Source: Stenotrophomonas sp. NA06056
Lineage (GTDB): Bacteria; Pseudomonadota; Gammaproteobacteria; Xanthomonadales; Xanthomonadaceae
NCBI RefSeq assembly: GCF_013364355.1
Contig: NZ_CP054931.1
Location: 248,001 to 312,000 of the forward strand
Direction: 5' to 3'
Length of the DNA stretch: 64,000 nt
Positions within the stretch are counted from its first letter, which is position 1. Each line of letters starts with the position of its first letter. Below are positions 1 through 64,000 of the stretch, in pieces. Both the position numbers and the translations under genes were made by a program. The notes beneath the pieces are model-generated. The model saw only the letters and a program-made list of their open reading frames with translations, was not told the DNA's origin and searched no databases.

Positions 1-41
1 GCGATCAGGACTTTGCTGAACATGGCAACAGACTCGGTCAT
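1..41 (-). CDS. Start of 3-methylcrotonyl-CoA carboxylase biotin-carboxylase (alpha) subunit, partial
   Basis: Only the first codons are in the window; the gene runs off the left edge on the minus strand. From the ATG whose complement ends at 23 the frame reads MFSKVLIA, the typical opening of acyl-CoA carboxylase biotin-carboxylase subunits. An in-frame ATG six codons earlier (41) is an alternative start. It lies 8-26 nt downstream of the mccB stop, so it is almost certainly the partner subunit in the same operon. The family assignment rests on eight residues plus context. Confidence 0.65.
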   Translation of the reverse strand, partial: MTESVAMFSKVLI

Positions 42-49
42 GGCACAGG

Positions 50-1660
<1,611 letters not shown>

Positions 1661-1668
1661 GGGTTGCC

Positions 1669-2832
1669 TTACAGAGTGCGCTGGAACAGTTCGCGGCCGA
1701 TCAGCATGCGGCGGATCTCCGAAGTGCCGGCGCCGATTTCATACAGCTTGGCATCGCGCCACAAGCGGCCGGTCGGGTATTCGTTGATGTAGCCGTTGCC
1801 GCCGAGGATCTGGATCGCCTGGCCGGTCAGCCACGTTGCCTTCTCGGCGGCGTAGAGGATCGCGCCAGCGGCATCCTGGCGGGTGGTGCGGCCCTGGTCG
1901 CAGGCGCGCGCCACGGCATATACATAGGCGCGGCAGGCGCCCAGGCCCACGTACATGTCGGCGATCTTGGCCTGGATCAGCTGGAAGCTGCCGATCGGCT
2001 CACCGAACTGGTGGCGTTCGTGCACGTACGGCATCACCACGTCCATCGCTGCAGCCATCAGGCCCAGCGGGCCGCCGGACAGCACCACGCGCTCGTAGTC
2101 CAGGCCGGACATCAGCACGCGCACGCCGCCACCGACCGCGCCCAGCACGTTCTCTTCGGGAATCTCACAGTCCTGGAACACCAGTTCGCAGGTGGGCGAG
2201 GAGCGCATGCCCAGCTTGTCCAGCTTCTGCGCGGTGGAGAAACCCTTCATGCCCTTCTCGACCAGGAAGGCGGTGATGCCCTTGGCACCGGCCTCGACAT
2301 CGGTCTTGGCGTACACCACCAGCACGTCGGCGTCGGGGCCGTTGGTGATCCACATCTTGTTGCCGTTGAGCACGTAGCGGTCGCCGCGCTTGTCCGCGCG
2401 CAGCTTCATCGACACCACGTCCGAACCCGCACCCGGTTCGCTCATCGCCAGCGCACCGATCCTGGCGCCGCTGCACAGGTCCGGCAGGAAGCGCTGCTTC
2501 TGCGATTCGGTACCGTTCTTGCGCAGTTGGTTCACGCACAGGTTCGAGTGCGCGCCGTAGGACAGGCCGATGCCACCGGACGCGCGCGAGACTTCTTCCA
2601 TCGCCACCACGTGGGCCAGGTAGCCCATGCCGGTGCCGCCGTATTCTTCTTCAACGGTCAGGCCCAGCAGGCCCTGCTCGCCCAGCTTGGGCCATAGTGC
2701 CAACGGGAACTGGTTGGTCGCATCGGCCTCGGCCGCCAGCGGCGCGATCTCGGCAGCGGCAAAATGGGCCACGCTCTGGCGCAGCAGGTCGATATCTTCG
2801 CCGAGGTCGAAGTTCAGGGATGGCACGTGCAT
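1669..2832 (-). CDS. ivd: Isovaleryl-CoA dehydrogenase
   Basis: An FAD-dependent acyl-CoA dehydrogenase of 387 residues that oxidises isovaleryl-CoA to 3-methylcrotonyl-CoA in leucine catabolism, passing electrons to ETF. Family landmarks are [18 protein letters not shown] (FAD/substrate region), [17 protein letters not shown], and [20 protein letters not shown] near the C terminus. The segment [15 protein letters not shown] holds the Glu used as catalytic base in isovaleryl-CoA dehydrogenases, which separates it from short- and medium-chain enzymes. The chosen ATG at 2832 has GGAG 8 nt upstream; an earlier in-frame start would add 13 unlikely residues. It is the first gene of the minus-strand liu operon and is divergent from a TetR regulator. 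Confidence 0.94.
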
Positions 2833-2964
2833 TGCGATGGCTCCACGAGGGAAGGTGGGGAATGGACGCACCCGGAAGGGGAAGCGGGCAGCTGTTCACA
2901 GCAGCCGCCCGCGCGGGCGATTGGACCCCAGCGTAGCGGGGTTCGGGCAAGAAGTGAATACAAA

Positions 2965-2977
2965 TTCAAAAATTGAA
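2965..2977. promoter_or_regulatory. Candidate operator in liu/tetR divergent promoter
   Basis: A perfect inverted repeat, TTCAA-AAA-TTGAA, ends 14 bases before the tetR ATG and about 130 bases upstream of ivd. It sits in the only AT-rich stretch of the intergenic region (about 2950-2990). Position and symmetry fit an operator for the adjacent TetR protein acting on both genes; binding is inferred. A GC-rich 14-bp palindrome (2906-2919) in the presumed ivd leader is a separate hairpin. Confidence 0.5.
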
Positions 2978-2991
2978 AATAGAATCAGAAC

Positions 2992-3609
2992 ATGGCCTAT
3001 AAACGCTCAGCTTTGATGGAAGAACGCCTGGCCGAGGCGCGTGAACGGATCCTGCTGGCCACCCGTGCGCTGGTGGCCGCTGGCGGCTGGCGCAACGCCC
3101 CGGTGACCGCCGTGGCCACCCAGGCCGGTATGTCCACCGGGCTGATCTACCGCCATTTCCCGTCCAAGGCCGACCTGTTCGTGGAAGTGCTGAACGCGGC
3201 CGTGGCCCACGAAGTGGCGATCATGGAGCGCATTGCCGGCGAGCCGGGGCCGGTGGGCGAACGCCTGCGCCTGGCCATTACCGCCTTCGTGCGCCGTGCC
3301 CTGGCCGGGCCGGGGCTGGCCCATGCGTTCATCGTTGAACCGGTGGACCCGGACGTGGAAGCCGAGCGCATGCGCGGGCGCCGTGCCTTCGGCGACGTGT
3401 TCCTGCGCCTGTTGGAAGAAGGTGTGGCCACCGGCGAACTACCGGCCCAGGACATCCATGCCGCCGCTGCCTGCCTGGTGGGCGCCTTCACCGAAGCGAT
3501 GGTCGGACCGACCGCGCCCAGCCGCGAAGCGCATCGCGACGAAGGTGCGCTGGTCGAGGCGATCTGCAGCTTCTGCCTGCGGGCTGTTGGCGCCCCCGTA
3601 GATCGGTAG
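2992..3609 (+). CDS. TetR/AcrR family regulator, probable repressor of the liu operon
   Basis: A 205-residue TetR-type regulator. The N-terminal helix-turn-helix (about residues 30-60) is clear: VTAVATQAGMSTGLIYRHF followed by PSKADLFVEVL. The C-terminal ligand domain is all-helical and divergent, as usual. It is divergent from ivd-liuB with 159 bp between start codons, so control of leucine/isovalerate breakdown and of itself is the likely job; the inducer may be a branched acyl-CoA (inference). In Pseudomonas the liu regulator belongs to the MerR family, so use of a TetR protein here is a lineage difference. The stop codon TAG is the first part of a GTAG palindrome (see repeat at 3606). Confidence 0.88.
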   Translation: MAYKRSALMEERLAEARERILLATRALVAAGGWRNAPVTAVATQAGMSTGLIYRHFPSKADLFVEVLNAAVAHEVAIMERIAGEPGPVGERLRLAITAFVRRALAGPGLAHAFIVEPVDPDVEAERMRGRRAFGDVFLRLLEEGVATGELPAQDIHAAAACLVGAFTEAMVGPTAPSREAHRDEGALVEAICSFCLRAVGAPVDR

Positions 3610-3672
3610 CGCCCGGCCATGCCCGGTGGCTACTGCCGCGCTGCGCGCTCGCCGGGCATGGCCCGGCGCTAC
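3606..3672. repeat. GTAG palindrome pair, family A (arms CGCCGGGC/GCCCGGCG)
   Basis: Two REP-like palindromes face each other: GTAG followed by CGCCCGGCCATGCCCGG at 3606-3629, and the inverted copy ending in CTAC at 3650-3672. The GTAG of the first copy contains the tetR stop codon. The type resembles the SMAG palindromes described from S. maltophilia. Confidence 0.8.
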
Positions 3673-3720
3673 CGCATGTGGCCACGGCCGCATGCTGCGC
3701 CGCACCAGCCCTGACGCCTG

Positions 3721-3748
3721 TTGTCGGGCGCGAAGTGCGTTCTATACT
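3721..3748 (+). promoter_or_regulatory. Candidate sigma-70 promoter of the cytochrome c gene
   Basis: TTGTCG at 3721-3726 and TATACT at 3743-3748 are 16 bp apart. This predicts a transcript start near 3755, about 54 nt before the GTG start of the cytochrome gene. Confidence 0.5.
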
Positions 3749-3808
3749 CGGCCCATCACGCAGTCGCTCAGCCGTGGTCCAACGACTATCAGCCAGGGGT
3801 AACGAAGA

Positions 3809-4327
3809 GTGCGGAATTACGATCTGGAGTTCCTGAAACGCTTCTCCATGGTGATCGCGCTGTTGATGGCCATCACCCTCGGTCTGATCCTCCTGGCCGC
3901 GTTCATCCACACCCGGATTCCGCCCGAGGTGTCGCCCACTGCCGCCAAACGCACCGAACAGCGCATTTCGCCCACCGGCGCGGTGTACGCCGGCAGTACC
4001 GGCGCGGCCGCGCAGGCTGCAGCGCATGCCGCCGCGCTGGCCAAGGCTGCCTCGCAGGTGGCCTACGGCGGTACCAAGGACGGCAAGGTGATCTTCGACA
4101 ACCTGTGCACCGCCTGCCATACCACCGGCGTGGGCATGGCGCCGACGCTGGACCACTCGCACTGGGACAAGCGCCTGGCGCAGGGCAAGGACACCCTCTA
4201 CAAGCACGCCATCGAGGGCTACACCGGCCCCGACGGCGGCATCATGCCGCCCAAGGGCGGCAACCCGGCGCTCACCGAAGAGCAGATCCACGCCACCGTG
4301 GACTGGATGCTGGGCAATCTGAAATAA
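3809..4327 (+). CDS. Membrane-anchored c-type cytochrome, cytochrome c5 family
   Basis: A 172-residue monohaem cytochrome c. An N-terminal membrane anchor (about residues 14-32, FSMVIALLMAITLGLILLA) is followed by an Ala-rich linker and a c5-like domain with the haem site CTACH (about residue 108). A downstream Met in GGIMPPKGG is the likely axial ligand. It probably carries electrons in the periplasm toward a terminal oxidase; the partner is unknown. The start is a GTG preceded by AGGGG. The next gene is separated by palindromes and a terminator, so it is monocistronic. Confidence 0.88.
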   Translation: MRNYDLEFLKRFSMVIALLMAITLGLILLAAFIHTRIPPEVSPTAAKRTEQRISPTGAVYAGSTGAAAQAAAHAAALAKAASQVAYGGTKDGKVIFDNLCTACHTTGVGMAPTLDHSHWDKRLAQGKDTLYKHAIEGYTGPDGGIMPPKGGNPALTEEQIHATVDWMLGNLK

Positions 4328-4337
4328 CGGGCCGCCG

Positions 4338-4361
4338 CATCCACGCATGGCGTGGATCTAC
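4338..4361 (-). repeat. GTAG palindrome, family C (arms ATCCACGC/GCGTGGAT)
   Basis: Single inverted copy ending in CTAC just downstream of the cytochrome stop codon. Confidence 0.75.
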
Positions 4362-4422
4362 TACGGATACGCGTGCCCGGTCAGGTAGCCGGCAACCACG
4401 CATCGCGCAGAGGTCATGCGGT

Positions 4423-4445
4423 TGCCGGCCAGCGGCCGGCACTAC
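4423..4445 (-). repeat. GTAG palindrome, family B (arms TGCCGGCC/GGCCGGCA)
   Basis: Inverted copy ending in CTAC. A degenerate forward partner (GGTAGCCGGCAACC) starts near 4384. Confidence 0.7.
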
Positions 4446-4462
4446 CTTTGCCCACCAAGGCC

Positions 4463-4489
4463 GAAACCCCGCCGCGCAGGCGGGGTTTC
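4463..4489 (+). terminator. Terminator-like hairpin after the cytochrome c gene
   Basis: Perfect 11-bp stem GAAACCCCGCC / GGCGGGGTTTC with a 5-base loop; the right arm itself ends in TTTC and is followed by a short T-containing run. It separates the cytochrome gene from the nuclease gene. Confidence 0.65.
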
Positions 4490-4536
4490 GCATTTCAGGG
4501 TTAGTCTGTGCGCCTCTTCCGTGGAGTCGTCTGTCG

Positions 4537-5976
4537 ATGCGTCGCCGTTCCCTCGCCCTTGCCCTGTCCCTGCTGCTGCCGGCATCCGCTTTCGCCCAGG
4601 CCCAGCCGCAGACTGCGCCGACCTCGGCGCCCGCGCCGCGCAGCCCGGCCACCGTCACCCTGGCCGCCGCGCCGGCCGATTGGCGAGCATTGGATGGCCA
4701 GCATGTGCGCATCGCCGCGCCGCTCACCCTGGCCGGCACCGATGGCCTGGAACGATTCGGCCAGCTCACCGTCGCCTTCGATGGCCGCCTCTGGCAACCG
4801 ACCGAAGTGGCGGTGCCCGGCAGCCCCGCTATCGAACAGGTGATGGCTGACAACCAGCGCCGACGCCTGCTGCTGGACGATGGCAGCGATGCGCGTGACC
4901 CGGCCAGCGTCGCCTACCTGCCGGGCAACCCGGTGCTGCGTACCGGCATGCAGCTGCGCAATGTGGAAGGCACCGTGCGCGTGGATGCGCAGGGCCGCCC
5001 CAGCCTGCAGGTCGACGGCACATTGACGCTGCCGGAACTGCAGCGGCCAGCTGTTCCCAGCGTGCCCGGCAGCCTGCATATCGCCGCCTTCAACCTGGAG
5101 AACTTCTTCAACGGTGACGGCCAGGGCGGCGGATTCCCGACCCTGCGCGGCGCACGCACGCTGGACGAGCACAAGGCGCAGGTCGGCAAGCTGGTCGCCA
5201 CCGTCAACGCGCTGGGCGCCGACATCGCCGCGCTGATGGAACTGGAGAACGACGGCTACGGCCCGCAGTCGGCCATCGCCGAACTGGTGGACGCACTCAA
5301 CGCCGGCCTCGCGGCGGACAAGCAGTGGGCGTTCGTTGATGCCGGGCAAGGCCCCGGCAGCAATCCGATCCGCGTCGGCATCATCTACCGCAGGAGCGAA
5401 TTCAAACCGCTCGGCAAGCCGCTGACCAAGCTCGACGGCCCCTTCGTCGAACACAGCCGTGCACCGCTGGCACAGGCGTTCCAGGGCAAGGGCGCACCGT
5501 TCATGGTGGTCGCCAACCATTTCAAGTCGAAGGGTTGCCGCGATGCTGGTGGCGCAGATGCGGACCGCAATGACGGGCAGGGCTGCTGGAACGCCACCCG
5601 TGTGGAATCGGCCAAGCAGCTCAACAGCTGGGTGCAGGCTGAAGCTACGCGCCTGAAGGTGAAGGACGTAGTGCTGATGGGCGACTTCAACGCCTACGCC
5701 ATGGAAGATCCGATCCGCACCCTGCATGACCTGGGCTGGCAGGATGCGTTCAAGGTGGCCAATGTCGAACAGCCCTACAGCTACGTCTACAACGGCTATA
5801 CCGGCCGCCTCGATCACGCGCTGCTCAGCCCGACGATGGCCAAGCGCCTGCGTGGCGCTGCCGAGTGGCACAGCAACGCCGACGAGCAGGACGCCAGCGG
5901 CTACCAGGGCCGCAACGTACAGGGCCCGTGGCGCAGCTCCGACCACGACCCGCTGCTGCTGGGCTTCGACAAATAA
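4537..5976 (+). CDS. Secreted ExeM/NucH-type endonuclease (EEP superfamily)
   Basis: A 479-residue exported protein. Residues 1-20 form a signal peptide (MRRRSLALALSLLLPASAFA). An OB-like region (about 40-180) precedes an endonuclease/exonuclease/phosphatase domain. Landmarks are HIAAFNLENFF, ALMELENDGYG (metal-binding Glu), VVANHFKSKGC, MGDFNAYAMEDP and a C-terminal SDHDPLLLGF with the catalytic His. The family includes extracellular nucleases of aquatic Gammaproteobacteria that degrade environmental DNA. The ATG at 4537 is chosen because it begins the signal peptide; the frame is open far upstream over the cytochrome gene, but that part is non-coding. Exact substrate is inferred. Confidence 0.88.
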   Translation: MRRRSLALALSLLLPASAFAQAQPQTAPTSAPAPRSPATVTLAAAPADWRALDGQHVRIAAPLTLAGTDGLERFGQLTVAFDGRLWQPTEVAVPGSPAIEQVMADNQRRRLLLDDGSDARDPASVAYLPGNPVLRTGMQLRNVEGTVRVDAQGRPSLQVDGTLTLPELQRPAVPSVPGSLHIAAFNLENFFNGDGQGGGFPTLRGARTLDEHKAQVGKLVATVNALGADIAALMELENDGYGPQSAIAELVDALNAGLAADKQWAFVDAGQGPGSNPIRVGIIYRRSEFKPLGKPLTKLDGPFVEHSRAPLAQAFQGKGAPFMVVANHFKSKGCRDAGGADADRNDGQGCWNATRVESAKQLNSWVQAEATRLKVKDVVLMGDFNAYAMEDPIRTLHDLGWQDAFKVANVEQPYSYVYNGYTGRLDHALLSPTMAKRLRGAAEWHSNADEQDASGYQGRNVQGPWRSSDHDPLLLGFDK

Positions 5977-5980
5977 GGTT

Positions 5981-6052
5981 CGCCGGGCATGGCCCGGCGC
6001 TACCGGTGTTGGTTGGCTTGCTGGAAGGGTAGCGCCGGGCCATGCCCGGCGG
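5981..6052. repeat. GTAG palindrome pair, family A
   Basis: An inverted copy (5981-6003) and a forward copy (6029-6052) lie back to back in the 90-bp space between the nuclease gene and the convergent permease gene. A strong double hairpin could end both transcripts. Confidence 0.8.
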
Positions 6053-6066
6053 CCTTTCCACGGGCC

Positions 6067-6924
6067 TCACCCCCAAGCGATCAACCCGATCGCCAGCACC
6101 GCCAGCGCCAGACCGGCGCGGTTCCACTTCGTGGTCGCCTCGCCGAAGGCGAACACGCCCACCAGCGCACCCAGCACCACCACGCCGATGTTCATGCCGG
6201 CGAACACGGTGGCCGGACTGTCCGGCATCGACTGGTGCGCATGTACATAAAAGAGGATGTTGCCGCCGTTGAGCAGGCCCAGCAGTGCGCCCGCGCCGAG
6301 GTTGCGCCAGGCCAGTCGGCTGCGGCCACTGAAATGGCGCCACAGCTGCAGCGCCAGCATCAGTACGAAGGCCACGCTGAAACTGGCCAGCACGGCCGCC
6401 ATCGACGGCGTGCCTGACAGTGCCACCTGCTTCAACAGCACATCCACCACTGCAAAGCCGGCCCATACGCCCAGCAACCAGCCCCAGCCGCTGGCTGAAG
6501 TGGCTACTGCGGGACCGCGTGGACGCAGGCTGATCGCAACCATCGCCAGCAGGCCCAGGCCCAGCCCGAGCAGCTTCCACGATGTGGCGGTCTGGCCGAA
6601 GAACAGGAAGGCCGCCGCCAGCGACAGCAGCAGCGACAGGCGCTGCGCCACATCACTGCGGACGATGCCGGCTACCGCTACTGCGCGACCGAGCACCAGG
6701 AAGATCGAGGGCAGCACCACCGCCAGCGCCAGCAGCGAAACCCACGGTGCGTGCGGAGCGCGCAAGGCATCCAGCGGCGGCTGCAGCACCACCGCCGTCA
6801 TCGTCGCGGCGACCAGATAGTTCCAGGTCACCATCTGCGCAACATCCAGCTGGCGACGGCCAGCCAGCTTCAACAACACCGAAACCAGCACACTGCAGAT
6901 CACGGCCAGGGACAGGTAGAGCAT
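6067..6924 (-). CDS. EamA/DMT-superfamily permease
   Basis: A 285-residue integral membrane protein with about ten hydrophobic segments in two five-helix halves, typical of drug/metabolite transporters. The N terminus MLYLSLAVICSVLVSVLLKLAG and the C-terminal half (GALLGLLNGGNILFYVHAH, FAGMNIGVVVLGALVGVFAFGE) fit the EamA pattern. Substrate cannot be told from sequence. It is divergent from the alpha/beta hydrolase gene with only 43 bp between start codons, so the promoters must overlap. Confidence 0.85.
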   Translation of the reverse strand: MLYLSLAVICSVLVSVLLKLAGRRQLDVAQMVTWNYLVAATMTAVVLQPPLDALRAPHAPWVSLLALAVVLPSIFLVLGRAVAVAGIVRSDVAQRLSLLLSLAAAFLFFGQTATSWKLLGLGLGLLAMVAISLRPRGPAVATSASGWGWLLGVWAGFAVVDVLLKQVALSGTPSMAAVLASFSVAFVLMLALQLWRHFSGRSRLAWRNLGAGALLGLLNGGNILFYVHAHQSMPDSPATVFAGMNIGVVVLGALVGVFAFGEATTKWNRAGLALAVLAIGLIAWG

Positions 6925-6967
6925 GGGGCAGGCACAGGGCAGGGGCGGGGGACGCTATCATGTTGCC

Positions 6968-7639
6968 ATGCACAAGCCCTCGTTCCCCGTCGCCCCCGGC
7001 GAAACCGCCTGCCTCGTACTGGACGGCCCGGCCGGCCCGCTGGAAGTGGTCGTCGACCTGCCCAAGGCCGATGCATCGGTGCAGCCCATCGTGGCCATCA
7101 TCTGCCACCCGCTGTCCACCGAAGGCGGCACCCTGCACAACAAGGTGGTCACCATGACCGCCACCACCCTGCGCGAGCTGGGCATTGCCACGGTGCGCTT
7201 CAACTTCCGCAGCGTCGGCGGTTCTGCCGGTGAATTCGACCATGGCGTCGGTGAGCAGGAGGACCTGAAGGCTGTCACCGCCTGGGTCCGCCAGCAGCGC
7301 CCCGACGACCGCCTGTGGCTGGCCGGCTTCAGCTTCGGCGCACTCGTTTCGTTGAAGGCCGCCGCCGAGCTGCAGCCCGAAGCGCTGATCTCGATCGCGC
7401 CGCCGGCAGGCCGCTGGGACTTCGGCGGCATCACGCCGCCGGCCCGCTGGCTGGTGATCCAGGGTGAGCAGGATGAAATCGTCGACCCGCAGGCTGTGTA
7501 CCAGTGGCTGGACACCCTTGACGCGCCGCATGAGCTGGTGCGCATGCCCGACACCAGCCACTTCTTCCACCGCAAGCTGATCGACCTGCGCGGCGCGCTC
7601 ACCCACGGCGTCAAGCACTGGCTGGGCACGGCGGCATGA
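6968..7639 (+). CDS. Alpha/beta hydrolase (dienelactone-hydrolase-like)
   Basis: A 223-residue cytosolic alpha/beta hydrolase. The nucleophile elbow is GFSFGAL (about residues 120-126, Ser nucleophile), preceded by the oxyanion region ICHPLSTEGGTLHNK. The acid lies in IQGEQDEIVDP and the catalytic His in PDTSHFFHRK near the C terminus. Members of this small family are annotated as CocE/NonD-like hydrolases; the substrate is unknown. The ATG at 6968 is chosen because homology starts there. The stop overlaps the zapE start by 4 bp (ATGA), indicating translational coupling. Confidence 0.85.
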   Translation: MHKPSFPVAPGETACLVLDGPAGPLEVVVDLPKADASVQPIVAIICHPLSTEGGTLHNKVVTMTATTLRELGIATVRFNFRSVGGSAGEFDHGVGEQEDLKAVTAWVRQQRPDDRLWLAGFSFGALVSLKAAAELQPEALISIAPPAGRWDFGGITPPARWLVIQGEQDEIVDPQAVYQWLDTLDAPHELVRMPDTSHFFHRKLIDLRGALTHGVKHWLGTAA

Positions 7640-8736
7640 GCGAGGTGGAACTGACCCCGACGCAGCGCTACGCGGCCGGGGTGGAACGTGGCGATTGGCA
7701 GAACGACCCGGCCCAGCACGCGGCGTTGGCCGAGCTGGACCGGATCCACCTGGCGCTGGTGGACAGTGCCGAGGACGGCTGGCTGGACCGCCTGTCCTCG
7801 TTCTGGAAGAAGCCCGAGCCGGTCAAGGGCCTGTACTTCTGGGGCGGCGTCGGCCGCGGCAAGACCTTCCTGGTCGATCTGTTCTACGACGGCCTGCCGA
7901 TCAAGCAGAAGTACCGCACCCACTTCCATCGCTTCATGCGCAGCGTCCACGAGCGCCTGCGCGAGCACCAGGGCCAGAGCGACCCGCTGGCGAAGATCGC
8001 CCAGGAATGGCGCAGCAACCTGCGCGTGCTGGTGCTGGACGAATTCTTCGTCACCGACATCGGCGATGCCATGCTGCTGGCGCGCCTGCTGGAGCGGATG
8101 TTCGCCGAGGGCGTGACCCTGGTCACCACCTCCAACACGGCGGTGGAAAACCTGTACCTCAACGGCCTGCAGCGCGAGAGCTTCTTGCCGGCCATCGGCC
8201 TGCTGCAGCGCTACTGCGTGGAACTGTACGCCGAGGGCACCGAGGACTACCGCATGCGAGCGCTGACCCGCTCGCCGGTGTACCGCGCGCCGCTGGCCGC
8301 CGACAGTGACGCCTGGTTGGCCACGCGTTGGGGCGAACTGAGCGGTGGCCAACCGGCCAAGGCGGGCAACATCGAGATCGAGAGCCGCAAGATCCCGGTG
8401 CGCGCGCGCGGCAAGAGCATCGCCTGGTTCGACTTCGCCGCCCTGTGTGAGGGTCCGCGTGGGCCCTCGGATTACATCGAGATTGCGCACGAGTTCAACA
8501 CCGTGCTGCTGGGCGGCATTCCGGCCTTTGATCGCCTTAATGAAGATGCCGCGCGCCGCTTCGTCAACCTGATCGACGAGCTGTACGACCGCCACGTCAA
8601 CCTGGTCTGCACCGCCAGCACCTCGCCGGTCGAGCTGTACACCGGTACCCGCCTGCAGGGCGCGTTCGAGCGCACCGCCTCGCGCCTGATCGAAATGCAG
8701 AGCGCCGAGTACCTGGGGACCCCGCACCGCGCGTGA
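7636..8736 (+). CDS. zapE: Cell division protein ZapE, AFG1-type AAA ATPase
   Basis: A 366-residue ATPase of the AFG1/ZapE family. Walker A is GGVGRGKT (residues 70-77), Walker B is the VLVLDEFF region, and a sensor segment TLVTTSNTAVENLY follows. E. coli ZapE binds the Z-ring and modulates FtsZ bundling during division under stress. The full family length is present. The gene overlaps the preceding hydrolase gene by 4 bp and is followed by family-B palindromes, which probably end the operon. Confidence 0.93.
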   Translation: MSEVELTPTQRYAAGVERGDWQNDPAQHAALAELDRIHLALVDSAEDGWLDRLSSFWKKPEPVKGLYFWGGVGRGKTFLVDLFYDGLPIKQKYRTHFHRFMRSVHERLREHQGQSDPLAKIAQEWRSNLRVLVLDEFFVTDIGDAMLLARLLERMFAEGVTLVTTSNTAVENLYLNGLQRESFLPAIGLLQRYCVELYAEGTEDYRMRALTRSPVYRAPLAADSDAWLATRWGELSGGQPAKAGNIEIESRKIPVRARGKSIAWFDFAALCEGPRGPSDYIEIAHEFNTVLLGGIPAFDRLNEDAARRFVNLIDELYDRHVNLVCTASTSPVELYTGTRLQGAFERTASRLIEMQSAEYLGTPHRA

Positions 8737-8739
8737 GGG

Positions 8740-8812
8740 GTCGTGCCGGCCGCTGGCCGGCATCTGCACGATGCATCTGGCCCATGGGCTGCCGGCCAGC
8801 GGCCGGCACGAC
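8740..8812. repeat. Palindrome pair, family B with GTCG/CGAC tag
   Basis: A forward copy at 8740-8761 and an inverted copy at 8790-8812 immediately after zapE. The tag tetranucleotide is GTCG instead of GTAG, so these are decayed or variant members. Confidence 0.7.
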
Positions 8813-9321
8813 CCGATGACGCCCGTCCACCGGCTGCCCACTGCCTGCCCACCAGCTATCCACAGACTTGTCCCTCGCTTGCGCGGCCCTGTCATGTGAA
8901 GCTGTCATTGTTCCGCTGGTGGGGTGCTGATTACCGCCACCACGACGCTTTTCGGGCTTGACTGCGCAGCCCGATCCAGCAGGTCCAAAGCGCCCAAACC
9001 GGGCGCCGATGGCACGATCCTTGCGGCGCAAGGGATTGCCGAATTTCACTACATTTGGCGTTGACGGACCCAACTACCCCCACTATCTTGTGGCTGTCGG
9101 TTGTGGGGACCCCAAGCCGCCGGGCCCATGGAATGGATCGCCGGACCCTCCGGTGATACGCCCTCCATGCCCGCAGCGGCATCGGTCAGCACTGCCAGCA
9201 GCAGCCACAGGCGCAGGTCTCAATTCCTGCGACACCGGTCTGCCACCCTGGGGTGTCACGTCCCGGGCCGCGTCATCCGATGCACCGAGCCATCATCCAT
9301 CACGCCAAGAGGACACACGCC
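8813..9321 (+). other. Long non-coding region upstream of nrdA
   Basis: About 500 bp without a convincing gene. It holds the nrd promoter with NrdR-box-like sites (separate entry), a one-mismatch DnaA box CTATCCACA at 8856-8864, and two CTGTCAT repeats at 8889 and 8902. If the promoter near 9061-9089 is used, the nrdA leader is about 225 nt. A short open frame from 9129 ends in a TGA overlapping the nrdA GTG but has poor codon use. Confidence 0.6.
9046..9095 (+). promoter_or_regulatory. nrdAB promoter with NrdR-box-like sites
   Basis: TTGACG (9061-9066) and TATCTT (9084-9089), 17 bp apart, form a good sigma-70 promoter. A site matching 11 of 16 positions of the NrdR box consensus (CACTACATTTGGCGT, 9046-9061) abuts the -35 element. 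A weaker match with CACTAT (9080-9095) covers the -10 element. Paired NrdR boxes over the promoter are the usual arrangement for ribonucleotide reductase operons; here the spacing is 34 bp instead of the usual 31-32. NrdR itself is not in the window. Confidence 0.55.
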
Positions 9322-11733
9322 GTGACCACCGAGACCAGCGCCACCATCGAGAAGGAAAGCGAGTTCCTGTTGACGTCGCCGCCGACGTCCAACGCGATGA
9401 GTGTGACCAAGCGCAATGGCACGACCGAACTGGTGGATCTGAACAAGATCGTCCGCGCGGTGCAGCGTTCCTCTGAGGGCCTGCACGCCGTCGATCCGAT
9501 GCGTGTGGCCACCCGTACCATTTCCGGCCTGTACAACGGCGCCACCACCCAGGAGCTGGACGAGCTGTCCATCCGCACCGCGGCGCTGCTGATCGGCGAA
9601 GAACCCGAGTACGGCCGCCTGGCCGCGCGCCTGCTGGCCAACTTCATCGCCAAGGAAGTGTCCAACCAGGAAATCCACGCGTTCTCGCAGTCGGTGGGCC
9701 GTGGCCATGAAGTGGGCCTGATCAACGATCGCCTGCTGAACTTCGTGCAGACCAACGCACGCAAGCTCAACGATGCCATCGACATCTCGCTGGACCTGAA
9801 CTTCGATTACTTCGGCCTGCGTACCCTGTACGACCGCTACCTGCTGCGCCACCCGCACACCCGCAAGGTGATCGAGACCCCGCAGCAGTTCTTCCTGCGC
9901 ATCGCCAGCGCGCTGAGCGAGGACGTGCCGGAAACCCTGGCGCTGTACAAGCGCATGGGCAACCTGGACTACCTGCCGTCCAGCCCGACCCTGTTCAACT
10001 CCGGCACCACCCACGAGCAGCTGTCCTCGTGCTTCCTGCTGGACTCGCCGCAGGATTCGCTGGAATCGATCTACTCCAAGTACGGCGACATCGCCCAGCT
10101 GTCCAAGTTCTCCGGCGGCATCGGCGTCAGCTACACCCGCGTGCGTTCGCGTGGCTCGCTGATCAAGTCGACCAACGGTCACTCCAACGGCATCGTGCCG
10201 TGGCTGAAGACCATGGATTCGTCGGTGGCTGCGGTGAACCAGGGCGGCAAGCGCAAGGGCGCGGCCTGCGTGTACCTGGAAACCTGGCACGCCGATATCG
10301 AGGACTTCCTCGAGCTGCGTGACAACACCGGCGACGAATCGCGCCGTGCGCACAACCTGAACCTGGCCAACTGGATCCCGGACCTGTTCATGAAGCGTGT
10401 CGAGTCGGACCAGGAATGGTCGCTGTTCGATCCGCGCGTGGTGCCCGAATTCACCGACCTGTTCGGCGAAGCCTTCGAGGCCGCCTACCTGCAGGCCGAA
10501 GCACAGGGCAAGGCCAACCGCACCATCTCCGCACGCAAGCTGTACTCGCGGATGATGCGCACCCTTGCCGAGACCGGCAACGGCTGGATGACCTTCAAGG
10601 ACAAGTGCAACCGCGCCAGCAACCAGACCCTGCGCGCCGGCAACGTGATCCACCTGTCCAACCTGTGCACCGAAATCCTGGAAGTCACCTCGGCTGAAGA
10701 GACCGCGGTGTGCAACCTGGGTTCGATCAACCTGGGCAACCACTTCGACGGCAACGGCGAGTTCGATTTCGACAAGCTGGCCGACACCGTGCGCCTGGCC
10801 GTGCGCCAGCTGGACCGCGTGATCGACCTGAACTTCTACCCGATCGAATCGGCACGCCGCGGCAACCTGCGCTGGCGCCCGGTCGGCCTGGGCTGCATGG
10901 GCCTGCAGGACGTCTTCTTCCGCAAGCGCCTGCCGTTCGATAGCGCCGAAGCCCGCGCGCTGTCGAAGAAGATTGCCGAGACCATCTACTTCCACGCGCT
11001 GGAAACCTCGGTGGAACTGGCCCAGGAACGCGGCAAGCACCCGTCCTTCGCCGACACCCGTGCGGCAAGCGGTGAGCTGCAGTTCGATGCCTGGAACGTG
11101 GTGCCGGAAGATGCCGCGCGCTGGGATGCCCTGCGTGAGCGCATCAAGGAACACGGCCTGCGCAACTCGCTGATGATCGCGATTGCCCCGACCGCCACCA
11201 TCGCCTCCATCGCCGGCTGCTACGAGTGCGTGGAACCGCAGGTGTCCAACCTGTTCAAGCGCGAGACCCTGTCCGGTGACTTCCTGCAGGTCAACCGCTA
11301 CCTGGTGAACGAGCTGAAGAAGCTGGGCCACTGGACCCCGGAAATGCGCGATGCGATCAAGCTGGCCGACGGCTCGATCCAGGCCCTCACCCAGATTCCG
11401 GAAACGCTGCGCCACGTCTACCGCACCGCATGGGAACTGCCGATGCGTTCGCTGATCGACATGGCCGCCGACCGTGGTGCCTTCATCGACCAGTCCGCCT
11501 CGCTCAACCTGTTCATGGAAAGCCCGAGCATCGGCGCGATGTCGTCCATGTATATGTACGCCTGGAAGCAGGGCATCAAGACCACCTACTACCTGCGTTC
11601 GCGTCCGGCCACCAAGATCGCCAAGACCACCGTCAGCCACACCGCCACCGCAGCGCCGGAAAAGGTGTTCAGCCCGGAAGAGGCCATCGCCTGCTCGCTG
11701 GAGAACCCGGAAGCCTGCGAGGCCTGCCAGTAA
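9322..11733 (+). CDS. nrdA: Ribonucleoside-diphosphate reductase, class Ia, alpha subunit
   Basis: The 803-residue catalytic subunit reduces ribonucleoside diphosphates to deoxyribonucleotides. An ATP-cone (about residues 25-115, starting SVTKRNGTTELVDLNKIVRA) provides overall activity control by ATP/dATP. Active-site residues are visible: Cys237 (SSCFLL) and Cys464 (AVCNLGS) as the redox pair, and the Asn447-x-Cys449-x-Glu451 triad (SNLCTEI) carrying the thiyl radical. Cys799 and Cys802 form the C-terminal thioredoxin-accepting pair. GTG at 9322 is chosen for its AGAGGA ribosome-binding site 8 nt upstream; earlier starts lack one. nrdB follows after 115 bp containing two palindromes. Confidence 0.96.
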   Translation: MTTETSATIEKESEFLLTSPPTSNAMSVTKRNGTTELVDLNKIVRAVQRSSEGLHAVDPMRVATRTISGLYNGATTQELDELSIRTAALLIGEEPEYGRLAARLLANFIAKEVSNQEIHAFSQSVGRGHEVGLINDRLLNFVQTNARKLNDAIDISLDLNFDYFGLRTLYDRYLLRHPHTRKVIETPQQFFLRIASALSEDVPETLALYKRMGNLDYLPSSPTLFNSGTTHEQLSSCFLLDSPQDSLESIYSKYGDIAQLSKFSGGIGVSYTRVRSRGSLIKSTNGHSNGIVPWLKTMDSSVAAVNQGGKRKGAACVYLETWHADIEDFLELRDNTGDESRRAHNLNLANWIPDLFMKRVESDQEWSLFDPRVVPEFTDLFGEAFEAAYLQAEAQGKANRTISARKLYSRMMRTLAETGNGWMTFKDKCNRASNQTLRAGNVIHLSNLCTEILEVTSAEETAVCNLGSINLGNHFDGNGEFDFDKLADTVRLAVRQLDRVIDLNFYPIESARRGNLRWRPVGLGCMGLQDVFFRKRLPFDSAEARALSKKIAETIYFHALETSVELAQERGKHPSFADTRAASGELQFDAWNVVPEDAARWDALRERIKEHGLRNSLMIAIAPTATIASIAGCYECVEPQVSNLFKRETLSGDFLQVNRYLVNELKKLGHWTPEMRDAIKLADGSIQALTQIPETLRHVYRTAWELPMRSLIDMAADRGAFIDQSASLNLFMESPSIGAMSSMYMYAWKQGIKTTYYLRSRPATKIAKTTVSHTATAAPEKVFSPEEAIACSLENPEACEACQ

Positions 11734-11748
11734 CACACCGCGCGGTGG

Positions 11749-11819
11749 GTGCCGACCGTTGGTCGGCACTGCTGCTCGACTGCAGAGAACACCAAGGTAG
11801 CGCCGGGCCAAGCCCGGCG
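11749..11819. repeat. Two palindromes of different families between nrdA and nrdB
   Basis: A family-E hairpin (arms GTGCCGACC/GGTCGGCAC, 11749-11769) and a family-A copy (GTAG tag, 11797-11819) fill the intercistronic gap. In mRNA both would fold as stable stems between the two cistrons. Confidence 0.8.
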
Positions 11820-11848
11820 TTTTGACCCGAGAAGACAAGGAAACACCC

Positions 11849-12868
11849 ATGGCCGACAAGCCCAAGCAGATGCTGCTCGATCCCGGTTTTGAACTGACCC
11901 TGCGCCCGATGCGCTACCCGCAGTTCTATGACATGTACCGGAACGCGATCAAGAACACCTGGACGGTGGAAGAGATCAACTTCCAGATCGACATCAGCGA
12001 CCTGCACAGCAAGATGTCGCCGGGCGAGCGTCACCTGATCCACCGCCTGGTCGCGTTCTTCGCCACCGGCGATTCGATCGTGTCCAACAACCTGGTGCTG
12101 AACCTGTACCAGCACCTGAACGCGCCCGAAGCACGCATGTACCTGTCGCGCCAGCTGTATGAAGAAGCGCTGCACGTGCAGTTCTACCTGACGCTGCTGG
12201 ACAACTACCTGCCGGATCCGGACGAGCGCGTCAAAGCCTTCGCCGCGGTGGAGAACATCGACTCGATCAAGAAGAAGGCCGATTTCTGCTTCAAGTGGAT
12301 CGACTCGATCCAGGACCTGAAGCGTATCGAGACCCGCGAAGAGCGCCGCCAGTTCCTGCTCAACCAGATCTGCTTCGCTGCGTGCATCGAAGGCCTGTTC
12401 TTCTTCGCCGCCTTCGCCTACGTGTACTACTTCCGTTCGCGCGGTCTGCTGAACGGTCTGGCCTCGGGCACCAACTGGGTGTTCCGCGATGAAAGCGCGC
12501 ACATGGAATTCGCCTTCGAGTGCGTGGACGTGATCCGCGAGGAAGAGCCGGACCTGTTCGACGACAAGATGAAGCAGGATGTCTACGACATGCTGGCCGA
12601 AGCCATCGAGTGTGAAGTGCAGTTCGCCGAAGACGTGCTGTCCGGTGGCGTGGCAGGCATTTCCACCCGTGACATGCGCCAGTACCTGCAGCACTGCGCC
12701 GACAACCATTTCCATCGCCTGGGCATGGAGCGCAAGTACAACGTGCGCAACCCGCTGAGCTTCATGGAACTGCAGGACGTGCAGGAGCTGACCAACTTCT
12801 TCGAACGCCGCGCCTCGGCCTACCAGGTGGGCGTGAAGGGCGAAGTCGCCTTCGACATGAACTTCTGA
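11849..12868 (+). CDS. nrdB: Ribonucleoside-diphosphate reductase, class Ia, beta subunit
   Basis: The 339-residue radical-generating subunit. The di-iron ligands can be assigned by pattern: Asp75, Glu106 and His109 (EEALH), Glu181, Glu215 and His218 (ESAH). Tyr113, four residues after His109, is present, so the enzyme uses a tyrosyl radical and is not the Phe-type class Ic. The start is an ATG at 11849 with AAGGA 8 nt upstream; an upstream in-frame TTG would add nine residues. The operon ends at a strong terminator about 26 bp after the stop. Confidence 0.95.
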   Translation: MADKPKQMLLDPGFELTLRPMRYPQFYDMYRNAIKNTWTVEEINFQIDISDLHSKMSPGERHLIHRLVAFFATGDSIVSNNLVLNLYQHLNAPEARMYLSRQLYEEALHVQFYLTLLDNYLPDPDERVKAFAAVENIDSIKKKADFCFKWIDSIQDLKRIETREERRQFLLNQICFAACIEGLFFFAAFAYVYYFRSRGLLNGLASGTNWVFRDESAHMEFAFECVDVIREEEPDLFDDKMKQDVYDMLAEAIECEVQFAEDVLSGGVAGISTRDMRQYLQHCADNHFHRLGMERKYNVRNPLSFMELQDVQELTNFFERRASAYQVGVKGEVAFDMNF

Positions 12869-12893
12869 TCGAAGTCGTCAGCTCTGTCGCAAC

Positions 12894-12922
12894 AAAAAAC
12901 CCCGGCCAACGCCGGGGTTTTT
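12894..12922 (+). terminator. Rho-independent terminator of nrdAB
   Basis: Stem CCCCGGC / GCCGGGG with a CAAC loop, flanked by an A-tract on the left and TTTTT on the right, so it can work in both directions. Confidence 0.92.
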
Positions 12923-12932
12923 CGTTCTTGCG

Positions 12933-13018
12933 GTAGCGCCGGACCATGCTCGGCGAGCGCGCAGCGCGGAAGGTATTCATGGTGCCGCGGGCACTCCGCC
13001 GGGCATGGCCCGGCGCTA
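12933..13018. repeat. GTAG palindrome pair, family A
   Basis: Forward copy at 12933-12955 and inverted copy at 12997-13018. The CTA of the inverted copy (13016-13018) is the stop codon TAG of the minus-strand lysE-type gene. Confidence 0.8.
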
Positions 13019-13651
13019 TCGCCGTCCATCCATCGCCATGCGCACGGCCAACCCGGCCAGCACCGTGCCCATGAACCACCGCTGCACCGCCTGCCAGGTG
13101 GGACGGGCCGCCAGGAAGCCGGCGATGCTGCCGGCCATCAGCGCGATCATGCCGTTCACGCTCACACTCACCGCGATCTGGGTGAAGCCCAGCACCAGTG
13201 ACTGCATCAATACGCTGCCTTCGCTGTCCGGGTGCAGGAACTGCGGCAGCAGGGACAGATACATCACCGCGACCTTGGGGTTCAGCACATTGGTCAGGAA
13301 ACCCATCGCGAACAGCTTGCGCGGGCCGTCCACCGGCAGGTCACGCACCGCGAACGGCGAGCGGCCGCCCGGCTTCACCGCCTGCCAGGCCAGGTACAGC
13401 AGGTACAGCGCACCGCCGATGCGCAGCGCGTCGTAGGCGAACGGCACCGTCATCAACAGCGCGGTGATGCCCAGCGCCGCGCACAGCATGTAGAACACAA
13501 AGCCCAGCGCCACCCCACCCAGCGAGATCAGCCCGGCCACGCGGCCCTGGCAGATCGAGCGCGAGATCACGTAGATCATGTTCGGCCCGGGTGTCAGCAC
13601 CATGGCCAGCGAGACGAGGGCGAAGGCCAGCAGGTCGGACGTGGCGGGCAT
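13016..13651 (-). CDS. LysE/RhtB-family amino acid exporter
   Basis: A 211-residue inner-membrane protein with about six hydrophobic segments. The family signature near the N terminus is clear: SLAMVLTPGPNMIYVISRS, followed by a GVALGFVFYML helix and the conserved FLTNVLNPKVAVMY segment. Family members export lysine, threonine, homoserine or leucine; the substrate here is not deducible. The ATG at 13651 is selected since the open frame extends upstream into non-homologous sequence. The last codons and stop (CGA TAG CGC) run into a palindrome. It is divergent from the thioesterase gene. Confidence 0.9.
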   Translation of the reverse strand: MPATSDLLAFALVSLAMVLTPGPNMIYVISRSICQGRVAGLISLGGVALGFVFYMLCAALGITALLMTVPFAYDALRIGGALYLLYLAWQAVKPGGRSPFAVRDLPVDGPRKLFAMGFLTNVLNPKVAVMYLSLLPQFLHPDSEGSVLMQSLVLGFTQIAVSVSVNGMIALMAGSIAGFLAARPTWQAVQRWFMGTVLAGLAVRMAMDGRR

Positions 13652-13743
13652 GGTGGGTTCACGCAGTGGGGGTGCCGAAGTGTAGCGCCGCCTGCACACC
13701 ACCTGCCTTAAAATCCGTCCTACCCCACACCCGAACCGCCCCC

Positions 13744-14154
13744 ATGACCCCCATCCCCGAGACCGTGCCGCCGACCGAAGTGCGCATGGCCGAAATCGTC
13801 TTCCCCAACCACACCAACCACATGGGCACCCTGTTCGGTGGCCAGGCGCTGGCATGGATGGACAAGGCCGCCTTCCTCGCCGCCGCCCGCTACTCGCGCC
13901 GCACCGTGGTGACCGCACGTAGCGACCAGGTTGATTTCAAGCTGCCGATCCGCATCGGCCAGATGGTCGAGACCATCGGCCGCATCGTCGAAGTCGGCCG
14001 CAGCTCGATGAAGGTCGAGGTGGAGCTGATCGCCGAGGATCTGCACAGTGGCGAACGCAAGCTGTGCACCCGCGGCCACTTCGTGATGATCGCCTTGGGC
14101 GACGATGGCCACCCGGTGACCGTGCCGCAGCTTCCCGGCGCGCCGGTGGCCTGA
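13744..14154 (+). CDS. Acyl-CoA thioesterase, hotdog fold (YciA type)
   Basis: A 136-residue single-hotdog thioesterase. The motif NHMGTLFGGQALAWMDKAAF carries the conserved Asn/His and the FGG-x-x-x-x-x-x-D active-site helix of YciA-like enzymes, and TVVTARSDQVDFKLPIRIGQ follows. It hydrolyses acyl-CoAs to free acid and CoA in the cytosol; chain-length preference is unknown. The ATG at 13744 is used because the upstream open frame carries no homology. The sirtuin gene follows after 43 bp and may be cotranscribed. Confidence 0.88.
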   Translation: MTPIPETVPPTEVRMAEIVFPNHTNHMGTLFGGQALAWMDKAAFLAAARYSRRTVVTARSDQVDFKLPIRIGQMVETIGRIVEVGRSSMKVEVELIAEDLHSGERKLCTRGHFVMIALGDDGHPVTVPQLPGAPVA

Positions 14155-14197
14155 GCCCGTGCTTGCGGGGGCGCCCACGCGCCCCCATCTGGCTGCA

Positions 14198-15004
14198 ATG
14201 ACCCTGCCGCTCACCGACTTCATCGACCGCGCCCAACGCCTGTTCGTGCTGACCGGCGCCGGCTGCAGCACCGCCTCGGGCATTCCCGATTACCGCGATG
14301 CCGATGGCCAATGGAAGCGCACGCCGCCGGTGACGTACCAGGCCTTCATGGGCGAGGCGGCCACCCGCCAGCGTTACTGGGCGCGCAGCCTGCTGGGCTG
14401 GCCGCGCTTCGGCCAGGCTCGACCCAACGGCACACACCAGGCGCTGGCCGCACTGGAGGACAGCGGCAAGCTGCAGGTGCTGCTGACCCAGAACGTGGAT
14501 GGCCTGCACCAGCGTGCCGGCAGCCAGAACGTGATCGACCTGCACGGCCGCCTGGATCTGGTGCGCTGCATGGGATGCGAGCGCCGCAGCGAGCGAGAGG
14601 CGTTCCAGCAGCGGCTGCTTGATGCGAACCCGGGCTGGGACTCACTCGAGGCCGGTATCGCGCCCGACGGCGACGCCGACCTGGAAACCGACTTCTCTGC
14701 GTTCGCGGTGCCTGATTGCCCGCACTGCGGCGGGCTGCTGAAGCCAGACGTAGTGTTCTTCGGCGAAAACGTGCCGCGTGAGCGCGTGGCTGCCGTACAC
14801 GACCACCTGCAGCAGGCTGATGCGGTGCTGGTGGTGGGCTCTTCGCTGATGGTCTATTCCGGCTTCCGCTTCGTGCAGGCCGCGGCCAAGGCTGGCTTGC
14901 CGGTGGCCGCGCTGAACCGTGGCCGCACCCGTGCCGACGACCTGCTGCAGTTCAAGGACGAGCGCGATTGCGCCGAGGCGCTGGCCGGCTGGACCACGCG
15001 CTGA
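14198..15004 (+). CDS. NAD-dependent protein deacylase, sirtuin family
   Basis: A 268-residue SIR2 protein. The NAD-binding Rossmann part has GAGCSTASGIPDYRD (from residue 20) and TQNVDGLHQRAG, followed by the catalytic His in LHGRL. A four-Cys zinc site is formed by RCMGC and CPHCGG, and VVFFGENVP plus VGSSLMVYSGF complete the core. It removes acyl groups from lysines, producing nicotinamide and O-acyl-ADP-ribose. A GTG at 14159 is an alternative start. The TGA stop touches a family-D palindrome. pncA, which recycles nicotinamide, lies about 3 kb away but on the other strand. Confidence 0.9.
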   Translation: MTLPLTDFIDRAQRLFVLTGAGCSTASGIPDYRDADGQWKRTPPVTYQAFMGEAATRQRYWARSLLGWPRFGQARPNGTHQALAALEDSGKLQVLLTQNVDGLHQRAGSQNVIDLHGRLDLVRCMGCERRSEREAFQQRLLDANPGWDSLEAGIAPDGDADLETDFSAFAVPDCPHCGGLLKPDVVFFGENVPRERVAAVHDHLQQADAVLVVGSSLMVYSGFRFVQAAAKAGLPVAALNRGRTRADDLLQFKDERDCAEALAGWTTR

Positions 15005-15070
15005 GCCGAGCATGGGCTCGGCTCCACAGGGGACGCCGACGTTTTGTAGAACCGAGCCTGCGCTCGGCTG
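15004..15070. repeat. GTAG palindrome pair, family D (arms AGCCGAGC/GCTCGGCT)
   Basis: Inverted copy at about 15004-15027 (CCAC tag) and forward copy at 15046-15070 (GTAG tag), between the sirtuin and flavin oxidoreductase genes. Confidence 0.75.
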
Positions 15071-15163
15071 CCCTTGCCCACGAAACAGCGATCCACCCAC
15101 ACGGTTGATCTATCGGCCGTACAGCGGTGCAATACGCACCCCCTTTGGTACACCCCCACTGCC

Positions 15164-16267
15164 GTGAGCCAGCTGTTTTCGCCGATCTCCTTCGGCCCCC
15201 TGACCCTGTCCAACCGCATCGTCGTCGCACCGATGTGCCAGTACTCCGCAGAAGACGGCCGCGCCAGCGACTGGCACGCCATGCATCTGGGCAACCTGGC
15301 GCAGTCCGGCGCGGGCCTGTTGATCCTGGAGGCCACCGCAGTCGAAGCGCGTGGCCGCATCAGCTGGGCCGATCTGGGCCTGTGGGACGACGGCACCGAA
15401 GCGGCGCTGGCGCAGGTGCTGGCCAGCATCCGCCGCTGGTCGCCGATGCCGCTGGGCGTGCAGCTGGGCCATGCCGGACGCAAGGCCTCGGTCAATCGTC
15501 CGTGGGACGGTGGCGGCCAGCTGCCGGCCGACGACGCACGTGGCTGGGCCACGGTCGCGCCATCGCCGGTGCCGTTCCATGCCGCCGATCCGGCGCCGCA
15601 GGAACTGGACGAGGCCGGCATCGCCGAAGTCGTTGCTGCCTTCGCCGCCAGCGCGGTGCGCGCCGAGCGCCTGGGCTTCGAGCTGATCGAGATTCACGCC
15701 GCGCATGGCTACCTGCTGCACCAGTTCCTGTCGCCGCTGAGCAACCGCCGCACCGATGGTTACGGCGGCTCGCTGCCGAACCGCCTGCGGATGCTGGTGG
15801 AAGTGTTCGACGCGGTGCGTGCTGCGGTGTCGGACAAGATCGCCGTGGGCGTGCGCATCTCCGCCAGCGACTGGGTCGAGGGTGGCTGGGACATCGTGCA
15901 GAGCGAGGCGTTGGCGCAGGTGCTGGACGCGCGTGGCTGCAATTTCCTGCACGTGTCCAGTGGTGGCCTGCACGAGCGCCAGAAGATCAGCGTCGGCCCG
16001 GGCTATCAGGTGCCGTTCGCGGCGGCGATCAAGGCCAAGAAGGTGCGCATGCCGGTGATCGCGGTGGGCATGATCACCGAGCCGGAGCAGGCCGAATCGA
16101 TCCTGCGCCACAACCAGGCCGATGCCATCGCGCTGGCCCGCGGCATCCTGTACGACCCACGCTGGCCGTGGCATGCCGCTGCGGCGCTGGGTGACAGCGT
16201 GGTGCCGGCACCGCAGTACCTGCGCTGCGAGCCGCGCGACGCACGTGGCGTGTTCAGTCCGCGCTGA
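15164..16267 (+). CDS. Old yellow enzyme family NADPH:flavin oxidoreductase (YqjM/XenA-like)
   Basis: A 367-residue FMN-dependent TIM-barrel ene-reductase. The N terminus LFSPISFGPLTLSNRIVVAP and MCQYSAEDG is the YqjM/XenA-class signature with its active-site Cys. IEIHAAHGYLLHQFLSP contains the substrate-binding HAAH pair, and NRRTDGYGGS plus ARGILYDPRWPWHAA follow. It reduces activated C=C bonds of enones, nitro compounds or quinones. GTG at 15164 begins the conserved domain; upstream codons are not conserved. A weak promoter (TTGATC 15105-15110, TGCAAT 15128-15133) precedes it. The LysR gene is convergent, with three bases between the stops. Confidence 0.92.
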   Translation: MSQLFSPISFGPLTLSNRIVVAPMCQYSAEDGRASDWHAMHLGNLAQSGAGLLILEATAVEARGRISWADLGLWDDGTEAALAQVLASIRRWSPMPLGVQLGHAGRKASVNRPWDGGGQLPADDARGWATVAPSPVPFHAADPAPQELDEAGIAEVVAAFAASAVRAERLGFELIEIHAAHGYLLHQFLSPLSNRRTDGYGGSLPNRLRMLVEVFDAVRAAVSDKIAVGVRISASDWVEGGWDIVQSEALAQVLDARGCNFLHVSSGGLHERQKISVGPGYQVPFAAAIKAKKVRMPVIAVGMITEPEQAESILRHNQADAIALARGILYDPRWPWHAAAALGDSVVPAPQYLRCEPRDARGVFSPR

Positions 16268-16270
16268 GCA

Positions 16271-17182
16271 CTACACCTGCCAGGCCGGCGGCAGGCCGGC
16301 CTGCAGGTGCTCGAACAGCGCGCGGATCTTGGCGGTGAAATCGCGGCGGTCGCTGACGCAGAAAAACACGTCCATCGGTTCCGGCTGCCAGTCGGTAGCG
16401 GGCCCGAACACCGCCTGCAGGCGCCCATCGCGCAGGTACGGCTCGGCCACGAACGCCGCCAGCCGGGTGATTCCGGCACCGGCGGCGGCCAGTTCGGCCA
16501 GCGCATCGATGTCATCGCAGACCATGCTCGGCGGCAGTGCCGCGTCCACGCGTTGACCGTCTTTCAACAGGCCCCAGCGCAGTGGCCGGCCGTCGGTGGG
16601 GAAGCGGTGCAGCAGGCCGCGGTGGGCAACCAGCTGCGCCGGTTGCAGCGGTGTGCCGTGTGCCTTCAGGTAGGCCGGCGACGCGCAGAACACGAACGGG
16701 ATGCGTGCCAGTGGCCGCGCCACCAACCCATCTTCCAGCTGCGCACCGATGCGGATGCTGGCATCCACCGCCTCCGCGCCGTGCTGCACGGCGCGGTCGG
16801 TCAGGCGCAGTTCCAGCTGCAGCTGCGGGTAGCGCTGCTGCAGTGAGGGCAGCAACGGTGCAAGCACGTGCCGGCCGAAGGCGCTGCTGCTGGCGATGCG
16901 CAGCGGCCCGGCCGGTTCGATGTCACCAGAGGTGACCATCGCCTGCGCGCGTGCCAGGTCGGCTTCGAGATGCCGCACCTGCGCCAGGTACACCGTGCCG
17001 GCCTCGCTCAGCGCCAGTTGGCGCGTGCTGCGGTTCAGCAGACGCACGCCCAGGTGGGCTTCCAGGCGGTTGATGTTCTGGCCCACGGCGGTGGCGCTGA
17101 TGCCAAGGGTACGTGCCGCAGCGGCAATGCTGCCGGTCTCTGCGGTGCGGGTGAAACTGCGGATGAGCTGCAACAGGTTCAT
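16271..17182 (-). CDS. LysR-family transcriptional regulator
   Basis: A 303-residue LysR regulator. The winged helix-turn-helix occupies residues 1-60 (NLLQLIRSFTRTAETGSIAAAARTL, then GISATAVGQNINRLEAHLG), followed by the effector domain starting near GPLRIASSSAFGRHVL. The HTH of this subgroup resembles the CrgA/DsdC-like clade that often controls oxidoreductases or permeases. It is tail-to-tail with the old yellow enzyme and head-to-head with purU (113 bp between starts), so either neighbour may be a target; neither is shown. The ATG at 17182 is selected for the family's N-terminal M-x-L-L-Q-L. Confidence 0.9.
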   Translation of the reverse strand: MNLLQLIRSFTRTAETGSIAAAARTLGISATAVGQNINRLEAHLGVRLLNRSTRQLALSEAGTVYLAQVRHLEADLARAQAMVTSGDIEPAGPLRIASSSAFGRHVLAPLLPSLQQRYPQLQLELRLTDRAVQHGAEAVDASIRIGAQLEDGLVARPLARIPFVFCASPAYLKAHGTPLQPAQLVAHRGLLHRFPTDGRPLRWGLLKDGQRVDAALPPSMVCDDIDALAELAAAGAGITRLAAFVAEPYLRDGRLQAVFGPATDWQPEPMDVFFCVSDRRDFTAKIRALFEHLQAGLPPAWQV

Positions 17183-17295
17183 GACCGACCAGCTTGCCAT
17201 GCGGAATGCCAAGTATCGCTTGGGTCTGTACCAAGCCGTCGGTTGCATCGGTGACCATCCTCCACCGCGCCACGGTGCTGCCCTACACTCAGGTG

Positions 17296-18147
17296 ATGCG
17301 CCCCGATTCCATCCTCACCCTCTCCTGTCCCGACCGCACCGGCATCGTCTACCGCGTCTCGGGCCTGTTGTTCGACCATGGCTGCAACATCCTCGACGCC
17401 CAGCAGTTCGGTGACGAGGAGAGCGGTCGCTTCTTCCTGCGCGTGCATTTCGACCGTGATGCGGGCCTGCCGCTGGACACCGTGCACATCGCGATGGCCG
17501 CACTGGCAGCGGACTTCGGCATGGACTGGCAGCTGCATGACGGACGTCGCCGGCCGCGCCTGCTGGTACTGGTCAGCAAGCAGGGCCATTGCCTGAACGA
17601 CCTGCTGTTCCGTGCCCACAGCGGCCAGCTGAAGGTGGACATCGCGGCGGTGGCATCCAACCATTCGGACTTTGCAGCCTTGGCGGCGTCCTACCAGGTG
17701 CCGTTCCATCACCTGCCGGTGAATGCAGAGACGCGTTCAGCGCAGGAGCAGCAGATCATCGACCTGGTCGAACGCGAGCGCATCGACCTGGTGGTGCTGG
17801 CACGCTACATGCAGATTCTTTCGCCCACGCTGTGCCGTGCGCTGGCGGGCAGGGCGATCAACATCCACCACAGCTTCCTGCCCAGCTTCAAGGGCGCGCA
17901 ACCGTACCACCAGGCGCACGCGCGCGGGGTCAAGATCATCGGCGCCACCGCGCACTACGTCACCGAAGACCTGGACGAAGGCCCGATCATCGAACAGGAC
18001 GTGGCCCGCGTGGACCACGCGATGACCCCGCGCGAACTGGTGCGGCTGGGCAGCGACACCGAATCGCAGGTGCTGGCGCGTGCCGTGCGCCGGCACGTGG
18101 AGCACCGCATCCTGCTCAACGGGCATCGCACGGTGGTGTTCCGGTAA
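17296..18147 (+). CDS. purU: Formyltetrahydrofolate deformylase
   Basis: A 283-residue enzyme that hydrolyses 10-formyl-tetrahydrofolate to formate and tetrahydrofolate, balancing one-carbon pools. An N-terminal ACT domain (LTLSCPDRTGIVYRVSGLLF) is followed by a formyltransferase-fold catalytic domain with INIHHSFLPSFKGAQPYHQA and GATAHYVTEDLDEGPIIEQD, which hold the Asn/His/Asp catalytic set. The length is normal. ATG at 17296 starts the ACT domain. A degenerate family-A palindrome lies just after the stop. Confidence 0.95.
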   Translation: MRPDSILTLSCPDRTGIVYRVSGLLFDHGCNILDAQQFGDEESGRFFLRVHFDRDAGLPLDTVHIAMAALAADFGMDWQLHDGRRRPRLLVLVSKQGHCLNDLLFRAHSGQLKVDIAAVASNHSDFAALAASYQVPFHHLPVNAETRSAQEQQIIDLVERERIDLVVLARYMQILSPTLCRALAGRAINIHHSFLPSFKGAQPYHQAHARGVKIIGATAHYVTEDLDEGPIIEQDVARVDHAMTPRELVRLGSDTESQVLARAVRRHVEHRILLNGHRTVVFR

Positions 18148-18166
18148 TCGTCCATCCCGCGTCCGA

Positions 18167-18183
18167 CGGGCCATGCCCGGCGG
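18167..18183. repeat. Degenerate family-A palindrome
   Basis: CGGGCCATGCCCGG core without a recognisable GTAG tag, between purU and the convergent pncA. Probably a decayed copy. Confidence 0.5.
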
Positions 18184-18190
18184 CCACGCG

Positions 18191-18817
18191 TCAGACGATC
18201 GCGATCCCCGACTTGCCCAGCGACTCACGCACCATCGCGTCGTTGGCTTCGGTCACCGGCCGGGTCAGGTCCCACAGAAACTTCACCCGGAAGCCGGATT
18301 TCACCGCGTCCTGCGCGCTCCACAGCACGCAGTAATCGCGCGCCAGGCCGCACACATGCACCTCGCGGATACGGCGCTCATGCAGCCAGCCGGCCAGACC
18401 GGTCGGCGGGCGTTCGCCTTCGGGGCCATGGTTCTCGCGGAACGCGCTGTATGAGTCCACCTGCTGGCGGGTGCCCTTGCGCAGGATCAGATCGGCCACG
18501 GTCCAGTCCACGCCCGGGTGCAGTGCGGCCCCGTCGCTGCCCTGCACGCAGTGGTCCGGCCACAGGGTCTGCGGCTGCGCGTGCAGCAGGATCGCTTCGA
18601 ACGGCAGATGCCCCGGATGCTGGCTGGCAAACGAGGCATGGTCGGCCGGGTGCCAGTCCTGGGTCGCCACCACGGTGCGGTAACGGCGCTCGGCCAGCAG
18701 GTCCATGATCGGCGCCACCAGCGCATCGCCCTGTTCGCAGGCGAGGGCGCCACCGGGCATGAAGTCCGGCTGCAGGTCGATCACCAGCAGGGCGACATCG
18801 GCGGGCAGGGCAGTCAT
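18191..18817 (-). CDS. pncA: Nicotinamidase
   Basis: A 208-residue cysteine hydrolase that deamidates nicotinamide to nicotinate for the Preiss-Handler NAD salvage route. The catalytic triad is Asp14 (VIDLQPDF), Lys114 (LRKGT) and Cys163 (ARDYCV). Metal ligands fit Asp54, His56 and His89 (ATQDWH, PDHCVQG). The length matches E. coli-type PncA. It is followed on the minus strand by nothing in the same direction; queH lies upstream on the same strand with 56 bp between, so it could be read from the queH transcript. Confidence 0.95.
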   Translation of the reverse strand: MTALPADVALLVIDLQPDFMPGGALACEQGDALVAPIMDLLAERRYRTVVATQDWHPADHASFASQHPGHLPFEAILLHAQPQTLWPDHCVQGSDGAALHPGVDWTVADLILRKGTRQQVDSYSAFRENHGPEGERPPTGLAGWLHERRIREVHVCGLARDYCVLWSAQDAVKSGFRVKFLWDLTRPVTEANDAMVRESLGKSGIAIV

Positions 18818-18873
18818 GGCAGATCCACTACAACGTCAAGGGGCGACCAGCGTGGCCGCCCCTTGCTTGCACG

Positions 18874-19545
18874 TCAATCGCCCTGCGGCGTCTCAGCGTC
18901 CTGCCCGTAATACAGCAGGCCGATCCTGATCCGCTCGCGGCCGTTTTCGCGGCGGTGGCGGTTGGCATCGCGCAGCGAATACACGCAACCACAGTACTCC
19001 TGCTGGTAGAACTGCTCGCGCTTGCTGATCTCGACCATGCGGCTGGCACCGCCACCCTTGCGCCAGTTGTAGTCCCAGTACTGCAGACCTTCGTAGCGGG
19101 AGGCGGCGCGCACACCGCAGTCGTTGATCTGCGCCATGTTCTTCCAGCGCGAGATGCCCAGCGAGGAACTGATGGTGTCGTAGCCGTGTTCGTGCGCGTA
19201 CAGCGCGGTGCGCTCGAAACGCATGTCGAAGCACATCGTGCAGCGGATGCCGCGCTCGGGCTCGTTCTCCATGCCACGTGCACGGCTGAACCAGTTGTCG
19301 GTGTCGTAGTCGCAGTCGATGAAGGGAATGTTGTGCTGTTCGGCGAAGCGGATGTTCTCCTGCTTGCGCAGCTCGTATTCCTTCACCGGGTGGATGTTGG
19401 GGTTGTAGAAGAAGATCGCATAGTCGATCCCGGAGGCGGTGATCGCCTCCATCACTTCGCCCGAGCACGGCGCGCAGCACGAGTGCAGCAGCAGGCGCTG
19501 GCCGTTGTCGGGAAGGGTCAGGGTGGGTCGTTGGAGCTCGGTCAT
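18874..19545 (-). CDS. queH: Epoxyqueuosine reductase QueH (B12-independent)
   Basis: A 223-residue member of the former DUF208 family, now known as QueH, which reduces epoxyqueuosine to queuosine in tRNA without cobalamin, using an iron-sulfur cluster and a second metal. The characteristic cysteines are present: Cys23, Cys24 and Cys27 ([10 protein letters not shown]), Cys102 and Cys105 ([10 protein letters not shown]), and Cys185 and Cys187 (YCGCVYS). The start is uncertain: ATG at 19545, ATG at 19557 and GTG at 19611 are all in frame, and none has a clear ribosome-binding site. A cobalamin riboswitch lies upstream on the same strand. pncA is 56 bp downstream. Confidence 0.93.
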
Positions 19546-19636
19546 CGTCGGGTGCATCTGGGCGTGGGCAGCGGTCTGGCCGGAAACCGTGAACAGGACG
19601 CGCGCGGCCACGCCGCCTGCACGCGCAGGACGACGA

Positions 19637-19707
19637 CGGCCCCGGCAACCTCCCCGCGGAGATTCCAGGTCGAGTCAGGGGACGGTCGAGTCCCCCGGCC
19701 GGGGCCG
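19637..19707 (-). promoter_or_regulatory. Expression platform of the cobalamin riboswitch
   Basis: The 10-base segment at 19698-19707, the 3' end of the B12 box, is perfectly complementary to 19637-19646. Pairing them would exclude pairing of the B12 box inside the aptamer. Between them lie a GGGGAC/GTCCCC hairpin (19678-19695) and CTCC-GCGG-GGAG (19650-19661), which can hide a ribosome-binding-like GGGGAGG. No T-tract is seen, so translational or Rho-linked control is more likely than intrinsic termination (inference). Confidence 0.55.
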
Positions 19708-19905
19708 GTATTCGGGCTGATGGACACGGGCCGCAGCCCACCTACTACCTGCCGCTTCCCAGGCGCGAGCCCAGTGCTGTTGGCAGGATTCGTTTCCATT
19801 CACCGCTGCGGGGCAGCTCCGGAATGCGCGCGCGAGGCGCCTTCACCGGATTCCCGTTTAAATCCATCCCCTCGCGTGAAAGCCAGGACGGATACCTTCG
19901 GCAAG
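19700..19905 (-). ncRNA. Cobalamin (adenosylcobalamin) riboswitch upstream of queH
   Basis: Read on the minus strand, the region contains the ordered core of the cobalamin aptamer: GGTATCC near 19890-19896, TTTAAACGGGAATCCGGTGAA (shown in part here; 19840-19860), TTCCGGAGCTGCCCCGCAGC (19806-19825), AGCACTGGG (about 19772), GGGAAGCGGCAGG, and a B12 box AGCCCGAATACCGGCC at 19703-19718. The order, spacing and sequence match Rfam-type cobalamin elements. The next gene on that strand is queH, whose start is about 90-155 nt downstream. Confidence 0.9.
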
Positions 19906-20029
19906 TGCAAGGTGGACCGGTTGGCAGCAATGGTCAAGGGACACCATTACGCGCCAAAGCTGTGGCTGCCTTCTCAGGCTGTGAGAGCGCGTCTTGCCAT
20001 ACTGCACATCGACAGACGGGAGGTGGCTC

Positions 20030-21907
20030 GTGGCGGCGAAGTACTGCGATCTGGTCATGAAAGGCGGCATCACCAGCGGCATCGTGTATCCCAACGCGGT
20101 GCTCGCACTGGCCCGCGAATACCGTTTCAAGAGCATCGGTGGCACCTCGGCCGGTGCGATCGCCGCTGCCGTGGCGGCCGCTGCAGCATACGGCGACCGG
20201 CGCCAGCAGGCCGGCCAGACCCTGCCCGGTGACGCCGGGTACGGTGGCCTGTCGGCGGTGTCGGCACAGCTGTCGCGACGCGGGTTCATCTACAGCCTGT
20301 TCCAACCGGCCAGTGGCGCGCGCGCGGCGTATCGATTGCTGGTGGTGCTGACCGGCAACGCCGGCTGGCCGCGCAAGCTGCTGTGCCTGGCCATCGCGGT
20401 GTTCCAGATCGCACCGTTGGAAGTGCTGGTGTCGCTGGCGCTGTTGCTGGGCCTGGGCTGGTGGGGCGGTGGCTGGAGCGGCGTGGCGGCGACCCTGCTG
20501 CCGTCGCTGCTGTGTGCCTACGGCGCAGGTGTTGCCGGCGCTGCGCTGCGGGTGGCGCGGGTGGCGCGGCGCAACCTGCTGGGCCTGTGCAGCGGGCTGG
20601 GCCGTAATGCCGACACGCCAGCGCTGACCGAGTGGCTGCATGAAAGCCTGCAGCAGCTGTCGGGCAAGCCGATGGATGCACCGCTGACCTTCGCCGACCT
20701 GCACGATGCACCCCGCTATGCGGGCGAACCGGACAGCCCGCATGCGATCACCCTGCAGATGATCACCACCTGCGTGTCGCACAACGAACCGCGCACGCTG
20801 CCGTTGGGCGGTGCGCAGTTCTGGTTCCTGCGCGAGGAGTTCGAGCAGTTGTTCCCGGCCAGCGTGGTGCAGTGGATGGTCGACCATGCCGGTCCACCGC
20901 GCGAGGTTGAAGGCCGCAACTATTACCACCTGCCGCAGGGCGCGTCGCTGCCGGTACTGGTGGCCACGCGCATGAGCCTCAGCTTCCCGCTGCTGATCAG
21001 CGCGGTGCCGCTGCATGAGCCCTCGCGTCGCGAGCGTCGATGCGAACCGACGCCGACGGCTGCAGGCGATGCGGGGCACAACGTGGCCGACAGCATGGAG
21101 GGGCTGACCAGTGCAGGGCAGTCCTGCGGTCCGGTCATCACTGCGTTCCGGGTGTGCTGGTTCTCCGATGGCGGCATCAGCAGCAACTTCCCGATCCACC
21201 TGTTCGATGCAGCGCTGCCGCGTTGGCCGACGTTCGCCATCAACCTGGTCTATCCACAACGCCCCGAGCCGGTGGTGCGCGGTGGCGACAGCCGCCAGGC
21301 GCTGGAGCGCTCGGTGTTCCTGCCCACCGAGAACCGCCACGGATGGCAACGTCACTACCAGTCCATCGCCACACCGTTGGCCGCAGGCGAACTGGGCCGT
21401 TTCCTGTTTGCGGTGGTGGCTACCATGCAGAACTGGCGCGACCTGCTGCAGGCACGTGCGCCCGGCTATCGCGACCGCATCGTGCACGTGAGCCTGCAGG
21501 GTGACGAGGGCGGCATGAACCTGGACATGCCACAGGAGGTGCTAACCCGCATCGCCGACAAGGGCAGCCTGGCCGGTGCACGCTTCTGCTCGTTCTCGTT
21601 CGAGAACCATTACTGGATCCGCTGGCGCAACCTGGCCTCGGCCTACCAGCGCTACACGCTGGAGATTTCGCGCACCGATGATCCGGCGCAGCAGGTGCTG
21701 GCCTATCGAGCGGCCTATGCGATGGTAGCCACGGGCACGCCGCCACCGCCGTCGTACAAGCTGGGTTCGGAAGACAAGCGCATCGCCTCGCAGCAGCTGT
21801 GGGGGCTGATGGTGGAGCAGGGGCGCAGTTGGGATGATCTTGGCCCCGACCTCACCGAAGGCTCGCCGCGGCCGTTGCCGCAGATGAAGGTGACGCCGAT
21901 CTATTGA
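20030..21907 (+). CDS. Patatin-like phospholipase with membrane segments
   Basis: A 625-residue patatin-domain lipase. The oxyanion motif KGGITSG (residues 11-17) and the nucleophile motif GGTSAG (Ser40) start the domain, and the catalytic Asp is D380 in FSDGGISSNFP; together they form the Ser-Asp dyad. Between them, about residues 105-175 are hydrophobic (two or three membrane-spanning or re-entrant segments), unlike soluble patatins. GTG at 20030 is chosen for the GGGAGG site 6 nt upstream; an upstream TTG lacks one. It is divergent from the riboswitch-queH unit, with 125 bp from the aptamer. Probable lipid acyl hydrolase at the membrane; substrate unknown. Confidence 0.87.
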   Translation: MAAKYCDLVMKGGITSGIVYPNAVLALAREYRFKSIGGTSAGAIAAAVAAAAAYGDRRQQAGQTLPGDAGYGGLSAVSAQLSRRGFIYSLFQPASGARAAYRLLVVLTGNAGWPRKLLCLAIAVFQIAPLEVLVSLALLLGLGWWGGGWSGVAATLLPSLLCAYGAGVAGAALRVARVARRNLLGLCSGLGRNADTPALTEWLHESLQQLSGKPMDAPLTFADLHDAPRYAGEPDSPHAITLQMITTCVSHNEPRTLPLGGAQFWFLREEFEQLFPASVVQWMVDHAGPPREVEGRNYYHLPQGASLPVLVATRMSLSFPLLISAVPLHEPSRRERRCEPTPTAAGDAGHNVADSMEGLTSAGQSCGPVITAFRVCWFSDGGISSNFPIHLFDAALPRWPTFAINLVYPQRPEPVVRGGDSRQALERSVFLPTENRHGWQRHYQSIATPLAAGELGRFLFAVVATMQNWRDLLQARAPGYRDRIVHVSLQGDEGGMNLDMPQEVLTRIADKGSLAGARFCSFSFENHYWIRWRNLASAYQRYTLEISRTDDPAQQVLAYRAAYAMVATGTPPPPSYKLGSEDKRIASQQLWGLMVEQGRSWDDLGPDLTEGSPRPLPQMKVTPIY

Positions 21908-21914
21908 GCGGATG

Positions 21915-21938
21915 CATCCACGCATGGCGTGGATCTAC
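21915..21938 (-). repeat. GTAG palindrome, family C
   Basis: Inverted copy ending in CTAC, between the convergent patatin and DUF1028 genes. Confidence 0.75.
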
Positions 21939-21944
21939 CGCGGG

Positions 21945-22898
21945 CTATCGCCACGCTTCGATCACTGCATCGCCCCGCAATGGTGCGTACAACGGCAGCG
22001 CCAGCTCCTGCTTCACCCATCCCGGGTTGAGCGCGCGCAGTCCGGCCAGGTACTCGCGGGTCAATGCGGTTTCACCGTGCGACATCGCCAGCCTCGCGGC
22101 GCGCGCCCAGGTGCGGTCCCAGCCATGCGCCAGTGCCAGCGATGTGGCCAGCGATGCACGCGCAGCCGCAACATCACCGCGTTGCCACTGCTGCTCGGCG
22201 CGGATGATCGCGTCGTTGGACAGCCGCATGTCGTACAGCTCACGCAATCGCACCACCGCGCGCGGGTCGGCATCCACACGCAGGTCGGTGTCCTGCCAGT
22301 CGCCGCCAGGCGTGCGTACCAGCAGTGCCGCCGACCATTGCCCGCTGCGTTGCCCACCTGCCGCCTGCCCTGCTTCCAGCGCGGCCAGCAGGCGCGCGGC
22401 AAGGTCACCCCGCGTGGCGGTGAAGGTGCGTTGCATGGCGGCCAACACGTCCGGCCCGGCCAGGCCGTTGCCCTGAACGCTGACCGTGCCCTCGCCATGG
22501 GCACCCGCCCAATCGGCCTGCTGTGCCGTGGCGCCGGTGTACTGCGCGTTGCCGCCACGCGCACTGACCAGCCCGACCTGGCGCTCGGCGATGGTGGTGC
22601 CATCGAAGTCGCCGTCCTCGTCCAGCAGCTGCTTGAGCACCTGTTGTGGCGTACGGCCTTTGGCCAGCAGCGCCAGCCCTTTCGATCCATAGGTCGGGTT
22701 GGTTTCGAACTGGCTGGCAACCGCACCGACCTTCGCTTGCGCCCACGGCACACCGACACCGCCGACGGCAAGGTTATGGGTAGCGACAGCGACCCCGCAG
22801 TCGCCGGCCTCGTTGCAGGCCACGATCGAAAACGTCGCCCACGCCGGTGCGGCGATGGCAGCAAGCAGCAGGGCCAGGCAAGGGCGCAACAGGAACAT
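21945..22898 (-). CDS. Exported DUF1028 protein (Ntn-hydrolase-like)
   Basis: A 317-residue protein with a signal peptide (MFLLRPCLALLLAAIAAPAWA) followed by a DUF1028 domain beginning TFSIVACNEAGDCGVAVATH. This family adopts an Ntn-hydrolase-like fold, and the Thr directly after the signal cleavage site fits an N-terminal nucleophile exposed by cleavage (inference). The C-terminal 100 residues resemble a helical repeat. The ATG at 22898 is preferred over 22910 because GGAG lies 6 nt before it. No operon partner. Function of the family is unproven. Confidence 0.82.
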   Translation of the reverse strand: MFLLRPCLALLLAAIAAPAWATFSIVACNEAGDCGVAVATHNLAVGGVGVPWAQAKVGAVASQFETNPTYGSKGLALLAKGRTPQQVLKQLLDEDGDFDGTTIAERQVGLVSARGGNAQYTGATAQQADWAGAHGEGTVSVQGNGLAGPDVLAAMQRTFTATRGDLAARLLAALEAGQAAGGQRSGQWSAALLVRTPGGDWQDTDLRVDADPRAVVRLRELYDMRLSNDAIIRAEQQWQRGDVAAARASLATSLALAHGWDRTWARAARLAMSHGETALTREYLAGLRALNPGWVKQELALPLYAPLRGDAVIEAWR

Positions 22899-22955
22899 GG
22901 GTGTCTCCATGGGCGGGCATCCCGATTGGGATGCAGCCTACGCACGAAAGGTTTA

Positions 22956-23101
22956 GTAGATCCACGCCATGCGTGGATGGAATCCCATCGGAATTGAATA
23001 TTTCAAGCATTCATCGAAGAGCATCCACGCATGGCGTGGATCTACCGTGTCGACCAAGGTCGACACCCACCAACAGCAGCGTGCCGACCAACGGTCAGCG
23101 C
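22956..23101. repeat. Cluster of four palindromes, families C and E
   Basis: A forward family-C copy (22956-22979), an inverted family-C copy (23022-23045), a GTGTCGACC/GGTCGACAC hairpin (23047-23066) and a degenerate family-E copy (23081-23101) follow each other upstream of the DUF1028 gene. The 420-bp region 22899-23318 contains no gene; the remainder is the long inverted repeat listed next. Confidence 0.75.
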
Positions 23102-23128
23102 CCACCAACAGCAGCGGGAAACTGTCGA

Positions 23129-23232
23129 AGGCGGGGTGGGTCCGGTTGCGGGGGTGTAAGCGCCATGGATGGCGCGCCCAAGCCTCCATGGATGGATTCA
23201 CGGCGTCCCCCGCCACCGGACCCACCCCGCCA
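23129..23232. repeat. Long inverted repeat with 17-bp arms
   Basis: GGCGGGGTGGGTCCGGT at 23130-23146 is perfectly repeated in inverse at 23215-23231. Inside, GCGGGGG (23148-23154) can pair with CCCCCGC (23207-23213), and CGCCAT-GG-ATGGCG forms a further hairpin, giving an extended cruciform of about 100 bp. It differs from the GTAG palindromes. Confidence 0.75.
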
Positions 23233-23251
23233 TCCCACGAAATGCTAGCTT

Positions 23252-23274
23252 TTGCCGTTGCCGTTGCCGTTGCT
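23252..23274. repeat. TTGCCG hexanucleotide tandem repeat
   Basis: Three complete TTGCCG units and a partial fourth, downstream of the ScfR-type regulator gene in non-coding DNA. Confidence 0.75.
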
Positions 23275-23318
23275 TCGGCCTCTGCAGGTGCAGGGCGCAG
23301 CCCTGCCGAACCCAACCC

Positions 23319-24686
23319 CTACCGACCCGGCAACTGGGTAAACGCACGCTGCATGCAGTCCTCGCGCGGGCACACCCGGCAACCCGGCCCGATCGATACC
23401 GAATTGCCCGGGCTCTGCACGTCCAGCCCCAGCGAATACACCAGCCTGTCCGCATGCTGCAGGTCGCAGCCCAGCGCTACCGCAAACGTCTTGCGCGGCT
23501 GGCCGTGGCCGACCGGGCCGCTGCTGACCTGCCGCGCCAGCCAGAAATGGCGGCGGCCATCGGGCATGCGCGCGGTCTGGGTGAGGATGCGCCCGGGCTG
23601 GTTGAAGGCCTCGTAGACGATCCACAACGGGCACGAACCCCCCACCTGCGAGAAGTGGAAATCGGTGGCGGAATGACGTTTGGATACGTTGCCGGCGCGG
23701 TCCACGCGGATGAAGAAGAACGGCAGGCCCGGCGCGCTGCGGCGGGCCAGTGTGCTCAAGCGATGGCAGACGGCCTCGAAGCCCACACCGAACTGGTGTG
23801 CCAGCAGTTCAATGTCGTAGCTGCTGGCCTCGGCCGCGCGCAGGAAGCGCATGTACGGCATCACCAACGCACCGGCGAAGTAATTGGACAGGCCGATGCG
23901 CGCCTGTGCGATGCGGGCTTCGTCGCTGAAGCCGGTGCGCGCGATCACCGCATCGATCTGCGGCAGGTAACCGCGCAGTGCCAGCTCGACGGCCATCTGG
24001 AACGCCTGCTGGCCCGGCTCCAGATAGTCCGGTAGCCACAACGTACGGCTGCCGGCGTCGTACTGGCGCTTCTCGCGCCCAGCCTGCAGCGCAGCCACTT
24101 CCACCAGCACGCCGTGGCGGTCGGCCAGCAACTGGCGCAGCCGGGGTGCGACGTGTCCTGGCGCCAGCCCCCATTCGGCGAACAGCTGCTCGGCCAGTTC
24201 GTCCAGTTCGGGGATGTGGTTGTGCATGCGGTTGAAGAACTCGCGCACCTGGTCCCCCGCTGGCAGCGTGCCGCCTGCGCCCGGTTCGCCCAGCTGGAAC
24301 TCCAACGCGGCGGCGTGCTCGCGTAGCGCCAGGTGGCGGCGGTGCAGGTCCAGCAGGGCGCGGCTGACCTGCGGCAGGTTGCCGGCCAGTGCCCGCAACT
24401 CGGTCGCACTCACTTCCGCCAGGCCCAGGTCGCGCAGGGTCTCGCCCAACGACTCCTGCAGTGCTGCAGGCTCATCGTCGTCGAACAGGGTGGAAACATC
24501 GCCCAACACCTCGCCCAGCTTCTTCTGCACTGCCGGTGTCAGCGGACGCTTGTTGCGCTCGATCTGGTTCAGGTAGCTGGCCGACAGCCCCAGCGCCCTT
24601 GCCAGATCGGCCTGGCTGTAGCCGCGCTGCTCGCGCAGGCGCAGCAGACGCAGGCCAAGTTGGCGCTGGGGGGCTGAATAATTCAC
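23319..24686 (-). CDS. Short-chain fatty acyl transcriptional regulator (RamB/PrpR-like)
   Basis: A 455-residue regulator. An N-terminal XRE helix-turn-helix (residues 8-62, LGLRLLRLREQRGYSQADLA then GLSASYLNQIER) is followed by an ImmA/IrrE-like domain (about 155-280) and a C-terminal domain ending in CRVCPREDC (Cys436, Cys439, Cys444, plus Cys407). This is the architecture of mycobacterial RamB and PrpR, which sense short acyl-CoAs and in PrpR bind an Fe-S cluster through C-terminal cysteines. It is divergent from the valine-degradation operon (115 bp between starts) and probably controls it. The start is a GTG with no clear ribosome-binding site. Its TAG stop begins a GTAGGGG palindromic segment. 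Confidence 0.87.
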   Translation of the reverse strand: MNYSAPQRQLGLRLLRLREQRGYSQADLARALGLSASYLNQIERNKRPLTPAVQKKLGEVLGDVSTLFDDDEPAALQESLGETLRDLGLAEVSATELRALAGNLPQVSRALLDLHRRHLALREHAAALEFQLGEPGAGGTLPAGDQVREFFNRMHNHIPELDELAEQLFAEWGLAPGHVAPRLRQLLADRHGVLVEVAALQAGREKRQYDAGSRTLWLPDYLEPGQQAFQMAVELALRGYLPQIDAVIARTGFSDEARIAQARIGLSNYFAGALVMPYMRFLRAAEASSYDIELLAHQFGVGFEAVCHRLSTLARRSAPGLPFFFIRVDRAGNVSKRHSATDFHFSQVGGSCPLWIVYEAFNQPGRILTQTARMPDGRRHFWLARQVSSGPVGHGQPRKTFAVALGCDLQHADRLVYSLGLDVQSPGNSVSIGPGCRVCPREDCMQRAFTQLPGR

Positions 24687-24697
24687 AGAATTAACAG
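24674..24697. promoter_or_regulatory. Candidate operator overlapping the ScfR-type start codon
   Basis: A 24-bp imperfect palindrome with ends CTG and CAG and two internal AATT blocks (CTGAATAATTC...AGAATTAACAG) covers the regulator's GTG start. It is AT-rich in a GC-rich setting. An autoregulatory operator also acting on mmsA is inferred. Confidence 0.4.
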
Positions 24698-24800
24698 AAA
24701 TCGTGGCGGGTATTGGCCAGATTAAGCGGATTCAGGCCGGAAATCGAGCTGGGCGCTGTGAATAATGCCAAGCATCTTTCGCACCCCGTGGATTGTCGTC

Positions 24801-26306
24801 ATGACTGTTGCAGCGCCCCGTATCCGCATGCTGATCGATGGCCAGTTCGTTGAATCGGCCACTTCCCATTGGCAGGACGTGATCAATCCGGCCACCCAGG
24901 ACGTGCTGGCCCAGGTGCCGTTCGCCACCACCGCTGAAGTCGACGCCGCCGTGGCTGCCGCCAAGGAAGCCTTCAAGACCTGGCGCAAGACCCCGATCGG
25001 CACCCGCGCGCGCATCTTCCTGAAGTACCAGCAGCTGATCCGCGAAAACATGAGCGAGCTGGCCCACATCCTCACCGCCGAACAGGGCAAGACCCTGCCG
25101 GACGCCGAAGGCGATGTGTTCCGCGGCCTGGAAGTGGTCGAGCATGCGGCTGCCATCGGCAACCTGCAGCTGGGCGAACTGGCCAACAACGTGGCCAACG
25201 GCGTGGACACCTACAGCATCATGCAGCCGCTGGGCGTGTGCGCCGGCATCACCCCGTTCAACTTCCCGGCGATGATCCCGCTGTGGATGTTCCCGATGGC
25301 CATCGCCACCGGCAACACCTTCATCCTCAAGCCGTCCGAGCAGGACCCGATGGTGACCATGCGCCTGGTGGAACTGGCGCTGGAAGCGGGCATCCCGAAG
25401 GGCGTGCTGAACGTCGTCCACGGTGGCGAGGAAGTGGTCAACGCGATCTGCGACCACCCGGACATCAAGGCCGTGTCGTTCGTCGGTTCCACCCGCGTCG
25501 GCACCCACGTCTACAACCGCGCCTCGCTGGCCGGCAAGCGCGTGCAGTGCATGATGGGCGCCAAGAACCACGCCGTGGTGCTGCCGGACGCCAACAAGGA
25601 GCAGACCCTCAACGCGATGGTCGGCGCCGCCTTCGGCGCGGCAGGCCAGCGCTGCATGGCCGCCTCCACGCTGGTGCTGGTCGGTGAAGCGCGTGGTTGG
25701 GTGCAGGACCTGGTCGACAAGGCCAAGACCCTGAAGGTCAGCGGTGGCACGGTTGCCGGCACCGACGTCGGCCCGGTCATCTCCTGCAGCGCGCGTGATC
25801 GTGTCGAAGGTCTGATCGCTTCCGGTGTGGAGCAGGGCGCCAAGCTGGTGCTGGATGGCCGCAAGCCGCAGGTTGATGGTTTCGAGAAGGGCAACTTCGT
25901 CGGCCCGACCATCTTTGCCGGTGTCACCACCGACATGCGCATCTACCAGGAAGAAATCTTCGGGCCGGTGCTGGTCATCCTCGAAGCGGAAACGCTGGAT
26001 GAGGCCATCGCCATGGTCAACAGCAACCCGAACGGCAACGGCACCGCGCTGTTCACCCAGTCGGGTGCCGCCGCACGCCGGTTCCAGGAAGACATCGACG
26101 TCGGCCAGGTCGGCATCAACGTGCCGATCCCGGTGCCGGTGCCGCTGTTCTCGTTCACCGGTTCGCGCGCCTCCAAGCTGGGCGACCTGGGCCCGTACGG
26201 CAAGCAGGTGGTGCTGTTCTACACGCAGACCAAGACCGTCACCGCGCGCTGGTTCGACGACGAGACGCTGAGCCACGGCGTCAACACCACCATCAGCCTG
26301 AAGTAA
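24801..26306 (+). CDS. mmsA: CoA-acylating methylmalonate-semialdehyde dehydrogenase
   Basis: A 501-residue aldehyde dehydrogenase that converts methylmalonate semialdehyde to propionyl-CoA (and malonate semialdehyde to acetyl-CoA) at the end of valine degradation. The MmsA-specific active site is [16 protein letters not shown] with the catalytic Cys, and [32 protein letters not shown] and the C-terminal [19 protein letters not shown] are hallmarks. The ATG at 24801 fits family N termini. It is the first of five genes that follow with overlaps or 14-bp gaps. Confidence 0.95.
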
Positions 26307-26320
26307 GGGCAGGAGCAGCC

Positions 26321-27487
26321 ATGAGCCACTCGATGACGACGGAGCAGGAAGAAGCGCAGCAGGCCTATCGTGAGGCTGCGCGCGACTTCGCACAGGCCGA
26401 ACTGGCGCCGCACGCCGCGCGATGGGATGCGGAGGGCATCTTTCCGCGCGAGGCGATCGCCAAGGCCGGTGAACTGGGCTTCTGCGGTCTGTACATGGAC
26501 CCGGAAGTGGGCGGCAGCGGCCTGAGCCGACTGGACGCCGCCGTCGTCATCGAGGAGCTCGCCAACGTCGATCCGTCGACCGCGGCCTACATCAGCATCC
26601 ACAACATGGCCTCGTGGATGGTGTCCAAGTGGGGCCAGGCGGAACTGCGCGATGCCTGGGGCAATGACCTGTCGTCGGGCAGCAAGCTGGCCTCGTACTG
26701 CCTGACCGAACCGGGTGCCGGTTCCGATGCTGCCTCGTTGAAGACCACCGCCACCCGCGATGGCGATTTCTACGTATTGAATGGCTCCAAGGCCTTCATT
26801 TCCGGCGCCGGTGCCACCGAACTGCTGGTGGTGATGGCGCGTACCGGCGGTGCCGGTGCAGGCGGTGTCAGCGCGATTGCCGTGCCAGCCGATCTGCCGG
26901 GCATCAGCTACGGCCGCAAGGAAGAGAAGATGGGCTGGAACAGCCAGCCCACCCGCGGCATCACCTTCGAAAACGTGCGCGTGCCGGTCAGCCACCTTCT
27001 GGGAGAGGAAGGCGGCGGCTTCAAGCTGGCGATGAAGGGGCTCGATGGTGGCCGCATCAACATTGCAGCGTGCTCGCTGGGTGCTGCGCAGGGTGCGCTG
27101 GATGCAGCACGCCGTTACATGGGCGAGCGCCGCCAGTTCGGCAAGGCATTGTCCGAATTCCAGGCGCTGCAGTTCAAGCTGGCCGACATGGCCATCGAGC
27201 TGGTCGCGGCGCGGCAGATGGTGCATACCGCTGCGCGCAAGCTCGATGCCGGTGCCAGCGATGCCAACGTGTGGTGCGCGATGGCCAAGCGTTTCGCCAC
27301 CGATGCCGGCTTCAACATCTGCAACGAAGCCCTGCAGATCCACGGCGGCTACGGCTACATCCGCGAATATCCGATCGAGCGCCTGCTGCGTGACAGCCGC
27401 GTGCACCAGATCCTGGAAGGCACCAACGAGATCATGCGGGTGATCGTTGCCCGTCACCTGCTCAACACCGAAGAGGAACTGCGATGA
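26321..27487 (+). CDS. Acyl-CoA dehydrogenase, probable isobutyryl-CoA dehydrogenase
   Basis: A 388-residue flavoprotein. CLTEPGAGSDAASLKTTATR and ILEGTNEIMRVIVARHLL are acyl-CoA dehydrogenase signatures. The ACAD8-like position and order in the operon indicate isobutyryl-CoA as substrate, oxidised to methacrylyl-CoA in valine breakdown. The catalytic Glu region is QILEGTNE, the short/branched-chain position. AGGAG stands 5 nt before the ATG. It overlaps the next gene by 4 bp. Confidence 0.9.
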   Translation: MSHSMTTEQEEAQQAYREAARDFAQAELAPHAARWDAEGIFPREAIAKAGELGFCGLYMDPEVGGSGLSRLDAAVVIEELANVDPSTAAYISIHNMASWMVSKWGQAELRDAWGNDLSSGSKLASYCLTEPGAGSDAASLKTTATRDGDFYVLNGSKAFISGAGATELLVVMARTGGAGAGGVSAIAVPADLPGISYGRKEEKMGWNSQPTRGITFENVRVPVSHLLGEEGGGFKLAMKGLDGGRINIAACSLGAAQGALDAARRYMGERRQFGKALSEFQALQFKLADMAIELVAARQMVHTAARKLDAGASDANVWCAMAKRFATDAGFNICNEALQIHGGYGYIREYPIERLLRDSRVHQILEGTNEIMRVIVARHLLNTEEELR

Positions 27488-28281
27488 AGGATTGGCGTAC
27501 CCAGGAGCACGTGGGCCTGAAGGTCGAGGCCGATGGCCACACCGCCGTGGTCACCCTGAACAACCCGCCAGCTCATACCTGGACCGTGCACAGCCTGTCA
27601 GCGCTGCGCGACCTGGTGGGCGCGCTCAACGCAGACCGCGAGATCTACGCGCTGGTGATCACCGGTGACGGCGAGAAATTCTTCTCCGCTGGTGCCGACC
27701 TCAACCAGTTTGCCTCCGGCGACAAGGCTGCCGCGCGCGAAGCCGCACGCCGCTTCGGTGAAGCCTTCGAGGCGCTGTCCGCGTTCCGTGGCGTATCGAT
27801 TGCTGCGATCAACGGCTACGCCATGGGCGGCGGCCTGGAATGTGCGCTGGCCTGCGACCTGCGCATCATCGAAGACCACGCGCAGGTCGCGCTGCCGGAG
27901 GCCACCGTTGGCCTGCTGCCGTGCGCCGGTGGTACCCAGAACCTGCCGCGTCTGGTCGGTGAGGGTTGGGCCAAGCGCATGATCCTGCTGGGCGAGCGCA
28001 TCAACGCTGAAACTGCAGTGCGGATTGGTCTCGCCGAAGAAAAGGTCGGCAAGGGCGAAGCCAAGGCGCTGGCACTGGAATGGGCGAAGAAGGCTGGCAA
28101 GCAGAGCCCGACCAGCATCGCTGCATGCAAGACCCTGGTGCAGTCCACCCGCACCGGCACCCATGCCTCGGCGCTGGTGGCCGAGCGCGAGGCCTTCGTC
28201 GATCTGTTCGACACCGCCGACCAGGTCGAGGGCGTGAGCGCCTTCCTTGAAAAGCGCGCAGCGCAGTGGAAGAACGCATGA
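27484..28281 (+). CDS. Enoyl-CoA hydratase
   Basis: A 265-residue crotonase-fold enzyme that hydrates methacrylyl-CoA to 3-hydroxyisobutyryl-CoA in this pathway. The oxyanion loop FFSAGADLNQF and the INGYAMGGGLECALACDLRI segment are present, and ALPEATVGLLPCAGGTQNL contains the second catalytic acid (Glu). It overlaps both neighbours by 4 bp (ATGA), showing translational coupling. Specificity is taken from the operon. Confidence 0.9.
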   Translation: MKDWRTQEHVGLKVEADGHTAVVTLNNPPAHTWTVHSLSALRDLVGALNADREIYALVITGDGEKFFSAGADLNQFASGDKAAAREAARRFGEAFEALSAFRGVSIAAINGYAMGGGLECALACDLRIIEDHAQVALPEATVGLLPCAGGTQNLPRLVGEGWAKRMILLGERINAETAVRIGLAEEKVGKGEAKALALEWAKKAGKQSPTSIAACKTLVQSTRTGTHASALVAEREAFVDLFDTADQVEGVSAFLEKRAAQWKNA

Positions 28282-29447
28282 CCACGGTTGCCGACGAAGC
28301 GCCGGTGTTGTTCGAAGAGCGCGCCGCCGGTAACGGCGTGCGCATCGGCATCGCCACGCTCAACGCCCCGCGTACGCTCAACGGCTTCTCGCTACCGATG
28401 GCGCACCTGCTGTTGAAGCAGTTGAATGCCTGGGCCGACGACGACGGCATTGCCTTGGTGGTGCTGGAGGGCGCGGGGGAAAAGGCCTTCTGTGCTGGCG
28501 GTGACCTGCACAGCCTGTACCAGAGCATGATCGCCTTCCGCGAAGCCGGCCACGGCGACATCCGCGAAAACGCCTACGCCGCCGAGTTCTTCGACGTCGA
28601 ATACCGCGTCGATTACCTGATCCACACCTACGCCAAGCCGATCCTGTGCTGGGGCCACGGCATCGTGATGGGCGGTGGCATCGGCCTGATGTCCGGTGCC
28701 AGCCACCGCGTGGTCAGCGAGCGCTCCAAGCTGGCTTTCCCGGAAATCACCGTCGGCCTGTTCCCCGATGTGGGTGGCAGCTGGCTGCTGCCGCGCGTGC
28801 CGGGCAAGGCCGGCCTGTTCCTGGCCCTGACCGGTGCGCTGCTCAACCCGGGCGATGCCATCTACGCCGGCCTGGCCGATGTACACGTGGCCGAGGAACG
28901 CCGCAGCGCGGTGTTCGATGCGCTGCTGCAGGTTGCGTGGTCGGCCGATGCCGCACGCAATCACGAGCGCCTGTCGCAGCTGCTGCTGTCGTTCGCCAGC
29001 GATGCCGCCACCGGCCCGTTGCTGGCCCATGCTGCACAAGTTGATGCGCTGTGCGAAGGCGATGACCTCGTCGCCATCGTCGAACGCATCAGCACCCTGC
29101 AGACCGATGATGCCTGGCTGCAGGCCGCACAGAAAACGCTCGCCGCCGGTGCGCCGGGTTCGGCACGGCTGGCCTTCGAACTGCAGCGCCGCAGTGCCGG
29201 ACAGGATCTGGCGAGCGTGTACCGGCTGGAATACATCACGGCCCTGCATTGCGCTGCGCATGGTGATTTCGCCGAAGGCATCCGCGCGCTGCTGATCGAC
29301 AAGGACCGCAACCCGTCGTGGAACCCGGCCACGCTGGCAGAGGCCAGCCACGCATGGGCCGATACGTTCTTCGCTTCTCCCTGGGCCGATGCCGCGCATC
29401 CGCTGGCCGACCTGGGTACCCCTGTCGCTGAAAGGAGCCTGGCATGA
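28278..29447 (+). CDS. 3-hydroxyisobutyryl-CoA hydrolase
   Basis: A 389-residue crotonase-superfamily hydrolase. The N-terminal half has AFCAGGDLHSLYQ and GIVMGGGIGLMSGASHRVV; FPEITVGLFPDVGGSWLLPR marks the HIBYL-CoA hydrolase branch. The C-terminal extension with LLIDKDRNPSWNP is diagnostic for this enzyme and absent from plain enoyl-CoA hydratases. It frees 3-hydroxyisobutyrate for MmsB. The ATG at 28278 overlaps the upstream stop; a start 12 bases earlier is possible. It overlaps mmsB by 4 bp. Confidence 0.92.
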   Translation: MTTVADEAPVLFEERAAGNGVRIGIATLNAPRTLNGFSLPMAHLLLKQLNAWADDDGIALVVLEGAGEKAFCAGGDLHSLYQSMIAFREAGHGDIRENAYAAEFFDVEYRVDYLIHTYAKPILCWGHGIVMGGGIGLMSGASHRVVSERSKLAFPEITVGLFPDVGGSWLLPRVPGKAGLFLALTGALLNPGDAIYAGLADVHVAEERRSAVFDALLQVAWSADAARNHERLSQLLLSFASDAATGPLLAHAAQVDALCEGDDLVAIVERISTLQTDDAWLQAAQKTLAAGAPGSARLAFELQRRSAGQDLASVYRLEYITALHCAAHGDFAEGIRALLIDKDRNPSWNPATLAEASHAWADTFFASPWADAAHPLADLGTPVAERSLA

Positions 29448-30334
29448 GCCGCATTGCATTCATTGGGTTGGGCAACATGGGTGGCCCGATGGCCGCCAAT
29501 CTGGTCAAGAACGGCCACACCGTACGCGTGTTCGATCTGGTGCCGGCCGCGGTGCAGGCCGCCGTCGATGCCGGTGCCAGCGCGGCTGCGTCGGCGCGTG
29601 AAACCCTGGCCGATGCCGAAGTGGTGATCTCGATGCTGCCGGCCAGCCGCCATGTCGAAGGCGTGTACCTGGGCGATGACGGCATCCTCGCCGCGATTCC
29701 GGCCGGTGCCTTGGTCATCGACTGCAGCACCATTGCCCCGGCCAGCGCACGCAAGGTTTCCGAAGCCGCGGCCGCGCGCGGCCTGCAGATGATTGACGCG
29801 CCGGTGTCCGGCGGTACCGCCGGTGCCCAGGCGGGCACCCTGACCTTCATCGTCGGTGGCGAAGAGGACGCGCTGGAACGCGCGCGCCCGGTGCTGCAGG
29901 CGATGGGCAAGAACATCTTCCACGTCGGCGCCAGCGGTGCCGGCCAGGTCGCCAAGCTGTGCAACAACATGGCGCTGGGCGTGATCATGGCCGTCACCGG
30001 CGAAGCCATCGCGCTGGGCGTGGCGCACGGGCTGGACCCGAAGGTGCTGTCGCAGATGATGGCGGTCAGCACTGGCCGCAGCTGGGCCACCGAAGTGTGC
30101 AACCCGTGGCCGGGCGTGCTGGAGAATGCGCCGGCATCGCGTGGCTACAGCGGCGGCTTCGGCAGCGATCTGATGCTGAAGGACATGGGCCTGGCGGTGG
30201 AAGCGGCGATGAGCGTCGGTGCCTCGATCCCGCTGGGCGAAGTGGCCCGCAACCTGTATTCGATGAACCACCAGGCCGGCCGCGGCAAGCTGGATTTTTC
30301 CAGCGTCGTGCAGCTCATCACGAGCGAGAAGTGA
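29444..30334 (+). CDS. mmsB: 3-hydroxyisobutyrate dehydrogenase
   Basis: A 296-residue beta-hydroxyacid dehydrogenase oxidising 3-hydroxyisobutyrate to methylmalonate semialdehyde with NAD, the substrate of MmsA. The Rossmann start is [21 protein letters not shown], the substrate-binding segment is [16 protein letters not shown], and the catalytic Lys lies in [11 protein letters not shown]. Last gene of the operon; palindromes and a strong terminator follow. Confidence 0.95.
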
Positions 30335-30389
30335 CCGTAACCGGTCTGCGGCGCGCCTTTCCTCCGTATGGATGGCGCCCCCGGATTCT

Positions 30390-30472
30390 GTAGAGCCGAG
30401 CCCATGCTCGGCTGCTTTTCCGTCGGATGTCTCATCGTCGGACGGATCAGCCGAGCATGGGCTCGGCGCTAC
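30390..30472. repeat. GTAG palindrome pair, family D
   Basis: Forward copy at 30390-30414 followed by TTTTC, and inverted copy at 30448-30472, just after the mms operon. Confidence 0.8.
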
Positions 30473-30521
30473 GCAAGCGAATGCGTCCCCGGTCGCGTGC
30501 CGGGGCCCACCCGAGGTGGGA

Positions 30522-30563
30522 TGGGCGGATGCCCGGTTTCGACCGGCATCCGCCCATTTTTTT
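30522..30563 (+). terminator. Rho-independent terminator of the mms operon
   Basis: Stem TGGGCGGATGCC(C)GGT / ACCGGCATCCGCCCA with one bulge and a short loop, followed by seven T residues. Confidence 0.92.
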
Positions 30564-30607
30564 GCCCAATCGTCTGCTGGTGCTGGCCGCTGGCCGGCAT
30601 CACCGCA

Positions 30608-31033
30608 TCAGGCAACGATCAGCGTCACGTCGATGTTGCCGCGGGTGGCATTGGAGTACGGGCAGACGATGTGCGCCTTCTGCACCAGCTCTTCCACCTG
30701 CTCGCGCGGCACGCCCGGCACGGTGATGGTCAGTTCGGCTTCGATGCCGAAACCGGTCGGGATCTGGCCGATGCCGACCTTGCCGGTCACGGTGGTGTCG
30801 GCCGGCAGCGCGACCTTGGCCTGGCCGGCGACGAACTTCAGTGCGCCGAGGAAGCAGGCCGAATAGCCGGCTGCGAACAGCTGTTCCGGATTGGTGCCCG
30901 GGCCGCCAGCGCCGCCCAGCTCGCGCGGGGTCGACAGCTGGATGTCCAGCACATTGTCGGAGGACACGGAACGGCCTTCACGGCCGCCGGTGGAGGTGGC
31001 CTGGGCGGTGTACAGAACCTTTTCGATGGACAT
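30608..31033 (-). CDS. ohr: Organic hydroperoxide resistance protein
   Basis: A 141-residue OsmC/Ohr-family thiol peroxidase that reduces organic hydroperoxides. The two redox cysteines are in [10 protein letters not shown] (about residue 60) and [10 protein letters not shown] (about residue 124). The N terminus [16 protein letters not shown] is typical of Ohr and not of OsmC. The ATG has AGGAG 8 nt upstream. The usual neighbour ohrR is absent; an inverted repeat in the upstream region is listed as a candidate operator. Confidence 0.95.
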
Positions 31034-31109
31034 CGGGATGCTCCTGGTCAGTGGGTGGGTCGTGCGTTGGAGGCTACTTTGCCCGGATTCTGCGGACGGT
31101 GGGTGACAG

Positions 31110-31131
31110 TTCGTCTGGAAAATTTGACGAA
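31110..31131. promoter_or_regulatory. Candidate operator upstream of ohr
   Basis: Inverted repeat TTCGTC-N10-GACGAA with an AT-rich centre, 77 bp upstream of the ohr start and 14 bp after the 3' end of the CDF gene. A MarR-type regulator such as OhrR would fit the symmetry; the protein is not in the window. Confidence 0.4.
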
Positions 31132-31144
31132 TCGTCCGCAGGGC

Positions 31145-32101
31145 CTAGATCGTCCATTCCCGGTCAGTGGTGAACATGATGGTCAGCCAGCGGTCCGGCG
31201 AGGATTCGCCCAGCGCATCGCCGATTTCGTCGCGCAGGTGATCCCACTCCAGCAGGGGCCGCGGCGGGTCGTCCTCACGCACCACGAAGAACAGTTCGAT
31301 CTGTTCGCCACGGCCGACCTGGGCCACATAGCTGCGGTGTTCGACGAAGCCATGTTTTGCAACGATCGCCCGCGCCACCGCATCCACATGCGCCTGCAGC
31401 TCCGGTGGGGTGACCAGCAGGATGCCGGCCAGTGCGCGACGGACCGTGCCCAGTGGCGCGATCATCACCAGCACGCAGACAAACGCCAGGATGGCCGGAT
31501 CGATGTACGGCCCCACCCATGCCCATGACGTGCCGTGGACCAGCACGCCGCCGAGGAAGGCCGCCAGGTAGCAGGCCGACATGCTCGCGGCGATCACCCA
31601 GTTCTTCGCATCCAGCGCGATGAATTCCGAGCCGATGCGCCGATTCGCACGCAGCACGAACCAGGCCAGCGCGCTCTCGGCCACGATCGACAGTGCCGCG
31701 AAAATGATCGCGGGACCAAGCGCGATCTGCCGCCCGCCCGACATCAGCGCATCGACCGCATTGACCAGCGCGTACAACGCTGCGCCGATCATCAGCGTGC
31801 CGCTCACTCCCAGCACAATCGGTTCCAGGTGCCAGAAGCCCATGGTGAAGCGCTGGTTGAGCCGCGACTGCACGGCATCGGTCTGGGTGGACAGTGCGAT
31901 CAGCCGCGCGACCAGCAACGACAACCAGGTCATCACCACGTCGATCAGGCCGTAGATGCCGTCGAAGATGATCAGCGAAGAATTGGCCAGCAGGCCGAAC
32001 ACCACCGCGGCAGCGGCCAGCAGCAGCGAGCCGGCGATGGACAGGCGCAGCACACCCTGTTCGGTGGCGGGGTCGAAGAAGTGCGGGTGGTCAGCGGCCA
32101 T
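31145..32101 (-). CDS. Cation diffusion facilitator family transporter
   Basis: A 318-residue CDF-type protein. Six hydrophobic segments cover residues about 20-230, with Asp residues in FDGIYGLIDVVMTW and LDAKNWVIAASMSACYLAAF at the positions of transport-site acids. A cytosolic C-terminal domain follows. Divalent cation efflux is the usual role; the metal is not deducible. The start at 32101 has no ribosome-binding site: a GTAG palindrome ends 9 bases upstream. An in-frame ATG inside that palindrome (32125) is an alternative start that would add eight residues. Confidence 0.82.
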   Translation of the reverse strand: MAADHPHFFDPATEQGVLRLSIAGSLLLAAAAVVFGLLANSSLIIFDGIYGLIDVVMTWLSLLVARLIALSTQTDAVQSRLNQRFTMGFWHLEPIVLGVSGTLMIGAALYALVNAVDALMSGGRQIALGPAIIFAALSIVAESALAWFVLRANRRIGSEFIALDAKNWVIAASMSACYLAAFLGGVLVHGTSWAWVGPYIDPAILAFVCVLVMIAPLGTVRRALAGILLVTPPELQAHVDAVARAIVAKHGFVEHRSYVAQVGRGEQIELFFVVREDDPPRPLLEWDHLRDEIGDALGESSPDRWLTIMFTTDREWTI

Positions 32102-32110
32102 GGCGTGATT

Positions 32111-32135
32111 GTAGAGCGGAGCCATGCTCCGCTGC
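32111..32135 (+). repeat. GTAG palindrome (arms GAGCGGAGC/GCTCCGC) in front of the CDF gene
   Basis: A variant GTAG palindrome sits 10 bp upstream of the CDF start codon, where a ribosome-binding site would be expected. In the mRNA it forms a stem directly before the start. Confidence 0.75.
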
Positions 32136-32321
32136 GTCTGCGCTACCCGCACCGGGCTGCATCCCGTAGACTGCGCCCCTCCCACGCACCGACTCCGCCC
32201 GCAGTGATCACGCCACCCTGACCCTTGCCGCCCATCGGCAGTCGGCCCGCCCGGCTCAGGTACCCGTGTCTTTCCACTGCAGCGCCACGTGGCCCCGCCC
32301 GCGTGAGCGCGGAGCTATTCC

Positions 32322-33776
32322 ATGCAAACGTCCTACCCCCTGCGCCAGCAATGGCTCGGCAACCTCCGTGGTGATCTGCTGTCCGGTGCGGTCGTCGCCC
32401 TGGCGCTGATTCCCGAAGCCATCGCCTTTTCGCTTATCGCCGGCGTCGACCCGAAAGTCGGCCTGTATGCCGCGTTCTCCATCGCCGTGATCACCGCCAT
32501 CGCCGGTGGCCGCCCGGGCATGATTTCCGCTGCCACCGGTGCGATGGCGCTGGTGATGGTCGACCTCGTACGTGATCACGGCCTGCAGTACCTGTTCGCC
32601 GCCAGCATCCTGGCCGGCCTGCTGCAGGTAGTGGCCGGCCTGTTCAAGCTCGGTTCGTTGATGCGTTTTGTTTCGCGCTCGGTCATCACCGGCTTCGTCA
32701 ATGCGCTGGCGATCCTGATCTTCCTGGCGCAGCTTCCCGAGCTGATTGGCCGCGGTCCGACGGTGTACGTGCTGTGCGCGGCCGCACTGGCCATCATCTA
32801 CCTGCTGCCGCGTATCACCCGCGCCGTGCCATCACCGCTGGTAGCCATCGTCGTGCTTACCGCCGTGGTGATCGGTTTCGGCGTCGAGGTGCGCAGCGTC
32901 GGCGACATGGGCCAGCTGCCCGACAGCCTGCCGCATTTCCTGTTGCCCGATGTGCCGCTCACCTGGGAGACGCTGCGTATCCTGCTGCCGGTGTCGACCA
33001 CGCTGGCGGTGGTCGGCCTGCTCGAATCGATGATGACCCTGCAGATCGTCGAGGACATCACCGAGACGCCCAGCGAGCGCAACCGCGAATGCATCGGCCA
33101 GGGCGTGGCCAACACGGTCACGGGTTTCCTCGGTGGCATGGCCGGCTGCGCAATGATCGGCCAGTCGGTCATCAACGTAACCTCCGGTGGCCGCGGGCGC
33201 CTGTCCTGTCTGGTGGCCGGCGTGCTGCTGCTGGTGCTTGTGGTGTACGGCAGCGACCTGGTGCGGCAGATTCCGATGGCGGCACTGGTGGCGGTGATGA
33301 TCATGGTCAGCATCGGCACCTTCAGCTGGCGCTCGCTGCGCGACCTGCGCACGCATCCACGCAGTTCCTCAGCCGTGATGCTGCTCACCGTGGTGGTCAC
33401 CGTAGCGACCCATGACCTGGCCAAAGGCGTGCTCAGCGGCGTGTTGCTGTCGGCGCTGTTCTTCGCCCGCAAGGTGGGCCGCATGCTCGACGTGCAGCGC
33501 GAAGATGTTGCGGATAGGCAGGTTTACCGCGTGCGCGGCCAGGTGTTCTTCGCTTCGGCCGGACAGTTGGGTGCAGCGTTCGACTACCAGCACGTGGCGG
33601 CGAAGGTCGAGATCGACCTGCGCGACGCCCACCTGTGGGATCTGACTGCGGTCGCCGCGCTGGAACGCGCGCAGGAAAAGCTGGCTGCGCACGGTGCCGA
33701 GGTCAGCGTTGTCGGCCTCAACGCCGCCAGCCAGACCTTGATCGAACAGGTGGGAGGGCGTGGCAGCGGGCATTGA
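32322..33776 (+). CDS. SulP family anion transporter with STAS domain
   Basis: A 484-residue permease. About ten to twelve membrane segments start with [25 protein letters not shown], the SulP signature that includes the conserved Pro/Glu. A short STAS-like domain occupies the last 100 residues ([20 protein letters not shown]). Substrates of the family are sulfate, bicarbonate or dicarboxylates; this short form resembles the bicarbonate/organic-anion branch more than plant sulfate carriers (inference). GGAG lies 8 nt before the ATG. The 220-bp upstream region shows a possible -10 (TAGACT, 32167) but no recognised riboswitch. Confidence 0.88.
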
Positions 33777-33911
33777 GCCTGCAGGACCGACTATGGATGG
33801 CACGTACCAGCTCTCCCTGGCCACCGGTCGGAACCGGGCCCAACCGGCGCTCTCAGTGCGGCTGACCGGGTGCATTCATCCGCCCGGTGTAAACTATTGA
33901 TCTCACTGGCA

Positions 33912-34943
33912 ATGCCAGTCTCCACGATCAACCGCCCGATGACGTCCGCCACCGCCCGTTACGCTGATTCCCTGCGCCTGTCCGTCGCCCCCATGATGGA
34001 TTGGACCGACCGCCATTGCCGGGTGTTCCACCGCCTGCTGGCGCCAGGGGTGCGGCTGTATACCGAAATGGTGCACGCCAACGCCGTGATCCACGGTGAT
34101 CGCCAGCGCCTGCTCGGTTTCGATGCCAGCGAACAGCCGTTGGCGCTGCAGTTGGGCGGCAGCGATCCCGACCTGTTGGCACAGGCGGCGCGCATCGCCG
34201 CCGAGTGGGGCTATGACGAGGTCAACCTCAACTGCGGCTGCCCGTCCGACCGCGTGCAGGCCGGGCGTTTCGGTGCCTGCCTGATGCGCGAGCCGGCGCT
34301 GGTGGCCGAATGCGTATCGGCCATGGTCGCGGCGGTGGATATCCCGGTGACGGTGAAGTGCCGCCTGGGCGTGGACGAGGATGACAACTACGACGTGTTC
34401 GCCAGCTTCGTCGACCGCCAGGTGGATGCCGGTGCCGCGATGGTGGTGGTGCACGCCCGCAATGCCTGGTTGAAAGGCCTGTCGCCGAAGGAGAACCGCG
34501 AGGTTCCGCCGTTGAAGTACGACTGGGCCTATCGCCTGAAGCAGGAGCGCCCGGCGCTGCCGGTGGTGCTCAATGGCGGCCTGGCCAGCATCGAGGCGGT
34601 GCAGGCACAGGCTGCGCACGTCGATGGCGTGATGCTCGGTCGCGCGGCCTACCACGATCCCTACCTGCTGCATCAGCTGGAGGCCCTGCACACCGGCGCG
34701 CCGCTGCGACCGCGCGGTGAACTGCTGCGCGCCCTGCGCCCCTACATCGACGCCCGCCTGGGCGAGGGCCTGGCCCTGAAGCACATCACCCGCCACATCC
34801 TCGGCCTGTTCCACGGCCAGCCCGGTGGTCGCGCATTCCGCCAGGTGTTGAGCGAGGGCGCCCATCGCCCCGGTGCCGACTGGGCGCTGATCGAGCAGGC
34901 CCTTTCCGTAACCGAACGCGAAGCCGATCGCGCCGCTGCGTGA
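33912..34943 (+). CDS. dusA: tRNA-dihydrouridine(20/20a) synthase DusA
   Basis: A 343-residue FMN-dependent TIM-barrel enzyme reducing uridine 20/20a in the tRNA D-loop. LSVAPMMDWTDRHCR, LYTEMVHANAVIHGD and VNLNCGCPSDRVQAGRFGAC with its catalytic Cys are DusA-specific. The C-terminal helical part includes ITRHILGLFHGQPGGRAFR. ATG at 33912 or ATG at 33939 could be used; neither has a clear ribosome-binding site. The first ATG lies inside a 15-bp palindrome, ACTGGC-AAT-GCCAGT (33905-33919). Confidence 0.93.
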   Translation: MPVSTINRPMTSATARYADSLRLSVAPMMDWTDRHCRVFHRLLAPGVRLYTEMVHANAVIHGDRQRLLGFDASEQPLALQLGGSDPDLLAQAARIAAEWGYDEVNLNCGCPSDRVQAGRFGACLMREPALVAECVSAMVAAVDIPVTVKCRLGVDEDDNYDVFASFVDRQVDAGAAMVVVHARNAWLKGLSPKENREVPPLKYDWAYRLKQERPALPVVLNGGLASIEAVQAQAAHVDGVMLGRAAYHDPYLLHQLEALHTGAPLRPRGELLRALRPYIDARLGEGLALKHITRHILGLFHGQPGGRAFRQVLSEGAHRPGADWALIEQALSVTEREADRAAA

Positions 34944-34991
34944 CGTCAGTCACATTCCTGACTTGACAAGGGCGGCGGTTTCGTCCCGAAT

Positions 34992-35148
34992 GTTCACTTA
35001 GCTGAACAACGGGCCGGAGCGTCTGGAAAAGTTCAGACCGGATTCACCGCCCGAAACCAAGAATTTGCAAAAGATTTGTAAAACGCCGGATTCCATTCCG
35101 GTGCCCGGATTTACGACTTTTGAACGAATCGCCGTGCTCGGCTAGGAT
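34992..35148 (+). promoter_or_regulatory. Promoter region of the PepSY-phoPQ locus
   Basis: TTGAAC (35120-35125) and TAGGAT (35143-35148), 17 bp apart, form a strong sigma-70 promoter ending 7 bp before the ATG, so the message may be leaderless. Upstream lies a tandem ATTTGCAAAAG/ATTTGTAAAAC (35063-35084, 11-bp period), as expected for an OmpR/PhoP-type activator. An inverted repeat GTTCA-N6-TGAAC (34992-35007) is further upstream. Confidence 0.6.
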
Positions 35149-35155
35149 CGCATCG

Positions 35156-35524
35156 ATGTCTTCCGCTCCCTTCCACCGCTGTTTTGCCCTGGCCACCTGC
35201 GTGGTCCTGGCGGCTGCCCCGCTGTCTTCGGCGCTGGCGCAGGATCCGCAGCGGGAGCAGGGGCGTGCTGAAATGATGGAGCGCGGTGGCCGTGCGGCCA
35301 ACAACGAGCGCTCGCTGTCCGATGCCGTGCGCCGCGTGCAGCGCACCACCGGCGGCCACATCCTGGGCGCCGAGCGGGTGCCGTTCGATGGTCGTGACAT
35401 CAACCGGGTCAAATACATGGACGACCGCGGTCGGGTCCGCTACATGGACGACCCCGCCCCGGCACGTTCACAGCCGCGCACACCGCGGTCGGATATGTCA
35501 TCACTACGCGGCGATAACCCCTGA
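35156..35524 (+). CDS. Small exported PepSY-like protein upstream of phoPQ
   Basis: A 122-residue protein with a signal peptide (about residues 1-28, FALATCVVLAAAPLSSALA) and a short domain TTGGHILGAERVPFDGRD then INRVKYMDDRGRVRYMDD. The GG-x-I-L and R-V-K-x-x-D-x-x-G-R-V pattern resembles a single PepSY unit. It sits 72 bp upstream of phoP in the same direction, so it may tune the PhoQ sensor in the periplasm, as small PepSY proteins do in some two-component loci (inference). The ATG at 35156 is 7 nt after the -10 element, so translation may be leaderless. Confidence 0.72.
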   Translation: MSSAPFHRCFALATCVVLAAAPLSSALAQDPQREQGRAEMMERGGRAANNERSLSDAVRRVQRTTGGHILGAERVPFDGRDINRVKYMDDRGRVRYMDDPAPARSQPRTPRSDMSSLRGDNP

Positions 35525-35596
35525 ACAGGGATAGTTGTCGCTATCAACCCGTACCCACAGGCCTCCGGGCCGCACCCAGCACACTAGGGAGAGTTC

Positions 35597-36280
35597 ATGC
35601 GTATCCTTCTGGTCGAAGACGAAGCCCCGCTGCGTGAGACCCTGGCAGCCCGGCTCAAGCGCGAAGGTTTTGCCGTCGATGCAGCGCAGGACGGCGAAGA
35701 AGGCCTGTACATGGGCCGCGAAGTGCCGTTCGACGTTGGCATCATCGACCTTGGCCTGCCCAAGATGTCGGGCATGGAGCTGATCAAGGCCCTGCGCGAC
35801 GAAGGCAAGAAGTTCCCGGTGCTGATCCTGACCGCGCGTTCGAGCTGGCAGGACAAGGTCGAGGGCCTGAAGCAGGGCGCCGACGATTACCTGGTCAAGC
35901 CGTTCCATGTGGAAGAGCTGCTGGCCCGCGTCAACGCGCTGCTGCGCCGTGCCGCTGGCTGGAGCAAGCCGACCCTGGAATGCGGCCCGGTCGCACTGGA
36001 TCTGGCAGCGCAGACCGTCAGCGTGGCCGGCAGCAATGTCGACCTCACCAGCTACGAGTACAAGGTGCTGGAGTACCTGATGATGCATGCCGGTGAACTG
36101 GTCTCCAAGGCCGACCTCACCGAGCACATCTACCAGCAGGACTTCGACCGCGACTCGAACGTGCTGGAAGTGTTCATCGGCCGCCTGCGCAAGAAGCTGG
36201 ACCCGGATGGCGAACTGAAGCCGATCGAGACCGTGCGCGGTCGTGGCTACCGTTTCGCGATTCCGCGCAACGAGGGCTGA
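35597..36280 (+). CDS. phoP: Response regulator PhoP, OmpR family
   Basis: A 227-residue response regulator. The receiver domain has the acidic pair in VEDE, the phosphoacceptor Asp51 (IIDLGLP) and Lys101 (DDYLVKPFH). The segment LTARSSWQDKVEGLKQGADD is shared with enterobacterial PhoP. The C-terminal winged helix ends in TVRGRGYRFAIP. It controls Mg2+ starvation, cationic peptide and envelope responses in relatives. GGGAGA lies 4 nt before the ATG. phoQ follows after 22 bp. Confidence 0.93.
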   Translation: MRILLVEDEAPLRETLAARLKREGFAVDAAQDGEEGLYMGREVPFDVGIIDLGLPKMSGMELIKALRDEGKKFPVLILTARSSWQDKVEGLKQGADDYLVKPFHVEELLARVNALLRRAAGWSKPTLECGPVALDLAAQTVSVAGSNVDLTSYEYKVLEYLMMHAGELVSKADLTEHIYQQDFDRDSNVLEVFIGRLRKKLDPDGELKPIETVRGRGYRFAIPRNEG

Positions 36281-36302
36281 GGCCTTCAGCAGGCGATAAA
36301 CG

Positions 36303-37727
36303 ATGTCCGGCCGTCTGTGGTTCTTCCGACGCTGGCGGCCGCGCTCTCTGCAGGCGCGCCAGATGTTCGCCGCGTCCGTGGGTCTGGTCGCGTTCCTGGC
36401 CCTGGCCGGTTACGCGCTTGATGCCGCCTTCGCCGATACGGCGAAGGCGAACCTGCGCGAGCGCCTGAAGAACTATGCCACCGCCTACGCGGCCGGCATC
36501 GACTTCACCCGTGACCGTTCGCTGTACATCCGCGAGCAGCCACCGGATCCGCGTTTCGACGTGCCCGGCAGCGGCCTGTACCTGCAGGTGGTGATGCCTG
36601 ACGGCAAGGGCAATTCGATGTCCGCCGAAGGCCCGATGCTGCCCACCGTCGGCGGTGGCCTGCTGGCCCCGCGCCAGGAAGTGTTCGAAGGCCCGCTGCC
36701 GATGATCCAGATCGATGGCAGCCAGGGCTCGGTGTACCGCTATGGCCTTGGCCTGGTGTGGGATGCCGACGCCGACCCGGCCACCGAATTCCCCTACACC
36801 ATCTACGTGATGGAAGACTCGCGCGCGCTGGGTGCGCAGCTGCGCGTGTTCCGCAGCCGGGTCTGGTTCTACCTGGGCGGCATCGGCCTGATCCTGCTGC
36901 TGCTGCAGACGGTCATCCTGCAGTGGAGCCTGCGTCCGTTGCGGCGGGTGATCACCGAGCTGACCAAGGTCCAGCGCGGCGAGACCGAGCGCATGAGCGA
37001 GCGCCACCCGCGCGAGCTGGAGCCGTTGACCGACAGCATCAACGCCTTCATCGAGGGCGAGCGTGAGAACCTCGAGCGCCAGCGCAATACCCTGGCCGAC
37101 CTGGCGCACAGCCTGAAGACACCGATCGCGGTGCTGCGCACGCAGATGGACAGCGGTGCCGGCGATGGCGCCCTGCGCGAAGAGCTGGACGTGCAGCTGC
37201 AGCGCATGAACAACCTGGTGTCCTACCAGCTGGCACGCGCGGCTTCGTCGGGCCACAAGCTGTTCTCTGCACCGCTGCCGATCGAATCCAACGCCGAGGA
37301 AATCGTGCGCGGCCTGGAGAAGGTCTATGCATCGAAGGGCGTGCTGTGCGAATTCGACATCGACCCGGCCGCGCGCTTCCACGGCGAACCGGGCGATCTG
37401 CAGGAACTGCTGGGCAACCTGCTGGAGAACGCGTTCAAGTGGGCCAAGCGCCGCGTGCTGCTGACCGCGCAGCCGCTGCCGGCGCCGAACGCGCGCCGCG
37501 CCGGCCTGCTGCTGGCGGTGGATGACGATGGCCCGGGCATTGCCCCGGACGACATCGGCAAGGTGCTGCAGCGTGGTGTGCGCGGCGATGAGCGCGTGCA
37601 GGGCCACGGCATCGGCCTGTCGATCGTGCAGGACCTGATCAAGGACTACCGCGGCGAGCTGATGGTGTCCCGTTCCAGTGAACTGGGCGGCGCCCGCTTC
37701 GAAGTACGCCTGCCGCCGGGCCCGTAA
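36303..37727 (+). CDS. phoQ: Sensor histidine kinase PhoQ
   Basis: A 474-residue membrane sensor kinase. Two transmembrane segments (about residues 20-45 and 185-205) bracket a periplasmic sensor domain of about 140 residues, followed by HAMP, HisKA with His269 in LADLAHSLKTPIAVLR (closely matching enterobacterial PhoQ), and an HATPase domain with LLENAFKWAKRRVLL and VDDDGPGIAPDD. It phosphorylates PhoP in response to divalent cations, acid pH or cationic peptides (family knowledge). A family-B palindrome pair follows the stop. Confidence 0.92.
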   Translation: MSGRLWFFRRWRPRSLQARQMFAASVGLVAFLALAGYALDAAFADTAKANLRERLKNYATAYAAGIDFTRDRSLYIREQPPDPRFDVPGSGLYLQVVMPDGKGNSMSAEGPMLPTVGGGLLAPRQEVFEGPLPMIQIDGSQGSVYRYGLGLVWDADADPATEFPYTIYVMEDSRALGAQLRVFRSRVWFYLGGIGLILLLLQTVILQWSLRPLRRVITELTKVQRGETERMSERHPRELEPLTDSINAFIEGERENLERQRNTLADLAHSLKTPIAVLRTQMDSGAGDGALREELDVQLQRMNNLVSYQLARAASSGHKLFSAPLPIESNAEEIVRGLEKVYASKGVLCEFDIDPAARFHGEPGDLQELLGNLLENAFKWAKRRVLLTAQPLPAPNARRAGLLLAVDDDGPGIAPDDIGKVLQRGVRGDERVQGHGIGLSIVQDLIKDYRGELMVSRSSELGGARFEVRLPPGP

Positions 37728-37743
37728 AAATCCGCTGCAACGG

Positions 37744-37819
37744 GTAGTGCCGGCCGATGGCCGGCAACCTCATGATCTTCGGTGGCATCGCCAGGTTGCT
37801 GGCCAGCGGCCGGCACTAC
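37744..37819. repeat. GTAG palindrome pair, family B
   Basis: Forward copy 37744-37766 after phoQ and inverted copy 37797-37819. The CTAC of the second copy contains the TAG stop codon of the minus-strand mtfA gene (37816-37818). Confidence 0.82.
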
Positions 37820-38607
37820 CGTATTTCGATCTTCGGCGGCTCGCCATAGAACCGCCGCAGATGCGCAGCCACCTCCGGCAGCGCTTCGGCCAGCAGGTCC
37901 GGCGCAGAGAAGTGGTACTCGCTGGCCACCGCGAAGAACTCTTCCGGTGCTTCCGCCGCGTACGGGTCGATCAGCGTTTCCTCGCCCGCATCCACCTGCG
38001 CGCAGAACGCGTCGTACGATTTCTGGAAAGCCGCAGCCCACTCGCGTTGCCATGCGCGCGGCAACGGTGGCGTGCCGTCCATTGCCCCATCCAGCGCATC
38101 CAGCTTGTGCACCATCTCATGCACGGCCACGCAGTAGCCCTCATGCGGCGCAGCCAGGTCGGCCTGCACATCGGCCCATGAAAGAATCAACGGACCGCTG
38201 TCCCACGACTCGCCGATCAGCTCGTCATCCCACTCGTGCAGAACGCCAGCGGCATCCATGTGGCTGCGATGCACGCGGAACGCGTCGGGGTAGACGATCA
38301 GCTGCGACCAGCCTTCCAGTCCGACCTCGCCGAACTCCAGCAGTGGCAGGCAGCACAGTGCGGCCAGCAGCACGCCATCGGCCGGCTGCAGTTGCAGCTC
38401 GCCAATCGGGGAGATCGTCTTCTCATGCAGGAAGCGCGCGGTCAGCGCGCGCAGGCGTGTACGCCGTTCGTCGTCCAGGCCACGCACCCACGCTGCACGG
38501 CGGCAGGCATCGTTCCAGTGTGCGTCTTCGATCGGCCGCGGCGCCGGCCGCAGCCACTGCAGCAACGACTTGATCAGCGGAACATGCCCGGCAGGTAGCT
38601 GTGCCAC
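37816..38607 (-). CDS. mtfA: MtfA-type zinc peptidase (glucitol/glucose system regulator)
   Basis: A 263-residue metallopeptidase of the MtfA (Mlc titration factor) family. The zinc motif HEMVH is at residues 163-167 in EGYCVAVHEMVHKLDALDG, and a downstream Glu in PEEFFAVASEYHF provides the third ligand. E. coli MtfA binds the repressor Mlc and thereby affects ptsG; whether an Mlc exists here is unknown. The start is a GTG inside the end of the upstream gene; no better start is seen. The stop TAG is donated by a family-B palindrome. Confidence 0.9.
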   Translation of the reverse strand: MAQLPAGHVPLIKSLLQWLRPAPRPIEDAHWNDACRRAAWVRGLDDERRTRLRALTARFLHEKTISPIGELQLQPADGVLLAALCCLPLLEFGEVGLEGWSQLIVYPDAFRVHRSHMDAAGVLHEWDDELIGESWDSGPLILSWADVQADLAAPHEGYCVAVHEMVHKLDALDGAMDGTPPLPRAWQREWAAAFQKSYDAFCAQVDAGEETLIDPYAAEAPEEFFAVASEYHFSAPDLLAEALPEVAAHLRRFYGEPPKIEIR

Positions 38608-38855
38608 TTCGGCGCACGGATGCGCTGCAGTACGTCGTCGTCACCGCCACCACCGCTGCTGGTAGCGGCCGGGCGTACCGGTGCCGGCTTGGCGGCAGCT
38701 GCGGCAGGCGCCGTGGTCGGTGTGCGCTGCGAGGCCGCATCGCTCGCCGAGTAGACGCAGGCGCCACGGCTGTCATCAAGCGCTGCTGTGGCAGACGCCG
38801 CGAAGGGCATCGTCAGCAGGATCAGGCAATGGGCATAACGGCGCATTGACGACAT
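38574..38855 (-). CDS. Small exported protein overlapping mtfA
   Basis: A 93-residue protein with a signal peptide (about residues 1-24, CLILLTMPFAASATA), a Ser/Pro/Ala-rich linker (TPTTAPAAAAAKPAPVRPAA) and a short C-terminal block DDDVLQRIRAPKWHSYLPG ending FR. Its last 34 bases overlap the mtfA start in another frame, so the two are cotranscribed and probably coupled. The start could be ATG at 38855 or at 38846; both lack a good ribosome-binding site. No family recognised. Confidence 0.65.
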   Translation of the reverse strand: MSSMRRYAHCLILLTMPFAASATAALDDSRGACVYSASDAASQRTPTTAPAAAAAKPAPVRPAATSSGGGGDDDVLQRIRAPKWHSYLPGMFR

Positions 38856-38977
38856 CCACGTTAAGGGAAGGTGAGCTCTCGATTCTAGCCCGAACCCGGC
38901 CCCAGATTGGAAGCCCGCCGGAACCGGCCCCGGCGGGCGTCGCTGGCGGCTTTCCAGCATAATTCCGTCCTGACTTT

Positions 38978-39955
38978 GTGGAAGCTGCCGTGGACGATCG
39001 CCAACTGCTGGCCAAACTCGCTGCCGGTCGCCTGTCCGGCGACGCCCTGGCCCGTGAGCTGGGCCAGACCCGGGCCGCCATTTGGAAGCGTATTCAAGGG
39101 CTTAGGGCCGCCGGTGTCGATGTGGAAGGGCGCGCGGGCGAGGGCTACGGGCTGACCCGGCCGGTCGACCTGCTGGAGGCCACGACCATCCGTGCCGGCC
39201 TGCCCAAGGACGCCGCCGCGCTGCTGCACGACCTGCAGGTGGCCTGGACGGTGGACTCCACCAACGCAGAATTGCTGCGCTGCAGCGCGCCCCAGCGCGG
39301 TGTCAGCGTCCTGCTGGCCGAGCGCCAGACCGGTGGCCGTGGCCGTCGCGGCCGCACCTGGGCCTCGCCGTTGGCCGCGCACGTGTATCTGTCGGTACTG
39401 CGCCTGTTCGAGGGTGGCCTGGGCCGTCTGGCTGGCCTGAGCCTGGTCGCCGGCGTCGCCGTGGCCGAAGCGCTGCATGATCTGGGCTACGCGCAGGCGC
39501 AGCTGAAATGGCCGAACGACGTGCTGGTGGATGGTCGCAAGCTGGTCGGCCTGCTGGCCGAGGGCGGCGGCGAATACGCCGGCCCGGCGCGTGCAGTGAT
39601 CGGTATCGGCATCAACGTGCACATGCCGCCGGCCTTCGCCGAACAGATCACCCAGCCCTGGGTGGACCTGGACACGCTGGCCGGTGCATCGGTGGATCGC
39701 AACACGGTGGTGGCCGCAGTGCTGACACGCCTGCTGCCGGCGCTGGAGGAATTCGATCGCGAAGGGCTGGCGCCGTTCCTGCCGCGCTATGCAGCGTTCG
39801 ACATGCTGGCGGGGCGCGAAGTGCGCGTGCAGCTGGATGGCCAGTGGCAGCACGGCACCGCGCTTGGCCTGGCCGATGACGGCGCGCTGCGCGTGGACAT
39901 CGATGGCCGCGAGCGCCTGCTGCATGCCGGCGAAGTCAGTGTGAGAAAAGCATGA
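38978..39955 (+). CDS. birA: Bifunctional biotin-protein ligase and biotin operon repressor
   Basis: A 325-residue BirA. An N-terminal winged helix (about residues 8-60, SGDALARELGQTRAAIWKRI) supports a repressor role. The ligase domain has GGRGRRGRTWASP (biotinoyl-AMP loop) and KWPNDVLVDGRKLVGLLAE with the catalytic Lys. It biotinylates carboxylases, including the methylcrotonyl-CoA carboxylase at the left edge. GTG at 38978 or GTG at 38990 can be the start; CATAAT at 38958 is a possible -10. It overlaps coaX by 4 bp. Confidence 0.93.
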   Translation: MEAAVDDRQLLAKLAAGRLSGDALARELGQTRAAIWKRIQGLRAAGVDVEGRAGEGYGLTRPVDLLEATTIRAGLPKDAAALLHDLQVAWTVDSTNAELLRCSAPQRGVSVLLAERQTGGRGRRGRTWASPLAAHVYLSVLRLFEGGLGRLAGLSLVAGVAVAEALHDLGYAQAQLKWPNDVLVDGRKLVGLLAEGGGEYAGPARAVIGIGINVHMPPAFAEQITQPWVDLDTLAGASVDRNTVVAAVLTRLLPALEEFDREGLAPFLPRYAAFDMLAGREVRVQLDGQWQHGTALGLADDGALRVDIDGRERLLHAGEVSVRKA

Positions 39956-40683
39956 GCGACTGGTTGTTCGATCTGGGCAATTCACGCTTCAAGTTTGCCC
40001 CTCTGCACGGCGACCGCGCCGGCGACGTACAGGCCTGGGCGCATGGCGCCGAAGGCATGGCCGGACAACCGCCGCACAGCCTGCCCAGTGGGGGCACCGC
40101 GTTTGTCGCCAGTGTCGCCGCGCCGTCGTTGACCAGCGCCATGCTGGATCAGCTGCAGCGCCGCTTCGAGCACGTGCATGTGGTGCGTACCAGCGCCCAA
40201 TGTGCAGGCGTACGCATTGCCTACGCCAAACCGGAAAAATTCGGTGTCGACCGTTTCCTGGCCCTGCTGGCTGCCGCCAAGGCGCAGCGGCCGGTGCTGG
40301 TGGTCGGTGTCGGCACCGCGCTGACCATCGACCTGCTTGATGCCGATGGCCAGCATCATGGTGGACGCATTTCCGCCTCGCCGACCACCATGCGCGAGGC
40401 ATTGCACGCGCGCGCGGTGCAGCTGCCGGCCAGTGGTGGTGACTACAGCGAATTCGCCAACGACACCGCCGACGCGTTGGCGTCGGGCTGCGATGGTGCC
40501 GCCGTTGCATTGGTCGAACGCAGTGCCCGCCAGGCGCAGGCGCTGCTGGGCGTGATGCCGGCGTTGCTGGTGCATGGCGGAGGTGCACCCGCGCTGATGC
40601 CGCTGCTGGACGGTGCCGACTACCACCCCTCGCTGGTGCTGGATGGCCTCGCCCGCTGGGCGGTGCACCAGCCCGCAGGCTAG
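39952..40683 (+). CDS. coaX: Type III pantothenate kinase
   Basis: A 243-residue pantothenate kinase of the acetate/sugar kinase fold, the first step of CoA synthesis. LFDLGNSRFKFA is the phosphate-1 motif, KPEKFGVDRFLALLAA the pantothenate region and GVGTALTIDLLDADGQHHGG the phosphate-2 motif. Type III enzymes are not inhibited by CoA. The common birA-coaX pair is translationally coupled here (ATGA). Confidence 0.94.
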   Translation: MSDWLFDLGNSRFKFAPLHGDRAGDVQAWAHGAEGMAGQPPHSLPSGGTAFVASVAAPSLTSAMLDQLQRRFEHVHVVRTSAQCAGVRIAYAKPEKFGVDRFLALLAAAKAQRPVLVVGVGTALTIDLLDADGQHHGGRISASPTTMREALHARAVQLPASGGDYSEFANDTADALASGCDGAAVALVERSARQAQALLGVMPALLVHGGGAPALMPLLDGADYHPSLVLDGLARWAVHQPAG

Positions 40684-40692
40684 TATCGGCGC

Positions 40693-41526
40693 ATGCTGAC
40701 CCGTGCCCTGATCGTCGTGCTGGCGATCCTCAATCTTGGTGTCGCCACCTGGTGGCTGCTGCGCGATGAACCTGCGCGTGCGCCGTTGCCGCCGCCCCCG
40801 ACCGGCGTGGCCGAACTGCGCTGGCTGCCCGGCGGGACCGATGCGGCCGTAGCCGCGCAGGTCTCGGCAGCGGCACCCACTGAAGCGCTGGTGGAGCGTG
40901 AAGCTGCCCCAGCTACCGCAGTGGCTGCTGCGCCCGCACCGGTAGCCGCGACACCTCCAGCACCCAGCAAGCCCACCGAGCCGTTGAAGGCACCTGAGCC
41001 GGTCGCCGCCATCGCCAAGCCAGCGCCGGAACCGGAGGCCGAGAAACCCGCAGCCCCGGCTGCACCGCCGCGCTGCCTGGCACTGGGCCCGTTTGCCGAC
41101 CGTGCCGCCGCCACCGCTGCGCAGGGCCGTGCAGGCAACCTGCTGAGCCAGGTACGCCTGCGCGAGCAGCCCGCCGCCAGCGGCAGCGCCCGTTACCGTG
41201 TGCTGCTGCCCGCCGCCGCCAGCCGCGATGACGCGCAGGCCACGGTCAAGCGCATCGTCGCCGCTGGCCTCAGCGACTACTACATCATCAGCCAAGGCGA
41301 AGAGACCAACGCCATTGCGCTTGGCCAGTACCGCAACCGTGAGGGTGCCGAGCGGCGCATTGCCGCTGTGCAGGCCGCCGGCTTCCAGCCGCGTCTGGTG
41401 GCCAGTGGTGACGCGGGCCAATGGTGGCTGGAAGGGCAGCTGGCGGCTGCCGCCGAACCGGCCCAGGCACAGCAGCGCAGCGGTGCCGCGCAGCAACGGT
41501 CGCTGGAATGCACGCGACTGCGCTAG
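40693..41526 (+). CDS. SPOR-domain membrane protein
   Basis: A 277-residue protein with one N-terminal transmembrane segment (about residues 5-22), an Ala/Pro-rich periplasmic linker and a C-terminal SPOR-like domain (about 125-215, CLALGPFADRAAATAA and ALGQYRNREGAERRIAAVQAAGF). SPOR domains bind septal peptidoglycan. It follows coaX after 9 bp. A role in division or wall trimming is inferred from the domain only. Confidence 0.8.
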   Translation: MLTRALIVVLAILNLGVATWWLLRDEPARAPLPPPPTGVAELRWLPGGTDAAVAAQVSAAAPTEALVEREAAPATAVAAAPAPVAATPPAPSKPTEPLKAPEPVAAIAKPAPEPEAEKPAAPAAPPRCLALGPFADRAAATAAQGRAGNLLSQVRLREQPAASGSARYRVLLPAAASRDDAQATVKRIVAAGLSDYYIISQGEETNAIALGQYRNREGAERRIAAVQAAGFQPRLVASGDAGQWWLEGQLAAAAEPAQAQQRSGAAQQRSLECTRLR

Positions 41527-41567
41527 AATTCCCAAACCACGGCGCTGCCGTCGGCGTTTCACCCCGT

Positions 41568-41643
41568 GCCGCTTTAGCTCAGTTGGTAGAGCAACTGTCT
41601 TGTAAACAGTAGGTCATCCGTTCGATTCGGATAAGCGGCACCA
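41568..41643 (+). tRNA. tRNA-Thr (anticodon TGT)
   Basis: A complete 76-nt cloverleaf with encoded CCA. Acceptor arms GCCGCTT / AAGCGGC, D-loop TAGCTCAGTTGGTAGAGCA, anticodon stem ACTGT / ACAGT with loop CTTGTAA (anticodon TGT), and T-loop GTTCGATTC. Confidence 0.97.
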
Positions 41644-41685
41644 CTTCGGAAACGCCGAAACACCTTGAAATCAGGGGTTTCAACG

Positions 41686-41716
41686 AAAAAGGCCAACGCG
41701 GTGCACTGGCCTTTCT
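41686..41716 (+). terminator. Terminator after tRNA-Thr
   Basis: Stem AAAGGCCA / TGGCCTTT with an 11-base loop, about 43 bp downstream of the tRNA; the right arm ends in TTT. Confidence 0.65.
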
Positions 41717-41866
41717 GCGTCCGCCGGGAAACTACCCGGATACCCAGCGACTCTTTTCCAAACATGGTTACCGCCACTCTGCGACGTGGCATGACGTCAG
41801 CCGCATTGCTGGCTGGCGCCCGCCAATGCTATGACTGCCGGCACGCCAGCCACGTACGGATACGCC

Positions 41867-43168
41867 ATGGACGCGCGATCTTTCTCCCTGCTTGCCCTCC
41901 TGCTGACTGCCGCAGGGTCCGCGCCTGCGCAGGAGGCACCCATCAGCGATGGCGCGGGTAGGGCGTTTCAGCAGGCGCAGTCACTCTGCCAGGCTGATGC
42001 AGGGCATCTGTGGGGCGCCTCATTGTGCGGTCCGATGATGCTGGTCGATCCCGCCACGCGGCGCGTGGTCGCCTCGGAAGCCGACGCAGCGGGCGCACTG
42101 CAGGCCCAGGGCGGCCTGTTCGTTGGTCAGCTTCCGCCTGGGGCCATCATGGCCAATACGGCTGTGGAATGGTCCGGAACCCGCTGGACCCAGCTGCTTT
42201 GGCCGCTGCCGGAGGATACCGGTCTGCGCGCAATCCTGATGGCCCATGAAATGTTCCATCGCGTGCAACCCACGTTGCCGATCACGAGTCCGCCCGCTGC
42301 AGAGAATGCGCACCTGGACACTCTCGAAGGTCGTTACACCCTGCAGCTTGAGTGGCGGGCGCTCGCGGCGGCACTGCAGGCCAGCCATCCCAGCACCCGG
42401 GATGCTGCAATCATGGACGCGCTCGCCTTCCGTGCCGAACGGTACCGGCGATTCCCATCGGCGATGCAGGAAGAGGCCGCATTGGAGTTGAATGAGGGGC
42501 TGGCCGAGTACACCGGCGTCATGGTGGGTGGCGCAACACCCGAGGCGCGGATTCTGGCCGCCCTGCATGATCTGCGTGCGCACGTCGATGACCGCAGCTT
42601 CGTACGCTCCTTCGCCTATGCCACGGGTCCGGCTTATGGTCTTCTGTTGAACGAGACCGCTCCGGGCTGGCGGGACCGCCTTGCGCAGAACCCGCGAGAC
42701 CTGGGAACGCACCTGCGCGAAGCGATGGGGGCCGATCTCCCGGCTGGTGCCGATGCCGTTCCGGCGGCCGCAGCGCGGTGGGGTGGTAAAGCACTGCGCG
42801 ATGCCGAGGTCACCCGTGAACAACAGCGTCTGGCAGACCTTGATCGTCTCCGCGCGCGGTTCGTGGTCGGCCCCGTGCTGAGGCTGGACTTGCGCAGCAT
42901 GCGTATCCAGTTCGATCCCAATGATCTTCAACCACTGGAAGGCGTGGGCACGGTCTATCCCAAGATGCGTCTCACTGATGAGTGGGGACGTCTGGAGGTG
43001 ACCGGTGGCGCCGTGATGCGCAGCGACTGGAAGGCGGTGATCGTCGAAGCGCCACATGACGTCCGTTCACTGATGCAGGGGCACGGCTGGTCACTGTCGT
43101 TGGCGCCGGGGTGGTCGATATCCGCAGGGCCCCGGCCCGGCGATTACGTACTGGCGCCACCTCGATAG
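41867..43168 (+). CDS. Exported putative zinc metallopeptidase, HExxH type
   Basis: A 433-residue protein with a signal peptide (MDARSFSLLALLLTAAGSA). A zinc site HEMFH lies in LMAHEMFHRVQP (about residues 125-130), and a downstream Glu in ALELNEGLAEYTGV is a plausible third ligand, as in gluzincins. The C-terminal part resembles a beta-domain. ATG at 41867 starts the signal peptide; a promoter TTGCTG (41806) / TATGAC (41830) is 18 bp spaced. No named family recognised. It is the first gene after tRNA-Thr. Confidence 0.7.
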   Translation: MDARSFSLLALLLTAAGSAPAQEAPISDGAGRAFQQAQSLCQADAGHLWGASLCGPMMLVDPATRRVVASEADAAGALQAQGGLFVGQLPPGAIMANTAVEWSGTRWTQLLWPLPEDTGLRAILMAHEMFHRVQPTLPITSPPAAENAHLDTLEGRYTLQLEWRALAAALQASHPSTRDAAIMDALAFRAERYRRFPSAMQEEAALELNEGLAEYTGVMVGGATPEARILAALHDLRAHVDDRSFVRSFAYATGPAYGLLLNETAPGWRDRLAQNPRDLGTHLREAMGADLPAGADAVPAAAARWGGKALRDAEVTREQQRLADLDRLRARFVVGPVLRLDLRSMRIQFDPNDLQPLEGVGTVYPKMRLTDEWGRLEVTGGAVMRSDWKAVIVEAPHDVRSLMQGHGWSLSLAPGWSISAGPRPGDYVLAPPR

Positions 43169-43197
43169 CGGGGCCGACGATAGCGACGCGTTCATCC

Positions 43198-43602
43198 TCA
43201 AGTGCCGCGTACCTGCAGCGCCACATACTCCGCCAGCCCCCGGCAGGCCAGCAGCAGTCCTTCGCGCGAGCCGTCGCCGATATCGTCTTTCTCCTCGCCA
43301 TCCACGCGCACGCGCTCGGTCGCGTGATAAAGCTCCAGCAGCGACACCAGGCCTGTGGCGGCGCGATCCCGGCGCGCGTTGGCGACGGCCTCGCCGGGCG
43401 TGCGGACCGGGCCATGCCATGGCTGGCCGTCGGCCGCATCGCCGGCTGCAATCTGCTGCAGGCAGCTGCGCAGGGTGATGGCGGAGGGCACTTCGTTCGC
43501 GGCAGCGAAGGCGGCTTCCAGCGGCTGGGCCAGCTCGGGCGGCAGGCGGGTGACAGCGTCGCCGAGCGTGGCGGCCAGATACGGGTGGCGGGATTTGGAC
43601 AT
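43198..43602 (-). CDS. Hypothetical protein
   Basis: A 134-residue soluble protein beginning SKSRHPYLAATLGDAVTRLP. No motif or family recognised; no signal peptide or membrane segment. It has acidic segments and a GEEKDDIGDGS stretch. ATG at 43602 is chosen, but the frame is open further upstream. Convergent with the metallopeptidase gene. Confidence 0.6.
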   Translation of the reverse strand: MSKSRHPYLAATLGDAVTRLPPELAQPLEAAFAAANEVPSAITLRSCLQQIAAGDAADGQPWHGPVRTPGEAVANARRDRAATGLVSLLELYHATERVRVDGEEKDDIGDGSREGLLLACRGLAEYVALQVRGT

Positions 43603-44101
43603 GCGGGCATCCTCGACAGGAACGGAGGTGCCACCGGCGAAGGGTGGCGGACGATGCGTGGCTTCCAAGACCGTGTCAATGAGCCGGCGGGTACGAGACC
43701 CCCACGCACCGCCCGCCATACAGCAGCGACGGATTGTCAGCCGGCGCCGCCCACACAGGCGCGACGCCGGCCAACAAGCGTAAACAACATTGACAACGCG
43801 GGCTTGGAAGTCCCGGCTACCCGATGCAGGTAGCGATTCATCTTGGGCACGCGAAGTCGTGACGCACCAATCAATTGTTCCGATGAATTCGCTGTTCCCG
43901 AAAGGAAAATTGAATTATCGCGATTGGCTTGTTTTGCCTGCCATCTAGGCAAAAGCGACACCACGCGCAGGCCTGATCACGGCGCTCTGTCGCGAGCGCC
44001 TGCATCGCAACATCGCAGGCCACGCGCTGCCTGCACTGCAAAGCTGGCTTAACCGCTGCACCGAGCCATGCACACCCTCAGCGCAGCGCCAAGCAACGCC
44101 C
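43603..44101. other. 500-bp gap with AT-rich patch and hairpin
   Basis: No convincing gene. The part 43840-43955 is clearly richer in A and T than its surroundings. It contains a perfect hairpin TTTTGCCT-N7-AGGCAAAA at 43932-43954, which could act as a terminator in either direction. No promoter is assigned. Confidence 0.5.
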
Positions 44102-45037
44102 CTATCGCAGCCCGCTATCGCCCGGCACCAGATGCCGCCACGGGAACACGTTCTTCTCGAAATGGCTGACGTAACCGCCCATGCCCGCCTGGATGACCAT
44201 GAACTGCAGGCCCGGCCGCATCGCCTGCAGCGCCTGCAACTGCTCCGTCGACAGCGCGCTGTTACGCAGGCGGAAGCCGTGCACCGGTTCGAAAGCGTCA
44301 CTAGCGAACAGACGCTCGTACGCCGCAAACGACGTCACCGCGTCGGCCTCGCGGACATCGGCCCAGCTGAACTGCAGTTCGGTGGACTCGCTGAAATCCA
44401 GCAGGCCCAGTGCAGGCAGGTTGCGCGATGCAGCCAGGTGCTCGATGAATCGCTGGGTGTCGCAGCCACCGCCAATCCGCAGCATGTTCAGATGCGGCAG
44501 CGGCACCTCGAAGAAGCTGGCATCGGGCGCATTGGGTACCACCAGTTCGGTCAGGTAGCGCGCGCGGCGGGCGAAGCGGGCGATCTCTCCGCTTTCTTCC
44601 ATGATCGTGCCCGCGCGCTGGACCAACGAGGTGTTGTGGTGTTCCGGCGCAGTGGGCGTGATCACCAGCGAGCGCAGGCGCGGAAACTGCACCGGGCTGT
44701 CCAGCAGGGGAGTGAACTCCCATTCGCGCGTGCCGTTGGCACCTTCATCGCCGCCAGTGAAACACAGCGACATCACGCTCGACGCCACGGCCGGCTCGGA
44801 CAGGCAGGCCAGCGTCCATTCGAATGGCGCGTCCCACGGGTTGCCGAAAAATTCCACATGCAGGCCACCGTACAGCGGGGCCACGGTCAGCCGCGTCTGC
44901 AGTGCCGACCACAACGGCCCGGCGGGGTCGTCGATATCCAGGTCGTACTCGTCTGCCTCTTCCAGGCTGAATGCATGGATGCGCTGCTGCAGTTCCAGCA
45001 ATGACTGTTGCGTGTGGGGAGAGGCGGGCGAGGCCAT
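44102..45037 (-). CDS. Leucine-rich-repeat-like protein
   Basis: A 311-residue cytosolic protein. The middle (about residues 115-230) has repeating L-x-x-L-x-I/V units (LRSLVITPT, LTELVVPNA, LNMLRIGGGC, LGLLDFSES) spaced like leucine-rich repeats. The family resembles STM4015-like proteins of unknown function, but I cannot prove it. No signal peptide. Standalone gene. Confidence 0.62.
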   Translation of the reverse strand: MASPASPHTQQSLLELQQRIHAFSLEEADEYDLDIDDPAGPLWSALQTRLTVAPLYGGLHVEFFGNPWDAPFEWTLACLSEPAVASSVMSLCFTGGDEGANGTREWEFTPLLDSPVQFPRLRSLVITPTAPEHHNTSLVQRAGTIMEESGEIARFARRARYLTELVVPNAPDASFFEVPLPHLNMLRIGGGCDTQRFIEHLAASRNLPALGLLDFSESTELQFSWADVREADAVTSFAAYERLFASDAFEPVHGFRLRNSALSTEQLQALQAMRPGLQFMVIQAGMGGYVSHFEKNVFPWRHLVPGDSGLR

Positions 45038-45201
45038 GCGGTGGTCCGATCATCCGTGGGGTGTGGGAATGATAGCGCCCGCCCGTGGCAGAACCGGAGG
45101 CGATCCAGCTGCGGGAATCCTGATGCTCCTCACGACCTGCCCCCGTTGCTGCGCTGCATACTATCGCCCTCTGCCCCTAGGGGCCGTTTCGGGAACCGAT
45201 C

Positions 45202-45972
45202 ATGCGCCGCCACGCTGTTTCCCTTGCCGCTGCACTGGTGTGTACCGCTTTCGTCGCCCCGGCCATGGCCGCCGTACCGTTCTTCAACGCCACCTGCCCG
45301 GGTGGCCTGGATATCCACGCCGACGAGGGTGGGCCGGTCTACGTGCAGGGGCGCGAAGCGGCATTGAAGCGCTTCAATGATCGCTACTTCGAAGCGCGTG
45401 ATGCGCAGAGCGGGGTGACGGTGTCGATCACCACCGCCGACGATGGCGCGCCGCAGATCAGCTACACCGGCCGCGACGGCGCCAACGGCATCTGCCAGGC
45501 CAGCGCCGCTGGCGCGCCGGCATCATCTGGGCATCGCGAACATCGTGGCAACGCTGACGACAGCGATGCGTCGCTGCCCAGCGAAGTGACCTGCGAATCC
45601 ACCGACCAGCGCCAGGTATCCTGTGACATGGACACGCGTGGCAACGTGGAGATCGTGCGCCAGCTCAGCCGTACCCGTTGCGACCAGGGCAGCAACTGGG
45701 GCCTGTCGCGGCATTCGGTGTGGGTCAACGGTGGTTGCCGTGCGACGTTCCGCAACGTGTCAAAGGCCGCAGCCAACGCGCCAGCCGGCGATACCGCGCT
45801 CGGTTCGTGCAACGCAAGCAAAGGCGCACAGGGCACGCTGGTGACCCAGGTGCCGGTCGGAACCGACTACCAGGAACTGATCATCGATTATCCCGACGGC
45901 CGTTTCCTGTGCATGATGAATAACAACGGCCGGGTGCAGAGCGTGACGCCGATTCGCCGCCGCGGGAGATGA
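45202..45972 (+). CDS. Exported DUF3011 protein
   Basis: A 256-residue protein with a signal peptide (SLAAALVCTAFVAPAMA). The central block ESTDQRQVSCDMDTRGNVEI then QLSRTRC-x-x-GSNWGLSRHSVWVNGGCRATF matches the DUF3011 pattern, with paired cysteines suited to disulfides. Function unknown. A perfect palindrome GCCCCTAGGGGC (45173-45184) lies 17 bp before the start. Confidence 0.75.
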   Translation: MRRHAVSLAAALVCTAFVAPAMAAVPFFNATCPGGLDIHADEGGPVYVQGREAALKRFNDRYFEARDAQSGVTVSITTADDGAPQISYTGRDGANGICQASAAGAPASSGHREHRGNADDSDASLPSEVTCESTDQRQVSCDMDTRGNVEIVRQLSRTRCDQGSNWGLSRHSVWVNGGCRATFRNVSKAAANAPAGDTALGSCNASKGAQGTLVTQVPVGTDYQELIIDYPDGRFLCMMNNNGRVQSVTPIRRRGR

Positions 45973-46003
45973 GCGTTCAGCGTGCAGCGGGCTGGGTCCG
46001 GCT

Positions 46004-46351
46004 TCAGCCGCAGGATCCATACAGCAGCACCCACGCCAGCGTCAGGGCGAGCATGCCGACGAAGGTCAGGCCGAACCATAGCGCCGCCAGCTTCACGTTG
46101 CCGATCAACGCCGTCAGCATACGGTTCAGCTCGCTTTTCAGAATCGGATATTCGGCGTGTGCCTTGCGCAGACGCTGCCAACCAAACCCGAGGAATACCA
46201 GGGTCGAGAACGGCACCAGCAGGAGCGTCGCCTGCATCAGCCAGCCATTCGGCGACGCATCCATCGAGCTGCTCAACAGAATCGCAAAAACGGCAATGGG
46301 CAGCGCCCCGATGAAAAAGCGCGGCCAGGCGGTGTTGATGAAGGGCGACAT
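46004..46351 (-). CDS. Small inner-membrane protein
   Basis: A 115-residue protein with three hydrophobic segments (about residues 10-27, 38-57 and 86-111). No family recognised. Convergent with the DUF3011 gene and divergent from arginase. Confidence 0.6.
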   Translation of the reverse strand: MSPFINTAWPRFFIGALPIAVFAILLSSSMDASPNGWLMQATLLLVPFSTLVFLGFGWQRLRKAHAEYPILKSELNRMLTALIGNVKLAALWFGLTFVGMLALTLAWVLLYGSCG

Positions 46352-46482
46352 CGCAATCTTCCATGAGGGGCGGTCGGGTCCCGCGCAGCATCATGCCATG
46401 CGATGGCCCTGCTGCACCGCCGCGAGTGGTGTCACATGCGTCTGGCTAGACTGTGCTTCTTTTTCGTTCGCAGGAGGCACCC

Positions 46483-47403
46483 ATGGCCCATCATCCCGCC
46501 GTTACCCTGATCGGCGTCCCCACCGACATCGGGGCGGGCCATCGCGGCGCCCGGCTGGGGCCGGAAGCTCTGCGCGTTGCTGGCCTGCCTGAAGCCCTGG
46601 AAGCGCGTGGCGTGGACGTGCGCGACCTCGGTAACCTGGACGGCCCGCGCAACCCGTGGACCGCGCCGGTGCAGGGCTACCGTCACCTGGACGAAGTGGT
46701 GGCGTGGAACCACGCGCTGATGGAAGCCAGCTACGCCGAGCTGCAGGCCGGGCGCATGCCGATCATGCTCGGTGGCGACCACTGCCTGGGCATCGGTTCG
46801 ATTACCGCTGTCGCACGCTGGTGCCGCGAGCAGGGCAAGGACCTGCGCGTGCTGTGGCTGGATGCGCATTCGGATTTCAACACCAGCGATGTGACCCCGT
46901 CGGGCAACATCCACGGCATGCCGGTGGCCTGCCTGTGTGGCCTCGGCCCGGATGCGCTGACCAAGCTGGGCGGTACCTCGCCGGCCATCAAGCCTTCGCA
47001 GATGCACCAGATCGGCATCCGTTCCGTGGATCCGGACGAAAAGCGCCTGATCAAGACCCACAAGGTCGATGTCTACGACATGCGCTACATCGACGAGAAC
47101 GGCATGAAGCGCACCGTGGAAGCGGCGCTGGCCGGCATCGATGAGAACACCCATCTGCATGTCAGCTTCGATGTCGATTTCCTCGACCCGAGCATCGCCC
47201 CGGGCGTGGGCACCACCGTGCCGGGCGGGGTGAACTATCGTGAAGCGCAGCTGGTGATGGAGATGATCGCCGACAGTGGCCGCATGGGTTCGCTGGATAT
47301 CGTCGAACTCAATCCGTTGCTGGACAACCACAACAGCACCGCCGAACTGGCCGTGGATCTGGTGGAAAGCCTGTTCGGTAAATCGACCCTGATGCGCGAC
47401 TGA
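46483..47403 (+). CDS. rocF: Arginase
   Basis: A 306-residue manganese ureohydrolase splitting arginine into ornithine and urea. Metal ligands are in GGDHCLGIGS, LDAHSDFN and SFDVDFLDPSIAPG. VGTTVPGGVNYREAQ is the arginase substrate region, distinct from agmatinases. AGGAGG lies 5 nt upstream of the ATG. A 9-bp stem-loop follows. Confidence 0.92.
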   Translation: MAHHPAVTLIGVPTDIGAGHRGARLGPEALRVAGLPEALEARGVDVRDLGNLDGPRNPWTAPVQGYRHLDEVVAWNHALMEASYAELQAGRMPIMLGGDHCLGIGSITAVARWCREQGKDLRVLWLDAHSDFNTSDVTPSGNIHGMPVACLCGLGPDALTKLGGTSPAIKPSQMHQIGIRSVDPDEKRLIKTHKVDVYDMRYIDENGMKRTVEAALAGIDENTHLHVSFDVDFLDPSIAPGVGTTVPGGVNYREAQLVMEMIADSGRMGSLDIVELNPLLDNHNSTAELAVDLVESLFGKSTLMRD

Positions 47404-47415
47404 GAAGGTCTTGCC

Positions 47416-47438
47416 TGAACGGTTGGACGAACCGTTCA
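47416..47438 (+). terminator. Stem-loop after arginase gene
   Basis: Perfect 9-bp stem TGAACGGTT / AACCGTTCA with a 5-base loop, 12 bp after the stop; no T-tract, so termination is tentative. Confidence 0.5.
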
Positions 47439-47570
47439 CACGCGCTCCACGCCCCTGCCGCCAGATTGCACCTCACGCGGCAGTGTTGGCTTCGCACCAG
47501 CCTGCCGCCCCGATCAATACAACCGAACCCCGTGATTGAGCGGTGTAGCGGCAAACCCAAGGAGAAGCCC

Positions 47571-47708
47571 ATGAAGCGCGTAGTTGCCCTGATGCTGTTG
47601 TCGATGTTCTCGGTGGCCCTGCTGGCCGGTTGCAACACCGTTGCCGGTGCCGGCAAGGACGTGCAGAAGGCTGGTGAGAAGGTTGAGGATGCTGCCAAGG
47701 GCAACTGA
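47571..47708 (+). CDS. Entericidin-type small lipoprotein
   Basis: A 45-residue lipoprotein. A signal peptide with lipobox LLAGC gives a mature peptide of about 25 residues with the repeating GAGKDVQKAGEKVEDAAKG that identifies the entericidin A/B family. Family members are stress-induced membrane lipoproteins. AGGAG lies 6 nt before the ATG. A strong terminator follows. Confidence 0.88.
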   Translation: MKRVVALMLLSMFSVALLAGCNTVAGAGKDVQKAGEKVEDAAKGN

Positions 47709-47731
47709 GCCTGAGGTGGTGCGCACAACGG

Positions 47732-47759
47732 AAAAGGCCGGGATCTTCCCGGCCTTTTT
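47732..47759 (+). terminator. Rho-independent terminator after entericidin gene
   Basis: Stem AAGGCCGGGA / TCCCGGCCTT followed by TTTTT. Confidence 0.92.
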
Positions 47760-47919
47760 CATGCACGATTGCCGGGTGTGGAAGCGGCATGTCGATACGT
47801 AGTGAACCATTCAAGCAGGTGAGCAGCGTTTTCATGGTCGGTTGACCGTGCTTCAACAGCCATTGCGGGAAGCTGCATGCACGGTAACAACGCCGTTGCA
47901 TTCCAAGGAAGCCTCAGCA

Positions 47920-48141
47920 ATGAACAAAGACATCATTTCCGGCAAGTGGTCCCAGCTCAAGGGCAAGGCCCAGGCGAAGTGGGGCGATCTGACCAACGAC
48001 GATTTCGATGTGGCCGAGGGCAATGCCGAATACCTGGCGGGCCGCCTGCAGGAACGCTATGGCTGGGCCAAGGACCGCGCTGAGAAAGAAGTCCGTGACT
48101 TCCAGGACAGCGTCAGAAAGGACTATCCGGACTACAAGTAA
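47920..48141 (+). CDS. CsbD family stress-response protein
   Basis: A 73-residue CsbD-like protein ([20 protein letters not shown], then [20 protein letters not shown]). The family is small, helical and induced by general stress; molecular role unknown. AAGGA lies about 12 nt before the ATG. Confidence 0.9.
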
Positions 48142-48176
48142 CCGGGCGACGCTCGCCCACGTTCTGCCCCCAACAG

Positions 48177-48208
48177 ACAACGCCCGCGCCGGAAGGTGCG
48201 GGCGTTGT
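48177..48208 (+). terminator. Hairpin after csbD-like gene
   Basis: Perfect 11-bp stem ACAACGCCCGC / GCGGGCGTTGT with a 10-base loop; no long T-tract. It lies between convergent genes. Confidence 0.65.
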
Positions 48209-48220
48209 GCTGTGCGGCGG

Positions 48221-49033
48221 TCAACGTGCCGGCGGATCAGGCACGTAACGGTTGGGGAAGGCCTGCGGCTGACGGTCCAGGCGTGAGGGCGAATCGAGCA
48301 GGATGCCGCGTGCGCGCAGGTTGCGGGCGCTGTCGTAGCGCAGCTGAAGCACCTGTGCCGGACTGCGGGTGGCGCGTTCGAAATCGGTGTCACGCACCGA
48401 TGAACTCTCGCGTGCGCCATGGCCGGTGCCCAGCGCAGGTGCCTGCGACTTGGCCGAGTAGCCCTCGATGCGGCTGGCGCTGGCGTCGGCGGCCGCCGAG
48501 GCTTCGGCCGCTGCCGCTGCCGGTGCCGGGCCGGCACGATCGCGCAGGATCGGCTGCGGACGCGGGTACCAGCGGCGCGCCTCTTCGAACACCGCTACGC
48601 CCACCACGCCGACGTTGTCCGGGCGGCCGGTGCGGCTGGCGTAGCTGCCGCTGGGGCTGCTGAAGACGAACTGGGCCACTTCGTCCTGGGTCTTGCGCCA
48701 GCCGGTGATGTCCGCGCGCTGGCCTGGATTTAGCACGTAACCGGTCTGCGAGGGATCGGCATCTTCGCCGGAGATGGCGTTGACCCCGTCCACCGACAGC
48801 ACCACCAGCACCCGGCGCGGGCTGTCGTTGTACAGGCGCACCGCATAGCGGTGGCCGCGCTCACCGGCCACCCAGCGCTGGCCGTCGGCCGGGTAGCTGC
48901 GCAGCTCGGTGCCGCGGTCACGGTCGACCAGGGCCACGCGCACCGGCCCGTCCTGCGGCATCGGCGGGGGCAGCGGGGCCGGGCGGAAGCCGGCCAGGGG
49001 CAGGATCAGCAGCAGGGGCAGCAGGCGTTTCAT
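48221..49033 (-). CDS. Exported hypothetical protein
   Basis: A 270-residue protein with a signal peptide (MKRLLPLLLILPLAGFRP) and a beta-rich N-terminal domain (VRLYNDSPRRVLVVLSVDGV, INPGQRADITGW-like), then an Ala/Ser-rich linker and a C-terminal segment FERATRSPAQVLQLRYDS. No named family recognised. Divergent from trpS with 108 bp between starts. The frame continues far upstream, antisense to trpS, but that part is non-coding. Confidence 0.68.
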   Translation of the reverse strand: MKRLLPLLLILPLAGFRPAPLPPPMPQDGPVRVALVDRDRGTELRSYPADGQRWVAGERGHRYAVRLYNDSPRRVLVVLSVDGVNAISGEDADPSQTGYVLNPGQRADITGWRKTQDEVAQFVFSSPSGSYASRTGRPDNVGVVGVAVFEEARRWYPRPQPILRDRAGPAPAAAAAEASAAADASASRIEGYSAKSQAPALGTGHGARESSSVRDTDFERATRSPAQVLQLRYDSARNLRARGILLDSPSRLDRQPQAFPNRYVPDPPAR

Positions 49034-49141
49034 CGGGCGTCTCCAGCGGGGTTGGGTGAATGAACGCGCCGAAGGCCCTGACGGGGTTGACCGAGTGCAC
49101 GGTAAACTGGCTCCGTTCATAGAAGGTTTCCGCACGCAGTC

Positions 49142-50437
49142 ATGACGACCCGAGTCCTTACCGGCATCACCCCCTCCGGCACGCCCCACCTGGGCAATTA
49201 CGTTGGCGCCATCCGCCCGGCCATCGCGGCCAGCCGTGCGCCGGACATCGAGAGCTTCTTCTTCCTGGCCGATCTGCACAGCCTGATCAAGTCGCAGGAC
49301 CCGCAGCGCACCCAGCGCGCGACCCTGGAGATCGCGGCCAGCTGGCTGGCCTGCGGCCTGGACCCGGAACACGTGTGGTTCTACCGCCAGAGCGACATCC
49401 GCGAGACCACCGAGCTGATGTGGTTCCTGACCGCCATCGCCAGCAAGGGCATCCTCAACCGCGCGCATGCCTACAAGGCGGCGGTGGACAAGAACCGCGA
49501 GGAAGGCGTGGACGAGGACGCAGGCGTCAGCGCCGGCCTGTTCATGTACCCGGTGCTGATGGCCGCCGATATCCTCATCTTCAAGGCCAACCAGGTACCG
49601 GTGGGTCGCGACCAGATCCAGCACATCGAGATGGCGCGCGACTTCGCCCAGCGCTTCAACCACGTGTACGGCAAGGAGTATTTCCCGCTGCCGGACGTGG
49701 TGATCGACGAGCAGGTGGCAACGCTGGCGGGCCTGGATGGCCGCAAGATGAGCAAGAGTTACCACAACACCATCCCGCTGTTCGTGCCGCGCGAGGAGCT
49801 GAAGAAACTGGTGTTCTCGATCCTGACCGACTCGCGTGCACCGGGCGAGCCGAAGGACACCGAAGGCTCGGCGCTGTTCCAGATGTACCAGGCCTTTGCC
49901 ACCCCGGAACAGACCGCTGCCTTCGCCAAGGCCTTCGCCGACGGCATCAGCTGGGGCGATGCCAAGCAGCAGCTGTTCGAGCGCATCGACAGCGAACTGT
50001 CGCCGTTGCGCGAGCGCTACAACGCGCTGATGGCCGAGCCGGAAAAGATCGAAGCGCTGCTCAAGCGCCGTGGCCAACAGCTGCGTGAGCAGCTGGCGGC
50101 ACCGCTGCTGGAAGAGCTGCGCCATGCGGTGGGCCTGCGTGATCTGTCCGATGCCGGCGACATCGCCAGCGAAGACGCCGGCGTGGCCCGCGTGGCACCG
50201 CCGCTGTTCAAGCAGTACCGCGAGAAGGACGGCCGCTTCTACTTCAAGCTGACCGCCGGTGACGGCACGCTGCTGATCCAGAGCGAAGGCTTCGACTCGC
50301 CGCGCGATGCCGGCCAGCTGATCGCTGTGATCAAGCAGGCCGAACAGGGCGACCAGCTGCAGAGCGAGCTGTTCAAGCTGGAAGCCGAGGTGGATGCGGT
50401 GCTGGCCGCTCTGGCCGCGCTGCGCGAAGAGGCCTGA
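49142..50437 (+). CDS. trpS: Tryptophanyl-tRNA synthetase
   Basis: A 431-residue class I aminoacyl-tRNA synthetase. The HIGH-type motif is TPSGTPHLGNYVGA near the N terminus and the KMSKS loop is GRKMSKSYHN. This is the longer TrpS type with a C-terminal extension of about 90 residues (FYFKLTAGDGTLLIQSEGF) not present in E. coli TrpS. A family-D palindrome followed by TTTTT may act as its terminator. Confidence 0.95.
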   Translation: MTTRVLTGITPSGTPHLGNYVGAIRPAIAASRAPDIESFFFLADLHSLIKSQDPQRTQRATLEIAASWLACGLDPEHVWFYRQSDIRETTELMWFLTAIASKGILNRAHAYKAAVDKNREEGVDEDAGVSAGLFMYPVLMAADILIFKANQVPVGRDQIQHIEMARDFAQRFNHVYGKEYFPLPDVVIDEQVATLAGLDGRKMSKSYHNTIPLFVPREELKKLVFSILTDSRAPGEPKDTEGSALFQMYQAFATPEQTAAFAKAFADGISWGDAKQQLFERIDSELSPLRERYNALMAEPEKIEALLKRRGQQLREQLAAPLLEELRHAVGLRDLSDAGDIASEDAGVARVAPPLFKQYREKDGRFYFKLTAGDGTLLIQSEGFDSPRDAGQLIAVIKQAEQGDQLQSELFKLEAEVDAVLAALAALREEA

Positions 50438-50449
50438 CCGTACGATGTT

Positions 50450-50509
50450 GTAGAGCCGAGCCCACGCTCGGCTGTTTTTCCCGCCAGCCGAGCATGGGCT
50501 CGGCTCTAC
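50450..50509. repeat. GTAG palindrome pair, family D, with terminator-like T-tract
   Basis: Forward copy at 50450-50474 directly followed by TTTTT (50475-50479) and inverted copy at 50485-50509. The first copy has the structure of an intrinsic terminator just after trpS. Confidence 0.8.
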
Positions 50510-50573
50510 AGGGCAGCCCACCACCCATGGCATGATGTCCGCGCGCCCCTGGCGCGATGACATGGAGTCTGCA

Positions 50574-50870
50574 ATGGCCTGGTTGTCGCTGCTGCTGTTC
50601 CTGCCCTGGTTCATTCTGCTGGGCAGCCTGTACTGGCTGTTCCCGCGCCAGCCGCGTACCGCGCGGCGGCGCCTGTTCGATGGCGCCACCCTGGCGCTGG
50701 CGCTCGCCCTGAGCATCGTGGCGATGCTGTGGGGCCACCATATCGGTCTGGTACAGCCGGGCGCCGGGCCGATCTGGCCGCAGGTGCTGGCGGTGCTGTA
50801 TGCCTATGGCGCATTCCTGGCGGTGTTGGTGATGGCCCTGCTGCTGCGTCCGCGCTGGCTGCGGCCTTGA
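50574..50870 (+). CDS. Small inner-membrane protein
   Basis: A 98-residue protein with three hydrophobic segments (LSLLLFLPWFILLGSLYWL, LALALALSIVAMLWG, LAVLYAYGAFLAVLVMALLL). No family recognised. GGAG lies 6 nt before the ATG at 50574. It is enclosed by two family-D palindrome pairs. Confidence 0.65.
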   Translation: MAWLSLLLFLPWFILLGSLYWLFPRQPRTARRRLFDGATLALALALSIVAMLWGHHIGLVQPGAGPIWPQVLAVLYAYGAFLAVLVMALLLRPRWLRP

Positions 50871-50871
50871 T

Positions 50872-50936
50872 GTAGAGCCGAGCCCACGCTCGGCTGCCTT
50901 CCTGCCAGACATCAGCCGAGTATGGGCTCGGCTCTA
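50872..50936. repeat. GTAG palindrome pair, family D
   Basis: Forward copy at 50872-50896 and inverted copy at 50913-50936, starting one base after the stop of the small membrane protein gene. Confidence 0.8.
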
Positions 50937-51029
50937 CAGGATCGTCCCTCCGACCAAAGCCGCATCGATCACGCCATGCCGGCGCGCCTACCATGTGGGT
51001 CTGTTCCCGATCCTGCCAGGTGCGCGTCG

Positions 51030-51962
51030 ATGACCGCCGATCCCAGCATCCACACCATCGATACCGGATTCCAACGGCCTGATTTCGATGCTGCTTACCT
51101 GATCATCGAAAACGGTCGTGCCGCATTCGTTGACTGCGGCACCGGCCTGTCAGTGCCGTCGATGCTGCAGGCCTTGACCGACAACGGGCTGGGCGTGGAG
51201 GCGGTGGACTGGTTGCTGCTGACCCACGTGCATCTGGATCATGCCGGTGGCGCTGGCCTGCTGATGCAGCAGCTGCCAAATGCGCGTGCGGTGCTGCACC
51301 CACGCGGTGCGCCGCACATGATCGATCCGACCCGGCTGATCGCCGGTGCCACCGCCGTCTATGGCGCCGAGGAAATCGCCCGCAGCTATGGTCGCATCGA
51401 AGCGATTCCCGAGCAGCGTGTGGTGGTGGCTGACGACGGTCGACGCATCGATCTGGCGGGCCGCGAACTGGTGCTGCTGCATACGCCAGGCCATGCGCTG
51501 CACCACTACTGCGTGTGGGATGCGCGCAGCCGCAGCTGGTTCACCGGCGATACCTTTGGCATCTCCTACCGCGAACTGGACAGTGCGCAGGGCGCTTTCA
51601 TCTTCCCCACCTCATCGCCAGTGCAGTTCGATCCGGACGCGATGAAGGCGTCGATCCAACGCATGCTCGGCTACGCGCCGCAGGCGATGTACCTGACCCA
51701 CTTCGGTCGTGTCGAACAGGTCGAAAAGCTGGCCGAGGATCTGTTCGAACAGATCGATGCGATGGCCGCAATCGGCCGCCAGTGCGACGGCCGTCCCGAC
51801 CGTCATCGCTGCCTGCTGGCCGCGCTGCAGGCACTGTACCTGGAGCGTGCACAGCAGCATGGCTGCACACTGGACCAGGCTGCAGTGACCGAGGTGCTGG
51901 CGATGGATATCGAACTCAATGCACAGGGACTGGCCTGCTGGCTGGACCGCATCCGTCAGTAG
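51030..51962 (+). CDS. Metallo-beta-lactamase fold hydrolase
   Basis: A 310-residue MBL-fold hydrolase. The metal motif is LLTHVHLDHAGGAG, followed by a His in LLHTPGHALHHY and an Asp in WFTGDTFGISY. These fit a dinuclear zinc hydrolase; substrate unknown (glyoxalase II-like or RNase-like are both possible). ATG at 51030 starts the conserved region. The TAG stop is part of a family-C palindrome. Confidence 0.85.
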   Translation: MTADPSIHTIDTGFQRPDFDAAYLIIENGRAAFVDCGTGLSVPSMLQALTDNGLGVEAVDWLLLTHVHLDHAGGAGLLMQQLPNARAVLHPRGAPHMIDPTRLIAGATAVYGAEEIARSYGRIEAIPEQRVVVADDGRRIDLAGRELVLLHTPGHALHHYCVWDARSRSWFTGDTFGISYRELDSAQGAFIFPTSSPVQFDPDAMKASIQRMLGYAPQAMYLTHFGRVEQVEKLAEDLFEQIDAMAAIGRQCDGRPDRHRCLLAALQALYLERAQQHGCTLDQAAVTEVLAMDIELNAQGLACWLDRIRQ

Positions 51963-51982
51963 ATCCTCGCCATGCGTGGATG
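51959..51982 (+). repeat. GTAG palindrome, family C
   Basis: The GTAG at 51959-51962 contains the stop codon of the MBL-fold gene. A degenerate second copy follows near 51985-52007. Confidence 0.75.
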
Positions 51983-52094
51983 ATCTGGACCCACGCCACG
52001 CGTGAATGACACCGTGCGCAACCCGCGCCGTCATTGCACTGTCACGTTACACTCTGGCTATTCCCAAGCCTGCCGTGGTACTGCCGTGAACCCG

Positions 52095-53747
<1,653 letters not shown>

Positions 53748-53750
53748 GCG

Positions 53751-53904
53751 GTATCGCCGGCCGCTTGCCGGCAATCTCCAAGCAAACAGTAGTGCCGGCC
53801 GCTGGCCGGCAATCTCCGAACGCACGGGTAGTGCCGGCCGCTGGCCGGCAACCTCATGAACCTTCCGAAGGGATGCGCAGTTGCCGGCCAGCGGCCGGCA
53901 CCAC
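53751..53904. repeat. Array of four family-B palindromes
   Basis: Copies at 53751-53773 (GTAT tag), 53789-53811, 53828-53850 (forward, GTAG tags) and 53881-53904 (inverted). Copies two and three are identical over 23 bases, pointing to recent multiplication. Confidence 0.85.
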
Positions 53905-53964
53905 CACGTCTTCAGCCGCGCGGCCACCGGCATTGCACCGGTGGCCGCGATCACTACGGCGCGC

Positions 53965-55299
53965 TTACTTGCGGGTGCCGTCGAGCCAGTTGGGGCCCTT
54001 GTTGGTGAGGAAGAACACGTAGACCACCAACGATACCGCGATGGTCGCGGTGACGTAGATGGCGAACCAGTCCACGTGGCCCGTCTTCAATGCGCCCTGG
54101 TACAGCAGCGGCGCGGTGCCGCCGAACAGCGAGTTGGCCAATGCATAGCCGAAGCCCACGCCCAGCGCACGGATGTGGGTGGGGAACAACTCTGCCTTCA
54201 CCACGGCATTGATGGAGGTGTAGCCGGTGAGGATGACAAAGCCCAGTGCCAGTGTGAGGAAGGCGAGGGTGGCATCGTGCTGGTGCGGCAGCTGGGTGAT
54301 CAGGTACCAGCTGTACAGCACACCGCCCACGCCGAAGAACACCAGCAGGCTCTTGCGGCCGATGATGTCCGACAGCCAGCCGCCTACCGGCTGCAGCACC
54401 ATCAGGAAGGCCAGCACACCCAGGTTGATCAGCGTGCCGGTCATCGGATCGTTGCCGGCGAACGCACTCTGGATCATCTTCGGCCCGTTCACCGAATAGG
54501 TGTAGAAGGCGATCGTGCCACCGGCGGTGATCAGGAAGCACAGCAGCAGCGGACGCCACTGGTGCACGAACAGTTCGTACATCGAGCCGGACTTCTTGTC
54601 CTTGCCCTCGCGCGCGGCTTCGATGGAGGATTCCGACAGCGACTCATCCATGCCGCGGCGCAGCCAGAACACGACCACGGCGGCGATGCCACCGATGCCG
54701 AAGGCGATGCGCCAGCCGAACTCGGAGATTTCCGGCTTGGCCCAGAACGTCAGCATCACGAACAAAGTCAGCTGGGCCAGCACATGGCCGCCCACCAGGG
54801 TGACGTAGTGGAACGAGGACAGGAAGCCGCGGCGGCCCGGAATGGCGGCCTCGGACATGTACGTGGCACTGGCACCGTACTCGCCACCGGTGGCGAAGCC
54901 CTGCAGCAGGCGCGCGAACAGCAGGATGATCGCCGCCCAGATACCGATGCTGGCAGCGGTGGGGGTGATGGCGATGATGAACGAGCAGAAGGCCATCAGC
55001 GTGACCGACACGGTCAACGCCAGGCGGCGGCCATGGCGGTCGGCGAAGCGGCCGAAGAACCATGCACCGATCGGGCGCATCAGGAAGGTCGCGGCGAAGA
55101 TCGCCCACACGTACATGGTGGAGTTCTTGTCTTCAGGTGAGAAGAACTGCGATTCGAAGTACACGGCGAACACCGAGTACACGTAGACGTCGTACCACTC
55201 CACCAGGTTGCCGGCGGAGCCTTTGAGGGTGTTGGAGATGGAACGCCGCAGGGCGGCGCCATCACTGGCGGGTACAGCGGGTTGGGACGTGGTGCTCAT
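53965..55299 (-). CDS. MFS transporter, metabolite:H+ symporter family
   Basis: A 444-residue permease with 12 hydrophobic segments. SAGNLVEWYDVYVYSVFAVYF and FFGRFADRHGRRLAL (MFS motif A) are typical of the alpha-ketoglutarate/shikimate/proline symporter group. Likely import of a carboxylate by proton symport; the substrate is not deducible. The start (55299) has a weak upstream site. It is separated from the next plus-strand gene by 222 bp. Confidence 0.88.
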   Translation of the reverse strand: MSTTSQPAVPASDGAALRRSISNTLKGSAGNLVEWYDVYVYSVFAVYFESQFFSPEDKNSTMYVWAIFAATFLMRPIGAWFFGRFADRHGRRLALTVSVTLMAFCSFIIAITPTAASIGIWAAIILLFARLLQGFATGGEYGASATYMSEAAIPGRRGFLSSFHYVTLVGGHVLAQLTLFVMLTFWAKPEISEFGWRIAFGIGGIAAVVVFWLRRGMDESLSESSIEAAREGKDKKSGSMYELFVHQWRPLLLCFLITAGGTIAFYTYSVNGPKMIQSAFAGNDPMTGTLINLGVLAFLMVLQPVGGWLSDIIGRKSLLVFFGVGGVLYSWYLITQLPHQHDATLAFLTLALGFVILTGYTSINAVVKAELFPTHIRALGVGFGYALANSLFGGTAPLLYQGALKTGHVDWFAIYVTATIAVSLVVYVFFLTNKGPNWLDGTRK

Positions 55300-55521
55300 C
55301 TGGGTGGGGATCCTCGATGCGGTGCGTCCATGCGGGAAAGATCGGTGCCAGGGGCGCGCAGTGCGCTGCCGGCCAGCCTCCTGGGTACTGCATCCCACGT
55401 CAACGCCGGGTGCCGGAAGGGCGGGCGGGACATGGATGGATGACAGCGTGCCACCACATGGGCTGCCGGACCATAACCAAAACGTCCTAAAATCCGTGTT
55501 CCCCCGGCTCCCTGGTGTGTC

Positions 55522-56427
55522 ATGTCGGCTCCCCCCGTTCCGTCTGCGGCTGCCCCTCGGGGTGGCCTTGTCGTGTTGGCGCTGCTGCTGGTGTACGTGG
55601 TCTGGGGCTCGACCTACCTGGGCATCGCCAAGGCCCTGCATGGCGGCGCGCTGCCGCTGACGATGGTCTCCGGCAGCCGGTTCATCATTGCCGGCGGCGT
55701 GATGTACCTGGCGCTGCGCCTGTTCTGGAAGATGCCGAAACCGACCCTGCGGCAGTGGCGCAACCTGGTCATCATGGGCGTGACCATGCTGGTGCTGGGC
55801 AACGGCATGGTGGTGCTGGCCGAGCGCGAAGTGTCATCCGGCCTGGCCGCCACTGCAGTGGCTTCGGTGCCGTTGTGGATGGCGTTGTTCTCGGCCTTGC
55901 GCGGGCAGCATGCCAGCAAGGGGGAATGGCTCGGCATCGCGGTCGGCTTCGTCGGCGTGGTCTGGCTCAACGCTGGTAGCAGCCTGACGGCCTCGCCGAC
56001 CGGGCTGGTGCTGCTGCTGATCGCGCCGATCGGCTGGGCGTTCGGCTCGGTATGGGCACGCGGGCAGGACCTGCCGGGCCCGTTCATGACGGCCGCCGGG
56101 CAGATGATCTGCGGTGGCGTGCTGCTGGTGGTGATCGGCCTGGTCGTCGGCGAGCGCCCCACAACGCTGCCCGATACCGGTGGCCTGCTGGCGATGGCCT
56201 ACCTGTGCGTGTTCGGTTCGATCGTGGCGTTCACCGCCTACGTCTGGCTGCTGCAGAACGTACGCCCGGCGCTGGCCGGCAGCTATGCCTACGTCAATCC
56301 GGTGATCGCGGTGCTGCTGGGTGCGGCGTTGAACGGCGAACGGTTCGGCTGGCGCGACTTCCTGGCCATGGCAGTGATACTTCTGGGTGTGGTGGTACTG
56401 ACGATGGCAAGGACACGCAAGCGATGA
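55522..56427 (+). CDS. EamA-family permease (YedA-like)
   Basis: A 301-residue protein with ten membrane segments in two EamA halves (VYVVWGSTYLGIAKALHG, FGSIVAFTAYVWLLQNVRPA). Exporter of small metabolites or amino acids is likely but unproven. It overlaps the next gene by 4 bp (ATGA). Confidence 0.88.
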   Translation: MSAPPVPSAAAPRGGLVVLALLLVYVVWGSTYLGIAKALHGGALPLTMVSGSRFIIAGGVMYLALRLFWKMPKPTLRQWRNLVIMGVTMLVLGNGMVVLAEREVSSGLAATAVASVPLWMALFSALRGQHASKGEWLGIAVGFVGVVWLNAGSSLTASPTGLVLLLIAPIGWAFGSVWARGQDLPGPFMTAAGQMICGGVLLVVIGLVVGERPTTLPDTGGLLAMAYLCVFGSIVAFTAYVWLLQNVRPALAGSYAYVNPVIAVLLGAALNGERFGWRDFLAMAVILLGVVVLTMARTRKR

Positions 56428-57323
56428 GCATGGACGAGAAAGAACAACGCCGGGGTCTGCTGGTCACCGCGTCCACCTTCGTGCTGTGGGGGCTGGTGCC
56501 GGTGTACTGGCATCTGCTGAACGAGGTGCCGTCGTTCCAGATCATCGCCCACCGCATCATCTGGAGCACGGTGCTGGTGGTGGCCTGGCTGCTGATCGCA
56601 TCGCGGCTGGGCTGGTGGAAGAAGATCGCCGCGCAACCGCGCGCGCTGCCGATCCTGGCCGTATCGAGCCTGACCATCGCCTTCAACTGGGGCCTGTACA
56701 TCTGGGCGGTCAATGCAGGTCACGTGATCGAAACCAGCCTGGGTTATTTCATCAACCCGCTGGTGAACGTGCTGCTGGGTGTGCTGGTGCTGAAAGAGCG
56801 CCTGCGCCGCGTGCAGTGGCTGGCCGTGGCGATCGCCGCGGTGGGCGTGGCCTGGTTGACCATCGATGCGGGTACGCCGCCGTGGATCGCGCTGGGCCTG
56901 GCCTGCTCGTTCGGCCTGTATGGCCTCCTGCGCAAGCTGGTGTTGGTCGATCCGGTGGCCGGGCTGGGGGTGGAAAGCCTGTATCTGTTCCTGCCGGCGC
57001 TGGGCTTCGCGCTGTGGGCCGAGAACGGCCACGGCGGCGGCTTCTTCGGTGGCTGGGGCTGGGGCAACGATCTGTTGTTGATCTTCGGTGGCGTGGTCAC
57101 GGCGGTGCCGCTGATCGGCTTCGCCTACGGGGTGAAGCGCATTCCGTTGTCGCTGGTCGGCATCCTGCAGTACATCGCACCGAGCCTGCAGCTGCTGCTG
57201 GGCGTGTTCTTCTTCCACGAGGCATTCGACACCGGCAAGGCGATCGGTTTTGCGGCGATCTGGGCCGGGTTGATCCTGTTCATCGCAGACAACGTACGTG
57301 CGATGCGAGCCGCCAAGCGGTAG
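56424..57323 (+). CDS. rarD: RarD-type EamA permease
   Basis: A 299-residue permease with ten membrane segments. TASTFVLWGLVPVYWHLLNEV, ISLGYFINPLVNVLLGV-like segments and FAYGVKRIPLSLVGILQYIA match the RarD branch of the DMT superfamily. It is translationally coupled to the preceding EamA gene. The tandem may form a paired exporter (inference). A bidirectional terminator follows. Confidence 0.9.
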   Translation: MSMDEKEQRRGLLVTASTFVLWGLVPVYWHLLNEVPSFQIIAHRIIWSTVLVVAWLLIASRLGWWKKIAAQPRALPILAVSSLTIAFNWGLYIWAVNAGHVIETSLGYFINPLVNVLLGVLVLKERLRRVQWLAVAIAAVGVAWLTIDAGTPPWIALGLACSFGLYGLLRKLVLVDPVAGLGVESLYLFLPALGFALWAENGHGGGFFGGWGWGNDLLLIFGGVVTAVPLIGFAYGVKRIPLSLVGILQYIAPSLQLLLGVFFFHEAFDTGKAIGFAAIWAGLILFIADNVRAMRAAKR

Positions 57324-57356
57324 CACTGCGCAGCAGCGCACATGACCCCGCAAAAA

Positions 57357-57384
57357 AGAACGGCGCCCCGAGGGGCGCCGTTCT
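57357..57384. terminator. Bidirectional terminator between rarD and the TonB receptor gene
   Basis: Perfect 13-bp stem AGAACGGCGCCCC / GGGGCGCCGTTCT with a 2-base loop. An A-tract on the left gives a T-tract on the minus strand, which suits the convergent receptor gene. Confidence 0.9.
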
Positions 57385-57438
57385 GCTTCCATCCACGGCC
57401 AGGAGAGAGTTGGCCGGGGCGGGAACGCGGTTGCAGGC

Positions 57439-60297
57439 TTAGAAGCGCTGCTGGTACTTCATGTACATGAAACGACCGATGTCGAAGCCACCGTAGTAGG
57501 TGAAGCTGCTGTTCGGCTGGCTGTACATGATCGGACCCTGGTGGTCGAACACGTTGTTCAGGCCCAGCGACACGGTGCCGTCCCACGGCAGGCTGTAACG
57601 CACCTGCAGGTCGTGGAAGGTGTTGGAACCCACCTTGCGGCTCGGCTGTGCATCGGTATACGGCGAAACGAAGTCGGCCATGTTGCAGTCCGGGCCACCG
57701 CCCAGATCGTACGAGCAGGCTTCCTTCATGCCCGAGTAGTAACGGGCGGTCCAGCCGATGCCCAGGTTGCCGTACTGCCAATCCAGGTTGACGGTCGAAC
57801 GTACGCGGAAGTCACCCGCCCAGCCCACGCGCTGCTCCACCGGGGTGGTGGCGGCGCTGTCGTTGCGCTGCTCCAGGTAGTCGGTGTAGGTGGTGTTCCA
57901 GTTGATGGCGAACTTGCCGTACGCGGTTTCCGGCAGGCGGTAACGCACACCGATGTCATAACCGGCGGTTTCGCGGTAGCCGGCGTTGACCAGCGAGCGA
58001 TCCAGTGCCGAGACCTGGCCACGGGTGGCCGCAGCGGTGGAACGGGTGAAGCGACCGCAGGCCGAATCCACACCCTGCACGTAGCACTGGTTGAGGATGT
58101 CGGTGGCCGACTCGCCCACGATGGCGTTGTCGATGCGGATCTTCCACCAGTCCAGGCTGACGTCCAGGCCCTGCACGAATTCCGGGCTGTAGACCAGGCC
58201 GACGGTCCAGGTCTTGGCGGTTTCCGGCTTCAGTTCCGGGTTGGAACCGGAGTTGAAATCAGAAGTGGCCTGCTGGCCCGGGCGGTTGGCAAGGTTGCCG
58301 TCCGCACCGGTCTGCTGACGGAAGTTGGCGGGCACATTCAGCGCCTTGCAGCGTGCAGCCACGGTCGGGCTGCTGGCGGCGATGCCGAACTTCGTATCGC
58401 ACGGATCGGTGAACGAGTCGCGGCTGGACACCGCGCCGCCGTAGAGATCGTCCACGGTGGGTGCACGGAATCCGGTGCCGTAGGTGGCGCGCACCAGCAG
58501 GCTGTCGATCGGCTTCCACTTCAGGCCGAACTTGCTGTTGGTGGTCGAACCGAAGGTGTTGTAGTCGGTGTAGCGACCGGCCAGGTCCAGCGACAGCTCG
58601 CGGGCGAAGGCCATGTCGGCCAGCAGCGGCACCTGCATTTCCAGGTAGACCTCGTTGAGCGAGTAGTCGCCACGGGTCGGCTGGCCGGTGGTACCGGCGA
58701 TCTGGCCCTTCTGCACCATCAGGTCCGGGGTGTAGCTGGCTTCTTCGCTGCGGTGCTCGAAGCCCATCGCACCCATGATGTCGCCGGCCGGCAAGGTGAA
58801 CAGCGAGCCGGAGATGTTGGCGCTGGCAACCTTGGTGGTGCTGCGCATCTTGTCGACGAAGCGGGTGAACAGGTAGTCCTGCACGTCCTGGTTGCCCAGC
58901 GAGCCCGGGCCGGTATAGCCCATCGGCGCAGCCGGATTCCACGGCACGCAGCCGGCGATCACCGCACCCGGCGTACCGCAGCGGGCAACGTCGCCGTCCA
59001 TGAAGGACGGGCCGACGGCCAGGTTGACGTGCGGCTGGTACATGCTGCCGGTGCCGACGCGCTCGCCTTCATTGCGGTTGTACATGTAGCTGACGTTCCA
59101 GTCCCAGTAACGCGAACCGGTTTCGAAGCTGCCTTCCAGGCCGAGGCTGGCACGCTTGGTTTCCAGCGTGTTTTCAGTACCGCGCGGCAGCTCTTCGGTG
59201 CGGTGCGAGAACAGCACGTCCTGGCCCCACTTGTTGAAGGTGCTGTCCTTGGACAGTGCAGCGCGGGTGCCGTTGCGCGACTGCGCGGCCGAGACCGAGT
59301 ACGGGTAGCCGGCCAGGTGCTTGGTCGACTCGCGCTTGCTGTACAGCGCGTCGGCGACGATGCGCAGGTTGTCGGTGATCGAGAAGCCGCCGTTGGCGAA
59401 CACCGAGGTGCGCTCCAGGCCGCTCAGCAGGCTCATGTTGGTCTTGGCGTTGGCACCGTCGGCCGGGTTCGGCGTGTGGAAGTTGCCAGCACTGCTCGGG
59501 TCGCCGCCCGGGCCAACGGTCAGCGGCTTGCCACCGACGGTGACGGTGCCCCACTGGGTGGTCGGGCTCAGCGCGTCGACGTCGTCGGCGTGGCGCGGGC
59601 CACCCGGGTAGCGGCTGAACTCGCGCGCATCGCCGAGGATTTCGTCTTCCTTGGTGCGCTCGGCGCCCACGCTGAACCAGCCGCGGTCGAAGGTCTTGCC
59701 GAAGGTGGCGCTGTAGGAGCGCTTCTGGCCGTCGCCTTCACCGTACTGGCCGACATAGACGCTGGCTTCGCCACCGTCGAAGTTCTTGCGGGTGATGATG
59801 TTGACCACGCCGGCAATGGCGTCCGAGCCGTACAGCGCCGAAGCGCCGTCGGTCAGCACTTCCACGCGCTCGACGATGGCGGACGGAATCGAGGCCAGGT
59901 CGGAGTAGCCGCCGGCGCTGACGCCCATGCGGCGGCCGTCGATCAGCACCAGGCTGCGTTCCGGGCCAAGGTTGCGCAGGCTGACATACATGCCGCCGAA
60001 ATCACGCGAGGAGCTCAGCGAGGACGAACGGCTCAGGCTCGGTGCGCCGGCTGCAGTGACGTCCTGCAGGATGTCGGCAACGTTGACGTAGCCCTTCTTC
60101 TCGATGTCGGCGCGGTTGATGGCCACCACAGGCTGCGCGGTCTCGACACTGGCCTGGCGGATGCGCGAGCCGGTGATTTCGATGCGGTCGAGGTTGGTGG
60201 GGGTATCGCCGGCTTCCTGTGCGAAAGCGGGCGTGGTGCAGCTGGCGGCCAGCGCGATGACGATCGCGTTGCGCAGCGGGGTGGTCTTCAGGGACAT
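57439..60297 (-). CDS. TonB-dependent outer-membrane receptor
   Basis: A 952-residue receptor with a signal peptide (NAIVIALAASCTTPAFAQ), TonB-box-like region (LDRIEITGSRIRQ), a plug domain (DGASALYGSDAIAGVVNIIT) and a 22-strand barrel ending in an aromatic residue (MKYQQRF). It imports a ligand across the outer membrane with TonB energy; type is close to the large oligopeptide/carbohydrate-type xanthomonad receptors (inference). An upstream ATG at 60327 has AAAGGA in front and would add ten residues, so it is a serious alternative. Monocistronic, with a terminator at 57357. Confidence 0.9.
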   Translation of the reverse strand: MSLKTTPLRNAIVIALAASCTTPAFAQEAGDTPTNLDRIEITGSRIRQASVETAQPVVAINRADIEKKGYVNVADILQDVTAAGAPSLSRSSSLSSSRDFGGMYVSLRNLGPERSLVLIDGRRMGVSAGGYSDLASIPSAIVERVEVLTDGASALYGSDAIAGVVNIITRKNFDGGEASVYVGQYGEGDGQKRSYSATFGKTFDRGWFSVGAERTKEDEILGDAREFSRYPGGPRHADDVDALSPTTQWGTVTVGGKPLTVGPGGDPSSAGNFHTPNPADGANAKTNMSLLSGLERTSVFANGGFSITDNLRIVADALYSKRESTKHLAGYPYSVSAAQSRNGTRAALSKDSTFNKWGQDVLFSHRTEELPRGTENTLETKRASLGLEGSFETGSRYWDWNVSYMYNRNEGERVGTGSMYQPHVNLAVGPSFMDGDVARCGTPGAVIAGCVPWNPAAPMGYTGPGSLGNQDVQDYLFTRFVDKMRSTTKVASANISGSLFTLPAGDIMGAMGFEHRSEEASYTPDLMVQKGQIAGTTGQPTRGDYSLNEVYLEMQVPLLADMAFARELSLDLAGRYTDYNTFGSTTNSKFGLKWKPIDSLLVRATYGTGFRAPTVDDLYGGAVSSRDSFTDPCDTKFGIAASSPTVAARCKALNVPANFRQQTGADGNLANRPGQQATSDFNSGSNPELKPETAKTWTVGLVYSPEFVQGLDVSLDWWKIRIDNAIVGESATDILNQCYVQGVDSACGRFTRSTAAATRGQVSALDRSLVNAGYRETAGYDIGVRYRLPETAYGKFAINWNTTYTDYLEQRNDSAATTPVEQRVGWAGDFRVRSTVNLDWQYGNLGIGWTARYYSGMKEACSYDLGGGPDCNMADFVSPYTDAQPSRKVGSNTFHDLQVRYSLPWDGTVSLGLNNVFDHQGPIMYSQPNSSFTYYGGFDIGRFMYMKYQQRF

Positions 60298-60561
60298 CCG
60301 TGAAATCTCGTGTTTCAGAAAAAACATGCGTCCTTTCTATGGACGCGTGGGGTGCTGCAAACCAACGTGGGGGCCGGATTCTAGAGTGTTTTCATTGGTA
60401 ACTGTTTGTCCGCGCGCGCTGTAATGCCGCGAAGATGAATCGCAACCAACAATCCACAGGTTCACTGTGCGCGACGTCACGCGCGCCGCGTTTGCGATGG
60501 GCAGAGGCACCGATAGCGGCGGTGTTGGCGCAATCTGTAGCGATGCGAGTGCGCATGCATC

Positions 60562-60664
60562 CATCCACGCGCGGCGTGGATCTACTAAATCCCGCACGCG
60601 CCACATCGGTAGATCCACGCCATGCGTGGATAGCCCCACAGTAGATCCACGCCATGCGTGGATG
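60562..60664. repeat. Array of three family-C palindromes
   Basis: Inverted copy 60562-60585 and forward copies 60609-60632 and 60641-60664. The two forward copies are identical over 23 bases with 8 bp between them. Confidence 0.82.
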
Positions 60665-60673
60665 ACGCGCAAT

Positions 60674-60704
60674 GAAAAAGGGACGGAGCCTTCGCTCCGT
60701 CCCC
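60674..60704 (-). terminator. Rho-independent terminator of the ABC exporter operon
   Basis: Stem GGGACGGAG / CTCCGTCCC with a 6-base loop; AAAAA on the plus side gives a T-tract on the minus strand, 33 bp after the permease stop. Confidence 0.9.
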
Positions 60705-60736
60705 TGCGCAATGCTCATTCAATCAATGCGTGCTGC

Positions 60737-62053
60737 TCAGGTCTCGCGCAATGCCGTGGTGATCGGCAGCCGTGCCGCGCGCAGCGCCGGGAACAATCCA
60801 CCCACCAGGCCGATGCCCAGCGCCCACTTCAGCCCGCTCCACAGCAGTTCCGGCGACACATGGAACTTGAACACCACCGCGCTGAAGTTGCTGCCGATGG
60901 TGGACACGCTGTAGCCGTTGAACAGCAGCCACGCCACCGCGCAGCCGAGCAGGCCACCGAGCAGGGCCAGCAGCATGGTTTCCAGCATCACCGCCGTCAC
61001 CACCGGCAGGCCACGGAAACCGATCGCACGCATGGTGGCGATCTCGCGTGCACGCGTGGCCACGGCGGCATACATGGTGTTGAGCGCGCCGAACACCGCG
61101 CCCACCGCCATGATGGTGCCGATCACCTTGCCGAGGATGTCGATCAGCTTGGTCAATCCGCCACCCTGCTTGCTGTAGTAGACGCGGGTGGTTTCCACGT
61201 CCAGCTTCAGGCGCGGGTCGGCGGCGACAGCGGCCTTGAATTGCTCGAAACCGGCCTTGCCGTCGGTGCGCACGCTGATCGACTGCCAGGCACTGCGCTG
61301 ATAGGTCGTAGCCAGCGTGTCGGCGTCGGTCCACAGCTCCGAATCATGCGCATCGCCGGTAGCGAACACACCTACGACCGTCCAGGTCTGGTTGCCCAGA
61401 GTGAGCGTCTTGCCAACGTCCATGTCGCGGAACTGGCTTTTGGCGCCTTGGCCGACCACGATTTCGCGCAGCCCGGCGGCGAACCGGCGGCCTTCGACGA
61501 TCTTGACCTTGTCATGCACGGCCCACGCCTGCGGGCCGACACCGCGGAACTGCGCGTTGACGTCGGTGCCATCGGCCTTGGAGACCAGGTTGACCACCTG
61601 CGAGAGCTCCGGCGACAGCAGCGGCCGCCCCTGTGCATCGCGGGTGATACCGGGCAGGGTGGACAGCGTGGGCACCTGTTCGCGGGTGATGACCGAGTTG
61701 GTCTCGGCCTGCGAACCGCCGCGCAGCACGATCGCGGTGGTGTCATCGCCGGTGTTGTTGAGCGTGGCCTGGAAGCCTTCGCCCATCGCCAGCATCGCCA
61801 CCAGCACACCGACCACGCCGGCGATGCCGACCACGATCACCGAGGATGCACCCCAGCGCTGCGGCAGGCTGGCAATACCGATGCGGGTGGCGGCCAGCGC
61901 CAGCCGTCCACTGCGGGTGAGCGCCAGCCACAGCCCCACCAGCACCGCGATGGCCAGCACGCCGATCCACGGCAGGGCGATCCACACGGCCAGGCCGACG
62001 CCCAGCAACAGCACGGTCACCGCGTTTCCCAGCCACTTCTTGAGCTTGTTCAT
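60737..62053 (-). CDS. ABC transporter permease, MacB/FtsX-type
   Basis: A 438-residue permease. Two N-terminal segments, then a periplasmic domain (about 110-290) and a C-terminal FtsX domain with three membrane helices (TIMAVGAVFGALNTMYAAVATRAREIATMRAIGF, written here only in part: ALNTMYAAVATRAREIATMR). The REIATMRAIGF motif is the MacB-type coupling region. Last gene of a three-gene ABC operon. Confidence 0.88.
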   Translation of the reverse strand: MNKLKKWLGNAVTVLLLGVGLAVWIALPWIGVLAIAVLVGLWLALTRSGRLALAATRIGIASLPQRWGASSVIVVGIAGVVGVLVAMLAMGEGFQATLNNTGDDTTAIVLRGGSQAETNSVITREQVPTLSTLPGITRDAQGRPLLSPELSQVVNLVSKADGTDVNAQFRGVGPQAWAVHDKVKIVEGRRFAAGLREIVVGQGAKSQFRDMDVGKTLTLGNQTWTVVGVFATGDAHDSELWTDADTLATTYQRSAWQSISVRTDGKAGFEQFKAAVAADPRLKLDVETTRVYYSKQGGGLTKLIDILGKVIGTIMAVGAVFGALNTMYAAVATRAREIATMRAIGFRGLPVVTAVMLETMLLALLGGLLGCAVAWLLFNGYSVSTIGSNFSAVVFKFHVSPELLWSGLKWALGIGLVGGLFPALRAARLPITTALRET

Positions 62054-62066
62054 GTCGGTGTCCTCT

Positions 62067-63224
62067 TCAGCGGCCGGCGAGCGCGTCGACGATCTTCAGG
62101 CGCTTGGCGCGCAGGGCGGGCAGCAGCCCGACCACGATGCCGATCACCACGATCAGGACGATGCCCACCAGCCAGGTCGGCGTCGGTACGTGTGGCGGCA
62201 GCATGCCCATGCTCTTCGGGCTGATGGCCGGCAGGATCAGTGCGGCCAGCCCCATGCCGATCAGACCACCGAGGCCGATCAGCAGCACCGACTCCACCAT
62301 CACCAGGGTCAGCACGGTGCTGTCCTTGAAGCCCAGCGTCTTCAGCGTGGCCAGTTCCGGAATACGCTCGCGCACCGCCTGGGCCATGGTGTTGCCGGTC
62401 AACAGCAGCAGGGTGAAGAACACCGCGCCCATGATCGAGGTGACGATCATGCCGATGTCGGCGAACTGCTTGACGAAGGCCTGCTGGAACGCCGACTCGG
62501 TCTGGGTCTTGGTTTCGTGGTCGGAGTTGGCCGAAATCGCATCGATCGCCTGCGCCACCCGCGACGACTGGTCCGGGTTGTCCAGCGTCACCGTGTACCA
62601 GCTCACCTGGTTCTTGATGTAGTCGTTGGATTCATCGAAGTACTTCCAGTTCATCATCAACTGGCGTTCTTCATTGGCCGCCAACGCGCGATCCTTCGAG
62701 CGGTAGATGCCCTTCAGTTCCAGCGGCCAGTCGTTGCTGCCACCGCGCGGGAAGATCGTCGCCTGCAGTGGGATGGTGTCGCCAATCTTCCAGCCGAACT
62801 GCTTGGCCAGCGTCTCGCCGACGATCGCGCCGGTGCGGGTCTGCTTCCAGTCCTCCAACTGCGCCGGGTCGATCTGCAGCTCGCGATAGACATCGAAGTA
62901 GTTGGGCGACACCGAGAAGTTCGGGAAGAAGTTCTTCGGGTCCTGGTAGATGCCGCCGAACCACATGCCGTAGGCCACGTCGCGCACACCGGACACTTGG
63001 CGCACCTGCGCTTCCAGGCGGATCGGCAGCGATTGGGTGATGGACAGGCGGGAAGCGACCACCAACCGGTTGGCACCTTCCACGCTGCCGCCGGACGAGA
63101 ACGCCACGCGTACCGAGTCGAGCATGCCGAACAGCAGGAACGCGGCCACCACCGACAGCAGGGTCAGCAGGGTACGGGTGCGGCTGCGGAACAGCTGCGC
63201 CCAGACCAACGAGAAGTATTTCAT
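62067..63224 (-). CDS. ABC transporter permease, MacB/FtsX-type
   Basis: A 385-residue permease. One N-terminal helix (TLLTLLSVVAAFLLFGMLDS), a large periplasmic domain, and an FtsX domain whose coupling motif is AVRERIPELATLKTLGFKDS. Partner of the other permease; 13 bp separate the two genes. Both belong to MacB-like systems that work mechanically across the periplasm. Confidence 0.88.
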   Translation of the reverse strand: MKYFSLVWAQLFRSRTRTLLTLLSVVAAFLLFGMLDSVRVAFSSGGSVEGANRLVVASRLSITQSLPIRLEAQVRQVSGVRDVAYGMWFGGIYQDPKNFFPNFSVSPNYFDVYRELQIDPAQLEDWKQTRTGAIVGETLAKQFGWKIGDTIPLQATIFPRGGSNDWPLELKGIYRSKDRALAANEERQLMMNWKYFDESNDYIKNQVSWYTVTLDNPDQSSRVAQAIDAISANSDHETKTQTESAFQQAFVKQFADIGMIVTSIMGAVFFTLLLLTGNTMAQAVRERIPELATLKTLGFKDSTVLTLVMVESVLLIGLGGLIGMGLAALILPAISPKSMGMLPPHVPTPTWLVGIVLIVVIGIVVGLLPALRAKRLKIVDALAGR

Positions 63225-63238
63225 CGCCGTGGCCTCCG

Positions 63239-63928
63239 TCAGTGGGCCAGCGGGGCGTCGGCCAGCTCGCCCTTGTCCAGGTGCACCGTGTGGGTGGCGT
63301 ACTCGGCGGCCTTCGGGTCATGGGTGACCATGATGATGGTCTTGCCGTGTTCGCGGTTGAGCTGCTGCAGCAGGCCCAGGATCTCTTCGGCGGACTGCCG
63401 GTCGAGGTCGCCGGTGGGTTCGTCGCAGATCAGGAAGGTCGGGTCGGAGACGATCGCGCGGGCGATCGCCACGCGCTGCTGCTGGCCACCGGACAGTTCG
63501 TTGGGGCGATGGCTGCGGCGGTCGGCCAGGCCGACCAGGGTCAGCGCGATCTCGGCATTGCGCTTGCGCTGGGCCGCGCTGAGGTGGGTCAGCAGCAATG
63601 GCAGCTCCACGTTCTTCTGCGCGGTCAGCATCGGCATCAGGTTGTAGAACTGGAATACGAAACCGACGTGATGGCTGCGCCACGTCGACAGCTGGCCGCC
63701 GCTCATCTGGTCGATGCGCTCGCCTTCGATGCTGATCTCGCCGCCAGTAGGGTTGTCCAGGCCGCCGATCAGGTTGAGCAGGGTGGTCTTGCCGGAGCCG
63801 GACGGGCCCATCAGCGCGACGAAATCGCCGCTGGCGATATCCAGGTCGATGCCGTGCAGCACCTGCACTTTCTCGGGGCCACGCTGGTAGGTCTTGGTGA
63901 TGTTGCGCAGTGAAACCAGGGTCGACAT
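63239..63928 (-). CDS. ABC transporter ATP-binding protein (LolD/MacB type)
   Basis: A 229-residue ATPase. Walker A GPSGSGKT (residues 41-48), signature LSGGQQQRVAIARA and Walker B FLICDEPTGDLD are intact, and the size fits the LolD/MacB class. It lies 14 bp upstream of the first permease gene. An adaptor protein of the HlyD type would be expected beyond the right edge. No substrate can be inferred. Confidence 0.92.
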   Translation of the reverse strand: MSTLVSLRNITKTYQRGPEKVQVLHGIDLDIASGDFVALMGPSGSGKTTLLNLIGGLDNPTGGEISIEGERIDQMSGGQLSTWRSHHVGFVFQFYNLMPMLTAQKNVELPLLLTHLSAAQRKRNAEIALTLVGLADRRSHRPNELSGGQQQRVAIARAIVSDPTFLICDEPTGDLDRQSAEEILGLLQQLNREHGKTIIMVTHDPKAAEYATHTVHLDKGELADAPLAH

Positions 63929-64000
63929 GGGTGGTTCTCCACGAAAGGCGGGAAACGGGACGTCGCGCCGGCCGTGGGCCGGGCGTAACCGAAGGGTGAT
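63929..64000. other. Right edge upstream of the ABC operon
   Basis: 72 bp with a GTGGAG element 10-15 nt before the ATPase start and a degenerate GC-rich palindrome (63965-63990). No complete gene. Confidence 0.5.

Follow-up and report, generated by a model that had tools for sequence, protein, structure and literature searches.

Why would an RNA predicted to sense vitamin B12 stand before queH, a gene of queuosine synthesis whose product, as Zallot et al. are said to have reported in 2017, reduces epoxyqueuosine without B12? A first-pass annotation of the window (the whole stretch of 64,000 nucleotides that was analysed) had placed a cobalamin aptamer in front of queH and predicted that cells turn to QueH when B12 is low. 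The features on which the answer depends are listed here, in the reading order of the minus strand.

19909..19937, minus strand: putative promoter-like sequence, TTGACC (19937-19932), 17 nt, CACCTT (19914-19909)
19686..19914, minus strand: cobalamin riboswitch aptamer (RF00174, 88.4 bits, full length)
19805..19817, minus strand: aptamer stem-loop L5, loop CCCCGC, present in 31/31 leaders read
19707..19718, minus strand: B12 box AGCCCGAATACC, from the sequence, within the RF00174 match
19647..19664, minus strand: proximal hairpin, stem 19664-19658 with 19653-19647, loop GCGG; likely output element, from covariation
19553..19580, minus strand: place of the deletion that removed metE, from blastn to L029
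18874..19536, minus strand: queH, predicted epoxyqueuosine reductase of the B12-independent type (PF02677, solved QueH chains, conserved ATG 19536)
18838..18864, minus strand: GC-rich inverted repeat between queH and pncA, without a T run, from the sequence
18191..18817, minus strand: pncA (nicotinamidase), which may belong to the same unit (NCBIfam NF008623.0 (PRK11609.1), 180.4 bits against a cut-off of 174)

A cmscan search of the window, proposed by the annotation, returned a single cobalamin riboswitch match (Rfam Cobalamin, RF00174), on the minus strand at 19914-19686, covering the model at full length (1-189) with 88.4 bits and an E of 1.8e-20 against a gathering score of 31.5. It agrees within a few bases with the span read from the letters (19700-19905), and the B12 box placed at 19703-19718 is found inside it as AGCCCGAATACC at 19718-19707. 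The aptamer ends 150 nt before the ATG of queH, on the same strand and without an intervening gene, and its core is near invariant in 14 relatives. We take the stem-loop at 19805..19817 to be L5 of the cobalamin riboswitch. Across 14 leaders CTTGACC is invariant despite differing sequence further upstream, and metE-type leaders have TACCTT at the position of CACCTT; a consensus scan found no sigma-70 site at this promoter-like sequence. In the whole genome, RF00174 matched twice among 150 scored of 298 first-look candidates. The other match (L001, 95.4 bits) precedes a btuB-like TonB receptor frame, named by eye. It shares the Rfam family of the queH switch, but it heads an uptake gene rather than an isozyme gene and, in the stretch read, its aptamer is not directly followed by a GCGGGG hairpin.

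The switch is followed on its strand by queH, as had been claimed. The product of this gene matches Pfam PF02677 (QueH) with an E of 6.8e-65 and 218.9 bits against a cut-off of 23.5, and solved QueH chains with an E of 3.6e-28, while NCBIfam gave no match for it. Its CCAP, RCxxC and YCGC cysteine motifs align with the solved QueH 7lc5, which we take to be of the T. maritima type. The start at ATG 19536 is conserved in 14 leaders. The start at GTG 19611 given in the open reading frame list was rejected, as the in-frame extension runs into stops in most relatives. Further, pncA begins 56 bp past the queH stop, as annotated, and comes after queH in relatives too.

A B12-dependent counterpart, for which a search of the rest of the genome had been advised, is present as a 463-aa open frame matching QueG (PF08331, E 6.1e-25). 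Predicted B12-dependent and B12-free enzymes for the last queuosine step thus coexist in the window's genome. QueG matches occurred in 25/26 genomes searched and QueA in 7/7, and the window's genome has both. The MetH domain was found in 32/32 genomes, the window's among them (G092 has it in two pieces, and an internal TAG interrupts it in G131), and the MetE N-terminal domain PF08267 in 19/37. MetE (PF08267) gave no match in any of the 16 genome records of the direct type, in which the switch directly precedes queH and to which the window's genome belongs, or in G017 and G092 (Xanthomonas). The 16 records represent 14 distinct genomes, because G071/G127 and G098/G126 share contigs. CbiC, taken as the single marker of corrin-ring synthesis, was found in 0/29 genomes searched, the window's included; because of this one marker B12 is probably taken up, and the window's genome is likely that of a B12 salvager. 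As G000 (whole genome) and 15 other direct-type records have a MetH match, no MetE match and, where searched, no CbiC, methionine synthesis in this group should depend on outside B12. QueG gave no match in just one of the 26 genomes, G018, and there the switch lies downstream of queH rather than upstream (L110 4845-5846: queH, then the cobalamin switch), which in this single case suggests that a QueH standing alone is not under the switch.

RF00174 was also searched in 78 genomes, which cover 79 of the 80 named QueH loci (L077 was left out and L093 lies in the record of L090), with at most 50 first-look candidates scored per genome and nearness judged from coordinates. The switch stands directly before queH at 13/80 loci (L019-L028, L030, L031 and L042; S. 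maltophilia and near kin). It is separated from queH by metE at 6/80 (L029, L032, L033, L034, L036 and L046), and at L039 it lies 1.3 kb upstream, behind a partial Meth_synt_2 gene (E 5.6e-11). At 4/80 loci (Lysobacter L035, Dyella L038 and L056, Luteimonas L058), it is found 5.7-5.9 kb upstream and precedes the first gene of a valine-degradation operon whose last gene is queH. Altogether 24/80 loci are associated with a switch, and the other 56 include nine Xanthomonas and one Luteibacter. Burkholderia and Bordetella switches whose coordinates looked close to queH (L053, L060) were discarded when a direct check gave no match in the loci. Four settings place queH under a cobalamin switch: queH may stand alone, follow metE, follow a core-MetE-like gene, or close a valine-degradation operon. 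The operon, with genes of the mmsA, acyl-CoA dehydrogenase, enoyl-CoA hydratase and mmsB types and queH as its last gene, was also seen behind a cobalamin riboswitch at L099-L102, L124, L125 and L151-L153, from Lysobacter, Dyella, Luteimonas and three Stenotrophomonas genomes; four genes of L100 were checked by Pfam, and mmsA and the remaining members were named by eye.

The annotation had also advised comparing close relatives. The switch-queH stretch (1041 bp) served as the query against 91 Stenotrophomonas genomes. It matched in one piece in 39 and, in 25, in two same-strand pieces separated by roughly 2.5-2.7 kb; 3 had queH elsewhere, 1 had a queH-end fragment only and 23 had switch matches only. 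By tblastn, metE lies between switch and queH in 25/25 of the split genomes (in two pieces in the draft L138). In the three with queH elsewhere (G607, G610 and G573), a cobalamin switch heads a valine operon leading to queH, as judged by eye, and the queH of G573 seems frame-shifted. A cobalamin switch is therefore upstream and on the same strand in 67/67 genus genomes with a long queH match (39 direct, 25 after metE, 3 valine), counted by match length and not by frame integrity, and the element before queH recurs in close relatives as expected.

In a family sample, QueH was present in 12/119 genomes, 8 of which have a same-strand upstream switch: directly in G000, G071 and G098, in G001 (the genome of L039), and at about 5.75 kb in G048, G058, G085 and G090, where the gene order was looked at in G048 and G058. 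The contig of G030 stops 152 bases before its queH match. Xanthomonas G017 and G092 have both QueG and QueH, and neither has a switch before queH, which indicates that the coupling is not required. In a class sample, QueH was found in 58/369 genomes. In none of the 56 outside the family did RF00174 match in the 10 kb upstream of queH on its own contig and strand, under stricter filters and with short contigs that may conceal some; the sub-threshold match in G449 is on the other strand. Within our sample of Gammaproteobacteria and close loci, the coupling appears to be limited to Lysobacterales.

How did a B12 switch come to stand before queH? The annotation had invoked metE and metH as an analogy, and the analogy proved literal: the same leader RNA heads metE in relatives, and metE has since been deleted here. 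Judged from the alignments, the queH switch is metE's riboswitch with metE deleted. The queH and metE leaders share one RNA as far as about window 19580, and blastn of the window against L029 aligned 19939-19580 with 1158-1517 and 19553-18707 with 3984-4829. L019 matches L029 in two abutting pieces (62-421 with 1158-1517 and 421-1195 with 3923-4695). The 2405 bp (about 2.4 kb) missing relative to L029 comprise the distal part of the leader together with the metE frame as far as its stop codon region, and the window shows a further small loss, from 19580 to 19553, beyond this L019-type deletion. Lost together with metE was a module made up of the distal hairpin, an anti-ribosome-site and the ribosome site. 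No MetE remnant was recognised by eye in the leader frames of queH.

The junction sequence common to the 14 direct-type leaders read argues for a single deletion event. The QueH protein tree places L029 inside the metE-less group (99/87) and the DNA tree of queH and downstream sequence places it outside, with weak group support (33/41) and some long-branched rows; recombination at the locus is possible, and the two trees do not settle the number of events. The order switch-metE-queH-pncA was seen in L033, and switch-metE-pncA in G029, which has no QueH match. The opposite loss was observed in L154 (G619, 519-2999), where switch and metE are retained and queH is a 26-residue remnant. A GC-rich hairpin with a CCGCCGTTGCCGGCGG core, from the former metE-queH gap, stands just before queH in 10/14 direct-type leaders (L019-L024, L026-L028 and L030) and is missing in the window, L025, L031 and L042.

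What remains between aptamer and queH includes a proximal hairpin (19647..19664), whose GCGGGG at 19657-19652 is complementary to the CCCCGC of L5. The L5-L13 contact is the usual switch contact in cobalamin riboswitches. The covariation input was 14 distinct stretches from 31 leaders, with repeats dropped. In these, 89.5% of cells were paired against 73.0% in shuffles, 6/7 pairs had changed on both sides, and the covariation score was 0.518 against 0.221; further pair types were not unusual, 100/500 shuffles being as high. The Lysobacter leaders L116 and L117 have no proximal hairpin. The L5/GCGGGG contact itself shows no covariation because both loops are nearly invariant. A pairing of the variable P4 arm with the hairpin loop was dropped, since this arm changes freely and the constant L5 fits better. 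Folding of the whole leader was no better than shuffles (z -0.48), and an anti-P1 pairing of GGCCCCGGC with GCCGGGGCC, present in the minimum free energy fold, was set aside because it is lost in more distant leaders.

Among metE leaders, 15/17 have a second hairpin, downstream of the first, that fits the pattern GGTTCGCCCGCGGGGGCGAAGGTC or nearly so, and both hairpins were found by the pattern used in 13/17; L120 has a further variant by eye and none was seen in L122. Leaders with the second GCGGGG hairpin are L033 (1395-1609), L029, L032, L034, L036, L103, L109, L114-L121 and L123. In Stenotrophomonas-type metE leaders, CCTTCGTTCCTC and then a GAGGA ribosome site stand between this hairpin and metE. 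Leaders with both hairpins may have two serial switch outputs or contain a second element. Rfam gave only Cobalamin at gathering level on the metE leaders L114-L123; lower matches (up to E 1) were to microRNA and CRISPR families, all below gathering scores, and were disregarded. As to direct-type leaders, none of the 14 has a ribosome-site motif of the short list used in the 12-15 nt before the queH ATG, and a scan of the minus strand found no intrinsic terminator. Because queH has no recognisable ribosome site and no terminator was seen, output by transcription (e.g., Rho) or RNA decay is suggested.

The reading we favour, with a probability of roughly 0.78, is that the queH leader acts as a cobalamin riboswitch and reduces queH output in ample B12, that it formerly belonged to metE, and that deletion of metE made queH the first gene. 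The ancestral order would have been switch-metE-queH-pncA before some 2.4 kb, with metE and the ribosome-site module, were deleted. With plentiful B12, the switch would be closed and the B12-dependent QueG would finish queuosine. With scarce B12, QueG would fail, the switch would open, and QueH would take over, so that scarcity raises queH output to back up QueG. B12 as the ligand is presumed, as is the OFF direction, by likeness to metE. Output would now pass through the proximal covarying hairpin and act on transcription or RNA stability rather than by ribosome-site masking. The original prediction of QueH use at low B12 gains comparative support from the presence of queG, the same-strand switch and its recurrence in 67/67 genomes in three operon settings. 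On the other hand, the loss of the metE output module and the lack of a visible ribosome site or terminator count against this reading.

These same losses would suit a leader that has regulated nothing since metE and its ribosome-site module disappeared: the distal hairpin, anti-ribosome-site and ribosome-site module are gone, and queH has no ribosome site to mask. We consider such a relic unlikely, given the conservation of the RNA. Measured as mean pairwise difference per site among the 14 metE-less sequences, the aptamer core (19863-19686) differs by 0.026 (0.071 with the variable 5' arm included), 19685-19634 by 0.053 and 19633-19540 by 0.112, against 0.179 at fourfold sites and 0.059 in queH overall. 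Core and proximal hairpin are thus the most conserved parts of the locus and vary much less than fourfold sites or the remaining leader. Conservation of the core after the loss of metE argues against a relic and is expected if the switch still acts. Moreover, the switch is still directly before queH in 39/91 genus genomes, and control of queH probably predates the deletion, because queH is the second gene behind the same switch in 25 others.

It is less probable still that the switch governs queH and pncA jointly, with NAD salvage as an equal or the main target. pncA does lie 56 bp behind queH here and behind metE or queH in L033, L103, L112 and G029, but a GC-rich inverted repeat separates it from queH, the valine operons end in queH next to mmsB without pncA, and pncA is not known to be linked to B12. 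Least probable is a switch that turns queH on in the presence of B12, for although the sign rests on analogy with metE, the same RNA heads metE in relatives and repression of metE by a B12 riboswitch is the case described in PMC5481537.

Beyond the favoured reading of B12 repression inherited from metE, we propose tentatively, at a little under even odds, that switch control of queH is a selected trait of Lysobacterales, held in four settings. The S. maltophilia group would have started from a leader that had two serial L13-like hairpins; the translational output of this leader would have gone with metE, and the proximal hairpin would have become the output that couples B12 to wobble-base modification of tRNA.

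The closest known system is the metE cobalamin riboswitch, which belongs to the same RNA family; the queH leader is homologous to the S. rhizophila-type metE leader, and in both a B12-free isozyme is placed under B12 control with the B12-dependent isozyme retained in the genome. The difference is that queH adjoins the switch here and that the metE leader's distal hairpin and ribosome-site module have been lost by deletion. Where metE remains, one predicted B12 switch heads the genes of both B12-free enzymes. The protein is of the same family as QueH elsewhere (PF02677, non-orthologous replacement of QueG), with cysteine motifs that align to 7lc5, but here it coexists with QueG under a predicted B12 switch, an arrangement seen in 0/56 class-sample QueH genomes outside the family. 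RNA switches are known in the queuosine pathway, namely preQ1 riboswitches before genes such as yhhQ (PMC5372724), but they sense a queuosine precursor, whereas here the cofactor of the competing enzyme would be sensed.

Isozymes of B12-dependent enzymes form one class of cobalamin-switch targets according to PMC3766115, and metE is given as repressed by a B12 riboswitch in PMC5481537. PMC6461909 notes QueH as a newly found alternative, without analysis. A link between queH and a cobalamin switch was not found in the literature searched, much of it in partial text, and a listing in RegPrecise or in the gene tables of PMC3766115 is possible. The kind of regulation is thus known; within those partial sources, neither queH as target nor the change of first gene by deletion was found described. 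Queuosine would join the functions for which bacteria are predicted to alternate between a B12-dependent and a B12-free enzyme, which would link an external vitamin to tRNA wobble modification and decoding. The locus also appears to be a natural case of a riboswitch changing its first gene by deletion, with the forms before and after within one genus. These two leader forms open the output step to direct comparison; PMC9600662 describes B. subtilis as a reporter host. When B12 is exhausted in these bacteria, which have MetH but gave no MetE match, queuosine is predicted to be protected and methionine synthesis not.

Several further observations were made. At window 43640-43723, a C4 antisense RNA match was obtained (RF01695, 53.0 bits, cut-off 45), and no phage-like genes were recognised by eye among the frames of at least 200 aa around it. 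In Stenotrophomonas sp. MMGLT7, an SAH riboswitch (RF01057, 44.6 bits; L104 2194-2303) precedes an ahcY-like frame, close to a core-MetE-like gene and queH. Finally, the record JAHREJ010000013.1 (L032), titled Bacillus subtilis SK7B5, is probably mislabelled, because its queH groups with Stenotrophomonas and its gene order is the switch-metE-queH of that genus.
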